From: Collinsella provencensis
Lineage (GTDB): Bacteria > Actinomycetota > Coriobacteriia > Coriobacteriales > Coriobacteriaceae
Assembly: GCF_900199705.1 (NCBI RefSeq)
Contig: NZ_LT904908.1
Location: forward strand, 1,137,096-1,201,095
Reading direction: 5' to 3'
DNA: 64,000 bases
In this document: piece after piece, positions 1 through 64,000 of the stretch
Numbering within the stretch: the stretch's first letter is position 1
Layout: every line of letters begins with the position of its first letter
Notes under the pieces: generated by a model
The model's database searches: none
What the model was told of the DNA's origin: nothing
The model's input: the letters and a program-made list of their open reading frames with translations, nothing else
Program-made: the position numbers and the translations under genes

Positions 1-712
1 ACGCTTTTTGAGACGCATTCGAGATGGGTGTTACCTGCGGAAACGACCAAAAACGGGAGCGTCTCAATTTTCGGGGCGCTTTTTTTGTTTTCTTATATGT
101 GCGTGAGAGACGCATGCGTGAGTAAAAGACGCGGCGGAGGCGTGAGCGGTCGATGCTGTGGATCACGATTGCGAGAGCGCGTTTCCATATGCACACGTAA
201 TTAAGCCCCCATATTTGTGAGACACCTAGTAAATAATATAGAAATGACCTTTTACCTGCGGAAACATTGTCTCAAAAACCGTCTCAAATAGCGTCTCAGC
301 TCGTTTTTCTGAGACGGTCGGCCTCCCGGTTCCGAAAACCCGTTTCCCTGGGACGTCTCCGACAACGGTTCGACGACCCCGTTTCCGAGGGGTCTGTTGG
401 CTGACGCCTTCCACTGCGTCAGTCGCCGCCGGCTCGAGGCACGCAGCACCTCGGCGACCGCGAGGAAAGGAAAGGCGCCCTTACGCGCCGCCGCGTCGTG
501 CCTCGACTCCAATGGGCGCGGGGCCTCGGCGTTGCGTCGCGAGGGGCTCCTGCCGCGTGATACAATGCTCTCAGCGACTGATTCGATCGGCGGTCGTCGG
601 GGGGCGTGCCCGGCGGCCGCCGAAGTTGTATACGTACATCCTAATGTACATCCGACTCTATTGAAATGAAAAAAGCTAGGTACCGAAATAATGGTACCTA
701 GCTGCTATTTCA
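1..712. repeat. Non-coding leader with two small inverted-repeat units
   Basis: I see no convincing gene here; the short open frames lack ribosome binding sites and recognisable sequence. Two short inverted repeats stand out. One has arms TTGAGACGC (8-16) and GCGTCTCAA (59-67). The other has arms TGAGACA (218-224) and TGTCTCA (268-274). Each encloses the string TACCTGCGGAAAC (32-44 and 253-265), the reverse complement of the GCAGGTA box found in the long palindromic elements elsewhere in the window. More GTCTC/GAGAC strings follow to about 350, so the region may be a pile-up of truncated elements. Confidence 0.5.
669..703 (-). terminator. Rho-independent terminator of tRNA-fMet
   Basis: Read on the minus strand, a perfect 11-bp stem (AGCTAGGTACC paired with GGTACCTAGCT, 8-nt loop) is followed at once by six T residues. 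It lies about 10 nt past the CCA end of the tRNA. Confidence 0.9.
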
Positions 713-789
713 TGGTCGCGGGGGCAGGATTTGAACCTACGACCTCCGGGTTATGAGCCCGGCGAGCTACCAGACTGCTCCACCCCGCA
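713..789 (-). tRNA. Initiator tRNA-fMet (CAU)
   Basis: A 77-nt cloverleaf on the minus strand with a CAU anticodon and an encoded CCA end. Two initiator marks are visible. The anticodon stem ends in three consecutive G:C pairs (GGG/CCC around the CUCAUAA loop). The first acceptor position is not a Watson-Crick pair: here U1 faces G72, where E. coli has C1 facing A72. The D-arm (GUGGAGCAG) and T-arm (GGTTCAAATCC) are standard. It starts translation with formyl-methionine. Confidence 0.95.
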
Positions 790-930
790 ATGTCTGGGCG
801 CACCGCGTGCGCAAGGAGATATATTACGCACGCAAGTCTTTTATTGCAAGACGCAATCGCCCGCTCTCCACAACTTAAGCGCAAGATTGCGCGTTGGGGG
901 GCGGCGTCTGCAAGAAAACCGCAAACCCGA

Positions 931-1800
931 TTAAATCAGGCCAAAATGCTCCAATGCGGTCACAACTCCGTCATCTTCAACAGAATCGGTCACGTAAGCG
1001 GCGATCGCCTTAACGGAATCCAGCGCATTCCCCATAGCCACGGGCACATCCACCGCTTGCAGCATGGCCAGATCGTTTTCGGAATCGCCAAAAGCAAACG
1101 TACGTGCAGACGAATCACCCAACAAATCGATCGCGCGCCTTACGCCCACGCCCTTGTCAAAACCCTTCATGGTCAGATCGTACAAACCTAACCCCAGATT
1201 AAACACGTTAAAATGCTCTTCCAGGTAATTCCGCGCGTCCCCAATGCGACCCATGGAAGCCTCGTCGAGGCCAAACTTGTTGAACCCAAGGTCGGGAGCA
1301 ACCTCGCAGACCCCCTCGAAGTTCCTCACATGAGGGACTTGTTCAAAACCCTTGTATGGCTCGTTGTTCGGCGACAGCACCACGCACTGCTTCGAGCCCT
1401 CGAACATCGCGATTCCGTCCGTCTTTTCCAAAACGCGAACCGTTTGCTCAAGCAAGTCGGCAGGAATGGTTTCCTCAAGCACGATCTTGCCGTCAATCGT
1501 GACGACCGCGCCTGCGCCCGTAACATAGCCCGTCACGGGCAGCGCGCGCAAGCTGTCTGGAATCAAGCACAACGGGCGACCTGTACAGATGAACGACTTA
1601 TAGCCATTGTTGTGCAAACGCTCAAACGCCTCGTAAATTGCAGGTGTGGGTTTCCTGCCAATGAAATCGTCCGGCTCTCCGTCAACATTCCCATGGCCCA
1701 CAATCGTGCCGTCAACATCGAAAAACAGCACCGTAGAGGCAGGATCCTCATGCGTGTTGGCAATTTGGGGTTGCGCGGGCGTAACGGAAGCTTCACTCAT
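931..1800 (-). CDS. HAD-superfamily hydrolase, Cof/IIB type
   Basis: A soluble 289-residue phosphatase-like protein of the Cof family (HAD with a C2B cap), whose members usually hydrolyse sugar phosphates or nucleotide phosphates. The four HAD motifs are visible: FFDVDGT with the nucleophile and acid Asp near residues 28 and 30, the Thr of ICTGRP near residue 72, the Lys in MKGFDKG, and the metal-binding FGDSENDLAML near residue 245. The start at 1800 has AAAGGA eight bases upstream; the open frame runs further upstream but reads low-quality sequence there. It is divergent from rlmKL. The substrate cannot be told from sequence. Confidence 0.88.
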   Translation of the reverse strand: MSEASVTPAQPQIANTHEDPASTVLFFDVDGTIVGHGNVDGEPDDFIGRKPTPAIYEAFERLHNNGYKSFICTGRPLCLIPDSLRALPVTGYVTGAGAVVTIDGKIVLEETIPADLLEQTVRVLEKTDGIAMFEGSKQCVVLSPNNEPYKGFEQVPHVRNFEGVCEVAPDLGFNKFGLDEASMGRIGDARNYLEEHFNVFNLGLGLYDLTMKGFDKGVGVRRAIDLLGDSSARTFAFGDSENDLAMLQAVDVPVAMGNALDSVKAIAAYVTDSVEDDGVVTALEHFGLI

Positions 1801-1832
1801 ATGCGATTCCTTTCGAGCGGCGTTGCGGGCAC

Positions 1833-1942
1833 CATTATATATGGGCGCTCTCTGACACGCATACTCGGACGCACGAAAAGATGGCCGCATTATATGGACG
1901 CTCTCCGACGCACGAAAAGACACGCGCATTGATGCACCATTG
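1833..1942 (-). promoter_or_regulatory. Duplicated promoter-like segment upstream of the HAD gene
   Basis: A segment of about 55 bp is repeated imperfectly in tandem. Each copy has a TATAAT box on the minus strand (1834-1839 and 1889-1894) followed by a GCGCTCTC/ACGCTCTC and GACGCACGAAAAGA block. The second copy lacks about 14 bases of the first. Both boxes point at the HAD gene. No strong -35 is seen. Confidence 0.45.
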
Positions 1943-2043
1943 TGAGGAAGTGCCCGTATTCCAGTGCGCCTCCCTTCTATTCCAACACGGCTCTTTATAA
2001 TTAAACGCATCGAATCAAACCCGCGCGAACCCGAAAGGTTGCC

Positions 2044-4824
2044 ATGGAGTTTTATGCAAGTTGTCCCGAAGGCTTTGAGGTCGCATTGGCGGATGAGCTG
2101 CGCGCCCTTGGACTCCGCCAGGTTCGTCGACTCAAGGGCCGCGTGACGTTTACAGGTGAAACGTCGGACGCGTATCGGGCTTGCCTGTGGTCGCGTTTGG
2201 CAAGTCGCGTGTTCGTGCTGCTCGACCGTTTTGACTGCTTCGATGCCGATAGCTTGTATGCCGGTGCACGTGAAGTTGCCTGGGAGCAGCATCTCGCACC
2301 GGGTGCAACCATTGCCGTTGCGGCACGTGGCACCACTGACGAGCTACGAAACTCTCATTTTTCCGCGCTGTGCGTGAAGGATGCAATTTGCGATCGCCTG
2401 GCTGAGAAAACGGGCCGCCGACCCGATGTTGACGTAGAGCATCCGGATGCGCGAATTCTGCTCTCTTTGCGTGGCGAGCGAGCGAGCCTGCACCTCGACC
2501 TTTCGGGCGATCCGCTGTTCAAGCGTTTGCCGCGTGAGGCAACGCGCTCCAGTTCCAATGCTGCCCACGTACTGCGTCCCGATTACGCCGCGCTCGTGCT
2601 GTCGCAAGCAGGCTGGTACAGCGCGTGTACTACTGCGATAGGCACGGGAGTCCGTGACGGAAGCCATGCGGTAGATGCGGCAGATGCTTCGGATGCCCGT
2701 GGCAGAAACGATGCGACAGATGCAAGCGCGCGTGACGGAAGTGGCGCGGCAAATACGGCGGATGCAGCATGGGAACGCGGACGCAGCGAGAGCAACGCAA
2801 GCACTACAGACGCAGCGGATATGACGACCCCCTTGGCGCTCGTCGATTTTTCTTGCGCAGGAGGCGGCATCGTCCTTGAAGCTGCAAACATGCTGCTCGA
2901 CCGCGCGCCGGGCATGCAGCGTACGCATTGGGGATTTGAGGGTTGGCGCCGCTACGACGCCGACATATGGCGCATGCTGCTCGATGAGGCAGACGAGCGA
3001 GCGCAGGCGGCGGCACGCCGAGTTGCCGACAATGGTGCCCTCATCGTCGCAGCTGACTCCGACAACGGCTCCGTCGAGTTCGCCCGTCGCCTCGTACGAA
3101 AAGCCGGTTACGCCCGTTACGTGCGCTTTGTTCCCGCTGGCGCACCGACCATCCTCGAGGCGCTTGAACAAAACGGAATCGTAACCAGCGTCCCCGCCCA
3201 AACCGCACTTGTTGCCGACACAACCGAAACCCCCATCAAACATCTTTCCACGCTGCTCGCCCTCGCCGCTGACCTGCGTAATAGCGACGCGCTCGCGCCT
3301 GCGCGCCTCTCCGCTCTCACACGCGATGACATGCTTGTTCGCGCGCTGGGCACGAAGCCCGCCGCGGTGCTTGACGTCATACCCAACAACACGGAGGCCC
3401 GCATCCTCACGTTCGCTCCCGATGCTTGCCGAACCTCCGCCTCCGCTCCTCAAACCTCCGCTTCCCAACCTTTCGCTTCTCAAGCCTCCACTTCCCAACC
3501 TCAAAATCCGTTGGATTTTCTGCATTTTGAGAACTCAAATGCCCCTGAAATGCCGATAAAGCAACGGAATTCGACTGGTGTAGAGAAGGCGACGCCGCAG
3601 GACACCGAAGCAACGCGGCAGCAAGCTCATGCCGCAACAACGCAGGAACAGCATCCCGCCACTGGTGCAATCATCGACCTTGGGGACGGAACGCCCTGCC
3701 CCGTGCTCATCCCCGAGTCGGAGCAATTCGCGCGCCGTCTGCGCAAGGTGGCGAAGCAGCGCCGCAAGTGGGCGCAACGCGAGGGAATCAGCTGCTACCG
3801 CGTGTACGACGCCGACCTGCCCGACTATTCCGCCGCCATCGACCTGTACGAGGGCTGCCCCGCCACCCCAGGCCGCTGGCTCGTCATCGCCGAGTACGCG
3901 GCTCCGTCCTCGGTCGACCCAGCGCTCGCACAGGCGCGCATGCTCGACATGCTAACCATCGCCCCGCGCATCATGGGTATCGCTCCCGAAAACGTCTTTG
4001 CCAAAGCGCGCACGCGCTCGCGTGGCGGCTCGCAATACAGAAAGGGCTCACAGGCGGGAAACGCCCACGCTCGCAACGGCAAGGCCCCAAATCGCGCACG
4101 AAACGCCGCATCAAACACCCGTTCAAGCCGCCTCGGCGGTCCCGGCTCCAACCCCCACGGCGCCAACAACGCCCTACAAGACATCCGTACATGCAAGCTG
4201 CCCCTCATCCAAGAGGGTGGCCTCACCTTCGCGGTCAACTTCGATGACTACCTGGACACCGGCATCTTCCTCGACCACCGCATCACGCGCGGACTCGTCC
4301 GCGAGCACGCACGTGGTCGGCGCTGGTTCCTCAACCTGTTTGCCTACACGGGCACCGCGACCTGTTACGCCGCCGACGCGGGCGTTGAGGAAACCGTGAC
4401 CGTCGACCTTTCGAACACCTACCTCGACTGGGCAGAGCGCAACATGGAGCAAAACGGCTTTACCGGTCCCGAGCACCACTTCGTCCGCGCGGACGTGCTC
4501 AGCTGGATCCGTGATATGCAGCGCACACGCAACCGCTGGGACCTCATCTTCTGCGACCCGCCCACGTTCTCCAACTCGTCCAAGATGGGGCAACGAACCT
4601 GGGACGTCCAACGCGACCACGTAGAGCTGCTCATCGGCCTTTCGCACCTGCTCAAACGCGACGGCGAGGCCATCTTCAGCTGCAATTTGCGCACGTTCCG
4701 CCCCGACTTCGACGCCCTGGAAAACGCCGGGGTCGAACTCGTCGACATCACGGAGAAAACCATCCCGGAGGACTTCGCGCGCAACAAGCGAATCCACCGT
4801 TGTTATATCGTGCGAAGGATATAG
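2044..4824 (+). CDS. rlmL: Fused 23S rRNA methyltransferase RlmKL, RlmL half degenerate
   Basis: A 926-residue homologue of RlmKL, which in E. coli (about 700 aa) makes m2G2445 and m7G2069 on 23S rRNA. Order: an RlmL-type THUMP region (about 1-155), an RlmL-like Rossmann region (265-450) and an RlmK methyltransferase (about 690-926). The RlmK half looks intact, with NLFAYTGTATCYAADAG as the SAM loop and CDPPTFSNSSKM as the substrate motif near residue 838. In the RlmL half the expected NPPY motif is missing: VADTTETPIKHLS (about 390-402) stands in its place, and the SAM loop reads DFSCAGGG. Low-complexity inserts (201-262 and roughly 455-545) explain the extra length. The start has AAAGG upstream. 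Confidence 0.9.
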   Translation: MEFYASCPEGFEVALADELRALGLRQVRRLKGRVTFTGETSDAYRACLWSRLASRVFVLLDRFDCFDADSLYAGAREVAWEQHLAPGATIAVAARGTTDELRNSHFSALCVKDAICDRLAEKTGRRPDVDVEHPDARILLSLRGERASLHLDLSGDPLFKRLPREATRSSSNAAHVLRPDYAALVLSQAGWYSACTTAIGTGVRDGSHAVDAADASDARGRNDATDASARDGSGAANTADAAWERGRSESNASTTDAADMTTPLALVDFSCAGGGIVLEAANMLLDRAPGMQRTHWGFEGWRRYDADIWRMLLDEADERAQAAARRVADNGALIVAADSDNGSVEFARRLVRKAGYARYVRFVPAGAPTILEALEQNGIVTSVPAQTALVADTTETPIKHLSTLLALAADLRNSDALAPARLSALTRDDMLVRALGTKPAAVLDVIPNNTEARILTFAPDACRTSASAPQTSASQPFASQASTSQPQNPLDFLHFENSNAPEMPIKQRNSTGVEKATPQDTEATRQQAHAATTQEQHPATGAIIDLGDGTPCPVLIPESEQFARRLRKVAKQRRKWAQREGISCYRVYDADLPDYSAAIDLYEGCPATPGRWLVIAEYAAPSSVDPALAQARMLDMLTIAPRIMGIAPENVFAKARTRSRGGSQYRKGSQAGNAHARNGKAPNRARNAASNTRSSRLGGPGSNPHGANNALQDIRTCKLPLIQEGGLTFAVNFDDYLDTGIFLDHRITRGLVREHARGRRWFLNLFAYTGTATCYAADAGVEETVTVDLSNTYLDWAERNMEQNGFTGPEHHFVRADVLSWIRDMQRTRNRWDLIFCDPPTFSNSSKMGQRTWDVQRDHVELLIGLSHLLKRDGEAIFSCNLRTFRPDFDALENAGVELVDITEKTIPEDFARNKRIHRCYIVRRI

Positions 4825-4912
4825 CGCTTCCGCTGGAAAGGGCTATACTAGTGCGCTAATATCGGGCCCCGGAACCGTGCGGAGCTCGCTTTTTTGACAG
4901 AAGAAGGAAGCG

Positions 4913-6949
4913 ATGTCACAGACAACTGATTCCGCTGCGTCCGTGCAGCACGATGCGCATGGCGCAATCCCGGTGAGTATTGGCGCGATGTTGGTCACGC
5001 TCGGCGTGGTGTACGGCGATATCGGAACGTCGCCCATGTACGTCACGAAGGCGCTGCTTGCCGGCCAGGGTGGCATCGCGACGGTTACCGAGGAGTTCAT
5101 CCTCGGCGCGCTCTCACTCGTCATTTGGACGGTCACGCTCCTGACCACCGTGAAGTACGTGCTTATCTCGCTCAAGGCCGACAACCATGGCGAAGGCGGC
5201 ATTTTCGCCCTTTACAGCATCGTTCGCCGCTATGGCAAAAAGCTCATCGTGCCCGCCATGCTCGGCGGCGCCGCGTTGCTCGCCGACGGCGTGCTCACTC
5301 CTGCGGTGACCATCACCACGGCAATCGAGGGTCTGCGCACCATCGACGCGATCCACAACATCATGGGCGACGACCAAATGCGCGTAGTCATCATCACGCT
5401 CGTCATCGTCTGCATCCTGTTCGCGGTGCAGCGCGCCGGCACCTCCAAGATCGGCCATGCCTTTGGCCCGGTCATGACGTTTTGGTTCCTCTTCCTGGGC
5501 GGTACGGGCCTGGTCTACGTACTGGCCAACCCCGTTGTGCTCAAAGCGTTCAACCCCGTGCGCGGTATCGCGTTCCTGTTGAGCCCGCATAACACCGCTG
5601 GCATCATGATTCTGGGCAGCTGCTTCCTCGCCACCACCGGCGCCGAGGCGCTTTACTCCGACATGGGCCACGTGGGCCGCGGTAACATCTACGCTACCTG
5701 GCCGTTCGTGAAAACCTGCCTCATCCTTTCGTACCTGGGCCAGGGCGCATGGCTGCTCGCCAACGCGGGCAATAGCGAACTGCTCGCCATCAACGACCTC
5801 AACCCGTTCTTCCAGATGCTGCCCGAGATGATGCGCCCGTTCGGCGTCATCCTCTCCACCTGCGCCGCCATCATCGCCTCGCAGGCACTCATCACCGGCG
5901 CGTTCTCCCTGGTATCCGAGGCAAGCCGCCTCGACCTCATGCCCCACATGCAGGTCTTCTATCCCGCCGAGACCAAGGGCCAGCTCTACATCCCCATGGT
6001 CAACAACGTGATGTGGGTCGGTTGTGCCTTCGTGGTCCTGCTGTTCCAGAGCTCCGCGCGCATGGAGGCCGCCTACGGCCTCGCCATCACCATCACGATG
6101 ATCTGCACTTCGTTGCTGCTCTTCTTCTACCTGCACGGCGTACGCAAGCTTCACGTGTTCCCTTGGATCTTCGTGGTGTTCTTCGTGTCGCTTGAGGGCT
6201 TCTTCTTCATCTCTTCACTCACTAAGTTCTTCCACGGCGGCTACTTCACCATCCTGCTGGCGGCCCTCATCATGTCCGTCATGGTGGCTTGGTACAACGG
6301 CAGCCGCGTGGAGCGTCGCCAGTACACCATGCTGCCGGTGCGCAAGTACCTTGAGCAGCTCGGTCGTTTACGCAACGACTCCTCCTACGAAGTTCTCTGC
6401 GACAACCTGGTATACCTCACCAACAGCACGTCAACCGACATGCTCGACCGCGACATCCTGTACTCGATCTTCGACAAACATCCCAAACGCGCCAACGCGT
6501 ATTGGTTCCTGAATGTCGAGGTCACCGACCAGCCGCACACGTTTGAGTACTCGGTTGAAAACTACGGTACCGATTACGTGTTCCGCGTGCATCTGCACTT
6601 GGGCTACAAGGTCAACCAGCGCGTGAACGCCTATCTGCGTCAGATCGTCGGCGACCTGCGCGCCTCGGGTGAGCTGCCTGCGCAAGTCAGCCCGTATTCG
6701 GTGTACAAGGAGCCGAACTCCATTGGTTCGTTCAAGTTCTGCATGATTCGCAAGACGCTTGCGCCCGAAAGCGACGTGGAGCCCTCCGATGCGCGCGCAA
6801 TTGCCATCAAGTACGCGATCCGCCGCTTCGCCGGCTCGCCCGTGCAGTGGTTTGGCCTGGAGAACTCCAACGTGCTGTATGAATACGTGCCGCTGTTCAC
6901 CAAGTTCAAGCACGTCGACCACATCAAGCGCGTGGAAATTGCTGAGTAG
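4913..6949 (+). CDS. kup: Kup-type low-affinity potassium transporter
   Basis: A 678-residue KUP/HAK/KT family K+:H+ symporter. The family signature GVVYGDIGTSPMYV lies near residue 31 in the first membrane helix. About twelve hydrophobic helices follow up to residue 460, then a cytosolic tail of about 210 residues, usual for the family. The start is preceded by AAGGAAG at good spacing. A TATACT box at 4844-4849 could be its promoter; the -35 is not clear. It is monocistronic, with a strong terminator after it. Length agrees with bacterial Kup (about 620-700 aa). Confidence 0.96.
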   Translation: MSQTTDSAASVQHDAHGAIPVSIGAMLVTLGVVYGDIGTSPMYVTKALLAGQGGIATVTEEFILGALSLVIWTVTLLTTVKYVLISLKADNHGEGGIFALYSIVRRYGKKLIVPAMLGGAALLADGVLTPAVTITTAIEGLRTIDAIHNIMGDDQMRVVIITLVIVCILFAVQRAGTSKIGHAFGPVMTFWFLFLGGTGLVYVLANPVVLKAFNPVRGIAFLLSPHNTAGIMILGSCFLATTGAEALYSDMGHVGRGNIYATWPFVKTCLILSYLGQGAWLLANAGNSELLAINDLNPFFQMLPEMMRPFGVILSTCAAIIASQALITGAFSLVSEASRLDLMPHMQVFYPAETKGQLYIPMVNNVMWVGCAFVVLLFQSSARMEAAYGLAITITMICTSLLLFFYLHGVRKLHVFPWIFVVFFVSLEGFFFISSLTKFFHGGYFTILLAALIMSVMVAWYNGSRVERRQYTMLPVRKYLEQLGRLRNDSSYEVLCDNLVYLTNSTSTDMLDRDILYSIFDKHPKRANAYWFLNVEVTDQPHTFEYSVENYGTDYVFRVHLHLGYKVNQRVNAYLRQIVGDLRASGELPAQVSPYSVYKEPNSIGSFKFCMIRKTLAPESDVEPSDARAIAIKYAIRRFAGSPVQWFGLENSNVLYEYVPLFTKFKHVDHIKRVEIAE

Positions 6950-7079
6950 TCCGGGCATCTCCGCGGGCTAAGCCCACTTGAGCGAAAGGAAGCAACCGCG
7001 GTAGCATGGCATTTCCTCCCAAATCAAGAGACGAGCTGTTTCTGCTTAAACGCGATGCTTTAATTCGCTGCTCACCTCA

Positions 7080-7108
7080 GAAAGGCCGACCTCTTGGTCG
7101 GCCTTTCT
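7080..7108 (+). terminator. Terminator after kup
   Basis: An 11-bp stem (GAAAGGCCGAC / GTCGGCCTTTC) with a short CTCTTG loop, closing into TTTCTGTTGTC. It lies about 130 nt past the kup stop codon. Confidence 0.75.
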
Positions 7109-7174
7109 GTTGTCTGGACAAATCGCCCCTGTGCCCCTGTATTAGGCTGATTCTCCCCGTTCATATTCTCTCGT

Positions 7175-7323
7175 TACCAAAATCGACGGTTGTGTGGGGT
7201 TTTCAATGAGGGCCTCGAGTAGACAGGGGATTCCCGAAGACGAAGGCGCAGGTAAAACGGCCGAGGAACTTGCCTCTACTCGGGCCTTTGCCCGGAATCC
7301 CCACACAACCGTCGATTTTGGTA
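7175..7323. repeat. Palindromic element A1 (about 149 bp)
   Basis: The ends are a perfect 25-bp inverted repeat (7175-7199 and 7299-7323). Inside are GAGTAGAC at 7216-7223 and GCAGGTA at 7247-7253, 23 nt apart. It is about 95 percent identical by eye to element A2 (8473-8617), in the same orientation. It has no coding content and could fold as one long hairpin in RNA or DNA. Confidence 0.9.
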
Positions 7324-7339
7324 CCGACCAATTAAGTCA

Positions 7340-7372
7340 ATCTTAAATTCTGCAAGTTAATTAATTTAAGAT
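7340..7372. promoter_or_regulatory. Palindrome and AT-rich promoter region of the nuclease-like gene
   Basis: A perfect 10-bp inverted repeat, ATCTTAAATT (7340-7349) and AATTTAAGAT (7363-7372), lies 40 nt before the start codon at 7413 and just ahead of a TATTAT box (7375-7380). Its size and place suit a repressor operator. The stretch is much more AT-rich than its surroundings. Confidence 0.5.
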
Positions 7373-7412
7373 GATATTATTCTCGTCCCGCCTTTCCTGG
7401 AAGGAAGAAACC

Positions 7413-8462
7413 ATGGACGAGGTTCTTTGCGGTCTGAGCGCTTTTCGTTTTCATAGGATTCCCCCTCAGGTACTTATGTTGTGCCCACCGTTGACGAGCG
7501 TAAAGAAACATGACGTACTCCAACACCCCCTTGTTCAGGAGATTCTTGGCAGCCCGCTTCACATATTGGTTACTGATAAAAAAGATCGCAGAAAGAACCT
7601 GGCTGTTCTCACGCAACTCTGGAGTCAGCCATTCCCGCCTGAAGCAATAAGGGAAACCATGCATGACGTGCAAGTCACCTCACCACTTTTCACCCTACTT
7701 TTGCTTGCGCCAAAACTTTCTGAAACGCATCTTGCAATGGCAATGTTTGAATTCTGCGGGACATTCAGCGTATTCAAGCCGTCCTCTCATGTTGAAGAAG
7801 CTTTGAGACGTTCCGAGACTGAACGGGTATTTCCACGCAATTTTGGTTGGGAACGCGTCAAAGACTCATCGAACAAGCCGACAGATCTTTGGCGCAGGCC
7901 TCCTCTTGTTGACTTGGACGAGCTTAGGGATTACGCCGAAACTATACAAGGATTATATGGAAGCAAGAAATTCCGGAGCGCCGTGAAGGCCGTTACGGGC
8001 ATTACTGCCTCACCATTCGAGGCGCAATTGTCTCTCCTTTGGAGGCTGCCCCGCCGGAAGGGAGGGAAAAATCTAGCTGGGTTTTCCAACAATGCAGAAA
8101 TCAGGTTAACCCATCAGGCGAAACTGGTGTATCCAAAACTTCGTTGTTACGGAGACCTCTTTTGGGAGGGCGACGACGAACACGCTCCTGTTGATGTCGA
8201 ATGCCAGGGAGCGGTTGTCCATAACGACTCCACCTCATTCATTTCAGACTCAGATCGAATAACTGCGCTCAGCTCTATGGGCATTGAAGTCATCCCCATT
8301 ACATACAAGCAAATCGTTTCACCAAGTAGCTTTAATGCAGTAAGCGACCTGGTAGCCCACAAACTTGGGGTGAAAAAACGAAGGAATCAATGCAGCGACA
8401 GCGAACTGGAGCGCAAGTTGCGCCAGGAACTTTTCATCGACTGGAATACGCTTGGAACATAG
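7413..8462 (+). CDS. Putative PD-(D/E)xK nuclease-fold protein, AbiEi-like middle region
   Basis: A 349-residue protein of uncertain function. The middle stretch (about 90-125), with SPLFTLLLLAPKLSETHLAM and then FEFCGTFS, resembles the region of AbiEi-type antitoxins and their relatives that reads SPE..FL..A..L...L.....LCGTY. The C-terminal part (about 250-320) has the layout of DUF559/Vsr-like PD-(D/E)xK folds: GDLFWEG, then VDVECQG, a His-containing segment, DSDRITAL, and GIEVIPIT. Start chosen at 7413 because GGAAGGAAG lies just before it. The gene stands alone between two direct copies of a palindromic element, is less GC-rich than its neighbours, and has a palindrome upstream. No AbiEii-like toxin gene is next to it. 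Transfer is likely; the biochemical role is not proven. Confidence 0.6.
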   Translation: MDEVLCGLSAFRFHRIPPQVLMLCPPLTSVKKHDVLQHPLVQEILGSPLHILVTDKKDRRKNLAVLTQLWSQPFPPEAIRETMHDVQVTSPLFTLLLLAPKLSETHLAMAMFEFCGTFSVFKPSSHVEEALRRSETERVFPRNFGWERVKDSSNKPTDLWRRPPLVDLDELRDYAETIQGLYGSKKFRSAVKAVTGITASPFEAQLSLLWRLPRRKGGKNLAGFSNNAEIRLTHQAKLVYPKLRCYGDLFWEGDDEHAPVDVECQGAVVHNDSTSFISDSDRITALSSMGIEVIPITYKQIVSPSSFNAVSDLVAHKLGVKKRRNQCSDSELERKLRQELFIDWNTLGT

Positions 8463-8472
8463 CCTCTCTCAC

Positions 8473-8617
8473 CCAAAATCGACGGTTGTGTGGGGTTTTC
8501 AATGAGGGCCTCGAGTAGACAGGGGCTTCCCGAAGACGAAGGCGCAGGTAAAACGGCCGAGGTTTTTGCCTCTAGTCGGGCCTTTGCCCGAAATCGACAC
8601 ACAACCGTCGATTTTGG
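8473..8617. repeat. Palindromic element A2 (about 145 bp)
   Basis: The second copy of the A-type element, in the same orientation as A1 and starting 11 nt after the stop of the nuclease-like gene. The arms are CCAAAATCGACGGTTGTGTG (8473-8492) and its complement at 8598-8617. Boxes: GAGTAGAC at 8513-8520 and GCAGGTA at 8544-8550, 23 nt apart. About eight differences from A1, mostly in the right half. Confidence 0.9.
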
Positions 8618-8691
8618 ACAGTATGCAAAGTGGGGCGCGGCAAAAGCGCCCGTTCACACAACGAGATGCCAAGCTACGTCTTTAAAACAGG

Positions 8692-9474
8692 CTATCCGAT
8701 CCAGTTTTTGAGCCAAAGCTCCATGGAGCGACTCATTTCGGCCATGAAGTCGCTCGTATGTTTGCGATTGAAAATGTCGCGAACACGGGATCCCGGTTCA
8801 GTGGCGTGCGGGCGGAACATCGCATCCATCTCGGCGACCTGCGCATCGAGCATCGCTTCGTCGGCGCGGCGATAGCGCTCTGACATCACAAGGTTTGCCA
8901 CAGGATGCGGTGTCACTGGCCATTCACGTGCGGGAACACCCAAAATGAGCATTGATAGCGGCACCGTGTGCACAGGAAGATCGAGCAGCTCGCGAACCTC
9001 CTCGGCGTTTTCGACGATGTCTCCGATGTAGCAAGTTCCCAATCCCACGGCCTCGGCCGCAATCACGGCGTTTTGTGCCGCGGCAACGGTATCCTGTGCG
9101 GCAATGGCGAACTCGCCCAAGCCGGGGCGTGCATGCGCAGCCGCATCGGAACCAGCGCCGTTATCCTCCCCATCAAGACACCCAACGTGCTCGAACAGGT
9201 CAATCCACTTGCAATAGTCGACCACGAACACCAGCGCCCAGAGAGCCTTGGCGATCATGGGCTGGTTGTCGCACAAAACTGCAAGACGGTCACGTGTTTT
9301 TTGACTGCGAATGTCGATAATGGAGTACATCATCATGGCGCCTGCAGTCGGGGCGCGCGAAGCGGCATGAAGTACCGCCTCACGTTGAGCATCGGTAATT
9401 TCGCTTTCGGTATCAAATCGACGCGTTGACGTACGACGGTCAATGAGCTCGAGCGTTTCTGCATGCGACGTCAT
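8692..9474 (-). CDS. Nitroreductase-family FMN oxidoreductase
   Basis: A 260-residue member of the nitroreductase family, flavoenzymes that reduce nitro compounds, quinones or flavins with NAD(P)H. Support: the N-terminal FMN-phosphate motif RRTSTRRF near residue 14, the ASRAPTAGAMM segment, the AAEAVGLGTCYIGDI stretch near residue 160, and the helical C-terminus. Start at 9474 with GGGAGATC just before it; the longer frame to 9555 has no good ribosome site. The native substrate is unknown. A2 lies just past its stop and may serve as its terminator. Confidence 0.88.
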   Translation of the reverse strand: MTSHAETLELIDRRTSTRRFDTESEITDAQREAVLHAASRAPTAGAMMMYSIIDIRSQKTRDRLAVLCDNQPMIAKALWALVFVVDYCKWIDLFEHVGCLDGEDNGAGSDAAAHARPGLGEFAIAAQDTVAAAQNAVIAAEAVGLGTCYIGDIVENAEEVRELLDLPVHTVPLSMLILGVPAREWPVTPHPVANLVMSERYRRADEAMLDAQVAEMDAMFRPHATEPGSRVRDIFNRKHTSDFMAEMSRSMELWLKNWIG

Positions 9475-9756
9475 GATGATCTCCCTTCGTTGCGGCTTCT
9501 GTTTCAAAGAAAGGCGCCCAACGAGCGCACCGCGGACATAAGATTGCTGCGGCAATTCGATAAACCCTTCTTAAGATATATGGACATGTCTATGGAAACA
9601 TGGTCTGAGCGGCGGTTTTCAACAAAAACTAGACAAACGATGGGTATCATATCGTCCGTTATCGCGACAAATTCCACGCGCTGCAAACGCTTGGGCAAAA
9701 CGATTCAGTTCCATGTGATTGCACGCTAAAACGAACATTGGCCTAAAGAGGTTTGC

Positions 9757-12177
9757 ATGTTTACCACCGTTATCTCGCTGATTGGACTCGCCGCATCCAT
9801 CCTGCTGGGTGCGCGCGAAATGCGTCGCCGCACAGCCGCTGTCGCCGCCGCAGCAAGCGATGTCGAGAACGCCGCAGACGCACCCGAGCGCGTATCCGCG
9901 CGCAACGGCCTTGCTGCAGGAGTCGTGTTTTACCTGCTACATCTCGCCGTTGCGGCGCTGGGCGTCCTTGGGCTCGCTCCCGACGACATCCTGTCCCCCA
10001 TCATCGCGAATATCGTATTCACAGCCTGCGCCTATGCGAGCTTTGGACGCGACCGCGTGTGCGCCTTGCTCGACCGCATCGTGCAGACCGAAGAGCAGCA
10101 GCTCGCTTCTGAGCGGACCTTCCGCCCGGACTGCGCTTCGTGCCCCAAGTACGACGAATGTGCCATCCGCATTACGCGTGAAGAGGATCTCACGCGCGTC
10201 GCACGTTTCCGTCGCTCGCTGCGTTCGTACGCGCATGCGGCGGCCAAGTTCCTCCGCCGTCCCGCTTCCGTGCGCACCATCGTTCTCATGCTTGCTGGCC
10301 TGTTTGCCATGCTCGCTCTCGAAACTCCTTCAAACCACGACCTTACCTGGGCATATCCCCTGTGCATCCTGCTTGAATGGTCAATTATCACCGCCATCAT
10401 GATGGGGCTGTACTATCTGTTCCAGCGCCGCGGAGCGGGCGCGGGAGTTGCCGCGTTCGTGTTCTGGGGTATTGGTATGGCGGAGTACTTCGTCATCCTG
10501 TTCAAATCCATGCCCATCTCCCCCGCCGACCTCTCCGCCCTTCGCACTGCCGCCGCCGTCGGTGGTGGCTACGCTTTCGTCTTCACCGCATTCGGTCTGT
10601 ACGCGATGGCGCTGCTCGCCGTCTCCCTGCTGCTGTGCTCGATTGCAACGGAGTTCCGCACCGCCCAGCCCAAGGGCGAGCCGCGTGACCGCAAGCTGCT
10701 CATCACCAACCTGCTTCTCGCACTTGCGTTGCTTGGCGGCGTGACGGCACACGTCATCCTTATCGACTACTATCACATGCTCAACATCACCGTGTACACG
10801 TGGCGCCCGCTTGAGAGCTACTACCGTCAGGGCTTCATCCCCACATTCATCTCGTCTGCCCAGACCATCAAGCCGCCTGTGCCCGAAAACTATTCGGTTG
10901 ACGGCGCCAAACAGCTGCTCGAGCAAAAGGCTACGAGCTTTGATGAGGATGTCCTGTCCGCCGACACGCAATACATCGCGGCGAGCGGGCAGTTCGAAGA
11001 GGAAAAGCCGGTGGTCGTCGCCATCATGAACGAAACGTTCTCCGACCTTTCCATCTACCAGAACATGCACGCCAACTACCAGGGACCGCAGTTCTTCAAC
11101 AGTCTGAGCGACTGCCTGAGCCGCGGCAAGCTGTACGTCTCGGCATACGGCGGCGGCACCTGCAACACCGAGTTCGAGTTCCTCACGGGCAATTCTATGG
11201 CCATGCTCGGCTCAGGCGTGTATCCGTACACCATCTATGACCTGCAGGAAACCGAAAACCTTGCGGCGCAGTTCAAGGACATGGGCTACCACACCGTGGC
11301 CATGCACCCCAACCATGCCACCAACTGGAACCGCGAGAACGTGTACGGTAGCTTTGGTTTCGACGAGTTCCTCGCCATTCAGGACTTCCAAGGTGCCGAC
11401 ACGCTGCGCGGCATGGTGACCGACGAAGCCACCTACGACAAGACACTTGAGCTGATCAAGAACAACCCCGATCCACAGTTCATCTTCGACGTGACCATGC
11501 AAAACCACTCGGGCTACAAGACGGGCCTGCTGCCGGCCGACGTGCTGCAGCAGTACTACATCGACGGCGTCGCGGATCCCGAGATCAACGAGTTCCTTTC
11601 ACTCATCGAGGAGTCTGACCGCGCGCTCGAGAAGTTCATCGGCGAGCTGCGCCAGCTCGACCGCAAGGTCATTGTGGTGTTCTTCGGCGACCACCAGCCG
11701 TACTTCCCCAACAGGTACAACGACCAGTGGTTTGTGGGCGAGGACAGCGTGACGCACGCCGAACGACTGTGGCAGACGAGCTATATCGTTTGGGCGAACT
11801 ACGACGTCGAGGGCAACAGCCAGACGAGCGCCACGAATGACCTTTCAACCAACTATCTTGGCGCGGAGCTCATGCGTTTGATCGGCGCACCGCTGTCCGA
11901 TTATCAGAAGGCACAGCTTTCGCTGCGCGACGCGTTGCCGGCGATCAACACTACCGGTTTCCAGGACCGCACGGGAACGTGGTACCTGTCCAACAGCGGC
12001 AGGGACGCCCTCGTGGGACCCAATGCGCTCGCGGCGGCCACCGCAAGGGACCAGCTGGCAACCATCCAATACTACAAGCTGTTCGGCGACGGCAAGGACG
12101 TCTACACCAAGCAGCATCAGAGCGCAGCCAATGAGACGGATCCGAATTTGGCGCCGGGCACCACGCAGATTAAGTAG
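9757..12177 (+). CDS. LTA-synthase-family sulfatase-fold phosphoglycerol transferase
   Basis: An 806-residue membrane enzyme of the LtaS/MdoB family, which moves glycerol-phosphate from phosphatidylglycerol onto lipoteichoic-acid-like or glycan acceptors outside the cell. The first 360 residues hold about six hydrophobic segments and a cytosolic Cys-bearing stretch (CASCPKYDECAIR, near residue 127). The catalytic domain starts near 425 with VVVAIMNETFSDL (metal-binding Glu). The nucleophile is expected in the Thr of GGGTCNTEFEFLTGNS; GDHQPYFPNRY near residue 645 supplies the late Asp-His metal site. Start fits AAAGAGG. It is longer than classic LtaS (about 650 aa). The acceptor polymer is unknown. 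Confidence 0.88.
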   Translation: MFTTVISLIGLAASILLGAREMRRRTAAVAAAASDVENAADAPERVSARNGLAAGVVFYLLHLAVAALGVLGLAPDDILSPIIANIVFTACAYASFGRDRVCALLDRIVQTEEQQLASERTFRPDCASCPKYDECAIRITREEDLTRVARFRRSLRSYAHAAAKFLRRPASVRTIVLMLAGLFAMLALETPSNHDLTWAYPLCILLEWSIITAIMMGLYYLFQRRGAGAGVAAFVFWGIGMAEYFVILFKSMPISPADLSALRTAAAVGGGYAFVFTAFGLYAMALLAVSLLLCSIATEFRTAQPKGEPRDRKLLITNLLLALALLGGVTAHVILIDYYHMLNITVYTWRPLESYYRQGFIPTFISSAQTIKPPVPENYSVDGAKQLLEQKATSFDEDVLSADTQYIAASGQFEEEKPVVVAIMNETFSDLSIYQNMHANYQGPQFFNSLSDCLSRGKLYVSAYGGGTCNTEFEFLTGNSMAMLGSGVYPYTIYDLQETENLAAQFKDMGYHTVAMHPNHATNWNRENVYGSFGFDEFLAIQDFQGADTLRGMVTDEATYDKTLELIKNNPDPQFIFDVTMQNHSGYKTGLLPADVLQQYYIDGVADPEINEFLSLIEESDRALEKFIGELRQLDRKVIVVFFGDHQPYFPNRYNDQWFVGEDSVTHAERLWQTSYIVWANYDVEGNSQTSATNDLSTNYLGAELMRLIGAPLSDYQKAQLSLRDALPAINTTGFQDRTGTWYLSNSGRDALVGPNALAAATARDQLATIQYYKLFGDGKDVYTKQHQSAANETDPNLAPGTTQIK

Positions 12178-12196
12178 CGCACGGCTGGCAACACCC

Positions 12197-12220
12197 CGAA
12201 TCGCCGCACAATCGGCGGTT
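12197..12220 (+). terminator. Weak hairpin after the LTA-synthase-like gene
   Basis: A CGCCG/CGGCG stem with a 6-nt loop, followed by GTTTG. The T-run is short, so this is only a candidate. Confidence 0.35.
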
Positions 12221-12407
12221 TGAGGTCCCTGTGGACCTACATGCCGCGGATTCTTCTGGTTGGATGGTCGACCAGCTCTTCGCTGCAACCCGCATGCCCC
12301 AACAGATGGTTGCGGACAGCACCATACTGTTTATGCGAGTTGTCGAACGACAGGGCTGCGTTCGGCCCGCTCCCGTTTGGGATGACCGCCCTGCACCTGC
12401 CCTGTAT

Positions 12408-13118
12408 TTACAGCTCGCGCTTCTCATAGAAGCGAATTGCCACGCACACGCTCGCAACATAAACGACAACGGAGACGCCCAGGCACGCGCTTGTCATCAC
12501 GCCGATGCCCGCAGGCGTTTGGACATAGTTGAGAAGCTGCATGATTGAAGCCAGCGTGTCTTCCCCAAGGCCCTGCATCACGAAAAACGGGGACATTGTG
12601 ACGAGAACCATGGCGAACGGCAACCAATGGGTCGCCTTGGTCTGTCCGAGCTTGAAAAACATCGGGAGGCAGAACGACGCAAGGAGCAAGCCCGTGCAGA
12701 CACCCACTGCGCTCGTAGCGGCATATGCCATCAGGTCATCTCCGTTTTTGAGAAGGACGGTGTCCAAGATTTCCGGAAGCGTCACAACCTGGCCCAGCGC
12801 CGAAAGGCCCAAACCGGCAACGGCAAACAGCCCAGAAATCGCAAGCGAGGCGGCAAGGATGAACGCGTACCTGCCGATCACCACATCTCGCCTGCTCATG
12901 GGCATTGCCAAGCGATACGTCGCCCACCCGTTCTGCTCATCGTACGCGGCCGAGCTCGCAACCATGCCAAACGTGAGCATCATGAATACCGTCATCGGCG
13001 CCCCGATGATCGAGCCGGTGCCCACAGCCAGGCAAGATGCGACAAAAACCGCAGAGAGCAACATCTGGCGGATGTACTTGGAAAACACAATCGCCTCAAT
13101 GGCAAATGCACGCTTCAT
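12408..13118 (-). CDS. ABC-2 type transporter permease
   Basis: A 236-residue integral membrane protein with about six hydrophobic helices (for example MLLSAVFVASCLAVGTGS and AASLAISGLFAVAGLGL). The N-terminal half reads like ABC-2 permeases: AYDEQNGWATYRLAMPMSRR is the usual cytosolic motif before the third helix. Its ATG overlaps the stop of the ATPase gene by one base, so the two are translationally coupled. With the ATPase and the GntR regulator it forms a three-gene export operon like the ytr/bcr type systems of Firmicutes. The substrate is unknown; antibiotic or peptide sensing is a family-level guess. Confidence 0.88.
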   Translation of the reverse strand: MKRAFAIEAIVFSKYIRQMLLSAVFVASCLAVGTGSIIGAPMTVFMMLTFGMVASSAAYDEQNGWATYRLAMPMSRRDVVIGRYAFILAASLAISGLFAVAGLGLSALGQVVTLPEILDTVLLKNGDDLMAYAATSAVGVCTGLLLASFCLPMFFKLGQTKATHWLPFAMVLVTMSPFFVMQGLGEDTLASIMQLLNYVQTPAGIGVMTSACLGVSVVVYVASVCVAIRFYEKREL

Positions 13119-14128
13119 TATCGATCGTCTCCCTTTGAGATGGCGGATTGCGGGCGGTCGGGTTGGTTAGCACCCTCCAAACCTGTAGACCCCTTGAGCA
13201 TGAACGCCATATAGTCGTCGATGGTCATGTGGTCGCATGGAATATTCGGATACATCTGGGCAAACACGAACCGATTGGGAACAAGCAGGTCGATGCCGTA
13301 ATCATGGCGCAGCATCCGAGGTTGAGCGCCGACCAGCGCGCCGCTTTGCACAACGTCCTCGACCTCCGCCGCGCGGCACCGAGCGATGCCCATCATGTCG
13401 GTGATCTCGTCCTTTGCGAGCGCAAAGACCATCTCGCCCCGGTCTATGCAGATGATTTGATCTGCGATCTTGTCCAAGTCGCTCGTGATATGGCTGCTCA
13501 TGAGAATCGCGTTTTGCGGATTGCCCCGCTCGTCCTCGGCGGCGACGAATTCGCGCAGCATGTCGAGCACCTCATCGCGTGCCAAGGGGTCGAGTCCCGC
13601 CGTCGCTTCGTCCAGGATAAGCACGCGGGGGTGATGGCTCAACGCGCATGCAAGGCCGAGCTTCATGCCCATGCCGCGCGAAAGCGCCTTGGCAGTCTTG
13701 CCGGCATCGAGACCAAACGTTTCGAGATGTCCCTCGAAGACCTGCGCGTCCCAAGAACGGTAGGCGCGTGCCATGATTTCACCAACCTCGCCGACCTTCA
13801 ACTGGCCAGGCAGGGAAACCGTGTCGAACACCACGCCGATCTGCTCTTTGACAGCGGCCGCTCGAGCATCGTGCGCGAGCTTCGCCGAGGGCGCGTCCAA
13901 AATGCGCGCCTCACCTGCGTCGAGCTCGATAATCCCAAGCAGCGCCTTGATGATCGTCGATTTGCCCGCGCCGTTCTGGCCGACAAACCCCACGACTTGC
14001 CCCGCCTGCACGGAAAACGTTACGTTGTTGAGCGTAAAACCGTCGTAGTGCTTGGTCAACCCGTGGGCTTCGATAAGGGCGCTTCCCGCCGCCACTTGTT
14101 CTCGCTGCACGTCTAATGTACTCGTCAT
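13118..14128 (-). CDS. ABC transporter ATP-binding protein
   Basis: A 336-residue nucleotide-binding subunit. Walker A is GFVGQNGAGKSTIIKAL (about 45-61); the signature region is KALSRGMGMKLGLACAL, and Walker B is VLILDEATAGLDP. The final 100 residues form a C-terminal extension typical of ABC-2 export ATPases. I chose ATG 14128: GGAGAG lies at proper distance, while the upstream GTG at 14140 sits on top of that site. The gene begins one base past the stop of the GntR gene and ends overlapping the permease start. It powers the permease next door. Confidence 0.92.
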   Translation of the reverse strand: MTSTLDVQREQVAAGSALIEAHGLTKHYDGFTLNNVTFSVQAGQVVGFVGQNGAGKSTIIKALLGIIELDAGEARILDAPSAKLAHDARAAAVKEQIGVVFDTVSLPGQLKVGEVGEIMARAYRSWDAQVFEGHLETFGLDAGKTAKALSRGMGMKLGLACALSHHPRVLILDEATAGLDPLARDEVLDMLREFVAAEDERGNPQNAILMSSHITSDLDKIADQIICIDRGEMVFALAKDEITDMMGIARCRAAEVEDVVQSGALVGAQPRMLRHDYGIDLLVPNRFVFAQMYPNIPCDHMTIDDYMAFMLKGSTGLEGANQPDRPQSAISKGDDR

Positions 14129-14129
14129 G

Positions 14130-14507
14130 TTAGTCGTCACTCTCCAAAAGGATGGTAAGCATCTCGATGAGCTCCGCCTGCGTCAGGTCCAAGGCACCGG
14201 CGGCGTCGATTGCACGCACAAGGTGCCCCTCAACTTCTCGAAGTCGCTCCTCCCGTAGGAGCTCCGCGTTTCCTCCGGCAACAAAGCTGCCTTTGCCCTG
14301 AACGGTCTCGATAAACCCAGCCGCTTCCAAATCGGCATACGCGCGCTTGGTCGTGATGGCGCTCACGCGCAGGCTGTTGGCGAGCGAGCGGATTGACGGA
14401 AGTTGTTCCCCCGCTTTGAGCTCGCCAACGATGATCTGGTTTTTGATCTGGCTCGTGATTTGCTCGTAGATGGGGCGTGAGCTGGAGCTCGAGATGATGA
14501 TTTCCAC
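14130..14507 (-). CDS. GntR-family regulator, YtrA type
   Basis: A 125-residue repressor with an N-terminal winged helix: RPIYEQITSQIKNQI, then LPSIRSLANSLRVSAITTKR, then GFIETVQGKGSFVAGG. A short helical dimerisation tail follows instead of a large effector domain, which marks the YtrA subgroup. It is the first gene of the ABC operon and very likely represses it by binding the palindrome at 14598-14629. The inducer is unknown. Confidence 0.92.
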   Translation of the reverse strand: MEIIISSSSSRPIYEQITSQIKNQIIVGELKAGEQLPSIRSLANSLRVSAITTKRAYADLEAAGFIETVQGKGSFVAGGNAELLREERLREVEGHLVRAIDAAGALDLTQAELIEMLTILLESDD

Positions 14508-14597
14508 GAAATAGAATCCTTCCTGCCTCCCCGCAAGGCGTCCCCTACGGGTGCGCGCAACGCAAACGACGTCTCATATGCATTGCGGCCGAGCATA

Positions 14598-14629
14598 GTG
14601 TATATACTCGATAAGTACAGTATATACAC
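14598..14629 (-). promoter_or_regulatory. Probable YtrA-type operator
   Basis: A perfect inverted repeat, GTGTATATACT (14598-14608) and AGTATATACAC (14619-14629), with a 10-nt spacer, about 90 nt ahead of the GntR start. Two-half-site palindromes of the GT...AC kind upstream of their own operon are typical targets of YtrA-like regulators. The -10-like TATA boxes lie inside the half-sites, so binding would block the promoter. Confidence 0.75.
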
Positions 14630-14691
14630 ACCTATACACAATGCAAGGACAATCTGACCGAATCCCCATCGCAACCAAACATCAATATCAA

Positions 14692-14717
14692 AGAGGCCGA
14701 CCGGACGGCCAGCCTCT
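14692..14717 (-). terminator. Terminator after the yqeY-like gene
   Basis: On the minus strand an 11-bp stem with two G:T wobbles (AGAGGCTGGCC / GGTCGGCCTCT, loop GTCC) followed by TTTGAT. It is about 60 nt past the stop codon. Confidence 0.6.
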
Positions 14718-14775
14718 ATGAAAAGATGCTTATTCAAATTGTGCGCCAATCGCACGGGCGTGCGTCAGGTATATC

Positions 14776-15222
14776 TCACGCCAGTCGTGCGCCGATCTCC
14801 TTGGCGGCGGCGGGCTTGTCGAAGTTGCCGTTGGTTGCCTTGTTGAGCGCACCCATCACGCGGCCCATGTCCTTCTTTGACTCGGCGCCGACCTCGGCAA
14901 TGACCCGCTCGATGAGCGCGACGAGCTCGTCGCCCGAAACCTGGGCGGGCAGCAGCCCCTCGAGCACCGCAACCTGCTCGCGCAGGTTCTCCGTGCGCTC
15001 GGGATTATTGGCGGCCTTCTCGGACATCTCGAGCGTCTCGTTGGTCTGCTTGAGCGTGCGCTTGATCTGCGCCGTCACCTCTTCCTCGGTGATGTCGTGT
15101 GCGGCCCCACGCGCGGCGGCGTTCTTGAGCTCGCCCAGCACTAGGCGAATCACACCCAAGCGCACCTTGTCCTTGGCCTTCATGGCCGCAACCATCTGGG
15201 TATGCAGATCTTCGTATGTCAT
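14776..15222 (-). CDS. GatB/YqeY-domain protein
   Basis: A 148-residue stand-alone YqeY domain, related to the tRNA-binding tail domain of amidotransferase subunit GatB. Recognisable parts are MVAAMKAKDKVRLGVIRLVL near the start, the EEEVTAQIKRTLKQ helix, LLPAQVSGDEL, and the ending DMGRVMGALNKA with its conserved G-x-VM. Start at 15222 follows GAGGAG. The cellular role is not established for the family; a link to tRNA handling is usually assumed. Confidence 0.9.
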   Translation of the reverse strand: MTYEDLHTQMVAAMKAKDKVRLGVIRLVLGELKNAAARGAAHDITEEEVTAQIKRTLKQTNETLEMSEKAANNPERTENLREQVAVLEGLLPAQVSGDELVALIERVIAEVGAESKKDMGRVMGALNKATNGNFDKPAAAKEIGARLA

Positions 15223-15248
15223 ATGAATCTCCTCTATCAAATGCCGAC

Positions 15249-15281
15249 GTGCTGGCCTGCCAGTACGACAGCGCCAGCACG
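15249..15281 (-). terminator. Hairpin after the foldase gene
   Basis: An inverted repeat GTGCTGGC (15249-15256) and GCCAGCAC (15274-15281) sits about 14 nt past the stop codon of the foldase. It has no T-run, so termination is uncertain. Confidence 0.35.
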
Positions 15282-15294
15282 TCAGTCCCTCAAT

Positions 15295-16521
15295 CTACTC
15301 GGTGGAAGCGGAACCCGTGTCCTGCGCCTTCGCCTTGCTCATGTCCACGTTGTACGGCACGTTCTCGGGCATTTCGTTGATCTTGATGTCCGCCTTCTCA
15401 ACATACTCGTTGAGCCATGTGGAATACGCCTCGCCCTGCTTTTCGGTCTTCAGCGAATCCGAAAGCGTCGTCTTGATATCCTCGGGTACTTGGTCGATCG
15501 AGGTGACCTCGCCGTCGATGTTGAACATGTCGGTGCACATGATGATGTGGTACCCGTACGTCGTCTTGACCAGGCCACTCACCTGGTCCTTCGACAACCC
15601 GGACAACGCCTCCTGGTACTCGTCGACGAACGTGCTGAGCTTATCCCAGCCCACGTCGCCGCCGCTCTCCGCGGAACTGTCCTCGGAGTACTCCTTGGCG
15701 GCATCGGCGAACTCGATCTCCCCGCTGTTGATGTCGTCGAGCACCTGCTGCGCCTTGGCTTCAATCTCGGCACGTTCCTCGTCGGTGGCGTCCTCGGTAA
15801 CCTTGAACAGGATGTGCGAAGAACGACGCGCACCGTTGTACGTGTCGAGGCTGTCGTTCAGCGCGGCGATGATGTCCTCGTCACTCGGATCCTTCGCGGG
15901 GGCGACCGCCTCCTTGAGCTTCTCGGCGGCAAGCGAGCTCTTGAGGCTCTCCTTATACGAATCCTTGGTGTAACCGATCTGGGTCAGAATCTCGAGGAAC
16001 GCGTCCTCATCGCCGCCGTAGCCGGCGACGACGCCATTCCACTGCTCGTCGATCTCGTCCTGCGACACCGTGACGTTATACTCACGCTCCGCCTCGGAAA
16101 TGAGGTACTGGCGCGCGTAGCTGTTGATCAGATTCTCGCGGTACGTCTCGGGTGTGAGGCCCTGACCGGCGAGGTAGGTGGCCCAATCCTCGTCTGACTC
16201 GTAACCGGACTGGCGGATTGCCATAATCTGCGTGGTGATGGTGTCTTCCTTGATGTTGACGCCGTTCACCGTGGCGGCGACACCGCCGGTGAGCTCGTAG
16301 TCGCGCGAGTCGGACGCCTGGTTGAGTACACCCGAGCACGCCATGGCGGTCACCGAGAGCAGCATGGCGGCGATGCCTACAATTGCCAGGCCGATCTTGC
16401 CGCCCTTGGAGAGCTTTTCCTTGCGTGCCTGCCTGACCTGCGCCTTTGTGAGCGCGGCCTCGGGTTTTGGGTCGCGCTTGACGCGCGCGTTCCGCTTTGC
16501 AGATTTAATCTTGTCGGCCAT
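15295..16521 (-). CDS. Membrane-anchored PpiC/SurA-type peptidyl-prolyl isomerase
   Basis: A 408-residue extracytoplasmic foldase. A very basic cytosolic start (about 1-40) leads into one hydrophobic segment (about 42-61) ending at Cys62; the preceding residues AMA do not make a good lipobox, so a plain membrane anchor is as likely as a lipoprotein. A SurA-N-like helical region follows (about 80-225), then a parvulin domain (about 230-335) with RRSSHILFKV, SGGDVGW and VKTTYGYHIIM. By analogy with PrsA it helps exported proteins, such as the large adhesins here, to fold outside the membrane. Confidence 0.88.
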   Translation of the reverse strand: MADKIKSAKRNARVKRDPKPEAALTKAQVRQARKEKLSKGGKIGLAIVGIAAMLLSVTAMACSGVLNQASDSRDYELTGGVAATVNGVNIKEDTITTQIMAIRQSGYESDEDWATYLAGQGLTPETYRENLINSYARQYLISEAEREYNVTVSQDEIDEQWNGVVAGYGGDEDAFLEILTQIGYTKDSYKESLKSSLAAEKLKEAVAPAKDPSDEDIIAALNDSLDTYNGARRSSHILFKVTEDATDEERAEIEAKAQQVLDDINSGEIEFADAAKEYSEDSSAESGGDVGWDKLSTFVDEYQEALSGLSKDQVSGLVKTTYGYHIIMCTDMFNIDGEVTSIDQVPEDIKTTLSDSLKTEKQGEAYSTWLNEYVEKADIKINEMPENVPYNVDMSKAKAQDTGSASTE

Positions 16522-16621
16522 GGGGCATGGCCCCCTTTCATGTGGGTTCTCGAACGGAGCTCTCCGCCCGACTTCATTCGATCGCCCGCTATTCTAGCGC
16601 TATCGAGCGTAAACGCCCAAA

Positions 16622-17374
16622 CTAGCCGATGGAGACGGTGAGATCCTCGTTCACGTGCACCTTGCCGTCGGCGAGCAGCTGGACGACCTCGGGATACAGC
16701 ACGTGCTCGATGGCGTGGATGTGCTCCTCGAGCGTATCGACGTCCCAGCCTTCCTCGACCGCGAGCGCACGCTGGGCGATGATGGGGCCCATGTCGTACG
16801 CCGCATTGGCGAAGTGCACGGTCACGCCCGTCACCTTGACACCGCGATCGAACGCGTCTTGGATTCCATGGGCGCCCTGGAAGCTCGGCAACAGCGCGGG
16901 ATGGATGTTGACCACGCGGTCGGGGAACGTGGCGAGCAGCGGTGCATGGACCATGCGCATGTAGCCGGCCATGATCACGTAGTCGCAGCCCGCGGCGAGC
17001 AGCTCGTGGGCGATAACCTCGTCGGCCTGGATGGGGTCGGCGTAGATCTCCTTGGAAAGCGTGAGCGTCTGGATGCCGGCGGCCTCGGCGCGCTTGAGTC
17101 CGTACGCAGAGGGGCGGCTCGCCACGACGAGCGTGATGCGTGCGTTGAGCGTACCCGCGTCGATGGCGTCGATGAGCGCCTGGAGGTTGGTGCCGGAACC
17201 GGAAAGCAGAACGCCGATGCGCAACGGCTCGCTGGCGTCGGCGGCGCGCTCGGCCTGGATATCGTTGTTGCTCGGCATGGCTGGGACTTCCTCGGCGGTG
17301 GCCCCAGCTACGCGGATTGCGGCGTCGAGCTCGGACAAGACGGCGTCCTCCATGGCGTTGTCGTTACTGCTCAT
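16622..17374 (-). CDS. purN: Phosphoribosylglycinamide formyltransferase PurN
   Basis: A 250-residue enzyme that transfers a formyl group from 10-formyl-THF to GAR, the third step of purine synthesis. Motifs: GVLLSGSGTNLQAL (phosphate binding, about 54-67), VVNIHPALLPSFQGAHG (catalytic Asn and His), and VHFANAAYDMGPIIAQ (catalytic Asp). The first 50 residues are an Ala/Glu-rich extension not seen in typical PurN (about 190-210 aa). Its start overlaps the purM stop by 11 bases, so the two genes are one operon. Confidence 0.94.
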   Translation of the reverse strand: MSSNDNAMEDAVLSELDAAIRVAGATAEEVPAMPSNNDIQAERAADASEPLRIGVLLSGSGTNLQALIDAIDAGTLNARITLVVASRPSAYGLKRAEAAGIQTLTLSKEIYADPIQADEVIAHELLAAGCDYVIMAGYMRMVHAPLLATFPDRVVNIHPALLPSFQGAHGIQDAFDRGVKVTGVTVHFANAAYDMGPIIAQRALAVEEGWDVDTLEEHIHAIEHVLYPEVVQLLADGKVHVNEDLTVSIG

Positions 17375-18473
17375 CGGTGTACTTCACTTCTCCAGAACCG
17401 GCAACGCAGGTGCCCACGCGGAACGGCTTCTCGCCCAGGGAAACCAGCGCCTCGGTGACAGCGGCCTCGTCCTCGGCGGCGACGATGAGCATGAGGCCCA
17501 CGCCCATGTTGAAGGTCTTGCACGCCTCGTTGGGCAAAAGACCGGCCTCGTTGGCGATGTAGGTGATCACCGGCGGGACGTCCCAACCCATGGCCTCGCC
17601 GTTGCGCTCGACGAGCGCGTCGACGCCCGAGGACAGCGCACGGTTGAGGTTCTCGGTAATGCCGCCGCCCGTGATGTGGGCGATGGCGTGGACCTTGGAA
17701 CCCGCCTCGCCGCGCAGCAGCTCGAGGATCGGCTTCACGTAGATGCGCGTGGGGGCGAGCAGCGCGTCGGCCAGGGACAGACCCTCGGCAACCTGGATGC
17801 TCTCGAGCTCGGCCTTCTTGGCCGCGGCCTCGGGGGTGCCGGGAACGATGCCGTCAACGCCGATGACCTTGCGCACCAGAGAGTAGCCGTTGGAGTGGAC
17901 GCCCGTAGAGGGCAGGCCGATGATCACGTCGCCTTCGCGCACGTTAGCGGGGTCGATCATCTTGGGGCGATCGACGACGCCCACCGTGAAACCGGCCAGG
18001 TCGTAGTCGTCCGGACGCATGACACCGGGGTGCTCGGCCATCTCGCCGCCCACGAGCGCGCAGCCCGCGAGCTTGCAGCCGTCGGCCACGCCCTTGACGA
18101 TCTTGGCCATGTGCTCGGCCTCGATGTGGCCGATGGCGACGTAGTCGAGGAAGAACAGCGGCTCGGCACCGGAGGCGAGGATGTCGTTCACGCACATGGC
18201 GACGAGGTCCTGGCCCACCGTCTCGTGGCGATCGAGGATCTGGGCGAGCACGAGTTTGGTGCCCACGCCGTCGGTGCCGGAGATAAGGATGGGGTCCTCC
18301 ATGTCCTTAAGCGCGGCGGCGGAGAACAGGCCGCCAAAGCCACCGATACCACCGATGACCTCGGGGCGGTTGGTCTCGGCGACCATCTGCTTGATGGCAT
18401 CGACCGCACGGCCGCCCTCGGCGGTGTCTACGCCTGCATCGGCATACGTGACCTGCTTCTTGTTCTCGCTCAT
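17364..18473 (-). CDS. purM: Phosphoribosylformylglycinamidine cyclo-ligase PurM
   Basis: A 369-residue AIR synthetase making AIR from FGAM with ATP. Family stretches are YADAGVDTAEGG at the N-terminus, IGGIGGFGGLF, the ATP-binding LISGTDGVGTKLVLAQ, FFLDYVAIGHIE, GGEMAEHPGV, and AHITGGGITENLNRAL. Start at 18473 (MSENKK) has AAAGGG eight bases upstream; the ATG at 18488 lies before that site and is less likely. It is the first gene of a purM-purN operon. Confidence 0.95.
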   Translation of the reverse strand: MSENKKQVTYADAGVDTAEGGRAVDAIKQMVAETNRPEVIGGIGGFGGLFSAAALKDMEDPILISGTDGVGTKLVLAQILDRHETVGQDLVAMCVNDILASGAEPLFFLDYVAIGHIEAEHMAKIVKGVADGCKLAGCALVGGEMAEHPGVMRPDDYDLAGFTVGVVDRPKMIDPANVREGDVIIGLPSTGVHSNGYSLVRKVIGVDGIVPGTPEAAAKKAELESIQVAEGLSLADALLAPTRIYVKPILELLRGEAGSKVHAIAHITGGGITENLNRALSSGVDALVERNGEAMGWDVPPVITYIANEAGLLPNEACKTFNMGVGLMLIVAAEDEAAVTEALVSLGEKPFRVGTCVAGSGEVKYTDEQ

Positions 18474-18591
18474 TCCAAACCCTTTCATTCGTGCGGCGCT
18501 ATCCCGTCTTGTATCGCACCGCAGATGTTTCGCCCTTATTCTAACAAGTGCTTCTGTGTTTTAAACGTACGTCCCACGCTCGCGCAAAATA

Positions 18592-18648
18592 GGGCTGTTT
18601 TTAAGCATCTGAGGGCTGAGGGAAATCCCCAAATGCCCAAAACAGCCC
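18592..18648. repeat. Inverted-repeat hairpin in the purM upstream gap
   Basis: Arms GGGCTGTTTT (18592-18601) and AAAACAGCCC (18639-18648) enclose 37 nt that contain further GGGCTGAGGG and TCCCC strings. The rest of the 18474-18788 gap holds no gene I can support. Confidence 0.5.
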
Positions 18649-18787
18649 AAAGTTTTCAAATCGATTGCATGCGATACATAATGCGAGTCTCGAATGCGAG
18701 ACGATGGCGCGAGACGGGCACACGGAACATACGGGATTCCACTCGAACACAGAAACCCATGCGCCCGTCATCAACCCTGAAAACACG

Positions 18788-18813
18788 AAAAGCGGGATGC
18801 CACACGACACCCC
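18788..18813 (-). terminator. Terminator of the sugar PTS operon
   Basis: On the minus strand, GCGGGGTGTCGTGTGGCATC followed by CCGCTTTTC folds into a GC-rich stem with a short loop and a T-run, about 14 nt after the IID stop codon. A near-identical copy exists at 22958-22983. Confidence 0.8.
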
Positions 18814-18826
18814 GCCAGGGAAAAAC

Positions 18827-19714
18827 TTACAGCAGTGCCGCAAGGCCGCAGATGGCAATACACACGACGATGGTGAGCATCAGCAGCGTGGTGCTCTTCA
18901 TCTTCTTGCCGATGGCCCAATACATCAGGCCGAACGCGAACAACTGCGGAAGGCACGGCATGATCATGTCGAAGTACTCAGACAGCGGCGTCGCGAAGTC
19001 GCCGGAGCCGATCATGACGCCGGACAGGTCGAGTGCAACATAGCTGGCAACCATACCGCCGATGGCCATGAGGCCCACGACGCTCGCAAGGTAGGTGACC
19101 TTCTCCATGATGCCGGATTCAGCGGCGGTGGGCACGAACGAGGAACCCTGCTTGTAGCCCCACTTCAGGCCAAACCAGCGAATGGCGAACGCCGGGATGT
19201 TGAACACCAAGAGCAGAAGCAGCGGGCCGAGGAAACTGCCCTGCTGTGAGAAGCCGATGGCGATGCCGGTGGCGATCACGCGAAGGGTGCCGGCGATGAG
19301 AGAATCACCGATGCCGGCCAGCGGACCCATGAGGGAGGTCTTGACGGCGGCGATGGACGTGTCATCGAAGTCCTCGTTGTTGGCGTTCTCTTCCTCCATA
19401 GCGGCGTTAATGCCCATGAGCAGCGTGGACAGCTGCGGGGTGATGGCCATGAAGTCGAGGCCGCGAGCGTAAGCGCGCTTCATCTTCTCGGAACCCTGCT
19501 CATGCAGCTTGCGGACAACGGGCACCATCGCGTAGGAATAGCAGAGGTTCTGCTGACGCTCGAAGTTCCAGGAGCTGTCGAGCATGCAGGAGCGCCAGAA
19601 CATCTGACGGAGCTCCTTGTCGGTGATCTTCTTCGTTTCGGTCATAGCGGTTTCCGCTCCCATCTCAGTATCAGTCTCAGTTGCCTTGGGCATATCGTTA
19701 GAACTCGTTGTCAT
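18827..19714 (-). CDS. PTS mannose/fructose/sorbose family, IID component
   Basis: A 295-residue membrane protein of the ManZ/IID family, which with IIC forms the sugar channel. Family hallmarks: ELRQMFWRSCMLDSSWNFER near the N-terminus, GLDFMAITPQLSTLLMGI, and SLMGPLAGIGDSLIAGTLR; hydrophobic helices follow. Start at 19714 has GGAGGC eight bases upstream and overlaps the IIC gene by 17 bases. Last gene of the btpA-IIB-IIC-IID operon. The sugar is not evident from sequence. Confidence 0.93.
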   Translation of the reverse strand: MTTSSNDMPKATETDTEMGAETAMTETKKITDKELRQMFWRSCMLDSSWNFERQQNLCYSYAMVPVVRKLHEQGSEKMKRAYARGLDFMAITPQLSTLLMGINAAMEEENANNEDFDDTSIAAVKTSLMGPLAGIGDSLIAGTLRVIATGIAIGFSQQGSFLGPLLLLLVFNIPAFAIRWFGLKWGYKQGSSFVPTAAESGIMEKVTYLASVVGLMAIGGMVASYVALDLSGVMIGSGDFATPLSEYFDMIMPCLPQLFAFGLMYWAIGKKMKSTTLLMLTIVVCIAICGLAALL

Positions 19715-20465
19715 CGTCAACAGCCTCCGTAGCAACAGCGGTGGTCTGGATGTTGAGACCGAGAATGGCGGCGAGGATCAAAGCGGCCACGGTCACGCTC
19801 ACGAGGTTCATGCCACCCGCGGCAACGAGCAGGAAGCCGAGGAACAGGAAGCAGATGGTCTTCTTGCTCACGATCATGCGGGCAACCAGGGCGAAGCCGA
19901 TGGCGGGGATGATACCCATGGCGATGTTCAGACCATCGATCACGAAAGCGGGAACGGCATCCATGATGCCCTGTACGGCACCGACGCCCACAACGAAGCC
20001 GAACGTGTCAAGCGCGGAAAGGATGACGAACGGAATGAACGTGCCGGCCCAGTGCATGGCCTCGATACCGCGGTCGTTGCACTCCTCGGCATACACGTCG
20101 GCGCGAGCGGCAACCAACGGAACGATGACTGCCATGATGGTGTTCCAGAGCATTTGGACGAAGATGGCGATGGGGATGGCGAGAGCGACAGCGGCACCAG
20201 CGTCGCCACCGGCTTGGATGACATAGGCGGAGCCGAAGATGGAGCCGGCAACCATGTCAGGCGGGTTGGAAGCGCCAACGGCCATGGAGCCGAGCCAGAT
20301 GAGCTCGAGGGCGGCACCGAGCTGGATGCCGGCAACGGGATCGCCCAAGACCACGCCCATGAGGGCGCACATGACAATCGGGCGATGGATCAGCGAGCTA
20401 CCGAGTGCATAGGTTCCGTAGCCTAGCATCGCAATCAGAAAAACGAGCACAGCTTGAACAAACAT
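19698..20465 (-). CDS. PTS mannose/fructose/sorbose family, IIC component
   Basis: A 255-residue membrane permease. The start MFVQAVLVFLIAMLGYGTY and the motif GVVLGDPVAGIQLGAALELI are typical of sorbose-type IIC. About seven to eight hydrophobic segments are visible. The acidic tail (AVDDDNEF) overlaps the start of the IID gene, which argues for translational coupling. Confidence 0.93.
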   Translation of the reverse strand: MFVQAVLVFLIAMLGYGTYALGSSLIHRPIVMCALMGVVLGDPVAGIQLGAALELIWLGSMAVGASNPPDMVAGSIFGSAYVIQAGGDAGAAVALAIPIAIFVQMLWNTIMAVIVPLVAARADVYAEECNDRGIEAMHWAGTFIPFVILSALDTFGFVVGVGAVQGIMDAVPAFVIDGLNIAMGIIPAIGFALVARMIVSKKTICFLFLGFLLVAAGGMNLVSVTVAALILAAILGLNIQTTAVATEAVDDDNEF

Positions 20466-20508
20466 GTTCTTTTCCTTTCCTTTCGAACTGTTCCTTACGG
20501 GAGTTGAG

Positions 20509-20979
20509 TTACTCGTTGCCGGTAAGCTCGGTTACAACCTCTTCGGGAATCATCTGGGCGTAGCAGCGAACACCGTCGGCGGTAAGCTCGGCGATCTTTG
20601 CCAGCTCCTCGTCGGAGAGGAACACCGCCTTCGCCACGGCACGCTTGCCCTCCTCGATCTTCACGCCGCCGAGCTGCAGCTCGGTGATGCCCTTGGTGCC
20701 CTTGATGAGGCGGTAGGCGGTATCGACTGAATCCGCGATCACGAAGAGGTGGTACTTGTCGGTAACGCCCGAGTTGATGGCGGCAATCGAATCCTCGACG
20801 CTCTTCATGACGAGCTTCACGCCATCGGGCTTGGCGATCCTGAGCGCGGACATGCGCAGGTGGTCACCCGCCACGTCATCGCATGCGATGAGGATGCAAT
20901 CGGAGTTGGTGGATTTAATCCAGGAGAACGCAACCTGACCGTGCAGCAGGCGGTGGTCAACACGCAAAACAGTAATCAT
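20509..20979 (-). CDS. PTS mannose/fructose/sorbose family, IIB component
   Basis: A 156-residue cytosolic phosphocarrier. The phospho-acceptor is His13 in the signature VDHRLLHGQVAFSW. It passes phosphate from a IIA protein to the sugar during transport. Its ATG follows the btpA stop codon directly. No IIA gene lies in the operon, so the IIA must come from elsewhere in the genome. Confidence 0.93.
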   Translation of the reverse strand: MITVLRVDHRLLHGQVAFSWIKSTNSDCILIACDDVAGDHLRMSALRIAKPDGVKLVMKSVEDSIAAINSGVTDKYHLFVIADSVDTAYRLIKGTKGITELQLGGVKIEEGKRAVAKAVFLSDEELAKIAELTADGVRCYAQMIPEEVVTELTGNE

Positions 20980-21747
20980 TTACAGCTCCTCACGAATCTC
21001 GCGCATGCGGACCATGAACGTACGGACGTGATCGAGGCACACGTCACCCGTGTCCTTGTAGGTGTCCTTGAAATAGCTGCCCACGATGGCGGCGTCGGCA
21101 ACGGAGAAGCCGGCGACAGCGTTATCGGGGGTCACGCCCGCGCCGATAACCAGCGGGAACTCGCCCAAGCCAGCGCGGAACTCGTTTATCTTGTCCATCG
21201 AGGTCTCCTGGCCGGTGGCGTCCTGGGTCACCACGACGGCATCGCAACGACCCTTGGAAATCTGCAGGTCGACATCGAGCGGGTTGACGGACTTCATCGG
21301 CTGATACTTGAAACGCACGCCGCCGAGGACAAGGCCGTCGTACGAAGAGCGCTCATGCTCGAGGAAGGCCGCCTCAGCGGACTCGTCCTTGGGGTCGACG
21401 TGGCCGATCACGGAGTCGAGCTGGACGAAGGTTGCACCGTACGTGCGGGCAAGATGGAAGCCCAAGCTGTCAAAACGCAGGCAGTTGATACCGAAACGGG
21501 TGTCGATGTGCTCGTCCTTCATGTAGTCGAGCATGCGGACCATGTCCTCGTAACCACCGTAGTAGTTCTCGACGATCACGGCGTCGGCACCACCCTCGAG
21601 GTAGATGTCGAGTTCGCGCTTGGCCTGCTCGAACACGGCGTCGTGGTTGTCGCCCTTGAGGTGCAGCATGGCGAAAATCGGCTTCTTCACGCCAAATGCG
21701 GCGTCGAACTTCTGCATCGGGGTCATCGGGGTTTCTACTGTGGTCAT
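20980..21747 (-). CDS. BtpA/SgcQ-family TIM-barrel protein
   Basis: A 255-residue protein of the BtpA/SgcQ family. Family stretches: FGVKKPIFAMLHLKGDN, GADAVIVENYYGG, DTRFGINCLRFDSLG, and PLVIGAGVTPDN, the phosphate-binding Gly loop late in the barrel. E. coli sgcQ is likewise linked to PTS genes; no enzyme activity is firmly known for the family. Start at 21747 is preceded by AGGAAGGGAG. First gene of the PTS operon, suggesting it acts on the imported phospho-sugar. Confidence 0.87.
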   Translation of the reverse strand: MTTVETPMTPMQKFDAAFGVKKPIFAMLHLKGDNHDAVFEQAKRELDIYLEGGADAVIVENYYGGYEDMVRMLDYMKDEHIDTRFGINCLRFDSLGFHLARTYGATFVQLDSVIGHVDPKDESAEAAFLEHERSSYDGLVLGGVRFKYQPMKSVNPLDVDLQISKGRCDAVVVTQDATGQETSMDKINEFRAGLGEFPLVIGAGVTPDNAVAGFSVADAAIVGSYFKDTYKDTGDVCLDHVRTFMVRMREIREEL

Positions 21748-21847
21748 GTGCGCTCCCTTCCTGAGCTCCATTTCCAATTAGGGCTGCCTGTGTAAACGAC
21801 GCGGGCTACATCGCCTTTGTGTTGTTACGAATTTCTCTCGCCGTTTA

Positions 21848-21905
21848 ACTTATCCCAACTTGTTCTGCTATGGTATATGATGGAATAAGTAAAAAGAGGT
21901 ATAAT
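21848..21905. promoter_or_regulatory. Operator-like palindrome and divergent promoter region
   Basis: ACTTATCCCA (21848-21857) and TGGAATAAGT (21881-21890) match as an inverted repeat at nine of ten positions. They lie between the PTS operon and its divergent GntR-type gene. A TATAAT box at 21900-21905 points toward the regulator gene. The arrangement suits a site where the regulator controls both directions. Confidence 0.5.
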
Positions 21906-21985
21906 CCCTGCGAGCGGTCGAAAATAACGGATATGCGGTATTTAGACAGCTTTTGAACTCGTTTTTCTATCCCGTGAGGAGCATG

Positions 21986-22723
21986 ATGAACCTTGTCCTT
22001 CCCCGAGCTATCACCCTGCAAGAGCAGGTATTCGAGGATCTGCTGAGCAAAATCAACACCGGGCAGTACAAACCGGGAGAAAAACTGCCTGCCGAGCGAG
22101 AACTCATCAGCATGTACGGCGTGGGTCGCAACACCATTAGGGCGGCGCTCGCCGAGCTCGAGGCGCGAAAGGTCATCATTAAAAAACAGGGAAAAGGTGC
22201 ATACGTTCGCCCGCAGACCTATACGCAGAACGTATTCCTCTCGGGTAGTTTCACCGAGACGTGCCAGCATATTGGCGGTATCCCATCTACAAAAATCGTA
22301 GGTATCCGCCATGACCGCGCACCGAAACGCGTTGCCGAAGCCCTGAGCCTCGATCTCGAAACAGACCTCATTCTTCGAATCGAACGCGTACGCCTTGTCA
22401 ACGACGAGCCGTGCATCGTTGAGGTTGATTACATGCCCCGAGTATTCGATTATCTGCTGGATATGGATCTCACTGACAAGTCGCTGCTCAAAATCATCCA
22501 CGAAAGCGCAGGGCTCGATGCCTGCGAGACGGAAGAGTATTTTTCCGTACTTGGCGCGAGGCCGGAAATTGCACGCCTATTGGAATCTGATGCCAACACC
22601 CCGCTGCTCGAGGTTTACCAGATTGCATTTGACCAGGCAGGTGTGCCGATTTACGCCAACGAGCAGATTATCGACTCGTCGCATTACGTGTACGCGGTAC
22701 GCACTCGCAGAGAACGCGGGTAG
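21986..22723 (+). CDS. GntR/HutC-family regulator with UTRA domain
   Basis: A 245-residue regulator. The winged-helix part (about 8-75) shows LQEQVFEDLLSKINTG, KLPAERELISMYGVGRNTIR, and KKQGKGAYVRP. The UTRA ligand domain (about 85-240) ends in the usual YEV-type pattern, here PLLEVYQIAFDQAGVPI, then SSHYVYAVRTRR. UTRA domains bind small molecules, often phospho-sugars. It is divergent from the btpA-PTS operon and is its likely regulator. Start at 21986 lies five bases past GAGGA; the ATG at 21983 is too close. Confidence 0.92.
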   Translation: MNLVLPRAITLQEQVFEDLLSKINTGQYKPGEKLPAERELISMYGVGRNTIRAALAELEARKVIIKKQGKGAYVRPQTYTQNVFLSGSFTETCQHIGGIPSTKIVGIRHDRAPKRVAEALSLDLETDLILRIERVRLVNDEPCIVEVDYMPRVFDYLLDMDLTDKSLLKIIHESAGLDACETEEYFSVLGARPEIARLLESDANTPLLEVYQIAFDQAGVPIYANEQIIDSSHYVYAVRTRRERG

Positions 22724-22814
22724 CGCGAAGTCGAAGGACGCGCCAGCGGGGGGCACGGGCGGAATAACGTCGAAAACGCGCCAGCGTGAGCGTGAGTGGT
22801 GCGGCATCGAATAC

Positions 22815-22954
22815 AAAAATGACGGAAATACATAAATCGTTTCCGTCTTCCCGAGTAGACGGCGATTTTTGATAGCAAAACCGCAGGTAGGATGGGTGCC
22901 AGATTTGCCCATACCAACCATGTCCGAGTAGATTTGCGCATTTCCGTCATTTTT
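22815..22954. repeat. Palindromic element B1 (140 bp)
   Basis: Terminal inverted repeats AAAAATGACGGAAATA... and ...GCGCATTTCCGTCATTTTT. Boxes: GAGTAGAC at 22853-22860 and GCAGGTA at 22883-22889, 22 nt apart, plus a second CCGAGTAGA at 22924-22932. It is closely similar to B2 (25813-25952) and B3 (42902-43042). Confidence 0.88.
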
Positions 22955-23092
22955 GCAAAAAGCGGGATGCCACACGGCACCCCGCCAGGGAAAAACTTAC
23001 AGCAGTGCCGCAAAGCCGCAAATGGCAATACATACGACGATGGTGAGCATCAGCAGCGCGGCGCCGAATGCAAAGCCGAAGGGCGCACTCAA
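22955..23092 (-). pseudogene. Duplicated 3-prime end of a PTS IID gene with its terminator
   Basis: Positions 22958-23058 repeat 18788-18888 almost exactly. The copy reads on the minus strand as ...GFAFGAALLMLTIVVCIAIC then GFAALL-stop, compared with ...LLMLTIVVCIAICGLAALL-stop in the IID gene, and it keeps the terminator hairpin. Upstream of that it diverges and the rest of the gene is absent. This is a relic of a second IID gene or of a duplication. No function is expected beyond a possible terminator for purF. Confidence 0.8.
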
Positions 23093-23178
23093 ACGGCGCG
23101 CCCTTCATTTCACATGCTATGTTTCAACGGAGTTCCTGGAACCATCCTCTTTGGAGCCTCATCGCCACCGCCAAGTGC

Positions 23179-24846
23179 TTACGCCTGGCAAGGAGCGTGC
23201 TTCTCTTCCCAGCTGCGGTCGTGGTACTTCTCCTCAATCACACCGTCGGAGATGGGAAGCGGGCGCGAAAGGTTACGCGGCTGATAGCCCTCGATGAACT
23301 TGTCGCGGCCGAAGCTGTCGGGAATCGCCACGGGATACTCGCCGGTAAAGCAGGCGGTGCAGTAGCCGGTATCGGGCACGCACTGGAGCAGCGCTTCGAC
23401 CGAAAGGAAGGCGAGTGTGTCGGCGCCGATGAACTCGCAGATTTCCTCAACCGTCTTGCTGGCGGAGATGAGCTGGCTCTGCTCGCCCGTATCGACACCA
23501 TAGAAGCACGGCCAGATGTCCTCCGGCGAATTGATGCGGATGTGGATCTCTTTGGCGCCCGCCTGACGCAACATGCGCACGAGCTGTACCATGGTGGTGC
23601 CACGCACGATGGAGTCGTCGATCACGATGATGCGCTTGCCCTCAACGACATCGCGCAGCGCGTTGAGCTTGAGGCGTACGCCCATGGCACGGAGCTCCTG
23701 CGTAGGCTCGATGAACGTACGGGCAACGTAGCGATTCTTGATGAGGCCCGTACCGAAGGGAATGCCGCTTTCATATGCGTATCCTTCGGCGGAAGGCAGT
23801 CCCGAATCGGGCACGCCGATAACGAGGTCGGCATCGACCGGAGCCTCGAGCGCAAGTTTGCGGCCCATGTCGTAACGGCACGCATAGATGGACTTTCCGT
23901 CCATGATGGAGTCGGGACGCGCGAAATACACCTGCTCGAAGATGCAGTGCGCGGGGGTCTCGGCAGCGGGAACGCCCTGCTCGGACACAAGGCCCTCGGC
24001 GCTGATGCGCAGAATTTCGCCGGGTCGGATGTCGCGCACGTACTCGGCGCCGATCATGTCGAGCGCGCAGGTCTCGGACGTAACGACCCAACCGCCCGCG
24101 GAGGCGAAGTCCTCGCTCGGAGCCTCGCCCACCAGGTCATCGGCGCTGTTGCTCTCGCTCGGCATCACAGAGGCGGCAGCGACGGCGTCGGCAGCGGCAA
24201 CGCCCTCGTCGTTGGTAAGGCGGCCGAGCACGAGCGGACGAACGCCGTGCGGATCGCGGAACGCGTAGAGCGCCTCTTCGTTGATGAGCGCCATCGCATA
24301 GCCGCCACGCACGAGCTCCATGGTCTTGCGGATGCCCTCGCGCAAATGGCTGGTCTCCTGCGTGAAGTAGCCGATGAGCTTGGCGGCAACCTCGGAGTCG
24401 GAGTCGGAATTGAACGGAACGCCCAGGTCGATGAGCTGACGACGAAGCTCGTCGGTGTTCACCAGCGTGCCGTTGTGGGCAAGTGCAATGATCACCTCAC
24501 CGATTGTTGCCAGGTGCGGCTGGGACTCCTCCCAGCTCTTGGCACCGGCGGTACCATAGCGTACGTGGCCAACGGCGACCTCGCCGGAAAGCGACGAAAT
24601 ATCGGCGTCGGAAAACACCTGGGTAACGAGGCCCAGATCCTTGCGGACCATAACGGTACCGCCGTCGCCGACGGCAATACCTGCCGACTCCTGGCCGCGG
24701 TGCTGCAGAGCACGCAGGCCGAAGAACGTCAATCGGGCGACATCGCGGTTGGGGGCCCAGACGCCGAAAACACCGCACTCTTCGTGCAGCTGATCGGCCT
24801 CGAGATCGGACACAGCGGAAACAGGCGAAGCGGTGTCAAACGACAT
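23179..24846 (-). CDS. purF: Amidophosphoribosyltransferase PurF
   Basis: A 555-residue enzyme for the first committed purine step: glutamine plus PRPP to phosphoribosylamine. The glutaminase nucleophile is expected to be Cys24 of HEECGVFGVW after removal of a 23-residue propeptide. The PRPP loop is IIVIDDSIVRGTTMVQLV. Cysteines in WPCFYGVDTG and GYCTACFTGEYP fit the Fe-S-containing Bacillus-type enzyme. An insert around TNDEGVAAADAVAAASVMPS makes it longer than most. Start at 24846 follows GAGGAGAG. Expected feedback control by purine nucleotides is a family property. Confidence 0.94.
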   Translation of the reverse strand: MSFDTASPVSAVSDLEADQLHEECGVFGVWAPNRDVARLTFFGLRALQHRGQESAGIAVGDGGTVMVRKDLGLVTQVFSDADISSLSGEVAVGHVRYGTAGAKSWEESQPHLATIGEVIIALAHNGTLVNTDELRRQLIDLGVPFNSDSDSEVAAKLIGYFTQETSHLREGIRKTMELVRGGYAMALINEEALYAFRDPHGVRPLVLGRLTNDEGVAAADAVAAASVMPSESNSADDLVGEAPSEDFASAGGWVVTSETCALDMIGAEYVRDIRPGEILRISAEGLVSEQGVPAAETPAHCIFEQVYFARPDSIMDGKSIYACRYDMGRKLALEAPVDADLVIGVPDSGLPSAEGYAYESGIPFGTGLIKNRYVARTFIEPTQELRAMGVRLKLNALRDVVEGKRIIVIDDSIVRGTTMVQLVRMLRQAGAKEIHIRINSPEDIWPCFYGVDTGEQSQLISASKTVEEICEFIGADTLAFLSVEALLQCVPDTGYCTACFTGEYPVAIPDSFGRDKFIEGYQPRNLSRPLPISDGVIEEKYHDRSWEEKHAPCQA

Positions 24847-24888
24847 GAAGTCTCTCCTCAATGTACCTTGTAGCGGCGTTACCCACCC

Positions 24889-24894
24889 ATTATA
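24889..24894 (-). promoter_or_regulatory. -10 box of purF
   Basis: A perfect TATAAT on the minus strand 43 nt ahead of the purF start; the -35 region (TTTTTG-like) is weak. Confidence 0.5.
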
Positions 24895-25282
24895 CGCACG
24901 CGCGGTTGCGCAAAAACGTTTTTCTCGACGCACACATCTTGTAACCAAAATGATAACGTGCGCATCGAAATTCGCATATGTCGTGCCATCCCGTACGAGG
25001 TGCGACGGGCGACGAATCACGCGCATTTGCGGCGCGGGTGCGCGCATGGCAGATGCGTCTGTCACGCACACGGGATGAACGCGTTGGCGTTCCCCATGCG
25101 ATGCGAATGCGACAACAGACGCACCTGTCGCATGCCATGGTCACACACCGCGAACCCCATGACCTGCATGCTGAAAACCCATGGTGGCGCAGTGGAGGAA
25201 CGGGATTTTCTCATCGACAGCCCTGTTGACGTGAAAACACCATACAATGGCACTATTGTGGTCAGAAGCTTGCGAGGTTTCC
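24895..25282. other. Non-coding gap between purF and a divergent small gene
   Basis: No gene supported. A short inverted repeat GCGACA/TGTCGC lies near 25110-25132. A TTGACG (about 25226) and TACAAT-like strings lie before the next gene, but with poor spacing. Confidence 0.4.
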
Positions 25283-25696
25283 ATGGACGAGCGCCGAACG
25301 CCCACCCCTTACCCGCCCGAGAACAGCGGTCCCGTGCGCGCTCCCTATCAACGTACGCGCAAACATATGGGTGTTGCCACAAACGACCCCGAGTATCTAC
25401 CACCGGTCGACAACCCGTACGCACGCTCGATGCAGGGACGTAAAACGCCTGTTCCACAAGGTCAGGTCCATATTTCGACCACCGGCCCCGGACTGCATGT
25501 CCGAACACAGGGATGTCCGCAGGGAAATGGCGGCAGCCAGCCGCTTCGCAGTCGCTATCTCTCCACGCCAAAACGAGGCAGGGCGATTTTTTCTTCGCGC
25601 CAAGCTCGGCAGCAGCGCCTCGTTCAGATTTTACTGGTCATCCTCATCATCGCCGCTATTGTCCTCGCCCTTGTTTGGTGGTTCTTCCTGCGATAG
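25283..25696 (+). CDS. Small tail-anchored membrane protein, unknown function
   Basis: 137 residues: a proline-rich, charged cytosolic part (about 1-110, with TPYPPENSGPVRAPY and PPVDNPYARSM) and one C-terminal hydrophobic helix (LVQILLVILIIAAIVLALVW) ending in FFLR. I recognise no family. Start at 25283 has a GCGAGG site and is preferred over the upstream in-frame start at 25247. The layout suggests a tail-anchored protein with a disordered cytosolic region. Confidence 0.7.
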   Translation: MDERRTPTPYPPENSGPVRAPYQRTRKHMGVATNDPEYLPPVDNPYARSMQGRKTPVPQGQVHISTTGPGLHVRTQGCPQGNGGSQPLRSRYLSTPKRGRAIFSSRQARQQRLVQILLVILIIAAIVLALVWWFFLR

Positions 25697-25812
25697 CGGT
25701 GCGGATGGCATAAAAATCAACCAATATGCCATCACCTATGATTTCCTTCATTTTGACGATATTATTTGGCAGAAAAGCGCAGGGAAGATAGCGGCATGCG
25801 GCCGTGAGAAAC

Positions 25813-25952
25813 AAAATTGACGGAAATGCATAAATTGTTTCCGTTTTCCCGAGTAGGCGGCGATTTTGAATAGCAAAACCGCAGGTAGAACGAGTGCAAG
25901 ATTTACCTCTACTCACCATGTCCGAATAGATTTGCGCATTTCCGTCAATTTT
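25813..25952. repeat. Palindromic element B2 (140 bp)
   Basis: Arms AAAATTGACGGAAATGCA and TGCGCATTTCCGTCAATTTT. The box variant GAGTAGGC is at 25851-25858 and GCAGGTA at 25881-25887, 22 nt apart. The arm ends (AATTG/CAATT) differ from B1 and B3 in a compensating way, so pairing is kept. Confidence 0.88.
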
Positions 25953-26020
25953 GAAGAAAAGAGGCCGCTGCCCCACCCGAAACGACGCTCGTCGGCGTCC
26001 GCATTGCCCATGGTCGGCTG

Positions 26021-26096
26021 CCGTTGCCTATGGCTTTCTGCCATTTGAGAGCTTTAAAATGCAGGAAAACACAGGCAACGGCGAAAGGCCATAGGC
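26021..26096. repeat. Palindromic element F1
   Basis: CCGTTGCCTATGGC near the left and GGCCATAGGCAAC on the right pair with each other. An inner copy, CAGGCAACGGCGAAAGG, adds a second possible pairing. Its arms and a TTTGAGAGCTTTAAAATGCAG centre resemble F2 at 42808-42864. Another type of dispersed intergenic repeat. Confidence 0.6.
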
Positions 26097-26210
26097 AACA
26101 AAATGGCCGCCGCCCCAATCGAGGGACAGCGACCATAAGCGCCCGCTCCTGTTACGGTAGCGGACGGCGCTTCATCTACACCAGCTCGGGCGTAGTATCA
26201 ATCTCGCCAA

Positions 26211-27905
26211 TTACGACAGCAGCTTGCGGCCGCTCTCCTCAATAGCGGCGACCAGCGCATCGGCAGACGCGGCATCCTCGCCCGTTGCGAAGATGTACAG
26301 CTTGATCTTGGGCTCGGTGCCGGAAGGACGCACGATTGCCTTGTTCCCGCCCTCAAGATCGAACTCGACAACGTTTGCCTTGGGCAGACCGTTGACGCAC
26401 GTCGCGTAATCGAGCACAGCCTCGACCTTCATGCCAGCAATCTCCGCAGGTGTCTCTGCACGCAGACCGGCCATGAGGTCGGCCATCTTGGCGGCACCGT
26501 CGGCACCGGGGTAGCTCAGCGAAACCGTCTTGTTGTGATAGTAGCCGTACTTCTTGTACAGCGCGCGCATGGCCTGCACCAGGTTCATGCCCTGCAGCTT
26601 GTAGTACTGAGCCATCTGGCAGATGAGCATGGAGGCGTTGACCGCGTCCTTGTCACGCACGTGGTCGCCCGAGAGGTAGCCGTAGCTCTCCTCGAAGCCG
26701 AAGATGAAGCGGTCGACCTCCCCCGCGTCGGACAGGCCCGTGATGATGTCGCCGATGTACTTGAAGCCCGTGAGGCAACGGCGCAGCTCAAAGCCGTACT
26801 CCTCGGCCAGCGCATCGACCATGGCGGAGGACACGATGGTGGTCACGACAACCTTGTTCGACAGGTCCTCGCCGCGCTCAGCACGCATCTTGCAGATGTA
26901 GTCGATCAGCAAAACGCCCATCTCGTTGCCGGTCAGCAGCGTGTAGTCGTCGCCATCGGCGCACGCCACGCCCACGCGGTCGGCATCGGGGTCGGTGGCG
27001 AGCAGCAGGTCGGGCTTGACCTCCTGACACAGCTCGATGCCCTTCTGCATGGCCTCGCGAATCTCGGGATTGGGGTACGGGCAGGTCGGGAAGTCGCCGT
27101 TGGGGTCCTTCTGCTCGGGGACGACCGTGATATCGGTCACGCCTACCTTGTTGAGCACGGTGGTAACCGGGATGAGGCCCGTGCCGTTGAGCGGCGTATA
27201 CACGAGTTTGAGGGGAGCGCCGGCAACCTGCTCATCGGTAAGGTTGCTCACGGACTTGTCCACCACGGCGTCGTAGTACGCGTCGAGCACCTCGTCGTCG
27301 ATCCACTTGACCAGGCCCTGCTCAACGGCAGCGTCAAAGTCCATGGTCTTGATGTCAGTGAACGGGTTGGCGGCATTCATGGCGGCGGAGATAGCGTCGG
27401 CGGCCTCAGACGTGATCTGGCAGCCGTCGGGGCCATAGGCCTTGTAGCCGTTGTAGGGCGCGGGGTTGTGGCTGGCCGTCATGGCAATGCCGCCGGAGCA
27501 CTTGAGATAACGCGTGGCCCAGGAGAGCGTGGGCACTGGCTCGATCTTGGGATACACATACGAAGTCACGCCGTTGGCGGCAAGAATGGCGGCCGTGGTC
27601 TTGACGAACAACTCGCCCTTGTTACGGCTGTCGCGCGCAATGGCAACAGAAGGATTCTCGAAATTCTTAACCAGATAATCGGCGAAACCCTGGGTAGCGC
27701 GACCGACCGTGTAGATGTTCATACGGTTGGTACCGGCGCCGATCGTGCCACGCAGGCCGGCAGTGCCAAAAGCCAAATCCTGGAAGAAGGCATCGGTGAT
27801 GGCGTCCTCATCGCCCGCTGCCTGCATCTCTTTGAGCTCGGCGAGTAGCTCCTCATCCTTCACATTCTCAATCCATGTGGAGAGAAGTTCATGTACGTCT
27901 GCCAT
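26211..27905 (-). CDS. pgcA: Phosphoglucomutase / phosphomannomutase
   Basis: A 564-residue alpha-D-phosphohexomutase, the size of Bacillus PgcA rather than of the shorter GlmM. Domain marks in order: GTAGLRGTIGAGTNRMN (domain 1), the phosphoserine loop MTASHNPAPYNGYK, the metal loop ATDPDADRVGV, the sugar-binding GFEESYGYLSGDHVRDKDA, and the phosphate-binding VRPSGTEPKIKLY near the end. It interconverts glucose-1-P and glucose-6-P (or the mannose forms) for cell-surface sugars and glycogen. The symbol is by size and motif similarity only. Confidence 0.92.
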   Translation of the reverse strand: MADVHELLSTWIENVKDEELLAELKEMQAAGDEDAITDAFFQDLAFGTAGLRGTIGAGTNRMNIYTVGRATQGFADYLVKNFENPSVAIARDSRNKGELFVKTTAAILAANGVTSYVYPKIEPVPTLSWATRYLKCSGGIAMTASHNPAPYNGYKAYGPDGCQITSEAADAISAAMNAANPFTDIKTMDFDAAVEQGLVKWIDDEVLDAYYDAVVDKSVSNLTDEQVAGAPLKLVYTPLNGTGLIPVTTVLNKVGVTDITVVPEQKDPNGDFPTCPYPNPEIREAMQKGIELCQEVKPDLLLATDPDADRVGVACADGDDYTLLTGNEMGVLLIDYICKMRAERGEDLSNKVVVTTIVSSAMVDALAEEYGFELRRCLTGFKYIGDIITGLSDAGEVDRFIFGFEESYGYLSGDHVRDKDAVNASMLICQMAQYYKLQGMNLVQAMRALYKKYGYYHNKTVSLSYPGADGAAKMADLMAGLRAETPAEIAGMKVEAVLDYATCVNGLPKANVVEFDLEGGNKAIVRPSGTEPKIKLYIFATGEDAASADALVAAIEESGRKLLS

Positions 27906-28019
27906 GCTTTCACCTTTCTAGTTGCCGCGCGCATCCGCGGTGCGCCCATTCACATGCGTAAGGACCGCACAGACCGGCGGTCTTGTTCAATGATACGCGT
28001 GTGCGGCCCGCTATTCCCT

Positions 28020-28230
28020 AGCTTTGCGGTAGGCGGCATTTTTGGGATGTGGAGTTGACATTGCGAGCGGAGCATGCTGCGTTCCGGTTCGCCACATCGG
28101 GATATCGCGCCCCAACACCTCGCGCCAGAATGCCACGCTTCGTCCACACACCTCGTACCGGGATGCCACGCTTCGTCCACACACCTCGGCGCCCAGCATC
28201 GAGATACTGCATCACGACATCTTGCATCAA
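28020..28230. repeat. Gap with a 33-bp tandem repeat
   Basis: The gap 27906-28435 holds no supportable gene. From 28130 a 33-bp unit starting ATGCCACGCTTCGTCCACAC is present twice in tandem (28130-28162, 28163-28195), with a decayed partial unit just before it. A TTGACG at about 28369 may belong to the promoter of the kinase gene. Confidence 0.55.
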
Positions 28231-28435
28231 GATGCTACGTTCCGACGCGCCGCCCCAGCGCCTGCCACCTGACCCCGCTCGCCAAGGGCCCTCACGGCCC
28301 CGGCGACCCCGCGCCACTGACGTTTGCCGCCCGAACCTTCACGTGAATTTTTCGAACACAGCAGTACTTGACGAACAAAAGAACTATCCTTAAGCACCGT
28401 ACGCTGGTCCATAAGTCCGCGGAAAGGAAAATCGC

Positions 28436-29302
28436 ATGACCAACCTGTATTCACGCCACGGCGCGTATATCCCGCGCGTGGCAGCCGTGCACGACATGTG
28501 CGGCTACGGCAAATGCTCACTTGGCGTTGCCATCCCCGTCCTCAGCGCCGCCGGCATCGATGTGTGCCCCGTGCCAACAGCGCTTTTTAGCGCCCACACC
28601 AAATTCCCCGTCTTCTACATGCACGACACCACCGAGATTCTCATGCCGTATCTCGACGCTTGGAAGCAAGAGGGCATCAAACTCGATGGCGTTTACTCGG
28701 GATTCCTCGGCTCCGCCGAACAGGTTGCCGTAATCCAGCGCCTTTATCGCGAATACCCCAATGCCCTGCGCATCGTCGACCCCGTCATGGGCGACGGCGG
28801 CGTTCAGTACCCCACCTACACCGACGAGCTGTGCCAGGCCATGGCAGGCCTGGTAGAGGGTGCCGACGTACTCACTCCCAACCTCACCGAAGCATCCATC
28901 CTCACGGGTATCGCCTATGAGGGGCAGGACGTTGACGCCGCGTTTATCCAGAAGAACATGGATGCGCTGCTCGGCATGGGTGCAAAAACGGTCGTCCTCA
29001 AGGGTGTCGTGCACGAGGGTGAGAGCATCATTCGCAACTATATCGCCAGCACTGAGGGCAACGGTACAGTGGAGGAGGTCTCCAGCGAGCTGCTGCCGTA
29101 CATGCTGCATGGTACGGGCGACTTGTTTGCCAGCGCTCTGACCGCGGCAATCTACACCGGTCGCAGCACGCGTGAGGCGGTCGAATTCGCTGGTGAACTG
29201 GTGCGCGACGCCATGATCGTCACCCGCGAGCAGCCCGATTTCGAGATGCGCGGCGTTTCGTTTGAGCCCACGCTCGGCAAGGTCACTGCGCTGCTCGGAT
29301 AA
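28436..29302 (+). CDS. Pyridoxamine/pyridoxal kinase
   Basis: A 288-residue PfkB/ribokinase-fold kinase of the pyridoxal kinase type, phosphorylating B6 vitamers for PLP salvage. Marks: VAAVHDMCGYGKCSL at the start, the substrate stretch PVPTALFSAHTKFP, IVDPVMGDGG, ADVLTPNLTEASIL, and the catalytic GTGD in MLHGTGDLFASAL. Start has AAAGGAAA seven bases upstream. Pyridoxamine specificity is the usual annotation for relatives; sequence alone does not prove it. Confidence 0.88.
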   Translation: MTNLYSRHGAYIPRVAAVHDMCGYGKCSLGVAIPVLSAAGIDVCPVPTALFSAHTKFPVFYMHDTTEILMPYLDAWKQEGIKLDGVYSGFLGSAEQVAVIQRLYREYPNALRIVDPVMGDGGVQYPTYTDELCQAMAGLVEGADVLTPNLTEASILTGIAYEGQDVDAAFIQKNMDALLGMGAKTVVLKGVVHEGESIIRNYIASTEGNGTVEEVSSELLPYMLHGTGDLFASALTAAIYTGRSTREAVEFAGELVRDAMIVTREQPDFEMRGVSFEPTLGKVTALLG

Positions 29303-29635
29303 CGGAGTTTCGAGGCAAACACCTGAGGCGCTTTGGTTGCCATTGCGCTCAGTACGGGGCTGACATGAGCTTTCTCGCTGTTCCTCGCCGTTTCACGGCT
29401 GTGGAATCGCTTGAAAGCGAGCGTCCGCCCCTTTTGTGTTGGCCGCCCCAACCGACAGCCATTATTAGGGTTTCACGCTCGGACCAGTCCATTTTATTCA
29501 CGAACCACCATGCATTAACGGCGAGCATACGGGCGCATGCGGAGCCCGCCCCTTTTTTGCATGGGCTGCCGTCGTCCGTGGCCATGTGATACCACTCATC
29601 GCCGATCCGCCCCTATGCACGGGTCCCAGTTTTAC

Positions 29636-29784
29636 AAACTTTCGATATTCGGAAGGTAAGTTGGACAAGGCAAAGTACACTGCACTTTGATAAAGTGCTT
29701 ACCTGCAGGAACGGCACCGTATTTCTAGAGAAAACCACCGTCTACTCGGCGAGTCAGTTTTAACCTTCCGAATATCGAAAGTTT
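29636..29784. repeat. Palindromic element C (149 bp)
   Basis: A perfect 22-bp terminal inverted repeat with left arm AAACTTTCGATATTCGGAAG (plus GT), 29636-29657 and 29763-29784. Read on the minus strand it carries GAGTAGAC (29740-29747) and GCAGGTA (29700-29706), 33 nt apart rather than 22-23. The arms are unrelated to types A and B. An extra small stem GCACTTTGATAAAGTGC lies inside. Confidence 0.88.
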
Positions 29785-29833
29785 TATAGCAAACCGCCTT
29801 TGAATGCGCCCCGCGCGCGCCCTACTCGGCCTT

Positions 29834-30673
29834 CTACTCGGCTGCCGTGACCGTCGCCCCGCGCTCTTGTTCGACCAGCGCTCTCTCCTCATCGATTTCA
29901 CCCTGGGTCACACCGGGATCTTCGGCGATGGAACTCACCGAATTGACCTGTTTTTGAATATCCTCAGCCAAATCGTCGTCCATGCCGATAATCTTGAGCT
30001 CCCAGTCGATGTTGGAGGCCGTATCGGACTGCGACTTGGTCCACACGAACGTCAGCATTGCACGACGCGTCCCATGAGCGGGGAAAAAGCCGAAAAGGCG
30101 ATCGGTCTGAATGGCGCCCTTGTCGTCAACGAGCGCGTACACGTTGTATTCCACACGGCTAATCTTCTCGTTGAGCAACGCGTTGGTGGCAAGCGCACTC
30201 GCCTGAATCTGTGAGTTGGAAAGCAGCTCGAGCTCATTTGCCGAATCCGTATCAACCACGGAAACCTCGATAACGCCCGTCTTCTCGCTCGCCTCATCAA
30301 CCGTAAAATCGCTTGGGAACTGCGTAAAGCCGTTACCCCACTCAACACCCGACTCCATGGCATGCGCGACGGTCTCAACATTGGCGCGATCGGACAAGTT
30401 CGCCGTGTTCAAACGGCGGCTCACGCCATACACGATCTGCATGCCCAGCACGAAGACGAACACGCCCACAATCACGAAAACGGCCGTACGCGAAATGGTT
30501 TTGGCAACCTGCGAGCCCGAAGGATCCTGCTCGGAAAGGGGGTCGATGGCGGAATGCGTCTCGCGCGTGCGTTTATCGAGCGACTTCCAATTGGGATCGA
30601 GCACGCCGGAGGCATCGAGCTGCGAGAAGAGCTCTTCCGCTTCTTCAGGAGTCATGTTCTGCTTCTTTGCCAT
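29834..30673 (-). CDS. Membrane protein of unknown function
   Basis: 279 residues: a cytosolic N-terminus (TPEEAEELFSQLDASGVLDP), one membrane helix (about 62-83, AVFVIVGVFVFVLGMQIVYG), and an outside domain of about 190 residues ending in an acidic tail. I do not recognise the outer domain. It is third in the Nudix-ABC exporter operon: its ATG lies two bases after the ABC stop, and its ribosome site AGGTAGGA lies inside the ABC gene. Coupling suggests it serves the exporter or its envelope process. Confidence 0.75.
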   Translation of the reverse strand: MAKKQNMTPEEAEELFSQLDASGVLDPNWKSLDKRTRETHSAIDPLSEQDPSGSQVAKTISRTAVFVIVGVFVFVLGMQIVYGVSRRLNTANLSDRANVETVAHAMESGVEWGNGFTQFPSDFTVDEASEKTGVIEVSVVDTDSANELELLSNSQIQASALATNALLNEKISRVEYNVYALVDDKGAIQTDRLFGFFPAHGTRRAMLTFVWTKSQSDTASNIDWELKIIGMDDDLAEDIQKQVNSVSSIAEDPGVTQGEIDEERALVEQERGATVTAAE

Positions 30674-30675
30674 TC

Positions 30676-32451
30676 CTACCTCACGTCGCGGGCGCGCGCC
30701 CCTTCAAACTGCATTCGATAGTAACGGGCATACGTGCCACCACGCTCGAGAAGCTCCTCGTGAGTACCGCGCTCCACAACGCGACCACGCTCGACGGTTG
30801 CGATTTCGTCGGCGTTTTTTATGGTGGAAAGGCGATGCGCGATGATAATCGTGGTGCGATCGGCGGCCAAGCGTTCGAGCGACTCCTGGACAGCCTCCTC
30901 GCTTTCGTTATCCAACGCCGAGGTCGCCTCATCCAAGATGAGAATCGCCGGGTTCTTGAGGAACACGCGGGCGATGGCAACGCGCTGCTTCTGACCTCCG
31001 GAAAGACGGCCGCCGCGCTCACCCACCACAGTATCGTAGCCCTCGGGCAGCGAGGCGATAAACTCGTGGATGTTTGCCTTGCGAGCCGCGTCCTCGATCT
31101 CGGCATCGCTTGCTCCGGGACGACCATAGGCGATGTTATCGCGCAGCGTGCCGTCGAACAGGTACACGTCCTGCTGCACCAGGCCGATGGCGCGGCGCAG
31201 GCCCTCCTGCGTCACGTCGCGCACATCCTGACCGTCGATGGAAATCGAACCGGCGTTGATGTCGTAAAAGCGCGGAAGTAGCGAGCACGTGGTCGATTTG
31301 CCACCGCCCGAAGGCCCGACCAGCGCAATCGTCTCGCCTGGATGAATGGAAAGGTTCAAGTGATCGATCACCGGCCGCTCGGACACCTTTCCGTCCTCGC
31401 CGATCTCGGCATCGGGATAGGAGAAGCACACGTCACGGTACTCGATGGCGCCCTTGGTTACCTGCAGGTCGCACGCATCGGGTTTGTCCTGGATATCGGG
31501 GGCCGTAGCGAGCACCTCGTCCATACGCCTAAATCCGGCGATAGCCTTTTGGAACATCTCCGTGGAGTTGACAAGCGTCTCGATGGGGCCGGTGAACAGG
31601 CTGATGTAAAGCGCGAACGTCGCCATGTCGACGGCGGACAGCTCACCTTGCGCCACCAGCAGCCCGCCCAGCACAATGATGGTGATGTAATGTGCGGCGG
31701 TCATGATGGCGCTCGTCGCCTGGTAGCCGCCCATCACGGTGTACTGCTCGATCTTGGAGGCAAGGTAGCGGCCGTTCGCCACGCGGAACTTCGCACGCTC
31801 GGTTTCCTCATTGGCAAAGGACTTCACCACGCGGATACCGGCAAACGAATCTTGGAGCTGCGAGTTTACTTCCGAGATCTTCTTGCGGTTGTCGGCGAAC
31901 ACCGCGCGCATGTGAAGGTTCTGGCGCACCATGATGCTCACGAACACCACGGTCACCAGCGTGAGCGCACCCGCCAGCACCGGCGAGATGGTGAAAAGGA
32001 TGACCAACGCGCCGATGATCTTGATTCCACAGATGATGATCCACTCGGGCAGGTGATGCGCGCCCTCGCTGATGTCAAACAGGTCGTTTACCACGCGGCT
32101 CATCATGTCGCCGGAGTTGTGCGCGTCAAAATACGCGAAGCAGAACCGCTCGTACTGGTCGAACAGGTCCTCGCGCATGCGCGACTCCATGCGGGCACCC
32201 ATAACGTGGCCCTGAGCCGCCACAAAGTACACGCACGCCGTACGGATGAGGTACAAGCCCACAAGGCCCAGGGCCAGGTACGTGAGCGAACCCATGATGG
32301 CTTCGGCGCCCTCGGTGAACAGGCCGCCCGTCAGCTCGCGCAAAATGACTGGGAATGCCAAGTCAATCCCCGCGTACGTGAGCGCGCAGAGCGTATCGGC
32401 AATAAACCATCCCTTTTCAGGTCCGTAATATGAGAGAAAACGACGCAGCAT
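30676..32451 (-). CDS. ABC exporter with fused membrane and ATPase domains
   Basis: A 591-residue half-transporter of the MsbA/BmrA type; it should act as a dimer. Six membrane helices lie in about 1-310; the ATPase follows with Walker A GPSGGGKSTTCSLLPRF, the signature LSGGQKQRVAIARVF, Walker B ILILDEATSALDNE, and the switch His in IIIAHRLSTI. Start at 32451 lies two bases past the Nudix stop; a GTG at 32481 is an alternative. The transported compound is unknown. Confidence 0.9.
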   Translation of the reverse strand: MLRRFLSYYGPEKGWFIADTLCALTYAGIDLAFPVILRELTGGLFTEGAEAIMGSLTYLALGLVGLYLIRTACVYFVAAQGHVMGARMESRMREDLFDQYERFCFAYFDAHNSGDMMSRVVNDLFDISEGAHHLPEWIIICGIKIIGALVILFTISPVLAGALTLVTVVFVSIMVRQNLHMRAVFADNRKKISEVNSQLQDSFAGIRVVKSFANEETERAKFRVANGRYLASKIEQYTVMGGYQATSAIMTAAHYITIIVLGGLLVAQGELSAVDMATFALYISLFTGPIETLVNSTEMFQKAIAGFRRMDEVLATAPDIQDKPDACDLQVTKGAIEYRDVCFSYPDAEIGEDGKVSERPVIDHLNLSIHPGETIALVGPSGGGKSTTCSLLPRFYDINAGSISIDGQDVRDVTQEGLRRAIGLVQQDVYLFDGTLRDNIAYGRPGASDAEIEDAARKANIHEFIASLPEGYDTVVGERGGRLSGGQKQRVAIARVFLKNPAILILDEATSALDNESEEAVQESLERLAADRTTIIIAHRLSTIKNADEIATVERGRVVERGTHEELLERGGTYARYYRMQFEGARARDVR

Positions 32452-32453
32452 AC

Positions 32454-33107
32454 CTAGAGCCTTCGCGCTACGGCGTCGCACGCAAGCGCGCCGATAACCG
32501 TCTTCGAGTCTTGAATCTTTCCGTCGAGCACGGCGTCGATGAGCTCATGCAGTGGAACGAGATCCACGTTGACGAACTCATCGTCGTCGGGGTTGGCGCC
32601 CACGAACGTCAGGCCCGTCGCCATGTAGATGTGAATGAGCTCATCGCAATACCCGGGGCTCGGAACGATGCTGGTGAGCAAGTTGATGCGACCCGCTTTG
32701 AAGCCCGTCTCCTCAAGCAGCTCGCGACGTGCGCAATCCTCCGGGTCCTCGCCCAAATCGAGCTTGCCGGCAGGAATCTCCACGGTCACGCGATCGATGG
32801 CCGTACGGTACTGACGCACCAGCACAATCTTGCCGGTTTCGGTGAGGGCGACGACCGCCGAAGCGCCGGGGTGGCGGACGATGTCGCGTCCGGTGTGACG
32901 GCCGTTGGGCAACTCGACCTCGAGCGTGCGAACATCGAGCATCTTGCCACGCCAAGCTTGGTCTTCGGAGAGAATGCGCTCGTGCAGGCCGGCATCGCGG
33001 GGGTCGTCATCGCCCAAAACAAGTTGCGTCTCAGGGTCCTCGACGTCTTCGTCTCGGTCCTCGATGACCTCGGCCTCAAGCTCCTCGCTGTAGGTGTCGT
33101 TATCCAT
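32454..33107 (-). CDS. Nudix hydrolase, ADP-ribose pyrophosphatase-like
   Basis: A 217-residue Nudix enzyme. The Nudix box lies in GEDPEDCARRELLEETGF (GX5EX7REUXEEXGU spacing holds when read from the Gly of AGKLD). VRQYRTAIDRVTVEIPAGKL before it and the PSPGYCDELIHIYMATGL stretch after it are typical of ADP-ribose pyrophosphatases. The first 60 residues are acidic and not part of the fold. Start at 33107 with GAGGGG upstream. First gene of the operon with the ABC exporter. Confidence 0.88.
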   Translation of the reverse strand: MDNDTYSEELEAEVIEDRDEDVEDPETQLVLGDDDPRDAGLHERILSEDQAWRGKMLDVRTLEVELPNGRHTGRDIVRHPGASAVVALTETGKIVLVRQYRTAIDRVTVEIPAGKLDLGEDPEDCARRELLEETGFKAGRINLLTSIVPSPGYCDELIHIYMATGLTFVGANPDDDEFVNVDLVPLHELIDAVLDGKIQDSKTVIGALACDAVARRL

Positions 33108-33241
33108 TGCCGTTTCACCCCTCAAAACAAGTTGCATGCCCAGAGCCAGGCTCCGAACATGCAACATAGCCGTTAGCTCCCACGTGCGCATTTGCCGTTA
33201 ACCGGCATGTTTACCGCACGTCAAGAGCACTGTTGTTCGAA

Positions 33242-34549
33242 TTACGCGTCCCAACCCGCGCGTCCGCGCAGGGCGCGCAGGCCGATGTCGTGACGCAGGG
33301 TCTTACCCTCAAACTGAATCTCCTCGCAGGCGGCGTAGGACAAATCGCGTGCGGCCTCGAACGTCTCGCCCAGCGCGGTCACGTTGATCACGCGACCACC
33401 GGCAGTGACGAGCTCGCCCTCGTCGGTCATGGCGGTGCCGGCGTGGTACACCGTCACGTTCTCCATGGCCTCGGCATCCTCGATACCCGTGATGACCTTG
33501 CCCTTCTCGTACGAACCGGGATAGCCGGCGGAGGTGAGCACCACCGAAACCGCCCATTCGTCGCGCCAGGACAGCTCGATCTCGTCCAGATGCTGCTCAG
33601 CGCACGCGAGCATGACCTCAACCAAGTCGTTCTCAAGGCGCGGCAGGATAACCTGGGTCTCGGGATCACCAAAACGGGCGTTGAACTCGAGCACCTTGGG
33701 GCCGTTGGCCGTGAGCATGAAGCCACCATAGAGGCAGCCACGATAGTCGATGCCCTCAGCGCGAAGCTGAGCCACCGTCTGATCCATAACGGCGCACATC
33801 GCCGCATGCTCCTCGTCGGTCACGATGGGCACCGGGCTGTACACGCCCATGCCACCCGTGTTGGGGCCCTTGTCGCCCTCGAGCGCGCGCTTGTGATCCT
33901 GGGAGGTCGCCATAGGACGCACGGTCACGCCGTCGGTAAACGCAAGCAGCGAGCACTCGGGACCAACGAGCATCTCCTCGATGACCACGGTATTGCCCGC
34001 CTCGCCAAACGCGCCGTCGAAGCACTCGCGCACGGCCTCCTCGGCCTGCTCGAGCTCGGTAGCCACGATGACGCCCTTGCCCGCTGCAAGACCGTCGGCT
34101 TTCACCACAAGCGGAGCGCCCTGCTCGCGCACATATGCGAGCGCGGAAACCTCATCGGTAAAGGAGCCATAGGCAGCCGTGGGGATGCCAGCGCGATCCA
34201 TGAGCTGCTTGGAGAACAGCTTGGAACCCTCCATCTGCGCACCCTCGGCACCCGGGCCAAAGCACGGGATACCCGCCTCGCGTACAGCGTCGGCAACGCC
34301 GGCGACGAGCGGGGCCTCGGGGCCGATCACCACCAAGCCACAGCCGGTCTCGCGCGCAAAATCGGCAACAGCCACGGGATCGTTGGCGTCAAGCGCGACG
34401 TTTTCGCCCACGGCGAGCGTTCCGCCGTTGCCCGGGGCGATGTACAGCGCGCCGCAATGCGGAGAAGCGGCAAGCTTGACGGCGAGCGCGTGCTCGCGAC
34501 CGCCGCTGCCGAGCAGCAGGATGTCAATGGGGTTCTCAAGTGCGCTCAT
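33242..34549 (-). CDS. purD: Phosphoribosylamine-glycine ligase PurD
   Basis: A 435-residue ATP-grasp ligase (GAR synthetase), second step of purine synthesis. Marks: [17 protein letters not shown] at the N-terminus, [33 protein letters not shown] (ATP loop), [20 protein letters not shown], and [19 protein letters not shown]. Start at 34549 follows GAGGAGGAC. It begins about 20 nt past the purA stop, so purA-purD probably share a transcript. Confidence 0.95.
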
Positions 34550-34569
34550 GCGTCCTCCTCGATACAACG

Positions 34570-35862
34570 CTACTTATCCCACGAGCGAACGATGGTCTGC
34601 TCGCGATCGGGTCCAACCGAAACGAACGAGATCTTGCATCCGGCGAGATTCTCGATATAGGCAACGTAGTCCTTTGCATTTTGCGGCAGCTCGTCGAACG
34701 TACGGCAGTCGGAGATGTCGCACTTCCAGCCAGGCAGCTCCTCATACACGGGAACCGCGTTGGCAAAAGCAGTCATGTGCTCGGGCACCGTGGTGTAGCG
34801 CACGCCGTCGCAATCGTAAGCAACGCACACCTTGATGGTGTCGAACTCGCCCAGCACGTCGAGCTTGGTGAGCGCGATGTCGGTCAGGCCGTTCACGCGC
34901 GTGGAGAAGCGGGCGATCGGGCCGTCGAACCAACCGCAGCGACGACGACGGCCGGTGGTCACGCCATACTCATGACCGACCTCGGTGAGGGTGTGGCCAG
35001 CCTCGTTCGTCTCGTAGTCGAGCTCGGTAGGCATGGGGCCGGAGCCGACGCGCGTGATGTAGGCCTTCATGATGCCCAGCACACGGTCGATGTTCTTCAT
35101 ACCCACGCCAGAGCCGGTAACGGCTCCGCCCGCGGTGCAGTTGGAAGAGGTCACGAACGGGTACGTACCGTGGTCGATATCGAGCAGTGTTGCCTGAGCA
35201 CCCTCGAACAGGATCTTCTTCCCCTCGTCGATAAGGTCGTTGAGTAGGAGGCTCGACTCGCAGATATAGGGGCGCAGGCGCTCGGCCATGGGCAGGTAGG
35301 TTTCGCAAATCTGATCGACCGTATAGGTGGGCAGGCCGAAGAGGCGGTCGAGCTGCGGGTTGACGCGCTCGAGGGCGGCGTCGAGCCTGGCGCGGAACGT
35401 TTCCTCGTCGAGCATGTCCTGCATGCGCAGACCGATGCGAGCCATCTTGTCCTGATAGCACGGACCGATGCCGCGCTTGGTGGTGCCGATGTTGTTCGCA
35501 CCCAGCAGCTCCTCGAAGGCGCCGTCGAGGTCGATGTGATACGGCATGATGATGTGTGCGTTGCCGGAAACCTTGAGGTTGGCGGTGGAGATGCCATCTG
35601 CCTCGAACATGTCGATTTCCTCGAGCAGCACGGCGGGATTCACCACGCAACCGTTGCCGATAACCGAGATGCAATCGGGATACATGATGCCCGAGGGCAC
35701 CTGATGCAAACCGTATTTTTTGTCACCCAACACGATGGTATGGCCGGCATTGTTTCCGCCCTGGTAGCGAACAACGCAATCGAACTCAGAAGCGATCAAG
35801 TCGCAAATCTTACCTTTGCCCTCGTCGCCCCATTGGGTTCCCACCAGCACTGTAGACGGCAT
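34570..35862 (-). CDS. purA: Adenylosuccinate synthetase PurA
   Basis: A 430-residue GTP-dependent enzyme joining IMP and aspartate toward AMP. Marks: [17 protein letters not shown] (GTP loop with the catalytic Asp), [16 protein letters not shown] (catalytic His), [17 protein letters not shown] (IMP loop), [20 protein letters not shown], and [14 protein letters not shown]. Start at 35862 has GGAG upstream; the longer frame lacks family sequence. Confidence 0.96.
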
Positions 35863-36010
35863 GATTACTCCATTTCCGTGCACGCGGACCCTGTGCCCGC
35901 GCGGATTTTGAGCTGTGCCGGATTGTTCCGGCACATGGCGGCAACGCGCCAACATTCACATTATAGACAGCTCTGCGTGCGGCGCGTAGTCCGCACGCAG
36001 TTCAACACCG

Positions 36011-37408
36011 TTATTCAACAGCGTGCTGCTCAAGCTCGTAGAACTTGGTGGACGCCGGCAGGAACATGAGGTCCACGTCGCCGATGGGGCCCGAACGGTT
36101 CTTGGCAACGATTACGCGCGTCACGCCGAAATCGGGACGGTCATCGCGTTCAGCCTCGGCCTCGCTCGTTGAGCGATCGAGCAGCATGACGATGTCGGCG
36201 TCCTGCTCGATAGAGCCCGATTCGCGCAGGTCGCTCATCTGCGGACGCTTTCCCGTGCGACCCTCGAGCGAACGGTTGAGCTGCGAAAGCATGATGACGG
36301 GAACGTTCAGCTCCTTGGCCATGATCTTGAGGCCACGACTCATCTCGGAGACCTCGAACGCACGGTTGCCGCCGTAGTTTCTTCCCGCAGGCGGATTCAC
36401 GAGCTGCAGATAGTCAAGGATGATCAGCGACTTTTGCTTGTTGTGCAGCATGCGGCGCGCCTTGGCGCGAATCTCCGTCACCGTGGTGCCCGGCGTGTCA
36501 TCAATGAGGATGTCGAGACTGCCGAGCTCGCGGATGGCCTCGTTGATGTTGCCCCATTCCTGCGGGGAAATGCGGCCGGTGCGGAAGTTGGACATGTTTA
36601 CCATCGCCTGAGCGCAGATGAAGCGCTGGGCGATTTCCTTGCCGCTCATCTCGAGCGAGAAAAAGCCCACGGTGTAGCCCTCTGCAGCGGCGTTGAGCGC
36701 AAGGTTCAAAGCGAACGAGGTCTTACCCACAGCGGGGCGGGCGCCCACAACCACAAGCTGGCCCTCGCGCAGGCCCATGAGCATGCGGTCGAGCGACGGA
36801 TACCCCGTGGGAGCGCCGTGGACCTCACCGCCGGCGGCGGCGACTTCCTCAGCCTCCGCATATGCCTCGTCCATGAAGTCGGAAAGCGTCCTATACGCGC
36901 TCTTTACCTCGCGACCCGTAACCGAAAGCAGCATGCTCTCAGCACGCTCGATGACCTCTTTGGTATCCGTGGGAGCGTCGTAGGCAAGGGCGCTGATCTG
37001 GTTGGTCGCGCCGATGATCTCGCGCAGCATCGCATCGCGACGCACGATTTTGGCATGGTGCTGCCAGTTGGCGAGCGCCAGCGTATTTCCCATGAGCTCA
37101 AGAACGTACGCCTCGCCACCCACCGCTTCCAACTTGTCGATGGAACGCAGGCAGTCGATAAGCGAGATGGAGTCGATCGGCGTGTTGGCCTCGTACATTC
37201 CGCCCATAGCGATGAAAATCGTCTTGTGCGAGGGGCGATAAAAATCGTCGGGCAACAGCTCGACCAGCGCTTCTTCCACCACTTCGCCAGACAGAAGCAT
37301 GGCGGCGAGGACGTTTGCCTCCGCCTCGGTGTTGTTGGGAAGGCCCTTCAGCGCTCCGCGGTCAGCCGAACCCGATTGCGGCCAGCCGTAGCCGCCCATA
37401 ACTTCCAT
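36011..37408 (-). CDS. dnaB: Replicative DNA helicase DnaB
   Basis: A 465-residue hexameric helicase. The N-terminal domain begins LPNNTEAEANVLAAMLLSGE (about 23-42). The RecA-like core has Walker A VVGARPAVGKTSFALNLAL (near 225), Walker B SLIILDYLQL, and SDLRESGSIEQDADIVMLL. Start ATG at 37408 lies just past AGGAGAG. It is just downstream of the rpsF-ssb-rpsR-rplI genes, a common arrangement, but separated by a 620-bp gap and a terminator. Confidence 0.96.
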   Translation of the reverse strand: MEVMGGYGWPQSGSADRGALKGLPNNTEAEANVLAAMLLSGEVVEEALVELLPDDFYRPSHKTIFIAMGGMYEANTPIDSISLIDCLRSIDKLEAVGGEAYVLELMGNTLALANWQHHAKIVRRDAMLREIIGATNQISALAYDAPTDTKEVIERAESMLLSVTGREVKSAYRTLSDFMDEAYAEAEEVAAAGGEVHGAPTGYPSLDRMLMGLREGQLVVVGARPAVGKTSFALNLALNAAAEGYTVGFFSLEMSGKEIAQRFICAQAMVNMSNFRTGRISPQEWGNINEAIRELGSLDILIDDTPGTTVTEIRAKARRMLHNKQKSLIILDYLQLVNPPAGRNYGGNRAFEVSEMSRGLKIMAKELNVPVIMLSQLNRSLEGRTGKRPQMSDLRESGSIEQDADIVMLLDRSTSEAEAERDDRPDFGVTRVIVAKNRSGPIGDVDLMFLPASTKFYELEQHAVE

Positions 37409-37551
37409 GTGCTCTCCTGTACGTCAAAATATGCCAGATACATGCGCATTTGCGCAATTTGGCAATATGTCGGGGTCTCCATACTAGAAGATGAGAAAGT
37501 TTGTGCAAGCAGTTTTTTCTTTTCTATCAAGCCTTCTACGAGGGGTTTTCG

Positions 37552-37909
37552 TAGTCCACATTTTGTTGGGGATAACTGGCGCGGTCGCATCTGGGCAAAT
37601 CATGGTTTTCAACGTTTTCCACAATTTTGAAAATCGTGGAAACGAGTTATCCACAGCCCCATGGATGACCTGCGGTTATGTGAAAAATACCTGTTCAGCG
37701 CTGTCTTTGGTTAAAGCACATATATGGAGGAATAGTGAACACGCAGGTAAATAGCCTATTTTTGAAGAACCTGCAGGTAGATGCCTTGCAACCTTAAAGA
37801 ACGGGTTGAACCTCTTCCAATGCCCCGCCAGCCGAAGTTTCCCACATGAATTGAGTATTCGGCCCTCACTGCCTGTGGATTTCTTAATAATGCGAGCTTT
37901 TTATCCAAC
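37552..37909. promoter_or_regulatory. Cluster of DnaA-box-like sequences upstream of dnaB
   Basis: Within 360 bp: one exact TTATCCACA (37647-37655) and TTTTCCACA (37615-37623), plus near matches TTATCCAAC (37901-37909), AAATCCACA (minus, 37874-37882), TTATCCCCA (minus, 37567-37575), TTTCCACGA (minus, 37634-37642) and TAGTCCACA (37552-37560). The gap 37409-38028 is AT-rich compared with the genes around it and holds no gene. It also has two GCAGGTA strings (about 37744 and 37774). Confidence 0.5.
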
Positions 37910-37944
37910 CCGCAGGGAGATTTGTGTGGAACCAGAAAAAGAAA

Positions 37945-37975
37945 GGGGGTCGGATGCTATCTGCATTCGACCCCC
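37945..37975 (-). terminator. Terminator of the rpsF-ssb-rpsR-rplI operon
   Basis: On the minus strand GGGGGTCGAATGC pairs with GCATCCGACCCCC around a 5-nt loop, then TTTCTTTTTC. It lies about 55 nt past the rplI stop. Confidence 0.85.
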
Positions 37976-38028
37976 TCAAGTGGGTTCATTTATGCCCTCT
38001 CGGACATGAAACCGACTAAAGCTTTTGC

Positions 38029-38562
38029 CTACTCGGCGGCAGCCTCAGTCTCGGTCTCCTCGACAACCTCGGTCTCAGCCTCAGCCTCAACCTCAACGGT
38101 CTCCTCAGCCTCGGGCTCCTCAACGCCAACGAGCACGACGATGGAGGTGCGGATCTCACGATAAATGGAGATGGAAACCTCATGCGTACCGGCAACCTTG
38201 ATGGGCTTGCCGAGCTCGATGCGCTTGCGGTCGACATCGATGTCGAGCTGAGCCTTAACGGCGTCGGCGATCATGGCGGCGGTAACGGAACCGAAGAGGA
38301 TGCCCTCCTCGCCGACCTTTGCCTCGACGACGACCTTCTGGCCCTCGAGGTTAGCCTTGAGAGCGTTGGCGTCGGCAATGCGAACGGCCTCGCGCTTCTC
38401 AATGTTGTTGCGACGCTCATCGAGCTGCTTCAGGTTGCCCTTGGTGGCAGCAACGGCAAGCTTCTGCGGAATCAGGTAGTTCTCGGCGTAACCCTGAGCA
38501 ACGTCGATGACGTCGCCCTCGCCGCCCTTGCCCTTGATCTCGTCAAGCAGAATAACTTTCAT
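38029..38562 (-). CDS. rplI: 50S ribosomal protein L9
   Basis: 177 residues. The conserved start MKVILLDEIKGKGGEGDVID and GYAENYLIPQKLAV are diagnostic; the connecting helix and C-terminal domain follow. A roughly 28-residue Glu/Ala/Val-rich acidic tail (EEPEAEETVEVEAEAETEVV and on) is beyond the usual 148-150 residue length. Last gene of the operon, 12 nt after rpsR. Confidence 0.95.
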   Translation of the reverse strand: MKVILLDEIKGKGGEGDVIDVAQGYAENYLIPQKLAVAATKGNLKQLDERRNNIEKREAVRIADANALKANLEGQKVVVEAKVGEEGILFGSVTAAMIADAVKAQLDIDVDRKRIELGKPIKVAGTHEVSISIYREIRTSIVVLVGVEEPEAEETVEVEAEAETEVVEETETEAAAE

Positions 38563-38574
38563 GGGTATCCTCCC

Positions 38575-38841
38575 CTACTTCTTGTCGCGAGGACCGCGGG
38601 TGGACACCACAGGCACGGCGTACGGCAGAAGAGCCATCTCGCGGGCGCGCTTGATAGCGTTCGCGATGTCGTGCTGATGCTGCGTGCAAGCGCCAGTGAC
38701 GCGGCGCGGCTTGATCTTGCCGCGGTCGGTCATGTACTTACGGAGGAGCTGAGTATCCTTGTAGTCGATGTACTCAGTGCCCTCCTTGCAGAACTGGCAG
38801 TACTTGCGACGCGGCTGACGTGCAGAATAATCATTAGCCAT
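38575..38841 (-). CDS. rpsR: 30S ribosomal protein S18
   Basis: 88 residues with [38 protein letters not shown], and [13 protein letters not shown]. It keeps the CxxC, Cys and His set of the zinc-type (C+) form of S18. Third gene of the operon. Confidence 0.96.
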
Positions 38842-38903
38842 GTCTCAATACCTTTCGTGACGGCAGCGCGAGCTCTCTGTCCGCACTACCACGTGTTCAT
38901 CCC

Positions 38904-39389
38904 TTAAAACGGGATATCCTCATCATAGACGTCGACCGCAGGGGGAACCGGAGCCGCCATGGGCGCCGGAGCCGGCTGCGGAGCAGGTGCGTAACCGCCC
39001 TGGCCACCATAAGACTGGTTGCCGTAGGACTGTGCGGGAGCATAGCCACCGTCGCTCTGCTGGCCACGCGACATAAACTCGATCTCATCGACGATGACCT
39101 CGAGCTTGGAACGCTTCTGTCCGTCGCGCTCCCAAGAGCTATAGCGGAGCTTGCCCTCGATCGCGACCTTCGACCCCTTCTGGAGGTAGCGCTTCACAGC
39201 CTCTGCGCGGCTGCCGAACATCGTGCAGTCCACGAAGTTCGGGTAGTCTTCCCACTCGCCCGTCTGCTGGTTGCGACGACGGTCGTTCACGGCTACGCCG
39301 AAGCTCAGCACCTGGGTACCGCTCGCAGTAGCGCGCAGCTCAGGGTCGCGGGTGAGATTACCGGAAATGTTGACTCGATTGATGCTCAT
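38904..39389 (-). CDS. ssb: Single-stranded DNA-binding protein
   Basis: 161 residues. The OB fold (about 1-108) begins MSINRVNISGNLTRDPELR, with FGVAVNDRRRN and WEDYPNFVDCTMFG. A Gly/Gln/Tyr-rich linker leads to the acidic tip DVYDEDIPF that binds partner proteins. The position between rpsF and rpsR is the standard one, which matches co-expression with the S6 and S18 genes. Confidence 0.96.
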   Translation of the reverse strand: MSINRVNISGNLTRDPELRATASGTQVLSFGVAVNDRRRNQQTGEWEDYPNFVDCTMFGSRAEAVKRYLQKGSKVAIEGKLRYSSWERDGQKRSKLEVIVDEIEFMSRGQQSDGGYAPAQSYGNQSYGGQGGYAPAPQPAPAPMAAPVPPAVDVYDEDIPF

Positions 39390-39446
39390 ACGTGTTCACT
39401 ACCTCTCGCGTAGTGCGCGCAAGCGCACTACATCCATGCAAACGAT

Positions 39447-39740
39447 CTACTCCTGGTCGTCGCGACGGACGATCATGTGGCGAATCACGGCGTCGGTAAT
39501 ACGAAGCACGCGATCGAGCTCCGCGATGGAAGCCGGGTCTGCATGGAAGTTGATGAGGGTGTAGTCACCTTCGGTGAGCTTGTCGATAGCGTAAGCGAGC
39601 TTGCGCTTGCCCCACTCGTCGACGTTGTCGACCTTACCATTGCCCTCAGCGATCGTGGTGTCGATGCGCTTCATCACGGCGAGACGAGTCTCGGGATCAA
39701 GGTTAGGGTCAACGAAGAACAGCAGTTCATAAGCCTTCAT
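39447..39740 (-). CDS. rpsF: 30S ribosomal protein S6
   Basis: 97 residues: MKAYELLFFVDPNLDPE, VDNVDEWGKRKLAYAIDKL, and DAVIRHMIVRRDDQ are family sequence. Start at 39740 follows a strong GGAGGTGA site. First gene of the operon. In some bacteria S6:S18 binds its own mRNA leader; I did not find a clear motif in the short leader here. Confidence 0.96.
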   Translation of the reverse strand: MKAYELLFFVDPNLDPETRLAVMKRIDTTIAEGNGKVDNVDEWGKRKLAYAIDKLTEGDYTLINFHADPASIAELDRVLRITDAVIRHMIVRRDDQE

Positions 39741-40039
39741 GTGGTCACCTCCTCTGGACAAACGGCTTCGGGTCGTGAAGGTGCGCCCGAAGCAGGAAAA
39801 GACGTGCTAACTATAGCCGAGTCTGCACATCTTGCAAGGTGTTCGCGGTCGCACCCCATGACTTCCACACTTTCACACGTGTCTGCACTCACATGTTGAT
39901 GTGATTCGCCACGTCGAAAGTCTCTCATGGCGTGTCGACATTATTTCCCACCCAAATCCCAAAAACCCGAACGCGCACCTCACATGGCGCTGATCTCGTT
40001 CCAATATGCACAGGTCCAACGCGTGGATATTGAGCTAGA
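39741..40039. other. Non-coding gap upstream of rpsF
   Basis: No supportable gene and no clear structured element. The rpsF promoter should lie here, but no convincing -35/-10 pair is seen. Confidence 0.4.
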
Positions 40040-40086
40040 AAAATGCCCCGTACGGGAATTGTTCAACGCAACTCCACATACGGGGC
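40040..40086 (-). terminator. Terminator of the DUF4013 gene
   Basis: On the minus strand GCCCCGTA (40079-40086) pairs with TACGGGGC (40045-40052) over a long loop, then ATTTTTC. It is about 35 nt past the stop. Confidence 0.6.
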
Positions 40087-40120
40087 GAATAGCTCTTCAC
40101 AGGGTCTGCAAATACGTTAG

Positions 40121-41584
40121 TTATGCAATGGGGCCGTTTTCTTCAGAAGTATCATCATCCGAGGTAATCGGGCCAAGGGCGATGGGCTCCTTGAAAGGTT
40201 CAGGCTCCGGTTTCGCAGGGGCGGCATCGCTATCGGACGCAATTGCCTCTGCCTCTACGGGAGCAACCGCCTCGGATTCGAGAACCTCTGCCTTAACGGT
40301 CTCGACAGCCCCAACAGGCTCGGACGCAACAGGCTCACGCGCAGGCGCAACAGGAGGCATGAGCTCGATCACCGTCGCCCCAGAAGCCTCGACATCATCA
40401 GATGCATCCACAAGTTCGGGCTCGGGATGTGCCGGTGCCGCGTCGACCACGGAAAGAGGCGCGACCTCAACCGGATCGCCGGGCGCAACGGGATTGGGAG
40501 CAACCGTCGGAGAAGTCGGCGTCGCCTCGGCCACGGGAGCTACGGGTACCACAGGAGCCACGGGAGCCGCAGGGGTCGTGGGAGCCGGGTCGGGGTCGAC
40601 CGCGCCATATCCAGGCGTGCCAGAGCTGGGCATATTAGAGCTCGCCACATTGGAAGTATTGGGCGCATTCGGGGCACTCGGCGCAGCGCCCTGCCAGTCC
40701 GTGCCCTTATGCGGAACGTCGCTGGGCAACGGAGCAGCGGAGACGCCCCAGCGGCTCACGTCAAAGCGGGCAAACCACTGCCCAACGGCATTGATGGACA
40801 CCAGATTCATGCCCGTGCTAATCACACCGCCAATAAACCCGAGCGCAATGGCCAGCACCACAAGAAGCAATGCCGGGGCGGCTCCCCAGCTCAGCAGGCT
40901 GCGGATAATCTGCTCTTCCTCGCCTATCGCACCGCTCATCCCCACAAAGCCAATCGCGCCGAAAATGCCGCCAGCGACAAAAATACCCAGTAGCGCGCTC
41001 ACGACAAAGTTGTAGACAAAGCTGATCGCAGCGCCGATAAGCGAAACCAAATAGGTCTTCAAAAAACCGCTGAAGTCGCGCGTGACCATCTGGAACAGAC
41101 GATCAAGGCGCCAGCCCGCGGAGAAGCTGTCGTAAAGCGTGGCGCGAAGCGTAGCGGCCGCAATGAATGTCTCGGAAAGCAGCATGACAACCCAATACAC
41201 AATGAGCATGAAGCCGCCCAAAGATGCCTCTGCCCCATCCGTGAGGATGTCAAAATACGAGAACCCGTCAACCGCCATAAGGAACGATCCCGGGAAAACG
41301 ATATTCATCACAATGGCCGCCACAAAGCCAAGCGAAAGCGTCACCAAAAACGCGCGGCCGCCCGTGGAAAGCACCTTGCCGTAATCAACACCGTGCTGTT
41401 TAGGGGCGGCCTCGACACCCCACGCAGTCAGACGGGCCCACTCGAGGGCATATCCCAAAACGGCGATCTGTCCCAAAATGGGAATCCAGCCGACCAGCGT
41501 CAGTACGAGCAAAGGCTTAATCCAGCCTTTGTCGCGTGTGAGCATACGCCATGACGACGCAAAACTCGGATCGTGAGTCTGCAT
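40121..41584 (-). CDS. DUF4013 membrane protein with long Ala/Pro-rich tail
   Basis: 487 residues. The first 290 residues carry about seven hydrophobic segments and read like DUF4013: WIKPLLVLTLVGWIPILGQI and GYALEWARLTAWG. The tail (about 290-487) is low-complexity, full of Pro, Ala, Glu and Val, and probably disordered. No function is known for the family. Single gene with its own terminator. Confidence 0.8.
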   Translation of the reverse strand: MQTHDPSFASSWRMLTRDKGWIKPLLVLTLVGWIPILGQIAVLGYALEWARLTAWGVEAAPKQHGVDYGKVLSTGGRAFLVTLSLGFVAAIVMNIVFPGSFLMAVDGFSYFDILTDGAEASLGGFMLIVYWVVMLLSETFIAAATLRATLYDSFSAGWRLDRLFQMVTRDFSGFLKTYLVSLIGAAISFVYNFVVSALLGIFVAGGIFGAIGFVGMSGAIGEEEQIIRSLLSWGAAPALLLVVLAIALGFIGGVISTGMNLVSINAVGQWFARFDVSRWGVSAAPLPSDVPHKGTDWQGAAPSAPNAPNTSNVASSNMPSSGTPGYGAVDPDPAPTTPAAPVAPVVPVAPVAEATPTSPTVAPNPVAPGDPVEVAPLSVVDAAPAHPEPELVDASDDVEASGATVIELMPPVAPAREPVASEPVGAVETVKAEVLESEAVAPVEAEAIASDSDAAPAKPEPEPFKEPIALGPITSDDDTSEENGPIA

Positions 41585-41847
41585 AGGTGCACCTCATCTT
41601 TCTTCGCCCTGCCCGCAAATGGGAGGACGCTCGATTTCACTACGTCCAGTGTATATCCCATATTCGATGCGAGGCGCGCAAAACAGAGGTATTAAGTGCG
41701 ATTTAAGCGCTGCATAAGCCGAGGTTAACCAAATCGCGCGTTGGCGGCTTGTGTTGGCAGGATTGCGTCGCGCGTTGGCGGCACTCTTCGACAGAATGTG
41801 CAGGCTCCCCACTGACAGCGCTCCTCTTCAGAGCGCTTCAGTCCCTG

Positions 41848-42654
41848 TTAGGCGTGCTCCTCATCAGAACACCCCGGCTCCTGATTGGGTTCACGATCAG
41901 ATTCACGCGAGACGCCAGGCTTTTTGCTCAGATGGTGGATAGGACGCGCAATGGGAGCGGCAACCTTCTTCACCTTGCTCAAATCGACCTCAGTCGGGCT
42001 CATGATGTTGTAGCGGACGGACCACCAGCGAATGAGCATGGTAAGCAAGGTAGCAATGAGGGCAGCGGCGATATTCCACATGCCGGCATATTCCAGCAGC
42101 GCCATATAGCTGAACGCGCCGGCAATCGCGGCAAGGGCGTACAGGTTTCCGCGCTGGAAAATGCCGGGCACGCGCGCCAGACACACATCGCGCAGCAGGC
42201 CGCCGCCCACTGCCGTGAGAAAACCCATCACGACGCAGATGATCATGGGAAAGCCGTAATAGTTCGTTTTGTCGGCGCCCATCACGGCGAACAGACCGAC
42301 GGAAAAAATGTCGAGCGTGGCGATGAGGCGGTCCGGTTTTTCGACGATGCGCGGGAACACGAACGTCGCTATCGCGGCAGCGAGGGAAACGGGGACGGCA
42401 AGGGGCTGCGACAACATGTAGACGTCGCCTTTTTGCAGGATGACGTCACGGATGAGTCCGCCGCCGAGAGCGCAAATCAATCCCAGGCCGATGGCGCCAA
42501 CGAGGTCAAGTTTGTTTTCGCGCGCAGTGAGAACGCCCGATGCCGACGCCACGATCATGGCGACCATCTCAAACGCAAGGGGAATCGACAGCTTGACCGG
42601 AACGGGAGTCACCGATATGGCGCTTTGCGTCACAGCAAGCACGATTTGATCCAC
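41848..42654 (-). CDS. UPF0126/TRIC-type cation channel family protein
   Basis: A 268-residue membrane protein with two repeats of the UPF0126 (glycine transporter/TRIC-like) domain. Each repeat carries a glycine-rich signature: ALGGGLIRDVILQKGDVY and TAVGGGLLRDVCLARVPGIF. About seven helices, then a charged tail of about 50 residues. Start taken as the GTG at 42654, seven bases after AGGAGG; no ATG fits. Bacterial relatives form trimeric K+-conducting channels; the role in this cell is unknown. Confidence 0.86.
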   Translation of the reverse strand: MDQIVLAVTQSAISVTPVPVKLSIPLAFEMVAMIVASASGVLTARENKLDLVGAIGLGLICALGGGLIRDVILQKGDVYMLSQPLAVPVSLAAAIATFVFPRIVEKPDRLIATLDIFSVGLFAVMGADKTNYYGFPMIICVVMGFLTAVGGGLLRDVCLARVPGIFQRGNLYALAAIAGAFSYMALLEYAGMWNIAAALIATLLTMLIRWWSVRYNIMSPTEVDLSKVKKVAAPIARPIHHLSKKPGVSRESDREPNQEPGCSDEEHA

Positions 42655-42807
42655 AGCGGCCCTCCTGCGCAACCGGGCAACAACAACGTCACCATCTTAG
42701 CCCAACGCGCCGACGCCACGACCATGAACCACATCCGGTTGCCCTATATCCGGTTGCCGTCACCTGCGCCCAATCGTCGTTACCTATGCTCGCTTGGCGT
42801 TGACTAT

Positions 42808-42864
42808 GAATTCTTGCTTTTTGAAGCTCTCAAAGCGCAGAAAACCATAGGCAACGGAACTATG
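42808..42864. repeat. Palindromic element F2
   Basis: CGTTGACTATG at the left and CATAGGCAACGG at the right form an imperfect inverted repeat around TTTTTGAAGCTCTCAAAGCG; related to F1 (26021-26096). The bases upstream (42736-42800) repeat the phrase CCGGTTGCC and TATCCGGTTG. Confidence 0.5.
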
Positions 42865-42901
42865 GAGCGCCCTCCCCGGGTTCGAATCCGTGCGCGGGAA
42901 C

Positions 42902-43042
42902 AAAAACGACGGAAATGCATAAAATGTTTCCGCCTTCCCGAGTAGACGGCGATTTTTATTTGCAAAAACCGCAGGTAGAATGGGTACCGGATCCGCCTAT
43001 ACTCGGCACGTCCGAAAAGATTTGCACATTTCCGTCATTTTT
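42902..43042. repeat. Palindromic element B3 (141 bp)
   Basis: Arms AAAAACGACGGAAATGCA and TGCACATTTCCGTCATTTTT. GAGTAGAC at 42940-42947 and GCAGGTA at 42971-42977, 23 nt apart. Third copy of the B type. Confidence 0.88.
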
Positions 43043-43044
43043 GA

Positions 43045-43099
43045 AAAAAGCGAGCCGCACGGGCCCGCTTCTCAAATCTAACATGGCGGAGGAGGGGGG
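43045..43099 (-). repeat. Duplicated tRNA-Ser tail plus terminator
   Basis: These 55 bases match 43228-43282 with a single mismatch. That covers the last 16 or so bases of tRNA-Ser(CGA), its CCA and its terminator hairpin. Sequence beyond is unrelated. A second short duplicated phrase, CGCCCTCCCCGGG, then a T-loop-like TCGAATCC, occurs at about 42870-42906 and 43193-43231. Looks like debris of integration or recombination at the tRNA. Confidence 0.75.
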
Positions 43100-43226
43100 T
43101 TCTCCGGCGGCTGGCGCCACCTCGTCCGCTGCGGAACCTCACGGCTCCTTGCGCGCTGCGCTGGGAAACGCCTACGCGTTTCCTCAGCTCCGCGCCCTCC
43201 CCGGGCTCGAATCCGCGCACCGGCAA

Positions 43227-43252
43227 CAAAAAGCGAGCCGCGCGGGCCCGCT
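43227..43252 (-). terminator. Terminator of tRNA-Ser(CGA)
   Basis: On the minus strand AGCGGGCC pairs with GGCTCGCT (one G:T) and is followed by TTTTTG, about 15 nt past the CCA end. Confidence 0.8.
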
Positions 43253-43266
43253 TCTCAAATCTAACA

Positions 43267-43357
43267 TGGCGGAGGAGGGGGGATTCGAACCCCCGTACGG
43301 GGAGTACCCGTAAACGGTTTTCGAGACCGCCGCATTCAACCACTCTGCCACTCCTCC
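43267..43357 (-). tRNA. tRNA-Ser (CGA)
   Basis: A 91-nt class II tRNA with a long variable arm. The acceptor stem is GGAGGAG/CTCCTCC with G73 and encoded CCA. The anticodon loop is CTCGAAA, giving anticodon CGA (codon UCG). The T-arm is GGGGGTTCGAATCCCCC. Confidence 0.95.
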
Positions 43358-43369
43358 GTATGAAGTGAA

Positions 43370-43400
43370 ACGGCGCGTTCCCATTTGGAAGACGCGCCGC
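43370..43400 (-). terminator. Hairpin between the two tRNA-Ser genes
   Basis: On the minus strand CGGCGCGTC pairs with ACGCGCCG around a 12-nt loop and is followed by TTTCAC. It would end the tRNA-Ser(GGA) transcript. Confidence 0.65.
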
Positions 43401-43410
43401 GTGAAAAGTC

Positions 43411-43501
43411 TGGCGGAGAGTCAGGGATTTGAACCCTGGAGACGCTTTTGGCGCCTACACGATTTCCAATCGTGCTCCTTCGGCCACTCGGACAACTCTC
43501 C
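43411..43501 (-). tRNA. tRNA-Ser (GGA)
   Basis: A 91-nt class II tRNA with a long variable arm. Acceptor GGAGAGT/ACTCTCC, G73 and encoded CCA. The loop TTGGAAA gives anticodon GGA (codons UCC/UCU). It is 53 nt upstream of the other tRNA-Ser in the same direction. Confidence 0.95.
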
Positions 43502-43708
43502 GTGAATGCAGGGGTTATTGTACCGTAATCCGCGCATCGTGCAAGCCTGCAAGAAAAACGTTTTGGTCTCTATCACCGTTTTTGCAGGGAGCCGCGCGCC
43601 GTTGAGGGTAATTTTGCCCAAAAAGAAAGAATTTCCTCCTCGTTTTTTAGGCAACCCTTCCCTTTTCGCAGAGAGAACGGGGCGGCGACAGCCAGCCGCA
43701 GACCCAGG

Positions 43709-45052
43709 CTAGAACTCCAGCTGCTCAAGGCGGTCGAAAATCGGGTCGATGCGCGTGAGGAAATCCCATGGATCGAAAATCTCGTCCAGCTTTTCGGCAG
43801 AAACGGTGCACTCCGGATCGGCCTCAAGACGTTCGCGCAGGTTAGGACCATCAACCGCCGCATGGACATCGTCCCAAACCGCCATGGAGTTGCGCTGGAC
43901 GATCTTGTAGGCATCCTCGCGCGTGATCCCCGTGTCGACCAACGCCAGCAGCACCTTGGACGAGAAGATCAGGCCGCGCGTGAAATCGAGATTCGCCTTC
44001 ATGCGGGCGGGATAGAGAATCAAACCGTCGACGATGCGGATGAGACAGGTGAGCATATGGTCGAGCGCGATAAAGCTGTCGGCCTGCGCCACGCGCTCCG
44101 CGCTGGAATGCGAGATGTCGCGCTCGTGCCAGAGCGCCACGTTGTCAAAGGCGACCTGCGCGTTAGCCTTGACCACGCGAGAAAGGCCGCAGACCTTCTC
44201 GAGCGTGATGGGGTTGCGCTTATGCGGCATGGCTGAGCTGCCCTTTTGTCCTTTGCGGAACGGCTCCTCGGCTTCAAGGGTGTCCGTCTTTTGCAGATTG
44301 CGAATCTCGGTGGCAATGCGGTCGCAGGTAGCGGCCGTGGTGGCAAGCACGCCCGCCAGGTACGCGTGGTGATCGCGCGAAATGACCTGCGTGGAGAGTG
44401 GGTCGGCATCCAATCCCATGTGCTCGCACACGTACTGCTCTACGAACGGGTCGATGGAGCTGTAGGTACCCACCGCGCCGGAAATCGCACCGAACGAAAC
44501 GTTCTTGCGCGCGTCGAGCAAGCGATCGAGGTCGCGTTTAAGCTCCCACGCCCAACTGCCGAACTTCATGCCAAAAGTCATGGGCTCGGCGTGAATACCG
44601 TGGGTGCGGCCCACGCACAGGGTGTTGCGCTCCTCAAAGGCGCGACGACGGCAAATCTCGCCGAGCTTGCGCACGTCTTCGATGATGATGTCGGTAGCCT
44701 GCACGAGCTGATAGCACAACGCGGTGTCACCCAGATCGGAGCTGGTCATGCCATAGTGCACCCAGCGGCTGGGTTTGGGCTCACCCTCGGGAACATCGGC
44801 ATCCACATAGGAGCCCATATTGGTGAGGAACGCGATGACGTCGTGGTGCGTCACGGCTTCAATCTCGTCGACCTCTTCCTTGTTGAAGGAGGCGTGCTCG
44901 AGAATCCAAGCGGCCTCCTCCTTGGTGATGCCGCAATCGCCCAGCTCGGCATGGGCCTCGCACGCAAGCACCTCGATTTCTTGCCAAATCGCGTATTTAT
45001 TTTCGAGTGAGAAGATGTGTCCCATTTCCGGACGCGTGTAGCGATCGATCAT
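43709..45052 (-). CDS. purB: Adenylosuccinate lyase PurB
   Basis: A 447-residue tetrameric lyase acting twice in purine synthesis (SAICAR to AICAR, and adenylosuccinate to AMP). Marks: IDRYTRPEMGHIFSLENKYA at the start, HHDVIAFL (first catalytic His region), GRTHGIHAEPMTFGMK, and the flexible signature loop KGSSAMPHKRNPITLE. Start at 45052 follows AAAGGAG. Confidence 0.96.
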   Translation of the reverse strand: MIDRYTRPEMGHIFSLENKYAIWQEIEVLACEAHAELGDCGITKEEAAWILEHASFNKEEVDEIEAVTHHDVIAFLTNMGSYVDADVPEGEPKPSRWVHYGMTSSDLGDTALCYQLVQATDIIIEDVRKLGEICRRRAFEERNTLCVGRTHGIHAEPMTFGMKFGSWAWELKRDLDRLLDARKNVSFGAISGAVGTYSSIDPFVEQYVCEHMGLDADPLSTQVISRDHHAYLAGVLATTAATCDRIATEIRNLQKTDTLEAEEPFRKGQKGSSAMPHKRNPITLEKVCGLSRVVKANAQVAFDNVALWHERDISHSSAERVAQADSFIALDHMLTCLIRIVDGLILYPARMKANLDFTRGLIFSSKVLLALVDTGITREDAYKIVQRNSMAVWDDVHAAVDGPNLRERLEADPECTVSAEKLDEIFDPWDFLTRIDPIFDRLEQLEF

Positions 45053-45175
45053 ATGCGCTCCTTTGATGCCCGCACGAAACGGGCGACTCGGCTTGCAACC
45101 TACGGATATTCGTATTGTACGGTAATCGTTTGCCGAGCGGACGCTGTAGATATGGGCGCAAAGGACTCTTTATGC

Positions 45176-45383
45176 CACAATCGACGGTTATGCATGCTGA
45201 AACAATGCATCAGTAATCTGTCCATGAAGGCTCGTCGTGCCAAAATCGACGGTTATGCACGGATTCCTTTAATCTGCTCGAGTATACGGAATATACGCAT
45301 GCTTTCTACCTGCGGTTTCTCTATCTGAACACCCCTGTCTACTCTGCCCATCCACGGAAAACACCACACAACCGTCAATTTTG
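45176..45383. repeat. Palindromic element D with an extra left arm
   Basis: The main unit 45240-45383 has arms CCAAAATCGACGGTTATGCA and an AACCGTCAATTTTG right arm, related to type A arms. On the minus strand it has GAGTAGAC (45337-45344) and GCAGGTA (45307-45313), 23 nt apart. A second left arm (ACAATCGACGGTTATGCATG, about 45177-45196) stands in front, so this may be a nested or partly duplicated copy. No gene lies in 45053-45418. Confidence 0.8.
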
Positions 45384-45418
45384 AGCTTTTCGCCGTGCAC
45401 TGGTGCGCTCCGCAGACC

Positions 45419-46765
45419 TTACCGCGGAATCCATACAACAAAACGCGTGCCCACTCCCTCGCGCGAAACGAGCTCGATCGAGCCGCCGTGTGCATCCACA
45501 ATCCACTTGGCAATCGAAAGACCCAAACCGCTGCCGGAAGCGCCCGTCTCACGCGCCGCGTCCGCCCGCCAAAAGCGCTCAAATACGTGGTGCGCATCCT
45601 CGGCGCTCATTCCCACGCCTGTATCTCGGACACTGTAGCCCACCGTGGCACCATCGCATTCCACACCCAAGCTGATTTCCGACCCCTCGTTCGAGTACTT
45701 CGCCGCGTTTTGAATAATGATCCGCATGGATTGCTTGATCATAGCCACATCGATCTCGGCCTCAAAACGCGGGTCGGCAGCGCACGCCGTCTCGTCAAAC
45801 GCCAGCGTATACACGTGTGTGGCGTCGATCATGGTGTACTCTTCCCACACCTCGGCCACAATGCCGGCGAGGTTGGCGCGCGAGCGCGTGATGGTATTAC
45901 GCCCCGAATCACCGCGTGCCAGGAAAAGCAGCTGCTCAACCAGCTCCCGCATGTGTTCGCCCTCGGCTTTGAGCGCGGCGATGGACTCATCAAGCACCTC
46001 GGGGTCGTTTTTGCCCCAGCGATCGAGCATGTTCACGTAGCCCTGCACCACGGCAATAGGTGTGCGCAGCTCGTGACTCGCATCGGACACGAAGCGCATC
46101 TGCTGAATCTTCGCCTCCTGCATTTGCCGCAAAAGCGTGTTGAGCGCGACCTCGATGCTCGCAAGATCCTTGTCGCCGGTCACGACCTGCGGGGAGTCCA
46201 CGCTGGCTCGCTCGATGGCCTGTTCCAGGCTTTCGATCTTGTTCGCATTGGTGAGGTCCATGTTGCCCAAGATTTCGGCGCGCACTGCGAGGTCGTTCAG
46301 GGGTTGGAGATTGCGGCGCACGCGGCGCGTGTCGCCGAACACGTCAAAAAGACTTCCGACCTCGATAAGTCCGAGCATGAGAAATGCCGGCCACGCTGCC
46401 GTGATGTCACGCCCAATGGGAAATGTGCCGACCTTGTCTCCGTATTGCGAGACGGTCATCTCGAGCTCCGGAAGGTGAATGGGGTCCGCATCCGGGCCAA
46501 TCTCCACCTCCAGGCCGGAGACCGGTCGCCAGGACAAGCCGGTCCATGAACCAAACCCGCCTTCGGGCAAATCTCGTGCGTAGGAAGAAAGCAGCGCGAT
46601 CAGGAGCACGAGCACCATAAGCGCGTCCACCGCCAACCAACGAAGAGCACGACGCCACCAAAAACCCCAGCTCACATGCCATGCAATAGAGGAAAAGCGA
46701 CGTGCGCTTGCGCGCTGCTTGTTCTCAAACTGGTCCTGCGTTGTCTTGGACTTATTTGACCGCAT
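45419..46765 (-). CDS. Sensor histidine kinase
   Basis: A 448-residue membrane kinase. Two membrane helices (about 48-65 and about 135-155) flank an outside loop of about 70 residues. A HAMP-like linker leads to HisKA with RFVSDASHELRTPIAVVQGY (phospho-His near 246), then the ATPase: N-box IIIQNAAKYSNEG, G1 DTGVGM, G2 SGSGLGLSIAKWI. Start at 46765 overlaps the response-regulator gene by 14 bases. The stimulus is unknown. Confidence 0.93.
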   Translation of the reverse strand: MRSNKSKTTQDQFENKQRASARRFSSIAWHVSWGFWWRRALRWLAVDALMVLVLLIALLSSYARDLPEGGFGSWTGLSWRPVSGLEVEIGPDADPIHLPELEMTVSQYGDKVGTFPIGRDITAAWPAFLMLGLIEVGSLFDVFGDTRRVRRNLQPLNDLAVRAEILGNMDLTNANKIESLEQAIERASVDSPQVVTGDKDLASIEVALNTLLRQMQEAKIQQMRFVSDASHELRTPIAVVQGYVNMLDRWGKNDPEVLDESIAALKAEGEHMRELVEQLLFLARGDSGRNTITRSRANLAGIVAEVWEEYTMIDATHVYTLAFDETACAADPRFEAEIDVAMIKQSMRIIIQNAAKYSNEGSEISLGVECDGATVGYSVRDTGVGMSAEDAHHVFERFWRADAARETGASGSGLGLSIAKWIVDAHGGSIELVSREGVGTRFVVWIPR

Positions 46766-47480
46766 AACCAACCCCTCGCACCGTGGTGATGAGCTTGATG
46801 CCAAAGCGGTCATCGAGCTTGGCGCGCAAACGCGCGATGTGCACGTCGATCACGTTGGTTTCGCCCACGAACTCATAGCCGAGCGCCTCGTGCGCAAGAG
46901 CGGCACGAGACATCACGCGACCCTCATGCGCCATAAGGGCGCGGAGTATCTCGAACTCGCGATTGGTCAGTTCAACCGGTTCGCCCGCAACCGTGACTTC
47001 ATGACGGTCGACATCGAGCGTGACGCCGTTGACCTCAAGCACGGGCGTTTCGGGCTCGACGGCCGCAATGAGCGAGCCCTCGCCCGAACCTGCCCGCGCG
47101 CCTTGCATCTCCCACGCGAGCTCGTGGCGCTTGAGCGCAACGCGCACGCGAGCCAGGAGCTCCTCGATGACAAACGGCTTGGTGATGTAGTCGTCCGCCC
47201 CGGCGTCAAGACCGGCGACCTTATCCATCACGGCATCGCGGGCCGTGAGCATGATCACCGGCGTGGTTCCCTCGCGACGAATCCGACGGAGCACTTCCAT
47301 GCCATTAAGCTGCGGCAAAAGGACATCTAGCAAAACCAGGTCGAACTCGCCGCTCACGGCGCGGTCGGCACCCGTTCGGCCGTCCGCCGCAAGCTCAACC
47401 GCGTAGCCCTCGTGTTCGAGCTCGAGCTGCACAAAACGGGCAATCTTCTCTTCGTCTTCTACCAGCAGAATCTTAGTCAT
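46752..47480 (-). CDS. OmpR-family response regulator
   Basis: A 242-residue regulator. Receiver domain: acidic pair in LLVEDEEKIARF, phospho-Asp in LVLLDVLLPQLNG (near residue 51), Thr in IMLTARDA, and Lys in DYITKPF. After a linker longer than usual (about 125-145) comes the OmpR winged helix with LTNREFEILRALMAHEGRV, NVIDVHIARLRAKL, and TVRGVGYAVK. It pairs with the kinase downstream. Targets are unknown; the DUF4342 gene just upstream is a possible member of the same regulon. Confidence 0.95.
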   Translation of the reverse strand: MTKILLVEDEEKIARFVQLELEHEGYAVELAADGRTGADRAVSGEFDLVLLDVLLPQLNGMEVLRRIRREGTTPVIMLTARDAVMDKVAGLDAGADDYITKPFVIEELLARVRVALKRHELAWEMQGARAGSGEGSLIAAVEPETPVLEVNGVTLDVDRHEVTVAGEPVELTNREFEILRALMAHEGRVMSRAALAHEALGYEFVGETNVIDVHIARLRAKLDDRFGIKLITTVRGVGYAVK

Positions 47481-47517
47481 TGCTCGATGCGCTCCTCACG
47501 CTCGACGTGGCCCAACA

Positions 47518-48072
47518 CTAGTCGTTGCTTGTAACGTCCCTCTTGATGTCATCGGCAACGTCGGCGGCCCTGTCCATCATGTCGTTGATGTCAACCGATG
47601 TGGACTTGGTTCCTTCGATACGATAACGCAGGCCGAAAAACAAGCCGATGATGAGCAGCCAAATGGTTGCTCCCCAAAAAATGAGACCGAGGATTGGAAT
47701 GAGAACGGGAACGCGCACTACTTCTTCATGGTTCTGCAGGGCGACGAACTGCACCTCCACGCCGCGGCGGCAAAGGCGCTTCATCGCCTCCCAGAATCGA
47801 TCGACGCGCTCGCCCACGCGCGACTTCTTGCTTGATTCCTCGTAAACCGCCTGCGCTTCAACCATCTCTGCCGACACCACGGGGATATCGTTTGGCTCCA
47901 CCGGGGTTCCCGTCGAGGCCTGAGCGCTCTTCGTCGCGGTCTTACCAGCGCGCTCGAGCCAGATAATCGCGTCGAGAACGTCCTCGCCGCACGCGTCGAG
48001 CGCCGCTTTGGCGTCTTCGTAGCTCACACCCGTCTTCTCGCGAATGAGCTCGACTTTTTCCATCTTGTCCAT
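47518..48072 (-). CDS. DUF4342/UBA-like domain membrane protein
   Basis: 184 residues. The first 42 form a UBA-like DUF4342 domain (VELIREKTGVSYEDAKAALD, then DAIIWLERAGK). A disordered linker precedes a second conserved part that begins VEVQFVALQNHEEVVRVPVL and runs into one membrane helix (IPILGLIFWGATIWLLIIGLFF). A short helical tail follows. The function of the family is unknown. Start at 48072 with GAAAGG. It is 37 nt upstream of the response-regulator gene. Confidence 0.82.
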   Translation of the reverse strand: MDKMEKVELIREKTGVSYEDAKAALDACGEDVLDAIIWLERAGKTATKSAQASTGTPVEPNDIPVVSAEMVEAQAVYEESSKKSRVGERVDRFWEAMKRLCRRGVEVQFVALQNHEEVVRVPVLIPILGLIFWGATIWLLIIGLFFGLRYRIEGTKSTSVDINDMMDRAADVADDIKRDVTSND

Positions 48073-48381
48073 GGTGCATCCTTTCGTGTGACCACCGCCG
48101 TCGCGCGTTCGGCCGTCTTGCCGGCGCGCGCTTGTTTGACAGCTCACATGGTCGCAAACACAGGTTAATGCACCCTGACCGCAAGATTAAGACCAGATTA
48201 AGATTGGACGCAGATACAGGGGCGGCAGGGGCAGAATCCGCTATCCGACGCTGCTCGCTTGCGTGACTGCGTCGTAAATCGCGCTCGTGCGCTTCTGAGT
48301 TATACCGAGGAAGAAATCACAGGCACAAGCGTTACGGGTTCGAGGACTATACATTTTCTCGAACCCGCTTTGCGCAATTAG

Positions 48382-48516
48382 GCAGGGTTTTTGCATTACT
48401 TTCCCGTTTCGTAGAGTAGACATGTCTTTTTGCGAAAAACGCACCTCATCTACCTGCGATCTTGTCTTTGCATTTTTCGGTCTACTTCGCAAAAACCGAA
48501 ACCGATGCAAAAAACC
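48382..48516. repeat. Palindromic element E
   Basis: Outer arms GTTTTTGCAT and ATGCAAAAAAC with imperfect inner pairing. Read on the minus strand, AAGTAGAC (48480-48487) precedes GCAGGTA (48451-48457) by 22 nt. A second GAGTAGAC (plus, 48414-48421) mirrors it. The rest of the gap 48073-48567 holds no gene I can support. Confidence 0.7.
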
Positions 48517-48567
48517 TACTGTATTGTGCAGCGCATCGCCTCATCGCCGCGCGCCGCCCCAACGTGT

Positions 48568-49323
48568 TTAGAAATCGAGCACTTCGCCCACGTTTGCTGC
48601 AATGCAGGCGTGGGCGCTTGCGTCGCGCGGGGTCGGCGTGCGGTTGATGATGGCAACATGGTCGCCGCTAAAGTAATCGATGAGTCCCGCCGCCGGATAC
48701 ACCGACAGGCTGGTGCCCGCGATTACCAGCAGGTCAGCATGTGCAATGGCACGTACAGCTCCCGTCACCGTCGTGTCGTCAAGCGCTTCTTCGTACAGCA
48801 CCACGTCTGGCTTCACCACGGCGCCGCACTTCGGACAATGAGGCGCGCCGTCGGAGCTGCGTTTGCGCAGGTCCAGCAGCTCCTCCACCGTATAGGGAGC
48901 GCCGCAACCCATGCAGTAGTTGCGCCACACGCTGCCGTGCAGCTCAAACACGTTGTGGCTGCCCGCCTTCTGATGCAGGCCATCGATGTTTTGGGTTACC
49001 ACGGCCGAAAGCGTTCCCTCGCGCTCCAGTTCAGCCAGCTTGCGGTGTGCCGCGTTGGGCTGGGCGTCTAACGCCAACATGCGGTCGCAGTAGAAATCGA
49101 AAAACTCATGAGGTCGAGCGTCGAAAAAACTGCGCGAGACGATCGTTTCGGGAGGATAGGCGTAGCGCTGCGCATACAATCCATCAGCACTGCGGAAATC
49201 GGGAATGCCGCTTTCGGTGGAAACGCCAGCGCCGCCGAAGAACACCATACGTCCCGGTTTGCACGTGCGAATCCAGGTGCGGAGCTGCTCAATGTCGTGT
49301 TGCGTGCGCTCGTCGACTTCCAT
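48568..49323 (-). CDS. Sirtuin-type NAD-dependent protein deacylase
   Basis: A 251-residue Sir2 protein that removes acyl groups from lysines using NAD. Marks: GRMVFFGGAGVSTESGIPDF, AVVTQNIDGLHQKAG, the catalytic His in FELHGSVW, the zinc Cys pairs CMGC and CPKC, KPDVVLYEE, and LVIAGTSLSVYPA. Tyr and Arg residues of class III sirtuins (Y-x-x-R) would suggest desuccinylation; I see AQRYAYP but not a clear match. Start at 49323 follows AGAGGG. Confidence 0.93.
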   Translation of the reverse strand: MEVDERTQHDIEQLRTWIRTCKPGRMVFFGGAGVSTESGIPDFRSADGLYAQRYAYPPETIVSRSFFDARPHEFFDFYCDRMLALDAQPNAAHRKLAELEREGTLSAVVTQNIDGLHQKAGSHNVFELHGSVWRNYCMGCGAPYTVEELLDLRKRSSDGAPHCPKCGAVVKPDVVLYEEALDDTTVTGAVRAIAHADLLVIAGTSLSVYPAAGLIDYFSGDHVAIINRTPTPRDASAHACIAANVGEVLDF

Positions 49324-49350
49324 ACTGCCCTCTTTCACGTTGGCGAAACG

Positions 49351-49379
49351 AAAAACGCCGACCTGGTAGGGCCGGCGTC
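49351..49379 (-). terminator. Terminator of tRNA-Gly
   Basis: On the minus strand GACGCCGG... pairs with ...CGGCGT and is followed by TTTTCG. It separates the tRNA from sir2. Confidence 0.8.
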
Positions 49380-49387
49380 AAATTCAA

Positions 49388-49462
49388 TGGAGCGGGTAAC
49401 GGGACTCGAACCCGCGAATGTCAGCTTGGGAAGCTGATGCCTTACCACTTGGCGATACCCGC
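49388..49462 (-). tRNA. tRNA-Gly (CCC)
   Basis: A 75-nt tRNA; acceptor GCGGGTA/TACCCGC, U73, encoded CCA. The anticodon loop TTCCCAA gives CCC (codon GGG). T-arm CGGGTTCGAGTCCCG. Confidence 0.95.
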
Positions 49463-49595
49463 ATGGGATTTGATTATAGCCTACCAGCAGCGCAGCGCGT
49501 AACAATCATCGAATAAGCGCTTTCAGGATTGGCATACTTGAACAAAGTTAAACGATAATGGTCAGTATGGATAAACTTAAAAGAGGTAGGTGCAC

Positions 49596-50012
49596 ATGGC
49601 GACAGTCGGTGAGAACATACGGCGGTATCGGGAGGCGCGGGGCATGAGCGCGACGGGACTCGCCGAGAAGGCCGGCATGACCGGAGACGAAATCCTGCAC
49701 TGCGAGGACGGCGAGCTCTTACCAAGCGAAGATCAGGTGGCGGCAATCGCGCAGGCGCTCGACGTGTCGCCGAGGATGCTCGCAGACCACGGCATTAACG
49801 GCGCAAATGACCTGGTGGCAGCCCTATTGCAGCTCGAGGACGAGTTCGGTCTCGTCCCCGACATGTGCGACGGCGGTCTTTGGATCGACCACACGGCCAA
49901 GAACGCGCAGGAGGTTGACTCCGCGATCGGAGCTTGGGGCGTGATGCGCCACCGCCTCATCACCGGCGAGATCACCCAAGAGGAATACGACGCCTGGAGG
50001 CGGAAATTCTAG
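49596..50012 (+). CDS. XRE-family helix-turn-helix regulator
   Basis: 138 residues. The N-terminal HTH (about 5-60) reads GENIRRYREARGMSATGLAE, then EILHCEDGELLPSEDQVAAI and ALDVSPRMLADHG. The C-terminal half (LLQLEDEFGLVPDMCDGGLW and EITQEEYDAWRRKF) is a small domain I do not recognise. Start at 49596 after AAGAGGT; a GTG two codons earlier is possible. Targets are unknown. Confidence 0.82.
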   Translation: MATVGENIRRYREARGMSATGLAEKAGMTGDEILHCEDGELLPSEDQVAAIAQALDVSPRMLADHGINGANDLVAALLQLEDEFGLVPDMCDGGLWIDHTAKNAQEVDSAIGAWGVMRHRLITGEITQEEYDAWRRKF

Positions 50013-50111
50013 CAAGCACTTCAGCTACCTCAACCTCCGCAAAGAGAGTCTCAATGACCCAGCACAACTAAACAGCGATTCAATTCGACATGCCCCAAAA
50101 TCTAAGCAAGA

Positions 50112-50148
50112 AAAAGGGAAGGCATCCACTCGGACACCTTCCCCTTTT
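50112..50148 (+). terminator. Terminator after the XRE gene, possibly bidirectional
   Basis: AAAAGGGAAGG pairs with CCTTCCCCTTTT around a 14-nt loop; A and T runs flank both sides, so it could also stop transcripts from the minus strand. Confidence 0.75.
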
Positions 50149-50227
50149 GCAAGCGCTCATCGCTCAACAGCGGGCAACCAGCCAGCTCCAGCTAGATAGT
50201 AAGCCGCCTAGCCACACCGCCTCACGT

Positions 50228-50256
50228 GTGGGTGGCAGAATCGCTCCGCCACCCAC
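50228..50256 (-). terminator. Hairpin after the giant adhesin gene
   Basis: GTGGGTGGC (50228-50236) and GCCACCCAC (50248-50256) form a strong 9-bp stem 14 nt past the adhesin stop; there is no T-run. Confidence 0.5.
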
Positions 50257-50269
50257 CAAACGCTGCGTC

Positions 50270-53200
50270 TTACTTCTTGCGGCGAATCGCCACGCCCGCG
50301 GCAACCGCACCGACTCCGACCGCTGCAATCGCAGCAAGGACGATACCGGGCAGCGCGTCACCCGTCTTGGGCATCTTCCCGTCTCCAGGCTTGCCATCAT
50401 TCGGAACCTCGACCTTGGTGTACGTGTTCTTGAACACGGGAGCGCCGTTGTCGCCCGCCGTCCAGTCGACCTTGAGCTTGCCGGTGCCCGGATCGGTCAC
50501 GGACACATGGTAGGTAAAGACCGTGTCGTCATAGGTAATACCCTCGGCATTGCCTTTGACCTCGCGAATCTCATAGTCGAACTCACCGGTCTCGGCATAC
50601 TCGATCGGCTTGAAGGAGATGTGCGCGACACCGCTCTTGTCTGGGGCAACGTTCTTGGCGGTCTGGATGACCTTGCCGTCCTGCACCAACTCGAACTCGA
50701 ACTCACCGGCCTTGATATCGCGACCATCCAACTGCTTGATAGCGTTGAAGGTAATGCTCGAAGGAGCAGCCTTGTACGAATTGACGAATTTCAGATCGGT
50801 GCCCTCAGCATCGGCGACAGACCACGCGATTTCAAGCACGCCGTCAAAGTCGACGTCCGTGGCAACGGCGGTGACATCGTACGAGCTTGCATCATACGTG
50901 ATGCCATCGCTCTCGTTCGGATCGACCTCAACCAAACGATATTGATGCGTGCCAGGCTTCTTGAAGGTAACGGCACCCATCTTCACGTTTCCGCTCTCGT
51001 CGTTTTTGCCCTTAGCCACAACTTGGCCGCTGGCAACATCAACAAGATCGAACTCGAACTCGCCATCAACCAGATCGCGGCCATCAAGCGTCTTAGTCAA
51101 AGTGAAGCCGCCCTCACCCGTCAAACTCGATTCCTTCGGGGTCGTGCTGTAGGTGTTGGTGAACTCGAATTGCGCTCCCTGATGGTCGGATTCCACACGC
51201 ATGTGGCCCTGGCCGTCGTCAGTCACCGTGAGCTTGAAGGTCTTGGTCGCCTGCGCATCGTTGGTAACGCCCGAAGCGGTACCGCTCTCGGTCACATGAT
51301 AGGTGAACGTCTTGGTGCGAGCACCATTCTCATCAGGGGTTACGCCATCAAGATAATCCTGCGTGAAGGTGATCTCGCCAAACCTCACGTCGCCGACAGC
51401 GTCGTTCTTCACCGAGGTGACATCGGGCAGCGGAGCTTCTTCCTCACCGGAAATCGTGAAGGTGAACTTGCCGTCGATAGTGGACACGGGCGCATCGCCA
51501 TCGAGCCATTTGGAACCAGAAGGCGTAAACGGAGCCGTGGAAGTATAGGTGTTCTCGAAAGGAAGCTCGTTCATGCCGGTCGGATATTCAACCGTGATGT
51601 CGAACACGCCGTCCCCATCGTCTACCAGCTTGACGACCACATTGAAGGATGTGACGTTGCCGGAGACAACGCCGGGCAGATTGCTCGTAACCTCGCTTAC
51701 CTTATATTGAAGCTCGTAGGTGATATTGCCGTCCGCATCAGCGGTCTTGACGGCCAAGCCATCGGCGACCGCCTTCTCCAAGCTCTCGCTCGTATACTGA
51801 ATCGGCTTGAACTCAACAGTGCCATCGGCAGCGTTCTTGCCCGAGGACACCTCGTTGCAACCCTTATCCTCAACGACAAAGCTGAACTCACCTGCGTCCT
51901 GGGGACGGCCCGTCAGCTCTTTGCCGGCGTCGATCTTCACGTTGCCATCTCCACCGAGGGTGCCGGAAGAACCATACCTGTTGACGAACTCGATCTCAGC
52001 GGCAGCAGCATCGCCATTTGCCGTCGAATACGTATACGTCTCGGCATTATCCTCGCTGTTCTTGTACACCGTCGTGGTGACCTCGAGAACGCCGGTCTCG
52101 TAATTGTCCTTGGTCGTGATGACCACGCCATATTCGGACTCATCATTGGTATAGCCCGTAGCGCCGCCAGTGCTCTCAACCACCGTATAGCTGTACGTCT
52201 TGCCGACATCCGCATGAGAGAACCTCACGCCCTCGCCGAAGGATTTCACCAACGACTTGTTGCCAGCTGTCGCGGCATCGGGGTTCTTGTATTCTTCGCC
52301 AGCCAAATCGATGCCGAATTTCTCGGCAGATGCCTGGTCACCGGGTTTCACCGTAATACCGAACTGGTTTGCAGCCATATCACGGCCGTTGAGGGTCTTG
52401 AATATGCTCAAGCCGCCCTTGGCACCGTAATCGAGTTCGGAAACATAGGTGTTCTCGAACTTTCGATTGAGAACCTGGGTAACCGATGCAGCAAGACGGC
52501 CGGTGGAGCTGCCGTTGCTGTCGAGGTCGGTCACATGAACCGTGAAGATCGCAACGTTAGAGGTGTAGGTGATGCCGTTAATGGTCTTGCCGCCATTGGT
52601 CTCAGTCACCTGATACGTGTAGTCGCCTATCTTGTCATACTTGATCGCACCGAAACCGAATGCGGCCTTGCCGTTCTTGAGGTCAGCCTTGGTAACGGTC
52701 GTCTTATCGTTTGCGGGCATAGGGGCACCTTGAGTCACAGCCTCGAGCGTGAACTCGAACCTATCGGAATCGATCCAATCGCGTCCAGTCAGCACCTTGT
52801 TCAGGCCCACCGCTGCAGCATCAGGAGCAAAGGTCGTTTCGGCTGCCTTGTACTCGTTGATGAACGGGAGCGTATAGACGTCCCTGCCACCAAGAGATGA
52901 CGGATTGATCTCGACATCTCCCCTGGTCACCTTGGTCTCGAGGTGCATGGAGCCGTCGCCGTCATCGATCGGGGTGATCTCCACCGTGTACACGGCGGAT
53001 TCGGTGTTGTAGGTCACGCCAGGAAGCTTCTTGTCGTCCGAAGGAATGACCTCGGTCACGGTATAGGTGAAGGTCTTGTCCATATCCTCTTGAGCAAAGG
53101 TCAGATTAGCGAGCTTGTTAGGCATGGAATACGCGACGCCAGCCGCCGTATCGGCCTCAACCGAGAAGCTCCTGTCGGTCGAAGAAAGCTTCTTCCGTGC

Positions 53201-56200
53201 TGCCTCATCCACTCCCTCGATCTGGAAGCTGAACTCTCCAGCCTTCTGATCCCTGCCATTGAGAGTGTTCGTGACGGTCACGGACGCCGCATCACCCAAT
53301 CTTGCAGGCGCAACGGAATAGTTGTTTTCGAACGTTGCCGCAGTATCAGAGCCGCCCTCGTAGGTAACCGGGCCGTCGAGCTCCAGAACGCCGTCCATAT
53401 CCTTGACCTTGATGGTGATGATCACGTTGTGGCGGTCGTACGCCATGCCGTCCCCGTCGGCTGCAGGAGCGTTCTCGCGCGCCGTGAACACATAGGTGCC
53501 GGGGCGCTTGATGGTCATGGAGCCGAAGTTGAAGCTCTTGGCCTCGCCGTCCTTCAGGTCAGTCACAGTCGCAGTTGCGGTCTCGGCGGCAGCGTCGTCC
53601 CCGAAGACGATGTAGTCGTTGGCCAGAGCGTTGCTCGTGGGCACGTTGCGGGCAGAGAGCGTGAACTCGAAGGCCTCGCCGTCCAGGGAATCGCGGCCGT
53701 TCAGGGTCTTGGTGCCAAGCGGTACGTTGTCAGTGTCGTTGGGGAGCGTCAGGTCCACGGGGTCGTAGCTGTTGCGGAAGGCCACCTCGGTCTCAGGGGT
53801 CGGATTCTGATCGACCACGCCGTCCACGACCTTGTAATAGGTCTTGGCAACATGCACGGTGGAAACCCCTTCGACTTCCTGCGCCGTCACCACGAACTCG
53901 ACCTGGTACTTCACCGGATCGTAGGTCATGCCCTGATAGGTGTAGCCATTGCTGGCGTTGGCCTCAGCGGGGATAACCTCCTCGAGCATGTAGGTGTAGG
54001 TGTGGCCCACATGGTCCTGAGTGAACTCGATCTGCTGGTAGTTGACGGAATTGCCAACGTTCTCAACGGTGAGCTCGCCGCCCGTAGCGCCATCAGGCAT
54101 CGGGGCGGAGCCGGCATTGTCGCCGATCGGATAGCCCTTGAACGAGAACTTGCCGTCGGAGATCGGGTTGCTGCCCGCCATGTTGCCGTTGCCGGTCTTG
54201 TCGTCGTAGTACTTGTGCGCAACGGGGCCAGCGTAGACGGAATCCGCATTGAACGAGTTCACGAACCTCGCCGTCTTGTCGCCGACGTTCTCGTTGAGCG
54301 CGTTGCCGTGGTCGTCGGCGGATTTGACCATCGACGAGGTCGCGGAGAGCGTGCCGTCGCCGTTATCGGTCACCACGACCTTGACGGAGTAGCTCGCACG
54401 CGAGTAGCTGACGCCGGGGACGGCAGCGCCCTGCGGACGGGTCTCGTCCACGGTATAGGTATACGTGCCGGGATGCGTGTATTCCACGGAACCGAAGCTG
54501 CCCGTCTTGGCATCCTCGGTCACCTGCACGGTCTTGTTGCGACCCGCAGAGCCCTCGGGCATGGGGTAGTTCGCGTTGTCCGCCATCAGGTCGAAGGTGA
54601 AGCTATTCGCCAGATCCCAGCGATCGAACTCCTTCTCGTACTTCACGAAGTCATCGGCAAAAAGCGTCACAGGGTCAACGTCGTAGACATTCACGAAGCT
54701 CGCCGTGGAGGTCGCATTGGCCGCAAGCGTGCCGGTATCGCCCGTTTTGCCGATGTTCGTGAAGCCCGCTGGCATGCTGTCTTCGACCTCAGTGACGGTG
54801 TAGGCCGTCCCGCCCGAAAGCCCATGGATATGCAGCGCCTGCTCATCCTGCAGCTTGAGCGGCGTCGTGCACTTGCCCGTCGTCTTGTCGAAGGTCACGG
54901 TGAAGTGGTCGCCGACGAGGGTGTTGGTCGCATCCCTGATGCCGGCCGAATAGGTGCCGCTCTCGTTGAGGGCAGCGGGGTCGACCGTCACCTCGAAGAT
55001 GAAGTCCTTGTTCTTGGTGACGCTGGCATCCAGGCTCTTGCCCGCGGTCACCTGGGCATCCTTGTAGATGGCCAGAGTGGCAGGCAGCTCCATATCAAGC
55101 TTGCCGTTGTTGCCCAAATGGACATTTACCTGCTGGCCGTTCTCGAGGTTATCCCACTGGGGGCCAAGAACCTCGGGAGCGGTGCCGGTAGGATTATCGT
55201 CCTTATCGAACTTGATGGAGTTGACGCGCGTCAGACGAGTGCTGCCCTTCTCGATGAAGGCATTGCCATCGGAATCCTGGCCGATGTGCGACCTCACATA
55301 CGAAAGGTTTGCAGCAGGGATCTCCTGATGGGCAACCTCATCGGTCACCGCGCCGGTGCCATCCGCCTTCGTGGACTTGATGTACTCGCGCTCGTAATAG
55401 ATAGGCTGATTGAAACTCGTATTCTCCAACTCGGCATAGGTCAGCTTCTGAGTGCAATCCTTATCCTTATACAGGGGAGTGTCCTCGGTGAAGAAGTAGA
55501 ACGAGTTGGTCTTGGCGGGAGTGAAGTTCGCCACCGTGTTTCCCAAGGTCTTCGAGCTGTCAAGCTGACCCTTGATGGATCCATCGTAGTAATTGGAGTA
55601 GAAGGAGATGGTTCCATCATCATCCGCATGGGCATCAATATAGGCCTGCAGCGCAGCATCATCGGCATCGTGCTGATCGAGGCCGTCGGCGATAGTCTCC
55701 TTGACCTCGTCCTTCAGGCTCACACCGTAAATGACACGCAGAGGCAGGATCTCGTTAATGGAGAACGTGCGGTTGCCATTCTCGTCGGTCGTCACCCGCA
55801 AATGGCGCAGGGGGATCATGCTCGCGGGGATCTTCACGGTCACGGTGTCGCCGTCGGCGAGCGTCTTGCCGGGCGTGACCTGGACGATGATGTCAGCCAG
55901 GTTGGCCTCAGGATATTGGGCATTGCTCACGGTACCGGTATAGTGGTAGGTCTTCACGCCGTCGGCGTCCGTATCGACGGTGCCCGAAGGTGAATGCAGC
56001 TGCTCTGCAAACGAAAGCTCATGGAACCTGGTCACATGCATATACGCGCCGAGTTTGTCGGTGAAGGTCAGATAACCGGACTTGTTAGCGTAGCCATCCT
56101 GAATCTCAGTTGGTGAAGCAGGAAGCGATGAGACAGCATCGAAGACCTCATTGAAGATGTTGTTGAGCTGATCGGCGTCCTGGGCAGAGCGATAGTGCTT

Positions 56201-57064
56201 CTTGCCATCGGGGTTGCGCGTACCGAGGTTCGTGTATGCCGTGGCATCAGGGTAGTTGCTCGAAACGCCCTGCATGTACTGGTTGGTTTGGTCGGCCACG
56301 CTGTCCTCATCGGCACCGTCGAAGATGCCGATGCTGTACACCAGCGCGCCGTCATCCTTGAGCTGCTTCGAGGTGGAGATGGCACTGTTCGCGACAGTTG
56401 CATCAAAGCCATTGTTGCCCGGCGTGCCATCGGTGAAGAAGATGACGACCTTCTGGGCATCGGAACGAACATCAGCGCCATTCAAAACAGCTTGCGCCTG
56501 CTGCATACCTAGACCGGCCTGCGTTCCACCATTTGCAGTGAGGTTGTTGACCGAGGTCTTGAGAGAATTAGCATTGTCGGTCAGGTTCTGTACAGTGGTC
56601 GCATTACCGGCAAACGTAGTGATGGCGATGTGGTGACGCTTAGCTGGGTCGTCTATTTTGTTATTCAACTCATCGGCTTTGTCAATGAAATTGTTAGCAG
56701 CGCTCTTAAGTGCAGTAAGACGGGTGGAGGATTCCCTTGTGTAGAACTGGATGCCGTTCTGGTCATCCGCAGAAGACTTAGGGTCAACCTGTTGACCATT
56801 GAGCTCCCAGTACCGATTTGGGAAATTGCCAGCTCGAGTAATCTGCTGATACTCATCACCAACCAATGCGTAATAGGTGCCCAATCCCCATGTGCTATAC
56901 GTCGGCGTATAAAAGTATCCGGTGCCGAAGCTATCGTCCATCGAACCCGACACGTCGAAGACCATGACGATGTCGAGCGGCTTGGACTCCATGGTTGTGG
57001 TGTTGGAGGTGGAGGAGAGCGCAGAAAGCATAACCAGGAAATCCTCGTCGGAATCCTTGCTCAC
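50270..57064 (-). CDS. Giant vWA/FctA-repeat sortase-anchored adhesin (body)
   Basis: 2,264 residues are open from the GTG at 57064, but the reading frame stays open up to 57208 and continues the protein upstream (see the 57209 fragment). It starts with a von Willebrand A domain: the MIDAS motif is VMVFDVSGSMDD, with a later FFTDGTPGNNG. About ten pilin-like FctA/isopeptide repeats of 100-130 residues follow, each opening with a phrase like LNGRDxxxGEFEF and closing with F(E/V/K)N(S/T/N)Y. The C-terminus has KMPKTGD, a hydrophobic helix and RRKK, the sorting signal for sortase. Such proteins are wall-attached adhesins; repeats probably hold isopeptide bonds. The ligand is unknown. Confidence 0.9.
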   Translation of the reverse strand: MSKDSDEDFLVMLSALSSTSNTTTMESKPLDIVMVFDVSGSMDDSFGTGYFYTPTYSTWGLGTYYALVGDEYQQITRAGNFPNRYWELNGQQVDPKSSADDQNGIQFYTRESSTRLTALKSAANNFIDKADELNNKIDDPAKRHHIAITTFAGNATTVQNLTDNANSLKTSVNNLTANGGTQAGLGMQQAQAVLNGADVRSDAQKVVIFFTDGTPGNNGFDATVANSAISTSKQLKDDGALVYSIGIFDGADEDSVADQTNQYMQGVSSNYPDATAYTNLGTRNPDGKKHYRSAQDADQLNNIFNEVFDAVSSLPASPTEIQDGYANKSGYLTFTDKLGAYMHVTRFHELSFAEQLHSPSGTVDTDADGVKTYHYTGTVSNAQYPEANLADIIVQVTPGKTLADGDTVTVKIPASMIPLRHLRVTTDENGNRTFSINEILPLRVIYGVSLKDEVKETIADGLDQHDADDAALQAYIDAHADDDGTISFYSNYYDGSIKGQLDSSKTLGNTVANFTPAKTNSFYFFTEDTPLYKDKDCTQKLTYAELENTSFNQPIYYEREYIKSTKADGTGAVTDEVAHQEIPAANLSYVRSHIGQDSDGNAFIEKGSTRLTRVNSIKFDKDDNPTGTAPEVLGPQWDNLENGQQVNVHLGNNGKLDMELPATLAIYKDAQVTAGKSLDASVTKNKDFIFEVTVDPAALNESGTYSAGIRDATNTLVGDHFTVTFDKTTGKCTTPLKLQDEQALHIHGLSGGTAYTVTEVEDSMPAGFTNIGKTGDTGTLAANATSTASFVNVYDVDPVTLFADDFVKYEKEFDRWDLANSFTFDLMADNANYPMPEGSAGRNKTVQVTEDAKTGSFGSVEYTHPGTYTYTVDETRPQGAAVPGVSYSRASYSVKVVVTDNGDGTLSATSSMVKSADDHGNALNENVGDKTARFVNSFNADSVYAGPVAHKYYDDKTGNGNMAGSNPISDGKFSFKGYPIGDNAGSAPMPDGATGGELTVENVGNSVNYQQIEFTQDHVGHTYTYMLEEVIPAEANASNGYTYQGMTYDPVKYQVEFVVTAQEVEGVSTVHVAKTYYKVVDGVVDQNPTPETEVAFRNSYDPVDLTLPNDTDNVPLGTKTLNGRDSLDGEAFEFTLSARNVPTSNALANDYIVFGDDAAAETATATVTDLKDGEAKSFNFGSMTIKRPGTYVFTARENAPAADGDGMAYDRHNVIITIKVKDMDGVLELDGPVTYEGGSDTAATFENNYSVAPARLGDAASVTVTNTLNGRDQKAGEFSFQIEGVDEAARKKLSSTDRSFSVEADTAAGVAYSMPNKLANLTFAQEDMDKTFTYTVTEVIPSDDKKLPGVTYNTESAVYTVEITPIDDGDGSMHLETKVTRGDVEINPSSLGGRDVYTLPFINEYKAAETTFAPDAAAVGLNKVLTGRDWIDSDRFEFTLEAVTQGAPMPANDKTTVTKADLKNGKAAFGFGAIKYDKIGDYTYQVTETNGGKTINGITYTSNVAIFTVHVTDLDSNGSSTGRLAASVTQVLNRKFENTYVSELDYGAKGGLSIFKTLNGRDMAANQFGITVKPGDQASAEKFGIDLAGEEYKNPDAATAGNKSLVKSFGEGVRFSHADVGKTYSYTVVESTGGATGYTNDESEYGVVITTKDNYETGVLEVTTTVYKNSEDNAETYTYSTANGDAAAAEIEFVNRYGSSGTLGGDGNVKIDAGKELTGRPQDAGEFSFVVEDKGCNEVSSGKNAADGTVEFKPIQYTSESLEKAVADGLAVKTADADGNITYELQYKVSEVTSNLPGVVSGNVTSFNVVVKLVDDGDGVFDITVEYPTGMNELPFENTYTSTAPFTPSGSKWLDGDAPVSTIDGKFTFTISGEEEAPLPDVTSVKNDAVGDVRFGEITFTQDYLDGVTPDENGARTKTFTYHVTESGTASGVTNDAQATKTFKLTVTDDGQGHMRVESDHQGAQFEFTNTYSTTPKESSLTGEGGFTLTKTLDGRDLVDGEFEFDLVDVASGQVVAKGKNDESGNVKMGAVTFKKPGTHQYRLVEVDPNESDGITYDASSYDVTAVATDVDFDGVLEIAWSVADAEGTDLKFVNSYKAAPSSITFNAIKQLDGRDIKAGEFEFELVQDGKVIQTAKNVAPDKSGVAHISFKPIEYAETGEFDYEIREVKGNAEGITYDDTVFTYHVSVTDPGTGKLKVDWTAGDNGAPVFKNTYTKVEVPNDGKPGDGKMPKTGDALPGIVLAAIAAVGVGAVAAGVAIRRKK

Positions 57065-57208
57065 CGTACCAGGCGTGATGGTGATGTCGGAAGTGGAAAC
57101 GGTCTTGTCAGGCCAGATGCGACCGACGTTCTCGGTTACGTAGCCCTTATCATCGTTTCCGATCAGGTCGCGATAGGCGAACTGCGTGGAGGGATCCGCA
57201 ACCGTCCT

Positions 57209-57463
57209 CTATTCGAAATCCGCAAGCGGAGCAGGTTCGTCGGCAAGACCAAAGAACTGCATAACAGCATCGCCGGTGTTCACGAACCACGTGCCAACGT
57301 CCTCGAGAGGACTCGCCTCAGCACGCAGCGGCGTTGCCATCAAGAGCGTCGCGGCAAACAATGCAATTACAAGTGCGGCAACCCTTGCCCTTACTCTCGA
57401 AATGGCGGGGCGACTCTCAATAGTAAGGTGCCCCCCTGCACGTTTATTTCTCATATCAGCCAT
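57209..57463 (-). pseudogene. Signal-peptide fragment of the giant adhesin, cut off by TAG
   Basis: 84 residues: basic N-terminus, signal helix AALVIALFAATLLMATPLRA, then a short mature stretch ending LADFE and TAG (57209-57211). Reading on past the TAG in the same frame gives RTVADPSTQFAYRDLIGNDD and on into the vWA adhesin without another stop; 57211 and 57064 are in phase (147 bases apart). So this and the 50270-57064 frame are one gene broken by one codon. Start at 57463 has AGAGA at eight bases; another ATG lies at 57454. Without this part the adhesin has no export signal. Confidence 0.85.
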
Positions 57464-57794
57464 TCCCAGTTCTCTTTCCACGACATAACTAGCTCAGGGC
57501 ATAGTTATCCCCCCGATAGTAAACCCTTCCTATCATAGCTGAAATAGATATGGATGTCGTCTCATATAAAGTGGATGGACAATTTCCCACGTTAACGAAT
57601 AACAACAAGATACTTATCCACAAAATACACATATAACTGGTCTACAGGCATGCGGAAAAGCACCCTTTTCAGTTCGTTGTCGGAATTATGTTGGCGTTAC
57701 AACTGTTATGGCTGCGCATATCCAGTTTATCGTCGGATACAAAAGCGCGGACCACCTTACATGAGCACTCAACGCCTTTGCGACGCTCATTCAC
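57464..57794. other. Non-coding gap upstream of the giant adhesin
   Basis: AT-rich, with no supportable gene. A lone TTATCCACA lies at 57614-57622 and a short GATAG/CTATC repeat near 57516-57535. The adhesin promoter should be here. Confidence 0.4.
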
Positions 57795-58688
57795 CTAGCG
57801 ACATTCGGTCGGGATTCGGAAGATCTCATCGCGCTCGAGCTTCTTGGCACAACCAAGTGTAAGCACCGCGGTGTCTGCCACAGCGCGTAACGTCTCGTCC
57901 GAGGCATCGCCTCCCAGCTCGGCAAACGTTGTGGGTAGACCCATCTCGCGTGTGAACGTCTCAAGCGCATCGATGCCCGCCATCGCAGCAGCCAAATCGT
58001 CGGCCTCGTTCACGCCCCACACCTCGCGCGCCCAGAGGGCGAACTGCTCGGGAGCCTCGGGAGCCAGATGGCGATACAGCGCCGGATGAATAACGGCGAG
58101 GCCCATTCCGTGGTTGGTATGCGTATAAGCTCCGTACTGGTGCTGAATCATATGGCACTGGAAATCGCCGACCTTGCCGACCTTCAAAACGCCGTTCTCC
58201 CCCATTGCACTGTCGTACACGAGCTCACCGCGGGCCTCGAGGTTGCGCGCGGCCTGCGCCTCGTCGCCCTTAGTTTCGGCGATGACGCGCATGTTGCGAA
58301 TGATGTTGCGTTGCACGGCAAGGTTGATGTCGTCGGAGACGTTACGGGTACGCGGCCGACCGAAGTAGGTCTCCATGCAATGCGACAGGGAATCATATGC
58401 CCCGCTCATGAACTGCGCAGCAGGTACGGCGAGCGTAAGCGTCGGGTCAAGCGCCGCCCACATGAGAAGCGCGCCGAAAAAGGGACCCTTCACATGCGTT
58501 TCTTCGTTGGTAATCACGCCACCGTTGTTTTGCTCGGCGCCCGTTCCCGAAAGCGTGACGATACACGCAAGCGAGATGAACTCCGTGGGCATCTTGCCCT
58601 GCTTGTGCTTGTAATCGTCAATATCCTCATCGAGGAGAGCCTGCGCGGACACGACCTTGCAGCAGTCGAACACCGAGCCGCCACCGTC
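57795..58688 (-). pseudogene. 5-prime-truncated iron-type alcohol dehydrogenase
   Basis: About 297 residues of an iron-containing alcohol dehydrogenase close to the YqhD/butanol dehydrogenase type. The sequence begins abruptly at DGGGSVFDCCKVVSAQALL, the NAD(P)-binding loop that normally sits about 90-100 residues in. Later marks are intact: LSGTGAEQNNGGVITNE, SHCMETYFGRPRTR, and the metal-ligand His region THTNHGMGLAVIHPALYRH. The Rossmann start is missing and there is no ribosome site. The upstream DNA is the flavodoxin gene in another frame. It cannot make a normal enzyme. Confidence 0.88.
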
Positions 58689-58990
58689 TTGCCTGCCCAA
58701 TCGTTATCGGAAAAGAAACGCGCAACCGCGGGCGCCATGGTGTACCACCAGGTAGGTGTGCCAACAACAATGGTGTCGTAAGCAGTGACGTCAATTGGCT
58801 CGATTTCGGGCTGAAACCCTCGCTCGGTCTCGCGTTTTGCCTGTTCAACAACATCGTCATAGCTGCCGTGATACGGTTCCACCGTTTCGATGCGCACCAA
58901 ATCGGCATCCAAGGCCGAAGCCACACGCTCGGCGATGCCCTCCGTATTGCCGTTTGACCAGCTGTAATACGCAACCAAGGTATTCGACAT
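58679..58990 (-). pseudogene. 3-prime-truncated flavodoxin
   Basis: The first 104 residues or so of a flavodoxin: MSNTLVAYYSWSNGNTEGIA holds the FMN phosphate loop, and VVGTPTWWYTMAPAVARFF the flavin-stacking loop. After WAGKTVA the family sequence stops, and the frame runs into alcohol-dehydrogenase DNA out of frame (ARCSTAARSCPR...). The missing third of the protein normally ends near 150-160 residues. Junction shared with the dehydrogenase relic. Confidence 0.88.
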
Positions 58991-59079
58991 GGCGTTCTTA
59001 ACAACCAAACGCAAAATGTCGGTGATGAAAAACGAGAGCCTTCGCAAGGGAGGGGAGCAACCCGTGGTAAAGATCGAAC

Positions 59080-59145
59080 GGGCAGCAATAAGGAGAAAAC
59101 CTGCAGTGGAAAAGTGCCTTATTGCCCCCAACGCGGCAGGTTTTC
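59080..59145. ncRNA. Candidate H-type pseudoknot element
   Basis: Two long complementary pairs interleave. Stem 1: GCAATAAGG (59085-59093) with CCTTATTGC (59117-59125), extended by GGG/CCC across a bulge (59080-59082 with 59126-59128). Stem 2: GAAAACCTGC (59095-59104) with GCAGGTTTTC (59136-59145). Stem 2 starts inside the loop of stem 1 and closes outside it. It lies about 105 nt upstream of the flavodoxin start on the minus strand and about 250 nt upstream of the SpaA adhesin on the plus strand. The rest of 58991-59396 holds no gene. Whether it is transcribed is unknown. Confidence 0.4.
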
Positions 59146-59396
59146 GCACGAAACGCACTGCGTTTGTATTGATGTTGTAGAAACCGCTCTCTCTTGTGTG
59201 CAAACACTATGACGGCTCGAGATGCTGCAACGAAGCACACGGAGCTCCAAGCTCCCTCTTTGAGATACATCTCATTGCGGTGTCAGACCTGTAAAACCCT
59301 CCATGCCACATACGCTGAATTTATATGAGATTGGCGGTCGTACACTCACGCTCCACACGTCGAAGCCATTTGGGCTCGCGAAGGAACGGAGGCACC

Positions 59397-62300
59397 ATGA
59401 CCCGAATACTGCGACCATCCCCTGTTGACTCGATTGACTTGCAATCGAAGTTGTTGCGTATGTTAGGCGTACTGCTCGCCGCGCTCCTGCTTGCACCTGG
59501 AGCCGCACCAGATGCCGCTTTCGCTGGACAAACCATTGATTTCCCTAATGGAGGGCACGCTCAGCTTGCAGATGACGGAAGCATTATCGGCACATGCCAG
59601 CTCACCGGAGGGCGCGTTACGCTTGAAGATGGATACCGCGGAACCATTGTGATGCCCGATGGCTCGCGTGTGCAGGCGGGTTGCTATGAGGCATACAGCG
59701 GCAACCCCAATCATTCGCTCTACCCAGGACCTTGCGATGGAACGTACTCCTTCAAAGCGACAAAACGCGGTACAGGTTATTTCGTCCTCGTATATTCGCA
59801 AAACGCCGCCGGTCCTGCAGTCGGAGTTGTTGTCTCGGAACCTCCAGCGGGATACACCTACCAACGTACCTACGGGGAAAACTGGACACCGAAAATCATT
59901 GTGTCTGTTGCGTTCAGAAAATCCTCTTCTGACCCCAATTTTACTGAGGCGTTAAACGATTATTCGCTTTCGGGTGCGACCTACGATATCTATGATGCAG
60001 AGACGAATTCGAAGATCGCCACGATCACAACGGATGCAAGCGGCAAGGCAACCTGCAAGCTGACAAGCGGGCGACGTTACTACGCCGTTGAAACGGTCGC
60101 GCCAAGCGGATACGTCCTGAACGACAAGCGCGTTTCTTTTACCGCGGGTGATAAAACCGTTGATCTTGCTGATGAACCGATGCGTGTCGAGGTTGCGCTT
60201 CGCAAGACTGACTCTGCAACGGGAGGTGCCGCACAACGAGGGGCGACGTTGGAAGGAGCGGTTTATAAGCTTGTAGACTCACGAGGTAAAACGCAAAACG
60301 CGACAACTGATGCTGAGGGACGTGCGAGGTTTTCCGCCATTCCACTCGGCCCGTTCACGATTGTGGAAACAAAGGCTCCCCTTGGATACAAGCTTGATAC
60401 CACGGTACATACCTACCAGGTTGACGCGAGCGCACAACACGAGGGCGGCCTCGTTTCTTTGAGTCTTGAATCCGATTTTGCAGATGATGTCGTTGCCTTT
60501 GACGTAGAGCTTGCCAAATACAAAGAAGATCCCAACGCCGAGGAGGGTGGTGTTCGGTGGCCCGCCCAAGGCGTTCAATTTCAGATCATCTCAAAGACTA
60601 CAGATGAAGTTGTTGCAACGCTAACTACTGATGAGTATGGATTCGCCCGAACCTCTGATGACGCTTGGTACGGCGACGGAACAAGACCGGATGGTGTAAA
60701 GGGGTCGCTCCCGTTTGACAGCAAGGGGTACCTGGTGCGAGAGGTTGCATCCACGGTTCCTGACGGATATGAGCAGATGGAGGACTTTACGATTGATGCA
60801 AGTGAGCAGGTAGACGGCGTAAGGCTTAAATACATCATTGAAAACAAGACGCCTGCCGCACGGCTGCAAATTGTAAAAACCGACGCATTGTCCGGACAGA
60901 CGGTGCCCCTTGCCGGCTTTTCCTTCCGTATCCTCACCGAAGATGGAGAGCCGATCACCCAAAACGAATGGTATCCGAACCATGTAAAACTCGATACGTT
61001 CACCACGGACGACTCCGGTTGCACGACGCTTCCCGAACAGCTGGTGCCAGGGACCTATCTCGTTGAAGAGGTGAAAGCGCAGCCGCCGTATCTGCTTGCC
61101 GGCAAACCGCACAAGGTGAAGCTCCGCGCTGAAGGAGGAAATGTTGCGGTCGTTCGCTTCGGAGACGAACAGGCGACGGGAACGGCAGGCATTCACAAGA
61201 CTGATGCGAACACGGGAAAAGTGCTCGAGGGCGCTGTGTATGACGTGGTTTCATGTGGAACCGTTGTTGCACCCGACGGAACCGTGCAAGCCGTTGAAAA
61301 TGAGGTTCTCGGCAGCGTTTCAACTGACGAGACTGGTGTGGCCACAATTGAAGACCTTCCGCTTGGCCGTGGAAAGGCAACGTATGCCTTTGTCGAAACG
61401 AAAGCGCCTGATGGATATGTATTAGATGCAACCCCGCACGAATTCACCCTGGAATACGTAGATGGGAACACAGCGGTGGTTGAAGCTCATGTCGATGCCA
61501 CAAATGCGCCCACTGAGATTGTTGTCAAAAAGACAGAATGCGGAAGCGGTACTCCCCTTGAAGGAGTCAGTTTTCAACTTGTACAAGTCCCTTCGGACGG
61601 AAACGACGAGAAAAGTGACGGACTGACCCAGACAACCGATTCAAAGGGCATTGCACGGTGGACCCATCTTGCACCGGGAAACTACTCGTTTGTCGAAACT
61701 GAAACACAATCTGGATACGTACTCGATAACCAAACGCGAGTCATCGAGATCGATGAGCAGGGAACGGCTTTGTACGAGGGGGTCGACGCCGACGAGTTAA
61801 ACGTCGAAAACGACTTCACCAAAGTTGATCTGTCGAAAAGAGACATAACCAACGAGGAAGAACTGGCGGGCGCACATCTGGTCTTACTTAACGACAAGGA
61901 AGAAGTCGTCGATCACTGGGTTTCTGAAGCTGCGCCGCATCGGATTGACCGACTCGCACCGGGAACCTATACGTTGAAGGAGGAACGGACCCCGTCGACG
62001 CATGATGTAGCGGAAGATGTCACCTTTACCGTGGAGCAAACAGGAGAGCTGCAGATCGCTACCATGTACGACACTCCCATCGAAATTGGCGGTGCAATTG
62101 ACAAGCGACAGGAAATTGCCCAACCAACGGCTGCAAACACATTTGCGAACGGAGATGGTAAGAATCGCGCTGAGACGCATGATTCTGATCTGGGTGAATA
62201 TTCGTACAGCTTGGATTATAAAAACGATTCAAATACGTGGGTTGATGAGCTCACTGTCACTGACACATTGACCTGCTGCGAGAGTGGTCTTGCCAGCTTG

Positions 62301-63116
62301 AAGAGCATAGAAACCCCCGTGAGCCAAGGAGATTACGATGCGAAGCTCAACGTTTGGTATATGACTAACTCCTCGGCTGGGGATTCGGCGAAAAGCGGGG
62401 CGATAAGCGCGACAGCATCCGATGGGCATGAAAACCCCTGGCTTTTTGGAATGGAGACGGCACATCCTTTAGATGCGGGAGGCAGAGCACTTTCTTATAC
62501 GGGTTGGAAACTTTGGGCTGCAGACGTTCCAACGAATGAGTCGGTTGAATTACCCGTGGAAGATCTCGGATTGCAGGAAGGAGAACGAGTAGTTGCGATT
62601 CGATTTGAATACGGGTGTGTAAGCGAGGACTTCACGACACGAGCAGACGACTGGGGGCGCGAGGACATCAAAGACGCCCATGACGACAGCGAGAACATCG
62701 GCGATCTGAAGCGCGGTGACGAGGAATCTGATGCGTTGCTCTTCCCTGCGATACTGCACATGCGGGTAACCGATTCTTACGCGGCGGGAACAACGTTGGA
62801 GAACTGTGCTCAAATCGACATCTTCCGAAATGGCGGTGGGGAAAAACTTGAGGCACACGATTCCGACCGCGTTGAACAGACCGCGGGAAGCAAGGATACC
62901 CCTGTCTCCCCTCTGGTGAAAATGCCGAAAACAGGTGACATTGCACGGTTTTCCGTGGGTGTTGTGTTGACAGCCGCCGTAATAGCAATCGCCGCCGGCT
63001 TTATACATAAAACCAGCGGCGAAAAAACTCGTAGAAACGGCCTCGTTCCATATTGGAATGGGAGCAAGAGCAAATCTAGAACTCGACTGTCTCCCCGGAG
63101 GAACCAAAATCGGTGA
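59397..63116 (+). CDS. SpaA-repeat sortase-anchored surface protein
   Basis: 1,239 residues. Signal peptide (about 15-43, MLGVLLAALLLAPGAAPDAA). Then at least seven SpaA/prealbumin-like repeats, each opening LEGAxYxL or similar and ending in (F)VET(K)APxGYxL, for example IVETKAPLGYKLD and FVETKAPDGYVLD. A last domain of about 300 residues (from IGGAIDKRQEI) precedes MPKTGD and a hydrophobic helix. After the helix come 35 or so more basic residues, longer than a normal sorting tail, and the end overlaps the convergent small gene by 41 bases. Start at 59397 with GGAGG. A wall-bound adhesin or pilin-like protein; no sortase gene lies in the window. Confidence 0.88.
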   Translation: MTRILRPSPVDSIDLQSKLLRMLGVLLAALLLAPGAAPDAAFAGQTIDFPNGGHAQLADDGSIIGTCQLTGGRVTLEDGYRGTIVMPDGSRVQAGCYEAYSGNPNHSLYPGPCDGTYSFKATKRGTGYFVLVYSQNAAGPAVGVVVSEPPAGYTYQRTYGENWTPKIIVSVAFRKSSSDPNFTEALNDYSLSGATYDIYDAETNSKIATITTDASGKATCKLTSGRRYYAVETVAPSGYVLNDKRVSFTAGDKTVDLADEPMRVEVALRKTDSATGGAAQRGATLEGAVYKLVDSRGKTQNATTDAEGRARFSAIPLGPFTIVETKAPLGYKLDTTVHTYQVDASAQHEGGLVSLSLESDFADDVVAFDVELAKYKEDPNAEEGGVRWPAQGVQFQIISKTTDEVVATLTTDEYGFARTSDDAWYGDGTRPDGVKGSLPFDSKGYLVREVASTVPDGYEQMEDFTIDASEQVDGVRLKYIIENKTPAARLQIVKTDALSGQTVPLAGFSFRILTEDGEPITQNEWYPNHVKLDTFTTDDSGCTTLPEQLVPGTYLVEEVKAQPPYLLAGKPHKVKLRAEGGNVAVVRFGDEQATGTAGIHKTDANTGKVLEGAVYDVVSCGTVVAPDGTVQAVENEVLGSVSTDETGVATIEDLPLGRGKATYAFVETKAPDGYVLDATPHEFTLEYVDGNTAVVEAHVDATNAPTEIVVKKTECGSGTPLEGVSFQLVQVPSDGNDEKSDGLTQTTDSKGIARWTHLAPGNYSFVETETQSGYVLDNQTRVIEIDEQGTALYEGVDADELNVENDFTKVDLSKRDITNEEELAGAHLVLLNDKEEVVDHWVSEAAPHRIDRLAPGTYTLKEERTPSTHDVAEDVTFTVEQTGELQIATMYDTPIEIGGAIDKRQEIAQPTAANTFANGDGKNRAETHDSDLGEYSYSLDYKNDSNTWVDELTVTDTLTCCESGLASLKSIETPVSQGDYDAKLNVWYMTNSSAGDSAKSGAISATASDGHENPWLFGMETAHPLDAGGRALSYTGWKLWAADVPTNESVELPVEDLGLQEGERVVAIRFEYGCVSEDFTTRADDWGREDIKDAHDDSENIGDLKRGDEESDALLFPAILHMRVTDSYAAGTTLENCAQIDIFRNGGGEKLEAHDSDRVEQTAGSKDTPVSPLVKMPKTGDIARFSVGVVLTAAVIAIAAGFIHKTSGEKTRRNGLVPYWNGSKSKSRTRLSPRRNQNR

Positions 63117-63291
63117 ACGAAACGTTGTTTTGCTCGGACGCAACTCTCTCGGCACGAACATCATCAGGCGTTGACCACTTCACGCCCAGAAAATACGCCA
63201 AACCAAAACCAAGCACTACGGCAACAGCGGCTCCGATGAGATAGGCAACCCAATGTTCCTTGATATACGAAAACACGCCATTTTTTGCCAT
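63076..63291 (-). CDS. Small single-helix membrane protein
   Basis: 71 residues: short cytosolic start (MAKNGVFSYIKEHWV), one membrane helix (AYLIGAAVAVVLGFGLAYFL) and a 35-residue polar tail. No family recognised. Start at 63291 follows AGGTGG and is seven bases past the peptidase stop, so it is coupled to that gene. Its 3-prime end overlaps the adhesin gene on the other strand by 41 bases. Confidence 0.7.
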   Translation of the reverse strand: MAKNGVFSYIKEHWVAYLIGAAVAVVLGFGLAYFLGVKWSTPDDVRAERVASEQNNVSFTDFGSSGETVEF

Positions 63292-63298
63292 GATCCAC

Positions 63299-64000
63299 CT
63301 ACGAACGACGAATGACTTCGGTTACGACGTCAGAAACGACCGCGATGTTTTCAAGATCGACGTTGTAAGGTTGATCGTCCTCGGTGTGAGACAGGGCGAA
63401 TCCCGCTGCGTCGACGCCTGCGAGGGTGAGGGAACGGAGGCTCATGTCCATGGCAACATGCGCGTCAGTTGTGACGTAAGGCATGTCCACCGTACCGTAC
63501 TGGTGATGGAAGTCTGCGGAAACACGTTGGACGAGCTTCGTGATGCGCTTATCGCCCTTGAGGACGCGGCGCTCTCCCTCAGTTGACAGCGCGGCGATTT
63601 GTCCGGCGCCCACACTCTCGAGGTTGATAAGGAACACTCCGCGCAACTGAGCACGGTGTGCGTCGAGGAAGGCGCGGATGCCCGCGTGGTCGTTTTCAGA
63701 CGCACCCGTGGCGACAAACCAGATGTCGTGACCGAGCAGTTCATCGTCGCCCATATCGGCAATGGCCTCGCGGAGCTCGTCTTCACTTGCACCATCCAAA
63801 CCGGTGGCGCCACCCTTCCAACCGTCGTCGTCGAAGTTATCCCACGAGCCGATGTCGCTGCCCGCGCGTTTGGCATCGAAGCTGTCGTCAACGCCAAGCC
63901 ACTCACCCATGCTGTCGTCTTTCTTCTTCTTGCGACCGAACAGGCGCGACAGACCACCGCGACGCTTCTCGGGCTCGGGGGTGGGAGCAGAGATGGTTTC
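63299..64000 (-). CDS. M28-family metallopeptidase, partial (5-prime end outside window)
   Basis: 234 residues of the C-terminal part are visible; the frame is open to the window edge. After a disordered, charged stretch (APTPEPEKRRGGLSRLFGRK) come M28 features: DIWFVATGASENDHAG, in which the Glu could be the general base or a zinc ligand, VFLINLESVGAG, and the late His in ALSHTEDDQPYNVDLENI. Family members are zinc amino- or carboxypeptidases. The N-terminal zinc ligands lie outside the window. Probably membrane-anchored, but that cannot be seen here. Confidence 0.75.
   Translation of the reverse strand, partial: ETISAPTPEPEKRRGGLSRLFGRKKKKDDSMGEWLGVDDSFDAKRAGSDIGSWDNFDDDGWKGGATGLDGASEDELREAIADMGDDELLGHDIWFVATGASENDHAGIRAFLDAHRAQLRGVFLINLESVGAGQIAALSTEGERRVLKGDKRITKLVQRVSADFHHQYGTVDMPYVTTDAHVAMDMSLRSLTLAGVDAAGFALSHTEDDQPYNVDLENIAVVSDVVTEVIRRS

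Follow-up and report, generated by a model that had tools for sequence, protein, structure and literature searches.

Nuclease-like genes and private palindromic elements in Coriobacteriia: a candidate REPIN–RAYT-like partnership with an unrelated fold

How are two nearly identical palindromes related to the single AT-rich gene that they enclose? The question arises in a 64,000-nt stretch of Collinsella provencensis DNA (contig NZ_LT904908.1, positions 1,137,096 to 1,201,095; hereafter the window), which belongs to a genome of 1.74 Mb (G000). The initial annotation had read the locus as a composite cargo unit, a defence gene between two mobile palindromes. Our analysis points to an enzyme-and-repeat partnership and not to a defence gene carried as cargo. 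The locus has the following features, given in window coordinates:

7078..7109, + strand: putative intrinsic terminator of kup with a 14-nt perfect stem, outside the system
7177..7321, + strand: palindromic element A1 of family F1, roughly 90 nt ahead of the start codon
7217..7281, no strand: inner dyad of A1, 65 bp, GAGTAGAC ... GCGCAGGTA ... CTCTACTC
7413..8462, + strand: nuclease-like gene of 349 aa, predicted AbiEi-C-domain and Vsr/EDxHD fold; invariant residues E203, D248, E263, H270, D279 and R282
8473..8617, + strand: palindromic element A2, family F1, 10 nt past the stop codon (8462)
8513..8577, no strand: inner dyad of A2, 65 bp, GAGTAGAC ... CTCTAGTC

The like-oriented palindromes seen in the initial annotation are real. 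They form a direct repeat (7162–7321 and 8458–8617, 91% over 160 nt) that reaches 94% identity over the 145 nt of each element itself, and the gene at 7413–8462 is the only one between them. Both elements end in near-perfect inverted copies of CCAAAATCGACGGTTGTGTGGGG, and the 18-nt F1 end motif has seven matches in the window at up to three mismatches, in comparison with 0.05 expected from shuffles. The ATG at 7413, preceded by the ribosome site GGAAGGAAG, is more likely to be the start codon than the ATG at 7371. The gene is AT-richer than its surroundings, as had been noted (49.1% GC and 50.6% GC3, against 58.3% GC for the window and 84.5% GC3 for kup). The further palindrome upstream that had been assigned to the gene as its own is probably the terminator of kup at 7078–7109.

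Element families and their common inner dyad

A whole-genome palindrome scan, performed in stretches, and a similarity search gave 49 elements in this genome. According to their arms, which are about 18–30 nt long and have beginnings such as CCAAAATCG, CAAAAATGA and CGAATTCGG, they fall into families F1 (3 copies), F2 (about 17), F3, F4 and F5 (several each) and F6 to F8 (one or two). The elements are nested dyads of about 115–185 bp, those of this genome measuring about 120–165 nt, and none overlaps a gene called by a simple caller that misses atypical AT-rich genes. The window contains, apart from A1 and A2, the following copies:

22814..22955, + strand: solo F2 element, arms CAAAAATGACGGAAATGCATAA, same superfamily
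25812..25953, + strand: solo F2 element
29636..29784, + strand: solo F4 element, arms ATTCGGAAGGTA; probable cognate gene at G000:C3:1481469
42901..43046, + strand: solo F2 element
45240..45384, − strand: diverged solo F1 element (72%), with an extra F1 half-terminus at 45175–45192
48371..48530, − strand: solo F5-like element

When mismatches are allowed, all 49 elements contain an inner dyad of the form GAGTAGAC...centre (CC-GCAGG)...GTCTACTC. Its core is also found in other Collinsella, and the centre, the pattern of which matches both strands, is symmetric in several Collinsella species. The inner dyad measures 64–65 bp in 30 elements and 74–75 bp in 15; the step of ten bp is about one turn of B-DNA, and the periodicity of the lengths has a resultant of 0.92 at 10 and 0.88 at 11, with no single period singled out.

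Several further repeats were seen along the way. The half-terminus at 45175–45192 precedes the diverged F1 element by 65 nt and looks like a duplicated end. Window positions 18788–18894 and 22958–23064 form a direct repeat of 107 nt (94%), the second copy of which starts where an F2 element ends; it may be a repeat associated with that element or have been duplicated jointly with it. A core-pattern match beyond the 49 (AGTATAC...CAGGT...TCTACT; G000:C3:523757–523819) is probably a decayed element. A second, unrelated class of palindromes of about 105 nt, beginning with GCGAGTTCCGCACGA, occurs at G000:C3 24321, 387627, 563753, 658975, 1614176, 1614328 and 1619439 and has a fixed inner part, a terminator-like inner hairpin and variable outer arms.

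The long hairpins have stable predicted folds on either strand, as would suit a transcribed element that folds and serves the protein as a guide RNA or antitoxin RNA. We give this structured-RNA reading almost no credence: the arm mismatches of 39 oriented elements show no excess of G·U over A·C (G·T 103 vs. A·C 100), the folding energy is similar on both strands, the inner spacing shifts in steps of about ten bp, and solo copies lie in convergent intergenic regions. The test for strand-specific wobble pairing being negative, the RNA element was rejected, and the element probably works as duplex DNA.

Pairing of homologous genes with palindromes

Searches by sequence similarity found the F1 element absent from relatives, and F1 therefore looked like a local oddity until the flanks of homologous genes were compared. 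Nearly every examined member of the family pairs with a private palindromic element. Counting any palindrome with a score of at least 14 within 450 nt and demanding no particular sequence, we observed one beside 33 of 34 homologue loci but beside only 15 of 231 control genes of similar size from the same genome; the sole homologue without a palindrome, L034, is at a contig end. When kinship among the homologues is allowed for, about 17 independent protein lineages remain, and all are positive (Fisher 7e-18). The elements near homologues are of similar size and mostly within about 100 nt of the gene, and their outer arms differ. They flank the gene on both sides at L006, L008, L011, L014, L025, L036 and L042 and lie downstream only at L009, L015–L024, L039 and L041.

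Among more distant loci, including loci in genomes of other families (kinship f2, f5 and f10), 17 of 20 were positive, some having one same element on either side of the gene. A further distant set, a few loci of which overlap the earlier sets, gave 15 positives and 7 loci without a palindrome out of 22. For both distant sets the Collinsella genome also supplied the control rate, and the pairing is weaker in these families.

Five intact, single-copy members are present in this genome, the other four being 35–41% identical to the window protein, together with degenerate or remote ones. The five correspond to five different arm families, F1, F3, F4, F5 and F6 each lying beside a different paralogue, and most of these families have solo copies elsewhere; F2, F7 and F8 are orphans. 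Two further loci, a degenerate paralogue with an in-frame TGA (L012; G000:C3:649584–650123) and a remote one (L013), do not adjoin a palindrome. Family matches were found in 83 of 100 relatives and, at E ≤ 1e-8, in 50 of 119 genomes of a Coriobacteriia sample, with up to 20 loci per genome. Within family f2, single genomes of 3.4–3.6 Mb hold twenty (G146) and eighteen (G088) homologues, which represents an expansion.

Predicted domains of the protein

The AlphaFold2 model of the window protein has a pLDDT of 88.9 and a pTM of 0.90. We found no solved chain related to the protein by sequence, and Foldseek alone gave no match for the model at E ≤ 0.001, so the fold assignment comes from a second structure aligner. 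In that comparison, made mainly with residues 159–347 and with the N-domain taken within the full-length model, residues 199–320 matched I-Bth0305I (3r3p, Z 10.6), NGO0050 (Z 9.0) and Vsr (Z 8.2), and residues 1–195 matched AbiEi (Z 6.9). The model thus suggests an AbiEi-C-terminal-like (nucleotidyltransferase-like) N-domain followed by a Vsr/EDxHD-type nuclease C-domain, fold Z values of 5–7 being modest. Of 20 family members, 15 matched the Pfam family MTES_1575 REase (best 3.6e-6) and 10 matched DUF559 (best 3.6e-4), the window protein itself matching neither. The nuclease-like C-terminus and the AbiEi-like region recognized in the initial annotation are thus both upheld, by structure comparison and by Pfam matches among relatives. 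All six residues listed above are invariant in 20 of 20 aligned members. The nuclease may lack activity, or its target may be something other than the element.

The alignment to AbiEi covers only its residues 67–195 and leaves its N-terminal DNA-binding domain unmatched, and no DNA-binding domain was identified with certainty in the window protein. The gene's neighbours are kup and a nitroreductase gene, and there is no AbiEii toxin gene between the two. None of the 20 members matched a PADLOC-DB model, and, with no PADLOC or NCBIfam match worth naming, identity as a defence gene was rejected. An origin from phages or viruses was likewise rejected, as we found no phage relatives of the window protein and no F1 or F2 arms in viral contigs.

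Both AbiEi and Rv2827c recognize inverted repeats of 23 bp within the promoters of their own genes (PMC7319586). The arms of our elements are of comparable length, and an inner spacing that changes in steps hints at a nucleoprotein complex of fixed geometry, so that the protein might be an AbiEi-like regulator or nucleoid organizer, with the elements as operators or architectural sites and the nuclease domain incidental. The many genes with a downstream element only, and solo copies that are not enriched at promoters, make such a role less likely: of the 49 elements, 17 lie between convergent genes, in comparison with 16% expected, and there is no enrichment between divergent genes. As it is also the operator-binding domain of AbiEi that is unmatched, and the nuclease residues are invariant, we regard a regulatory or architectural role as improbable.

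Dispersal, history and a working model

Protein identity and arm similarity are correlated (Mantel r = 0.667, 0 of 5,000 permutations), also when close pairs are left out (r = 0.292, 14 of 5,000), which indicates that the pairs diverge together. Homologues have elements of their own, the arms of which change in step with the protein. Given this and the class-wide link, we consider the gene to be the element's dedicated partner.

The view of the palindromes as dispersed and mobile-like without a classical transposase agrees with our data. F2 is numerous in this genome but was not convincingly found in any of 44 congeners, and thus represents a species-specific burst. It has no cognate gene in this genome, and the expectation that F2-bearing relatives would reveal one failed, as no relative convincingly carries F2. 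In G029, which is closest to this genome when judged by kup, a region of 320 kb contains roughly twelve elements with arms of other families, situated beside that genome's own paralogues. Syntenic sites without the element exist in relatives, and the F3 element–gene–element unit is absent from the syntenic site of G029. Two syntenic intergenic regions hold elements with different arms in both genomes compared (1457799 vs. 1748810 in G029; 1162907 vs. 1215301 in G005), where hot spots or arm replacement and independent insertion are indistinguishable. The flanks of 35 elements show no target-site duplication, and the intergenic DNA is too diverged for syntenic comparisons to resolve insertion points or empty sites to the base; we therefore infer copying from the dispersal and the empty sites.

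Between kup and the nitroreductase gene, the gene with two elements is present in G000 and G029, one solo element in G008, and neither gene nor element of this kind in G005, G032 and several others. The same gap in G023, G024 and G016 (L154, L156 and L157) contains other palindromes, of type GGGAAAATAGGGACAGGCACC, which look like a separate repeat family. The orthologue in G029 is 47% identical and its flanking elements are divergent, with arms AAAATGTGTGGGGTTTATC related to the GTTGTGTGGGGTTTTC of F1, and the window gene is therefore an old resident of the kup locus. The initial annotation had suggested looking in sister strains for sites with zero or one element, and such sites exist in congeners; it had also named presence of the gene in all relatives, with old and divergent flanks, as evidence to the contrary, and this holds for G029 but not for the several congeners that have neither gene nor element.

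Movement of a defence gene as cargo, in trans by another protein, would agree with an AT-rich gene flanked by two elements, with the relatives' sites that have neither, and with a second such unit (1259750–1261218) that is absent from the syntenic site of G029. It is nevertheless very unlikely. The genes are single-copy and divergent (35–41% among intact paralogues) and the elements multi-copy, the opposite of what cargo would give; each intact paralogue has its own element and no element is common to all, the G029 orthologue sits at the same site with different arms, the link is class-wide, and there is neither a PADLOC hit nor a partner toxin.

The main rival is a homing-like process, which we consider unlikely; any spread of the elements by other means would be secondary to it. 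The element would be a long dyad target cleaved by the enzyme, and breaks in solo elements would be repaired from the gene-bearing locus so that the gene ends up between two copies; in a variant, a circle of the gene and one element recombines into a solo element. The best fold match, I-Bth0305I, is a homing endonuclease, and its family is reported to dimerize on a target just under 60 bp long (PMC3943268); the inner dyad, with its symmetric centre, measures 64–65 bp. A1 and A2 are direct repeats, as recombinational integration would produce, and the states of the kup–nitroreductase gap, with no element, one solo element or the gene with two, fit as well. However, the flanking copies at the F3 and F5 loci are inverted rather than direct, albeit with elements that are nearly symmetric. 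In addition, an element is found on just one side of several genes, and homing by itself does not explain the F2 burst at unrelated sites.

We favour, with a probability of roughly 0.6, a REPIN/RAYT-like arrangement with an unrelated nuclease, in which each enzyme would bind the dyad element cognate to it and probably also cut and spread that element. In this view A1 and A2 would represent two copies of a DNA element private to the enzyme whose gene they enclose. The enzyme may sit on the duplex as a dimer or larger oligomer, with every subunit recognizing a single family-specific outer arm, and the inner half-sites GAGTAGAC and GTCTACTC, some six or seven helical turns apart, may be bound or bent together with the symmetric centre, through contacts with the conserved part of the enzyme or with a host factor. 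The nuclease would nick or break the element, and repair or recombination would copy it into new intergenic sites. The gene would stay put, like a RAYT among its REPINs, and co-divergence of genes and arms would give several private pairs per genome. We put at about even odds the broader proposal of a mobile-repeat system across the Coriobacteriia, with many orthogonal, co-diversifying pairs. Its nuclease, with an AbiEi domain and an EDxHD fold and no relation to HUH or DDE transposases, would recognize and spread a private long dyad.

Among bacterial palindromes that have a nuclease dedicated to them, REPIN–RAYT is the best-known example; RAYTs are Y1 (HUH) tyrosine transposases, and REP palindromes carry a GTAG or CGTC tag. 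REPINs were linked to RAYTs because the genes are single-copy and paired with dispersed palindromes, whose arms are private and diverge along with the genes (PMC3116915). The same features recur here: divergent nuclease genes, one copy each, stand beside cognate palindromes, a genome has several such private pairs, element copies are dispersed between genes, and gene and element diverge together. The differences are that none of the 20 members has a Pfam match to a Y1 (HUH) transposase, the predicted fold being of Vsr/EDxHD type, and that the elements are long nested dyads with a common core and not short, tagged REPs, which measure 20–40 bp (PMC3733652).

With EDxHD homing endonucleases, the family shares the nuclease fold (Z 10.6 for I-Bth0305I), possibly a long dyad target, and E203, D248, H270 and D279, invariant in 20 of 20 members and in the same order when compared by order in sequence; here, however, we saw no intron or intein, an AbiEi-like domain is fused, and copies of the element lie at many unrelated chromosomal sites. 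MITEs are likewise short, non-coding, intergenic and multi-copy with terminal inverted repeats, but the whole element is here a nested dyad with a common centre, and no target-site duplication is visible. For F1, the one family searched in this way, no separate transposon with such ends was found, the end motif matching F1 elements and four weak singletons; the A1–gene–A2 arrangement might itself be regarded as an autonomous unit with F1 ends. The N-terminal 195 residues resemble the C-terminal domain of the type IV antitoxin AbiEi (Z 6.9), from which the protein differs in having no AbiEii partner, no match to the N-terminal DNA-binding domain and an added nuclease domain. The weak Pfam matches place the family in the same nuclease superfamily as DUF559 and MTES_1575 REase, the latter named from a very large conflict protein (PMC3710099). 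Our literature search found no report linking DUF559 or MTES_1575 proteins to palindromic repeats and, within the open-licence literature, to which a subscription-journal report would not belong, no description of such a nuclease–palindrome pairing.

The arrangement appears to work like REPIN–RAYT and by its behaviour alone would be classed with it. Since tested defining features of REPIN–RAYT and AbiE are lacking, we rate it as new in kind. If our reading is correct, it would be an independent partnership of this sort with an unrelated nuclease fold, class-wide in common gut bacteria and with up to about 20 copies per genome, and would imply that such partnerships arise repeatedly. A large set of unnamed AbiEi/DUF559-like proteins would thereby gain a function open to testing, and many natural protein–DNA pairs would become available for studying the evolution of long-site recognition.
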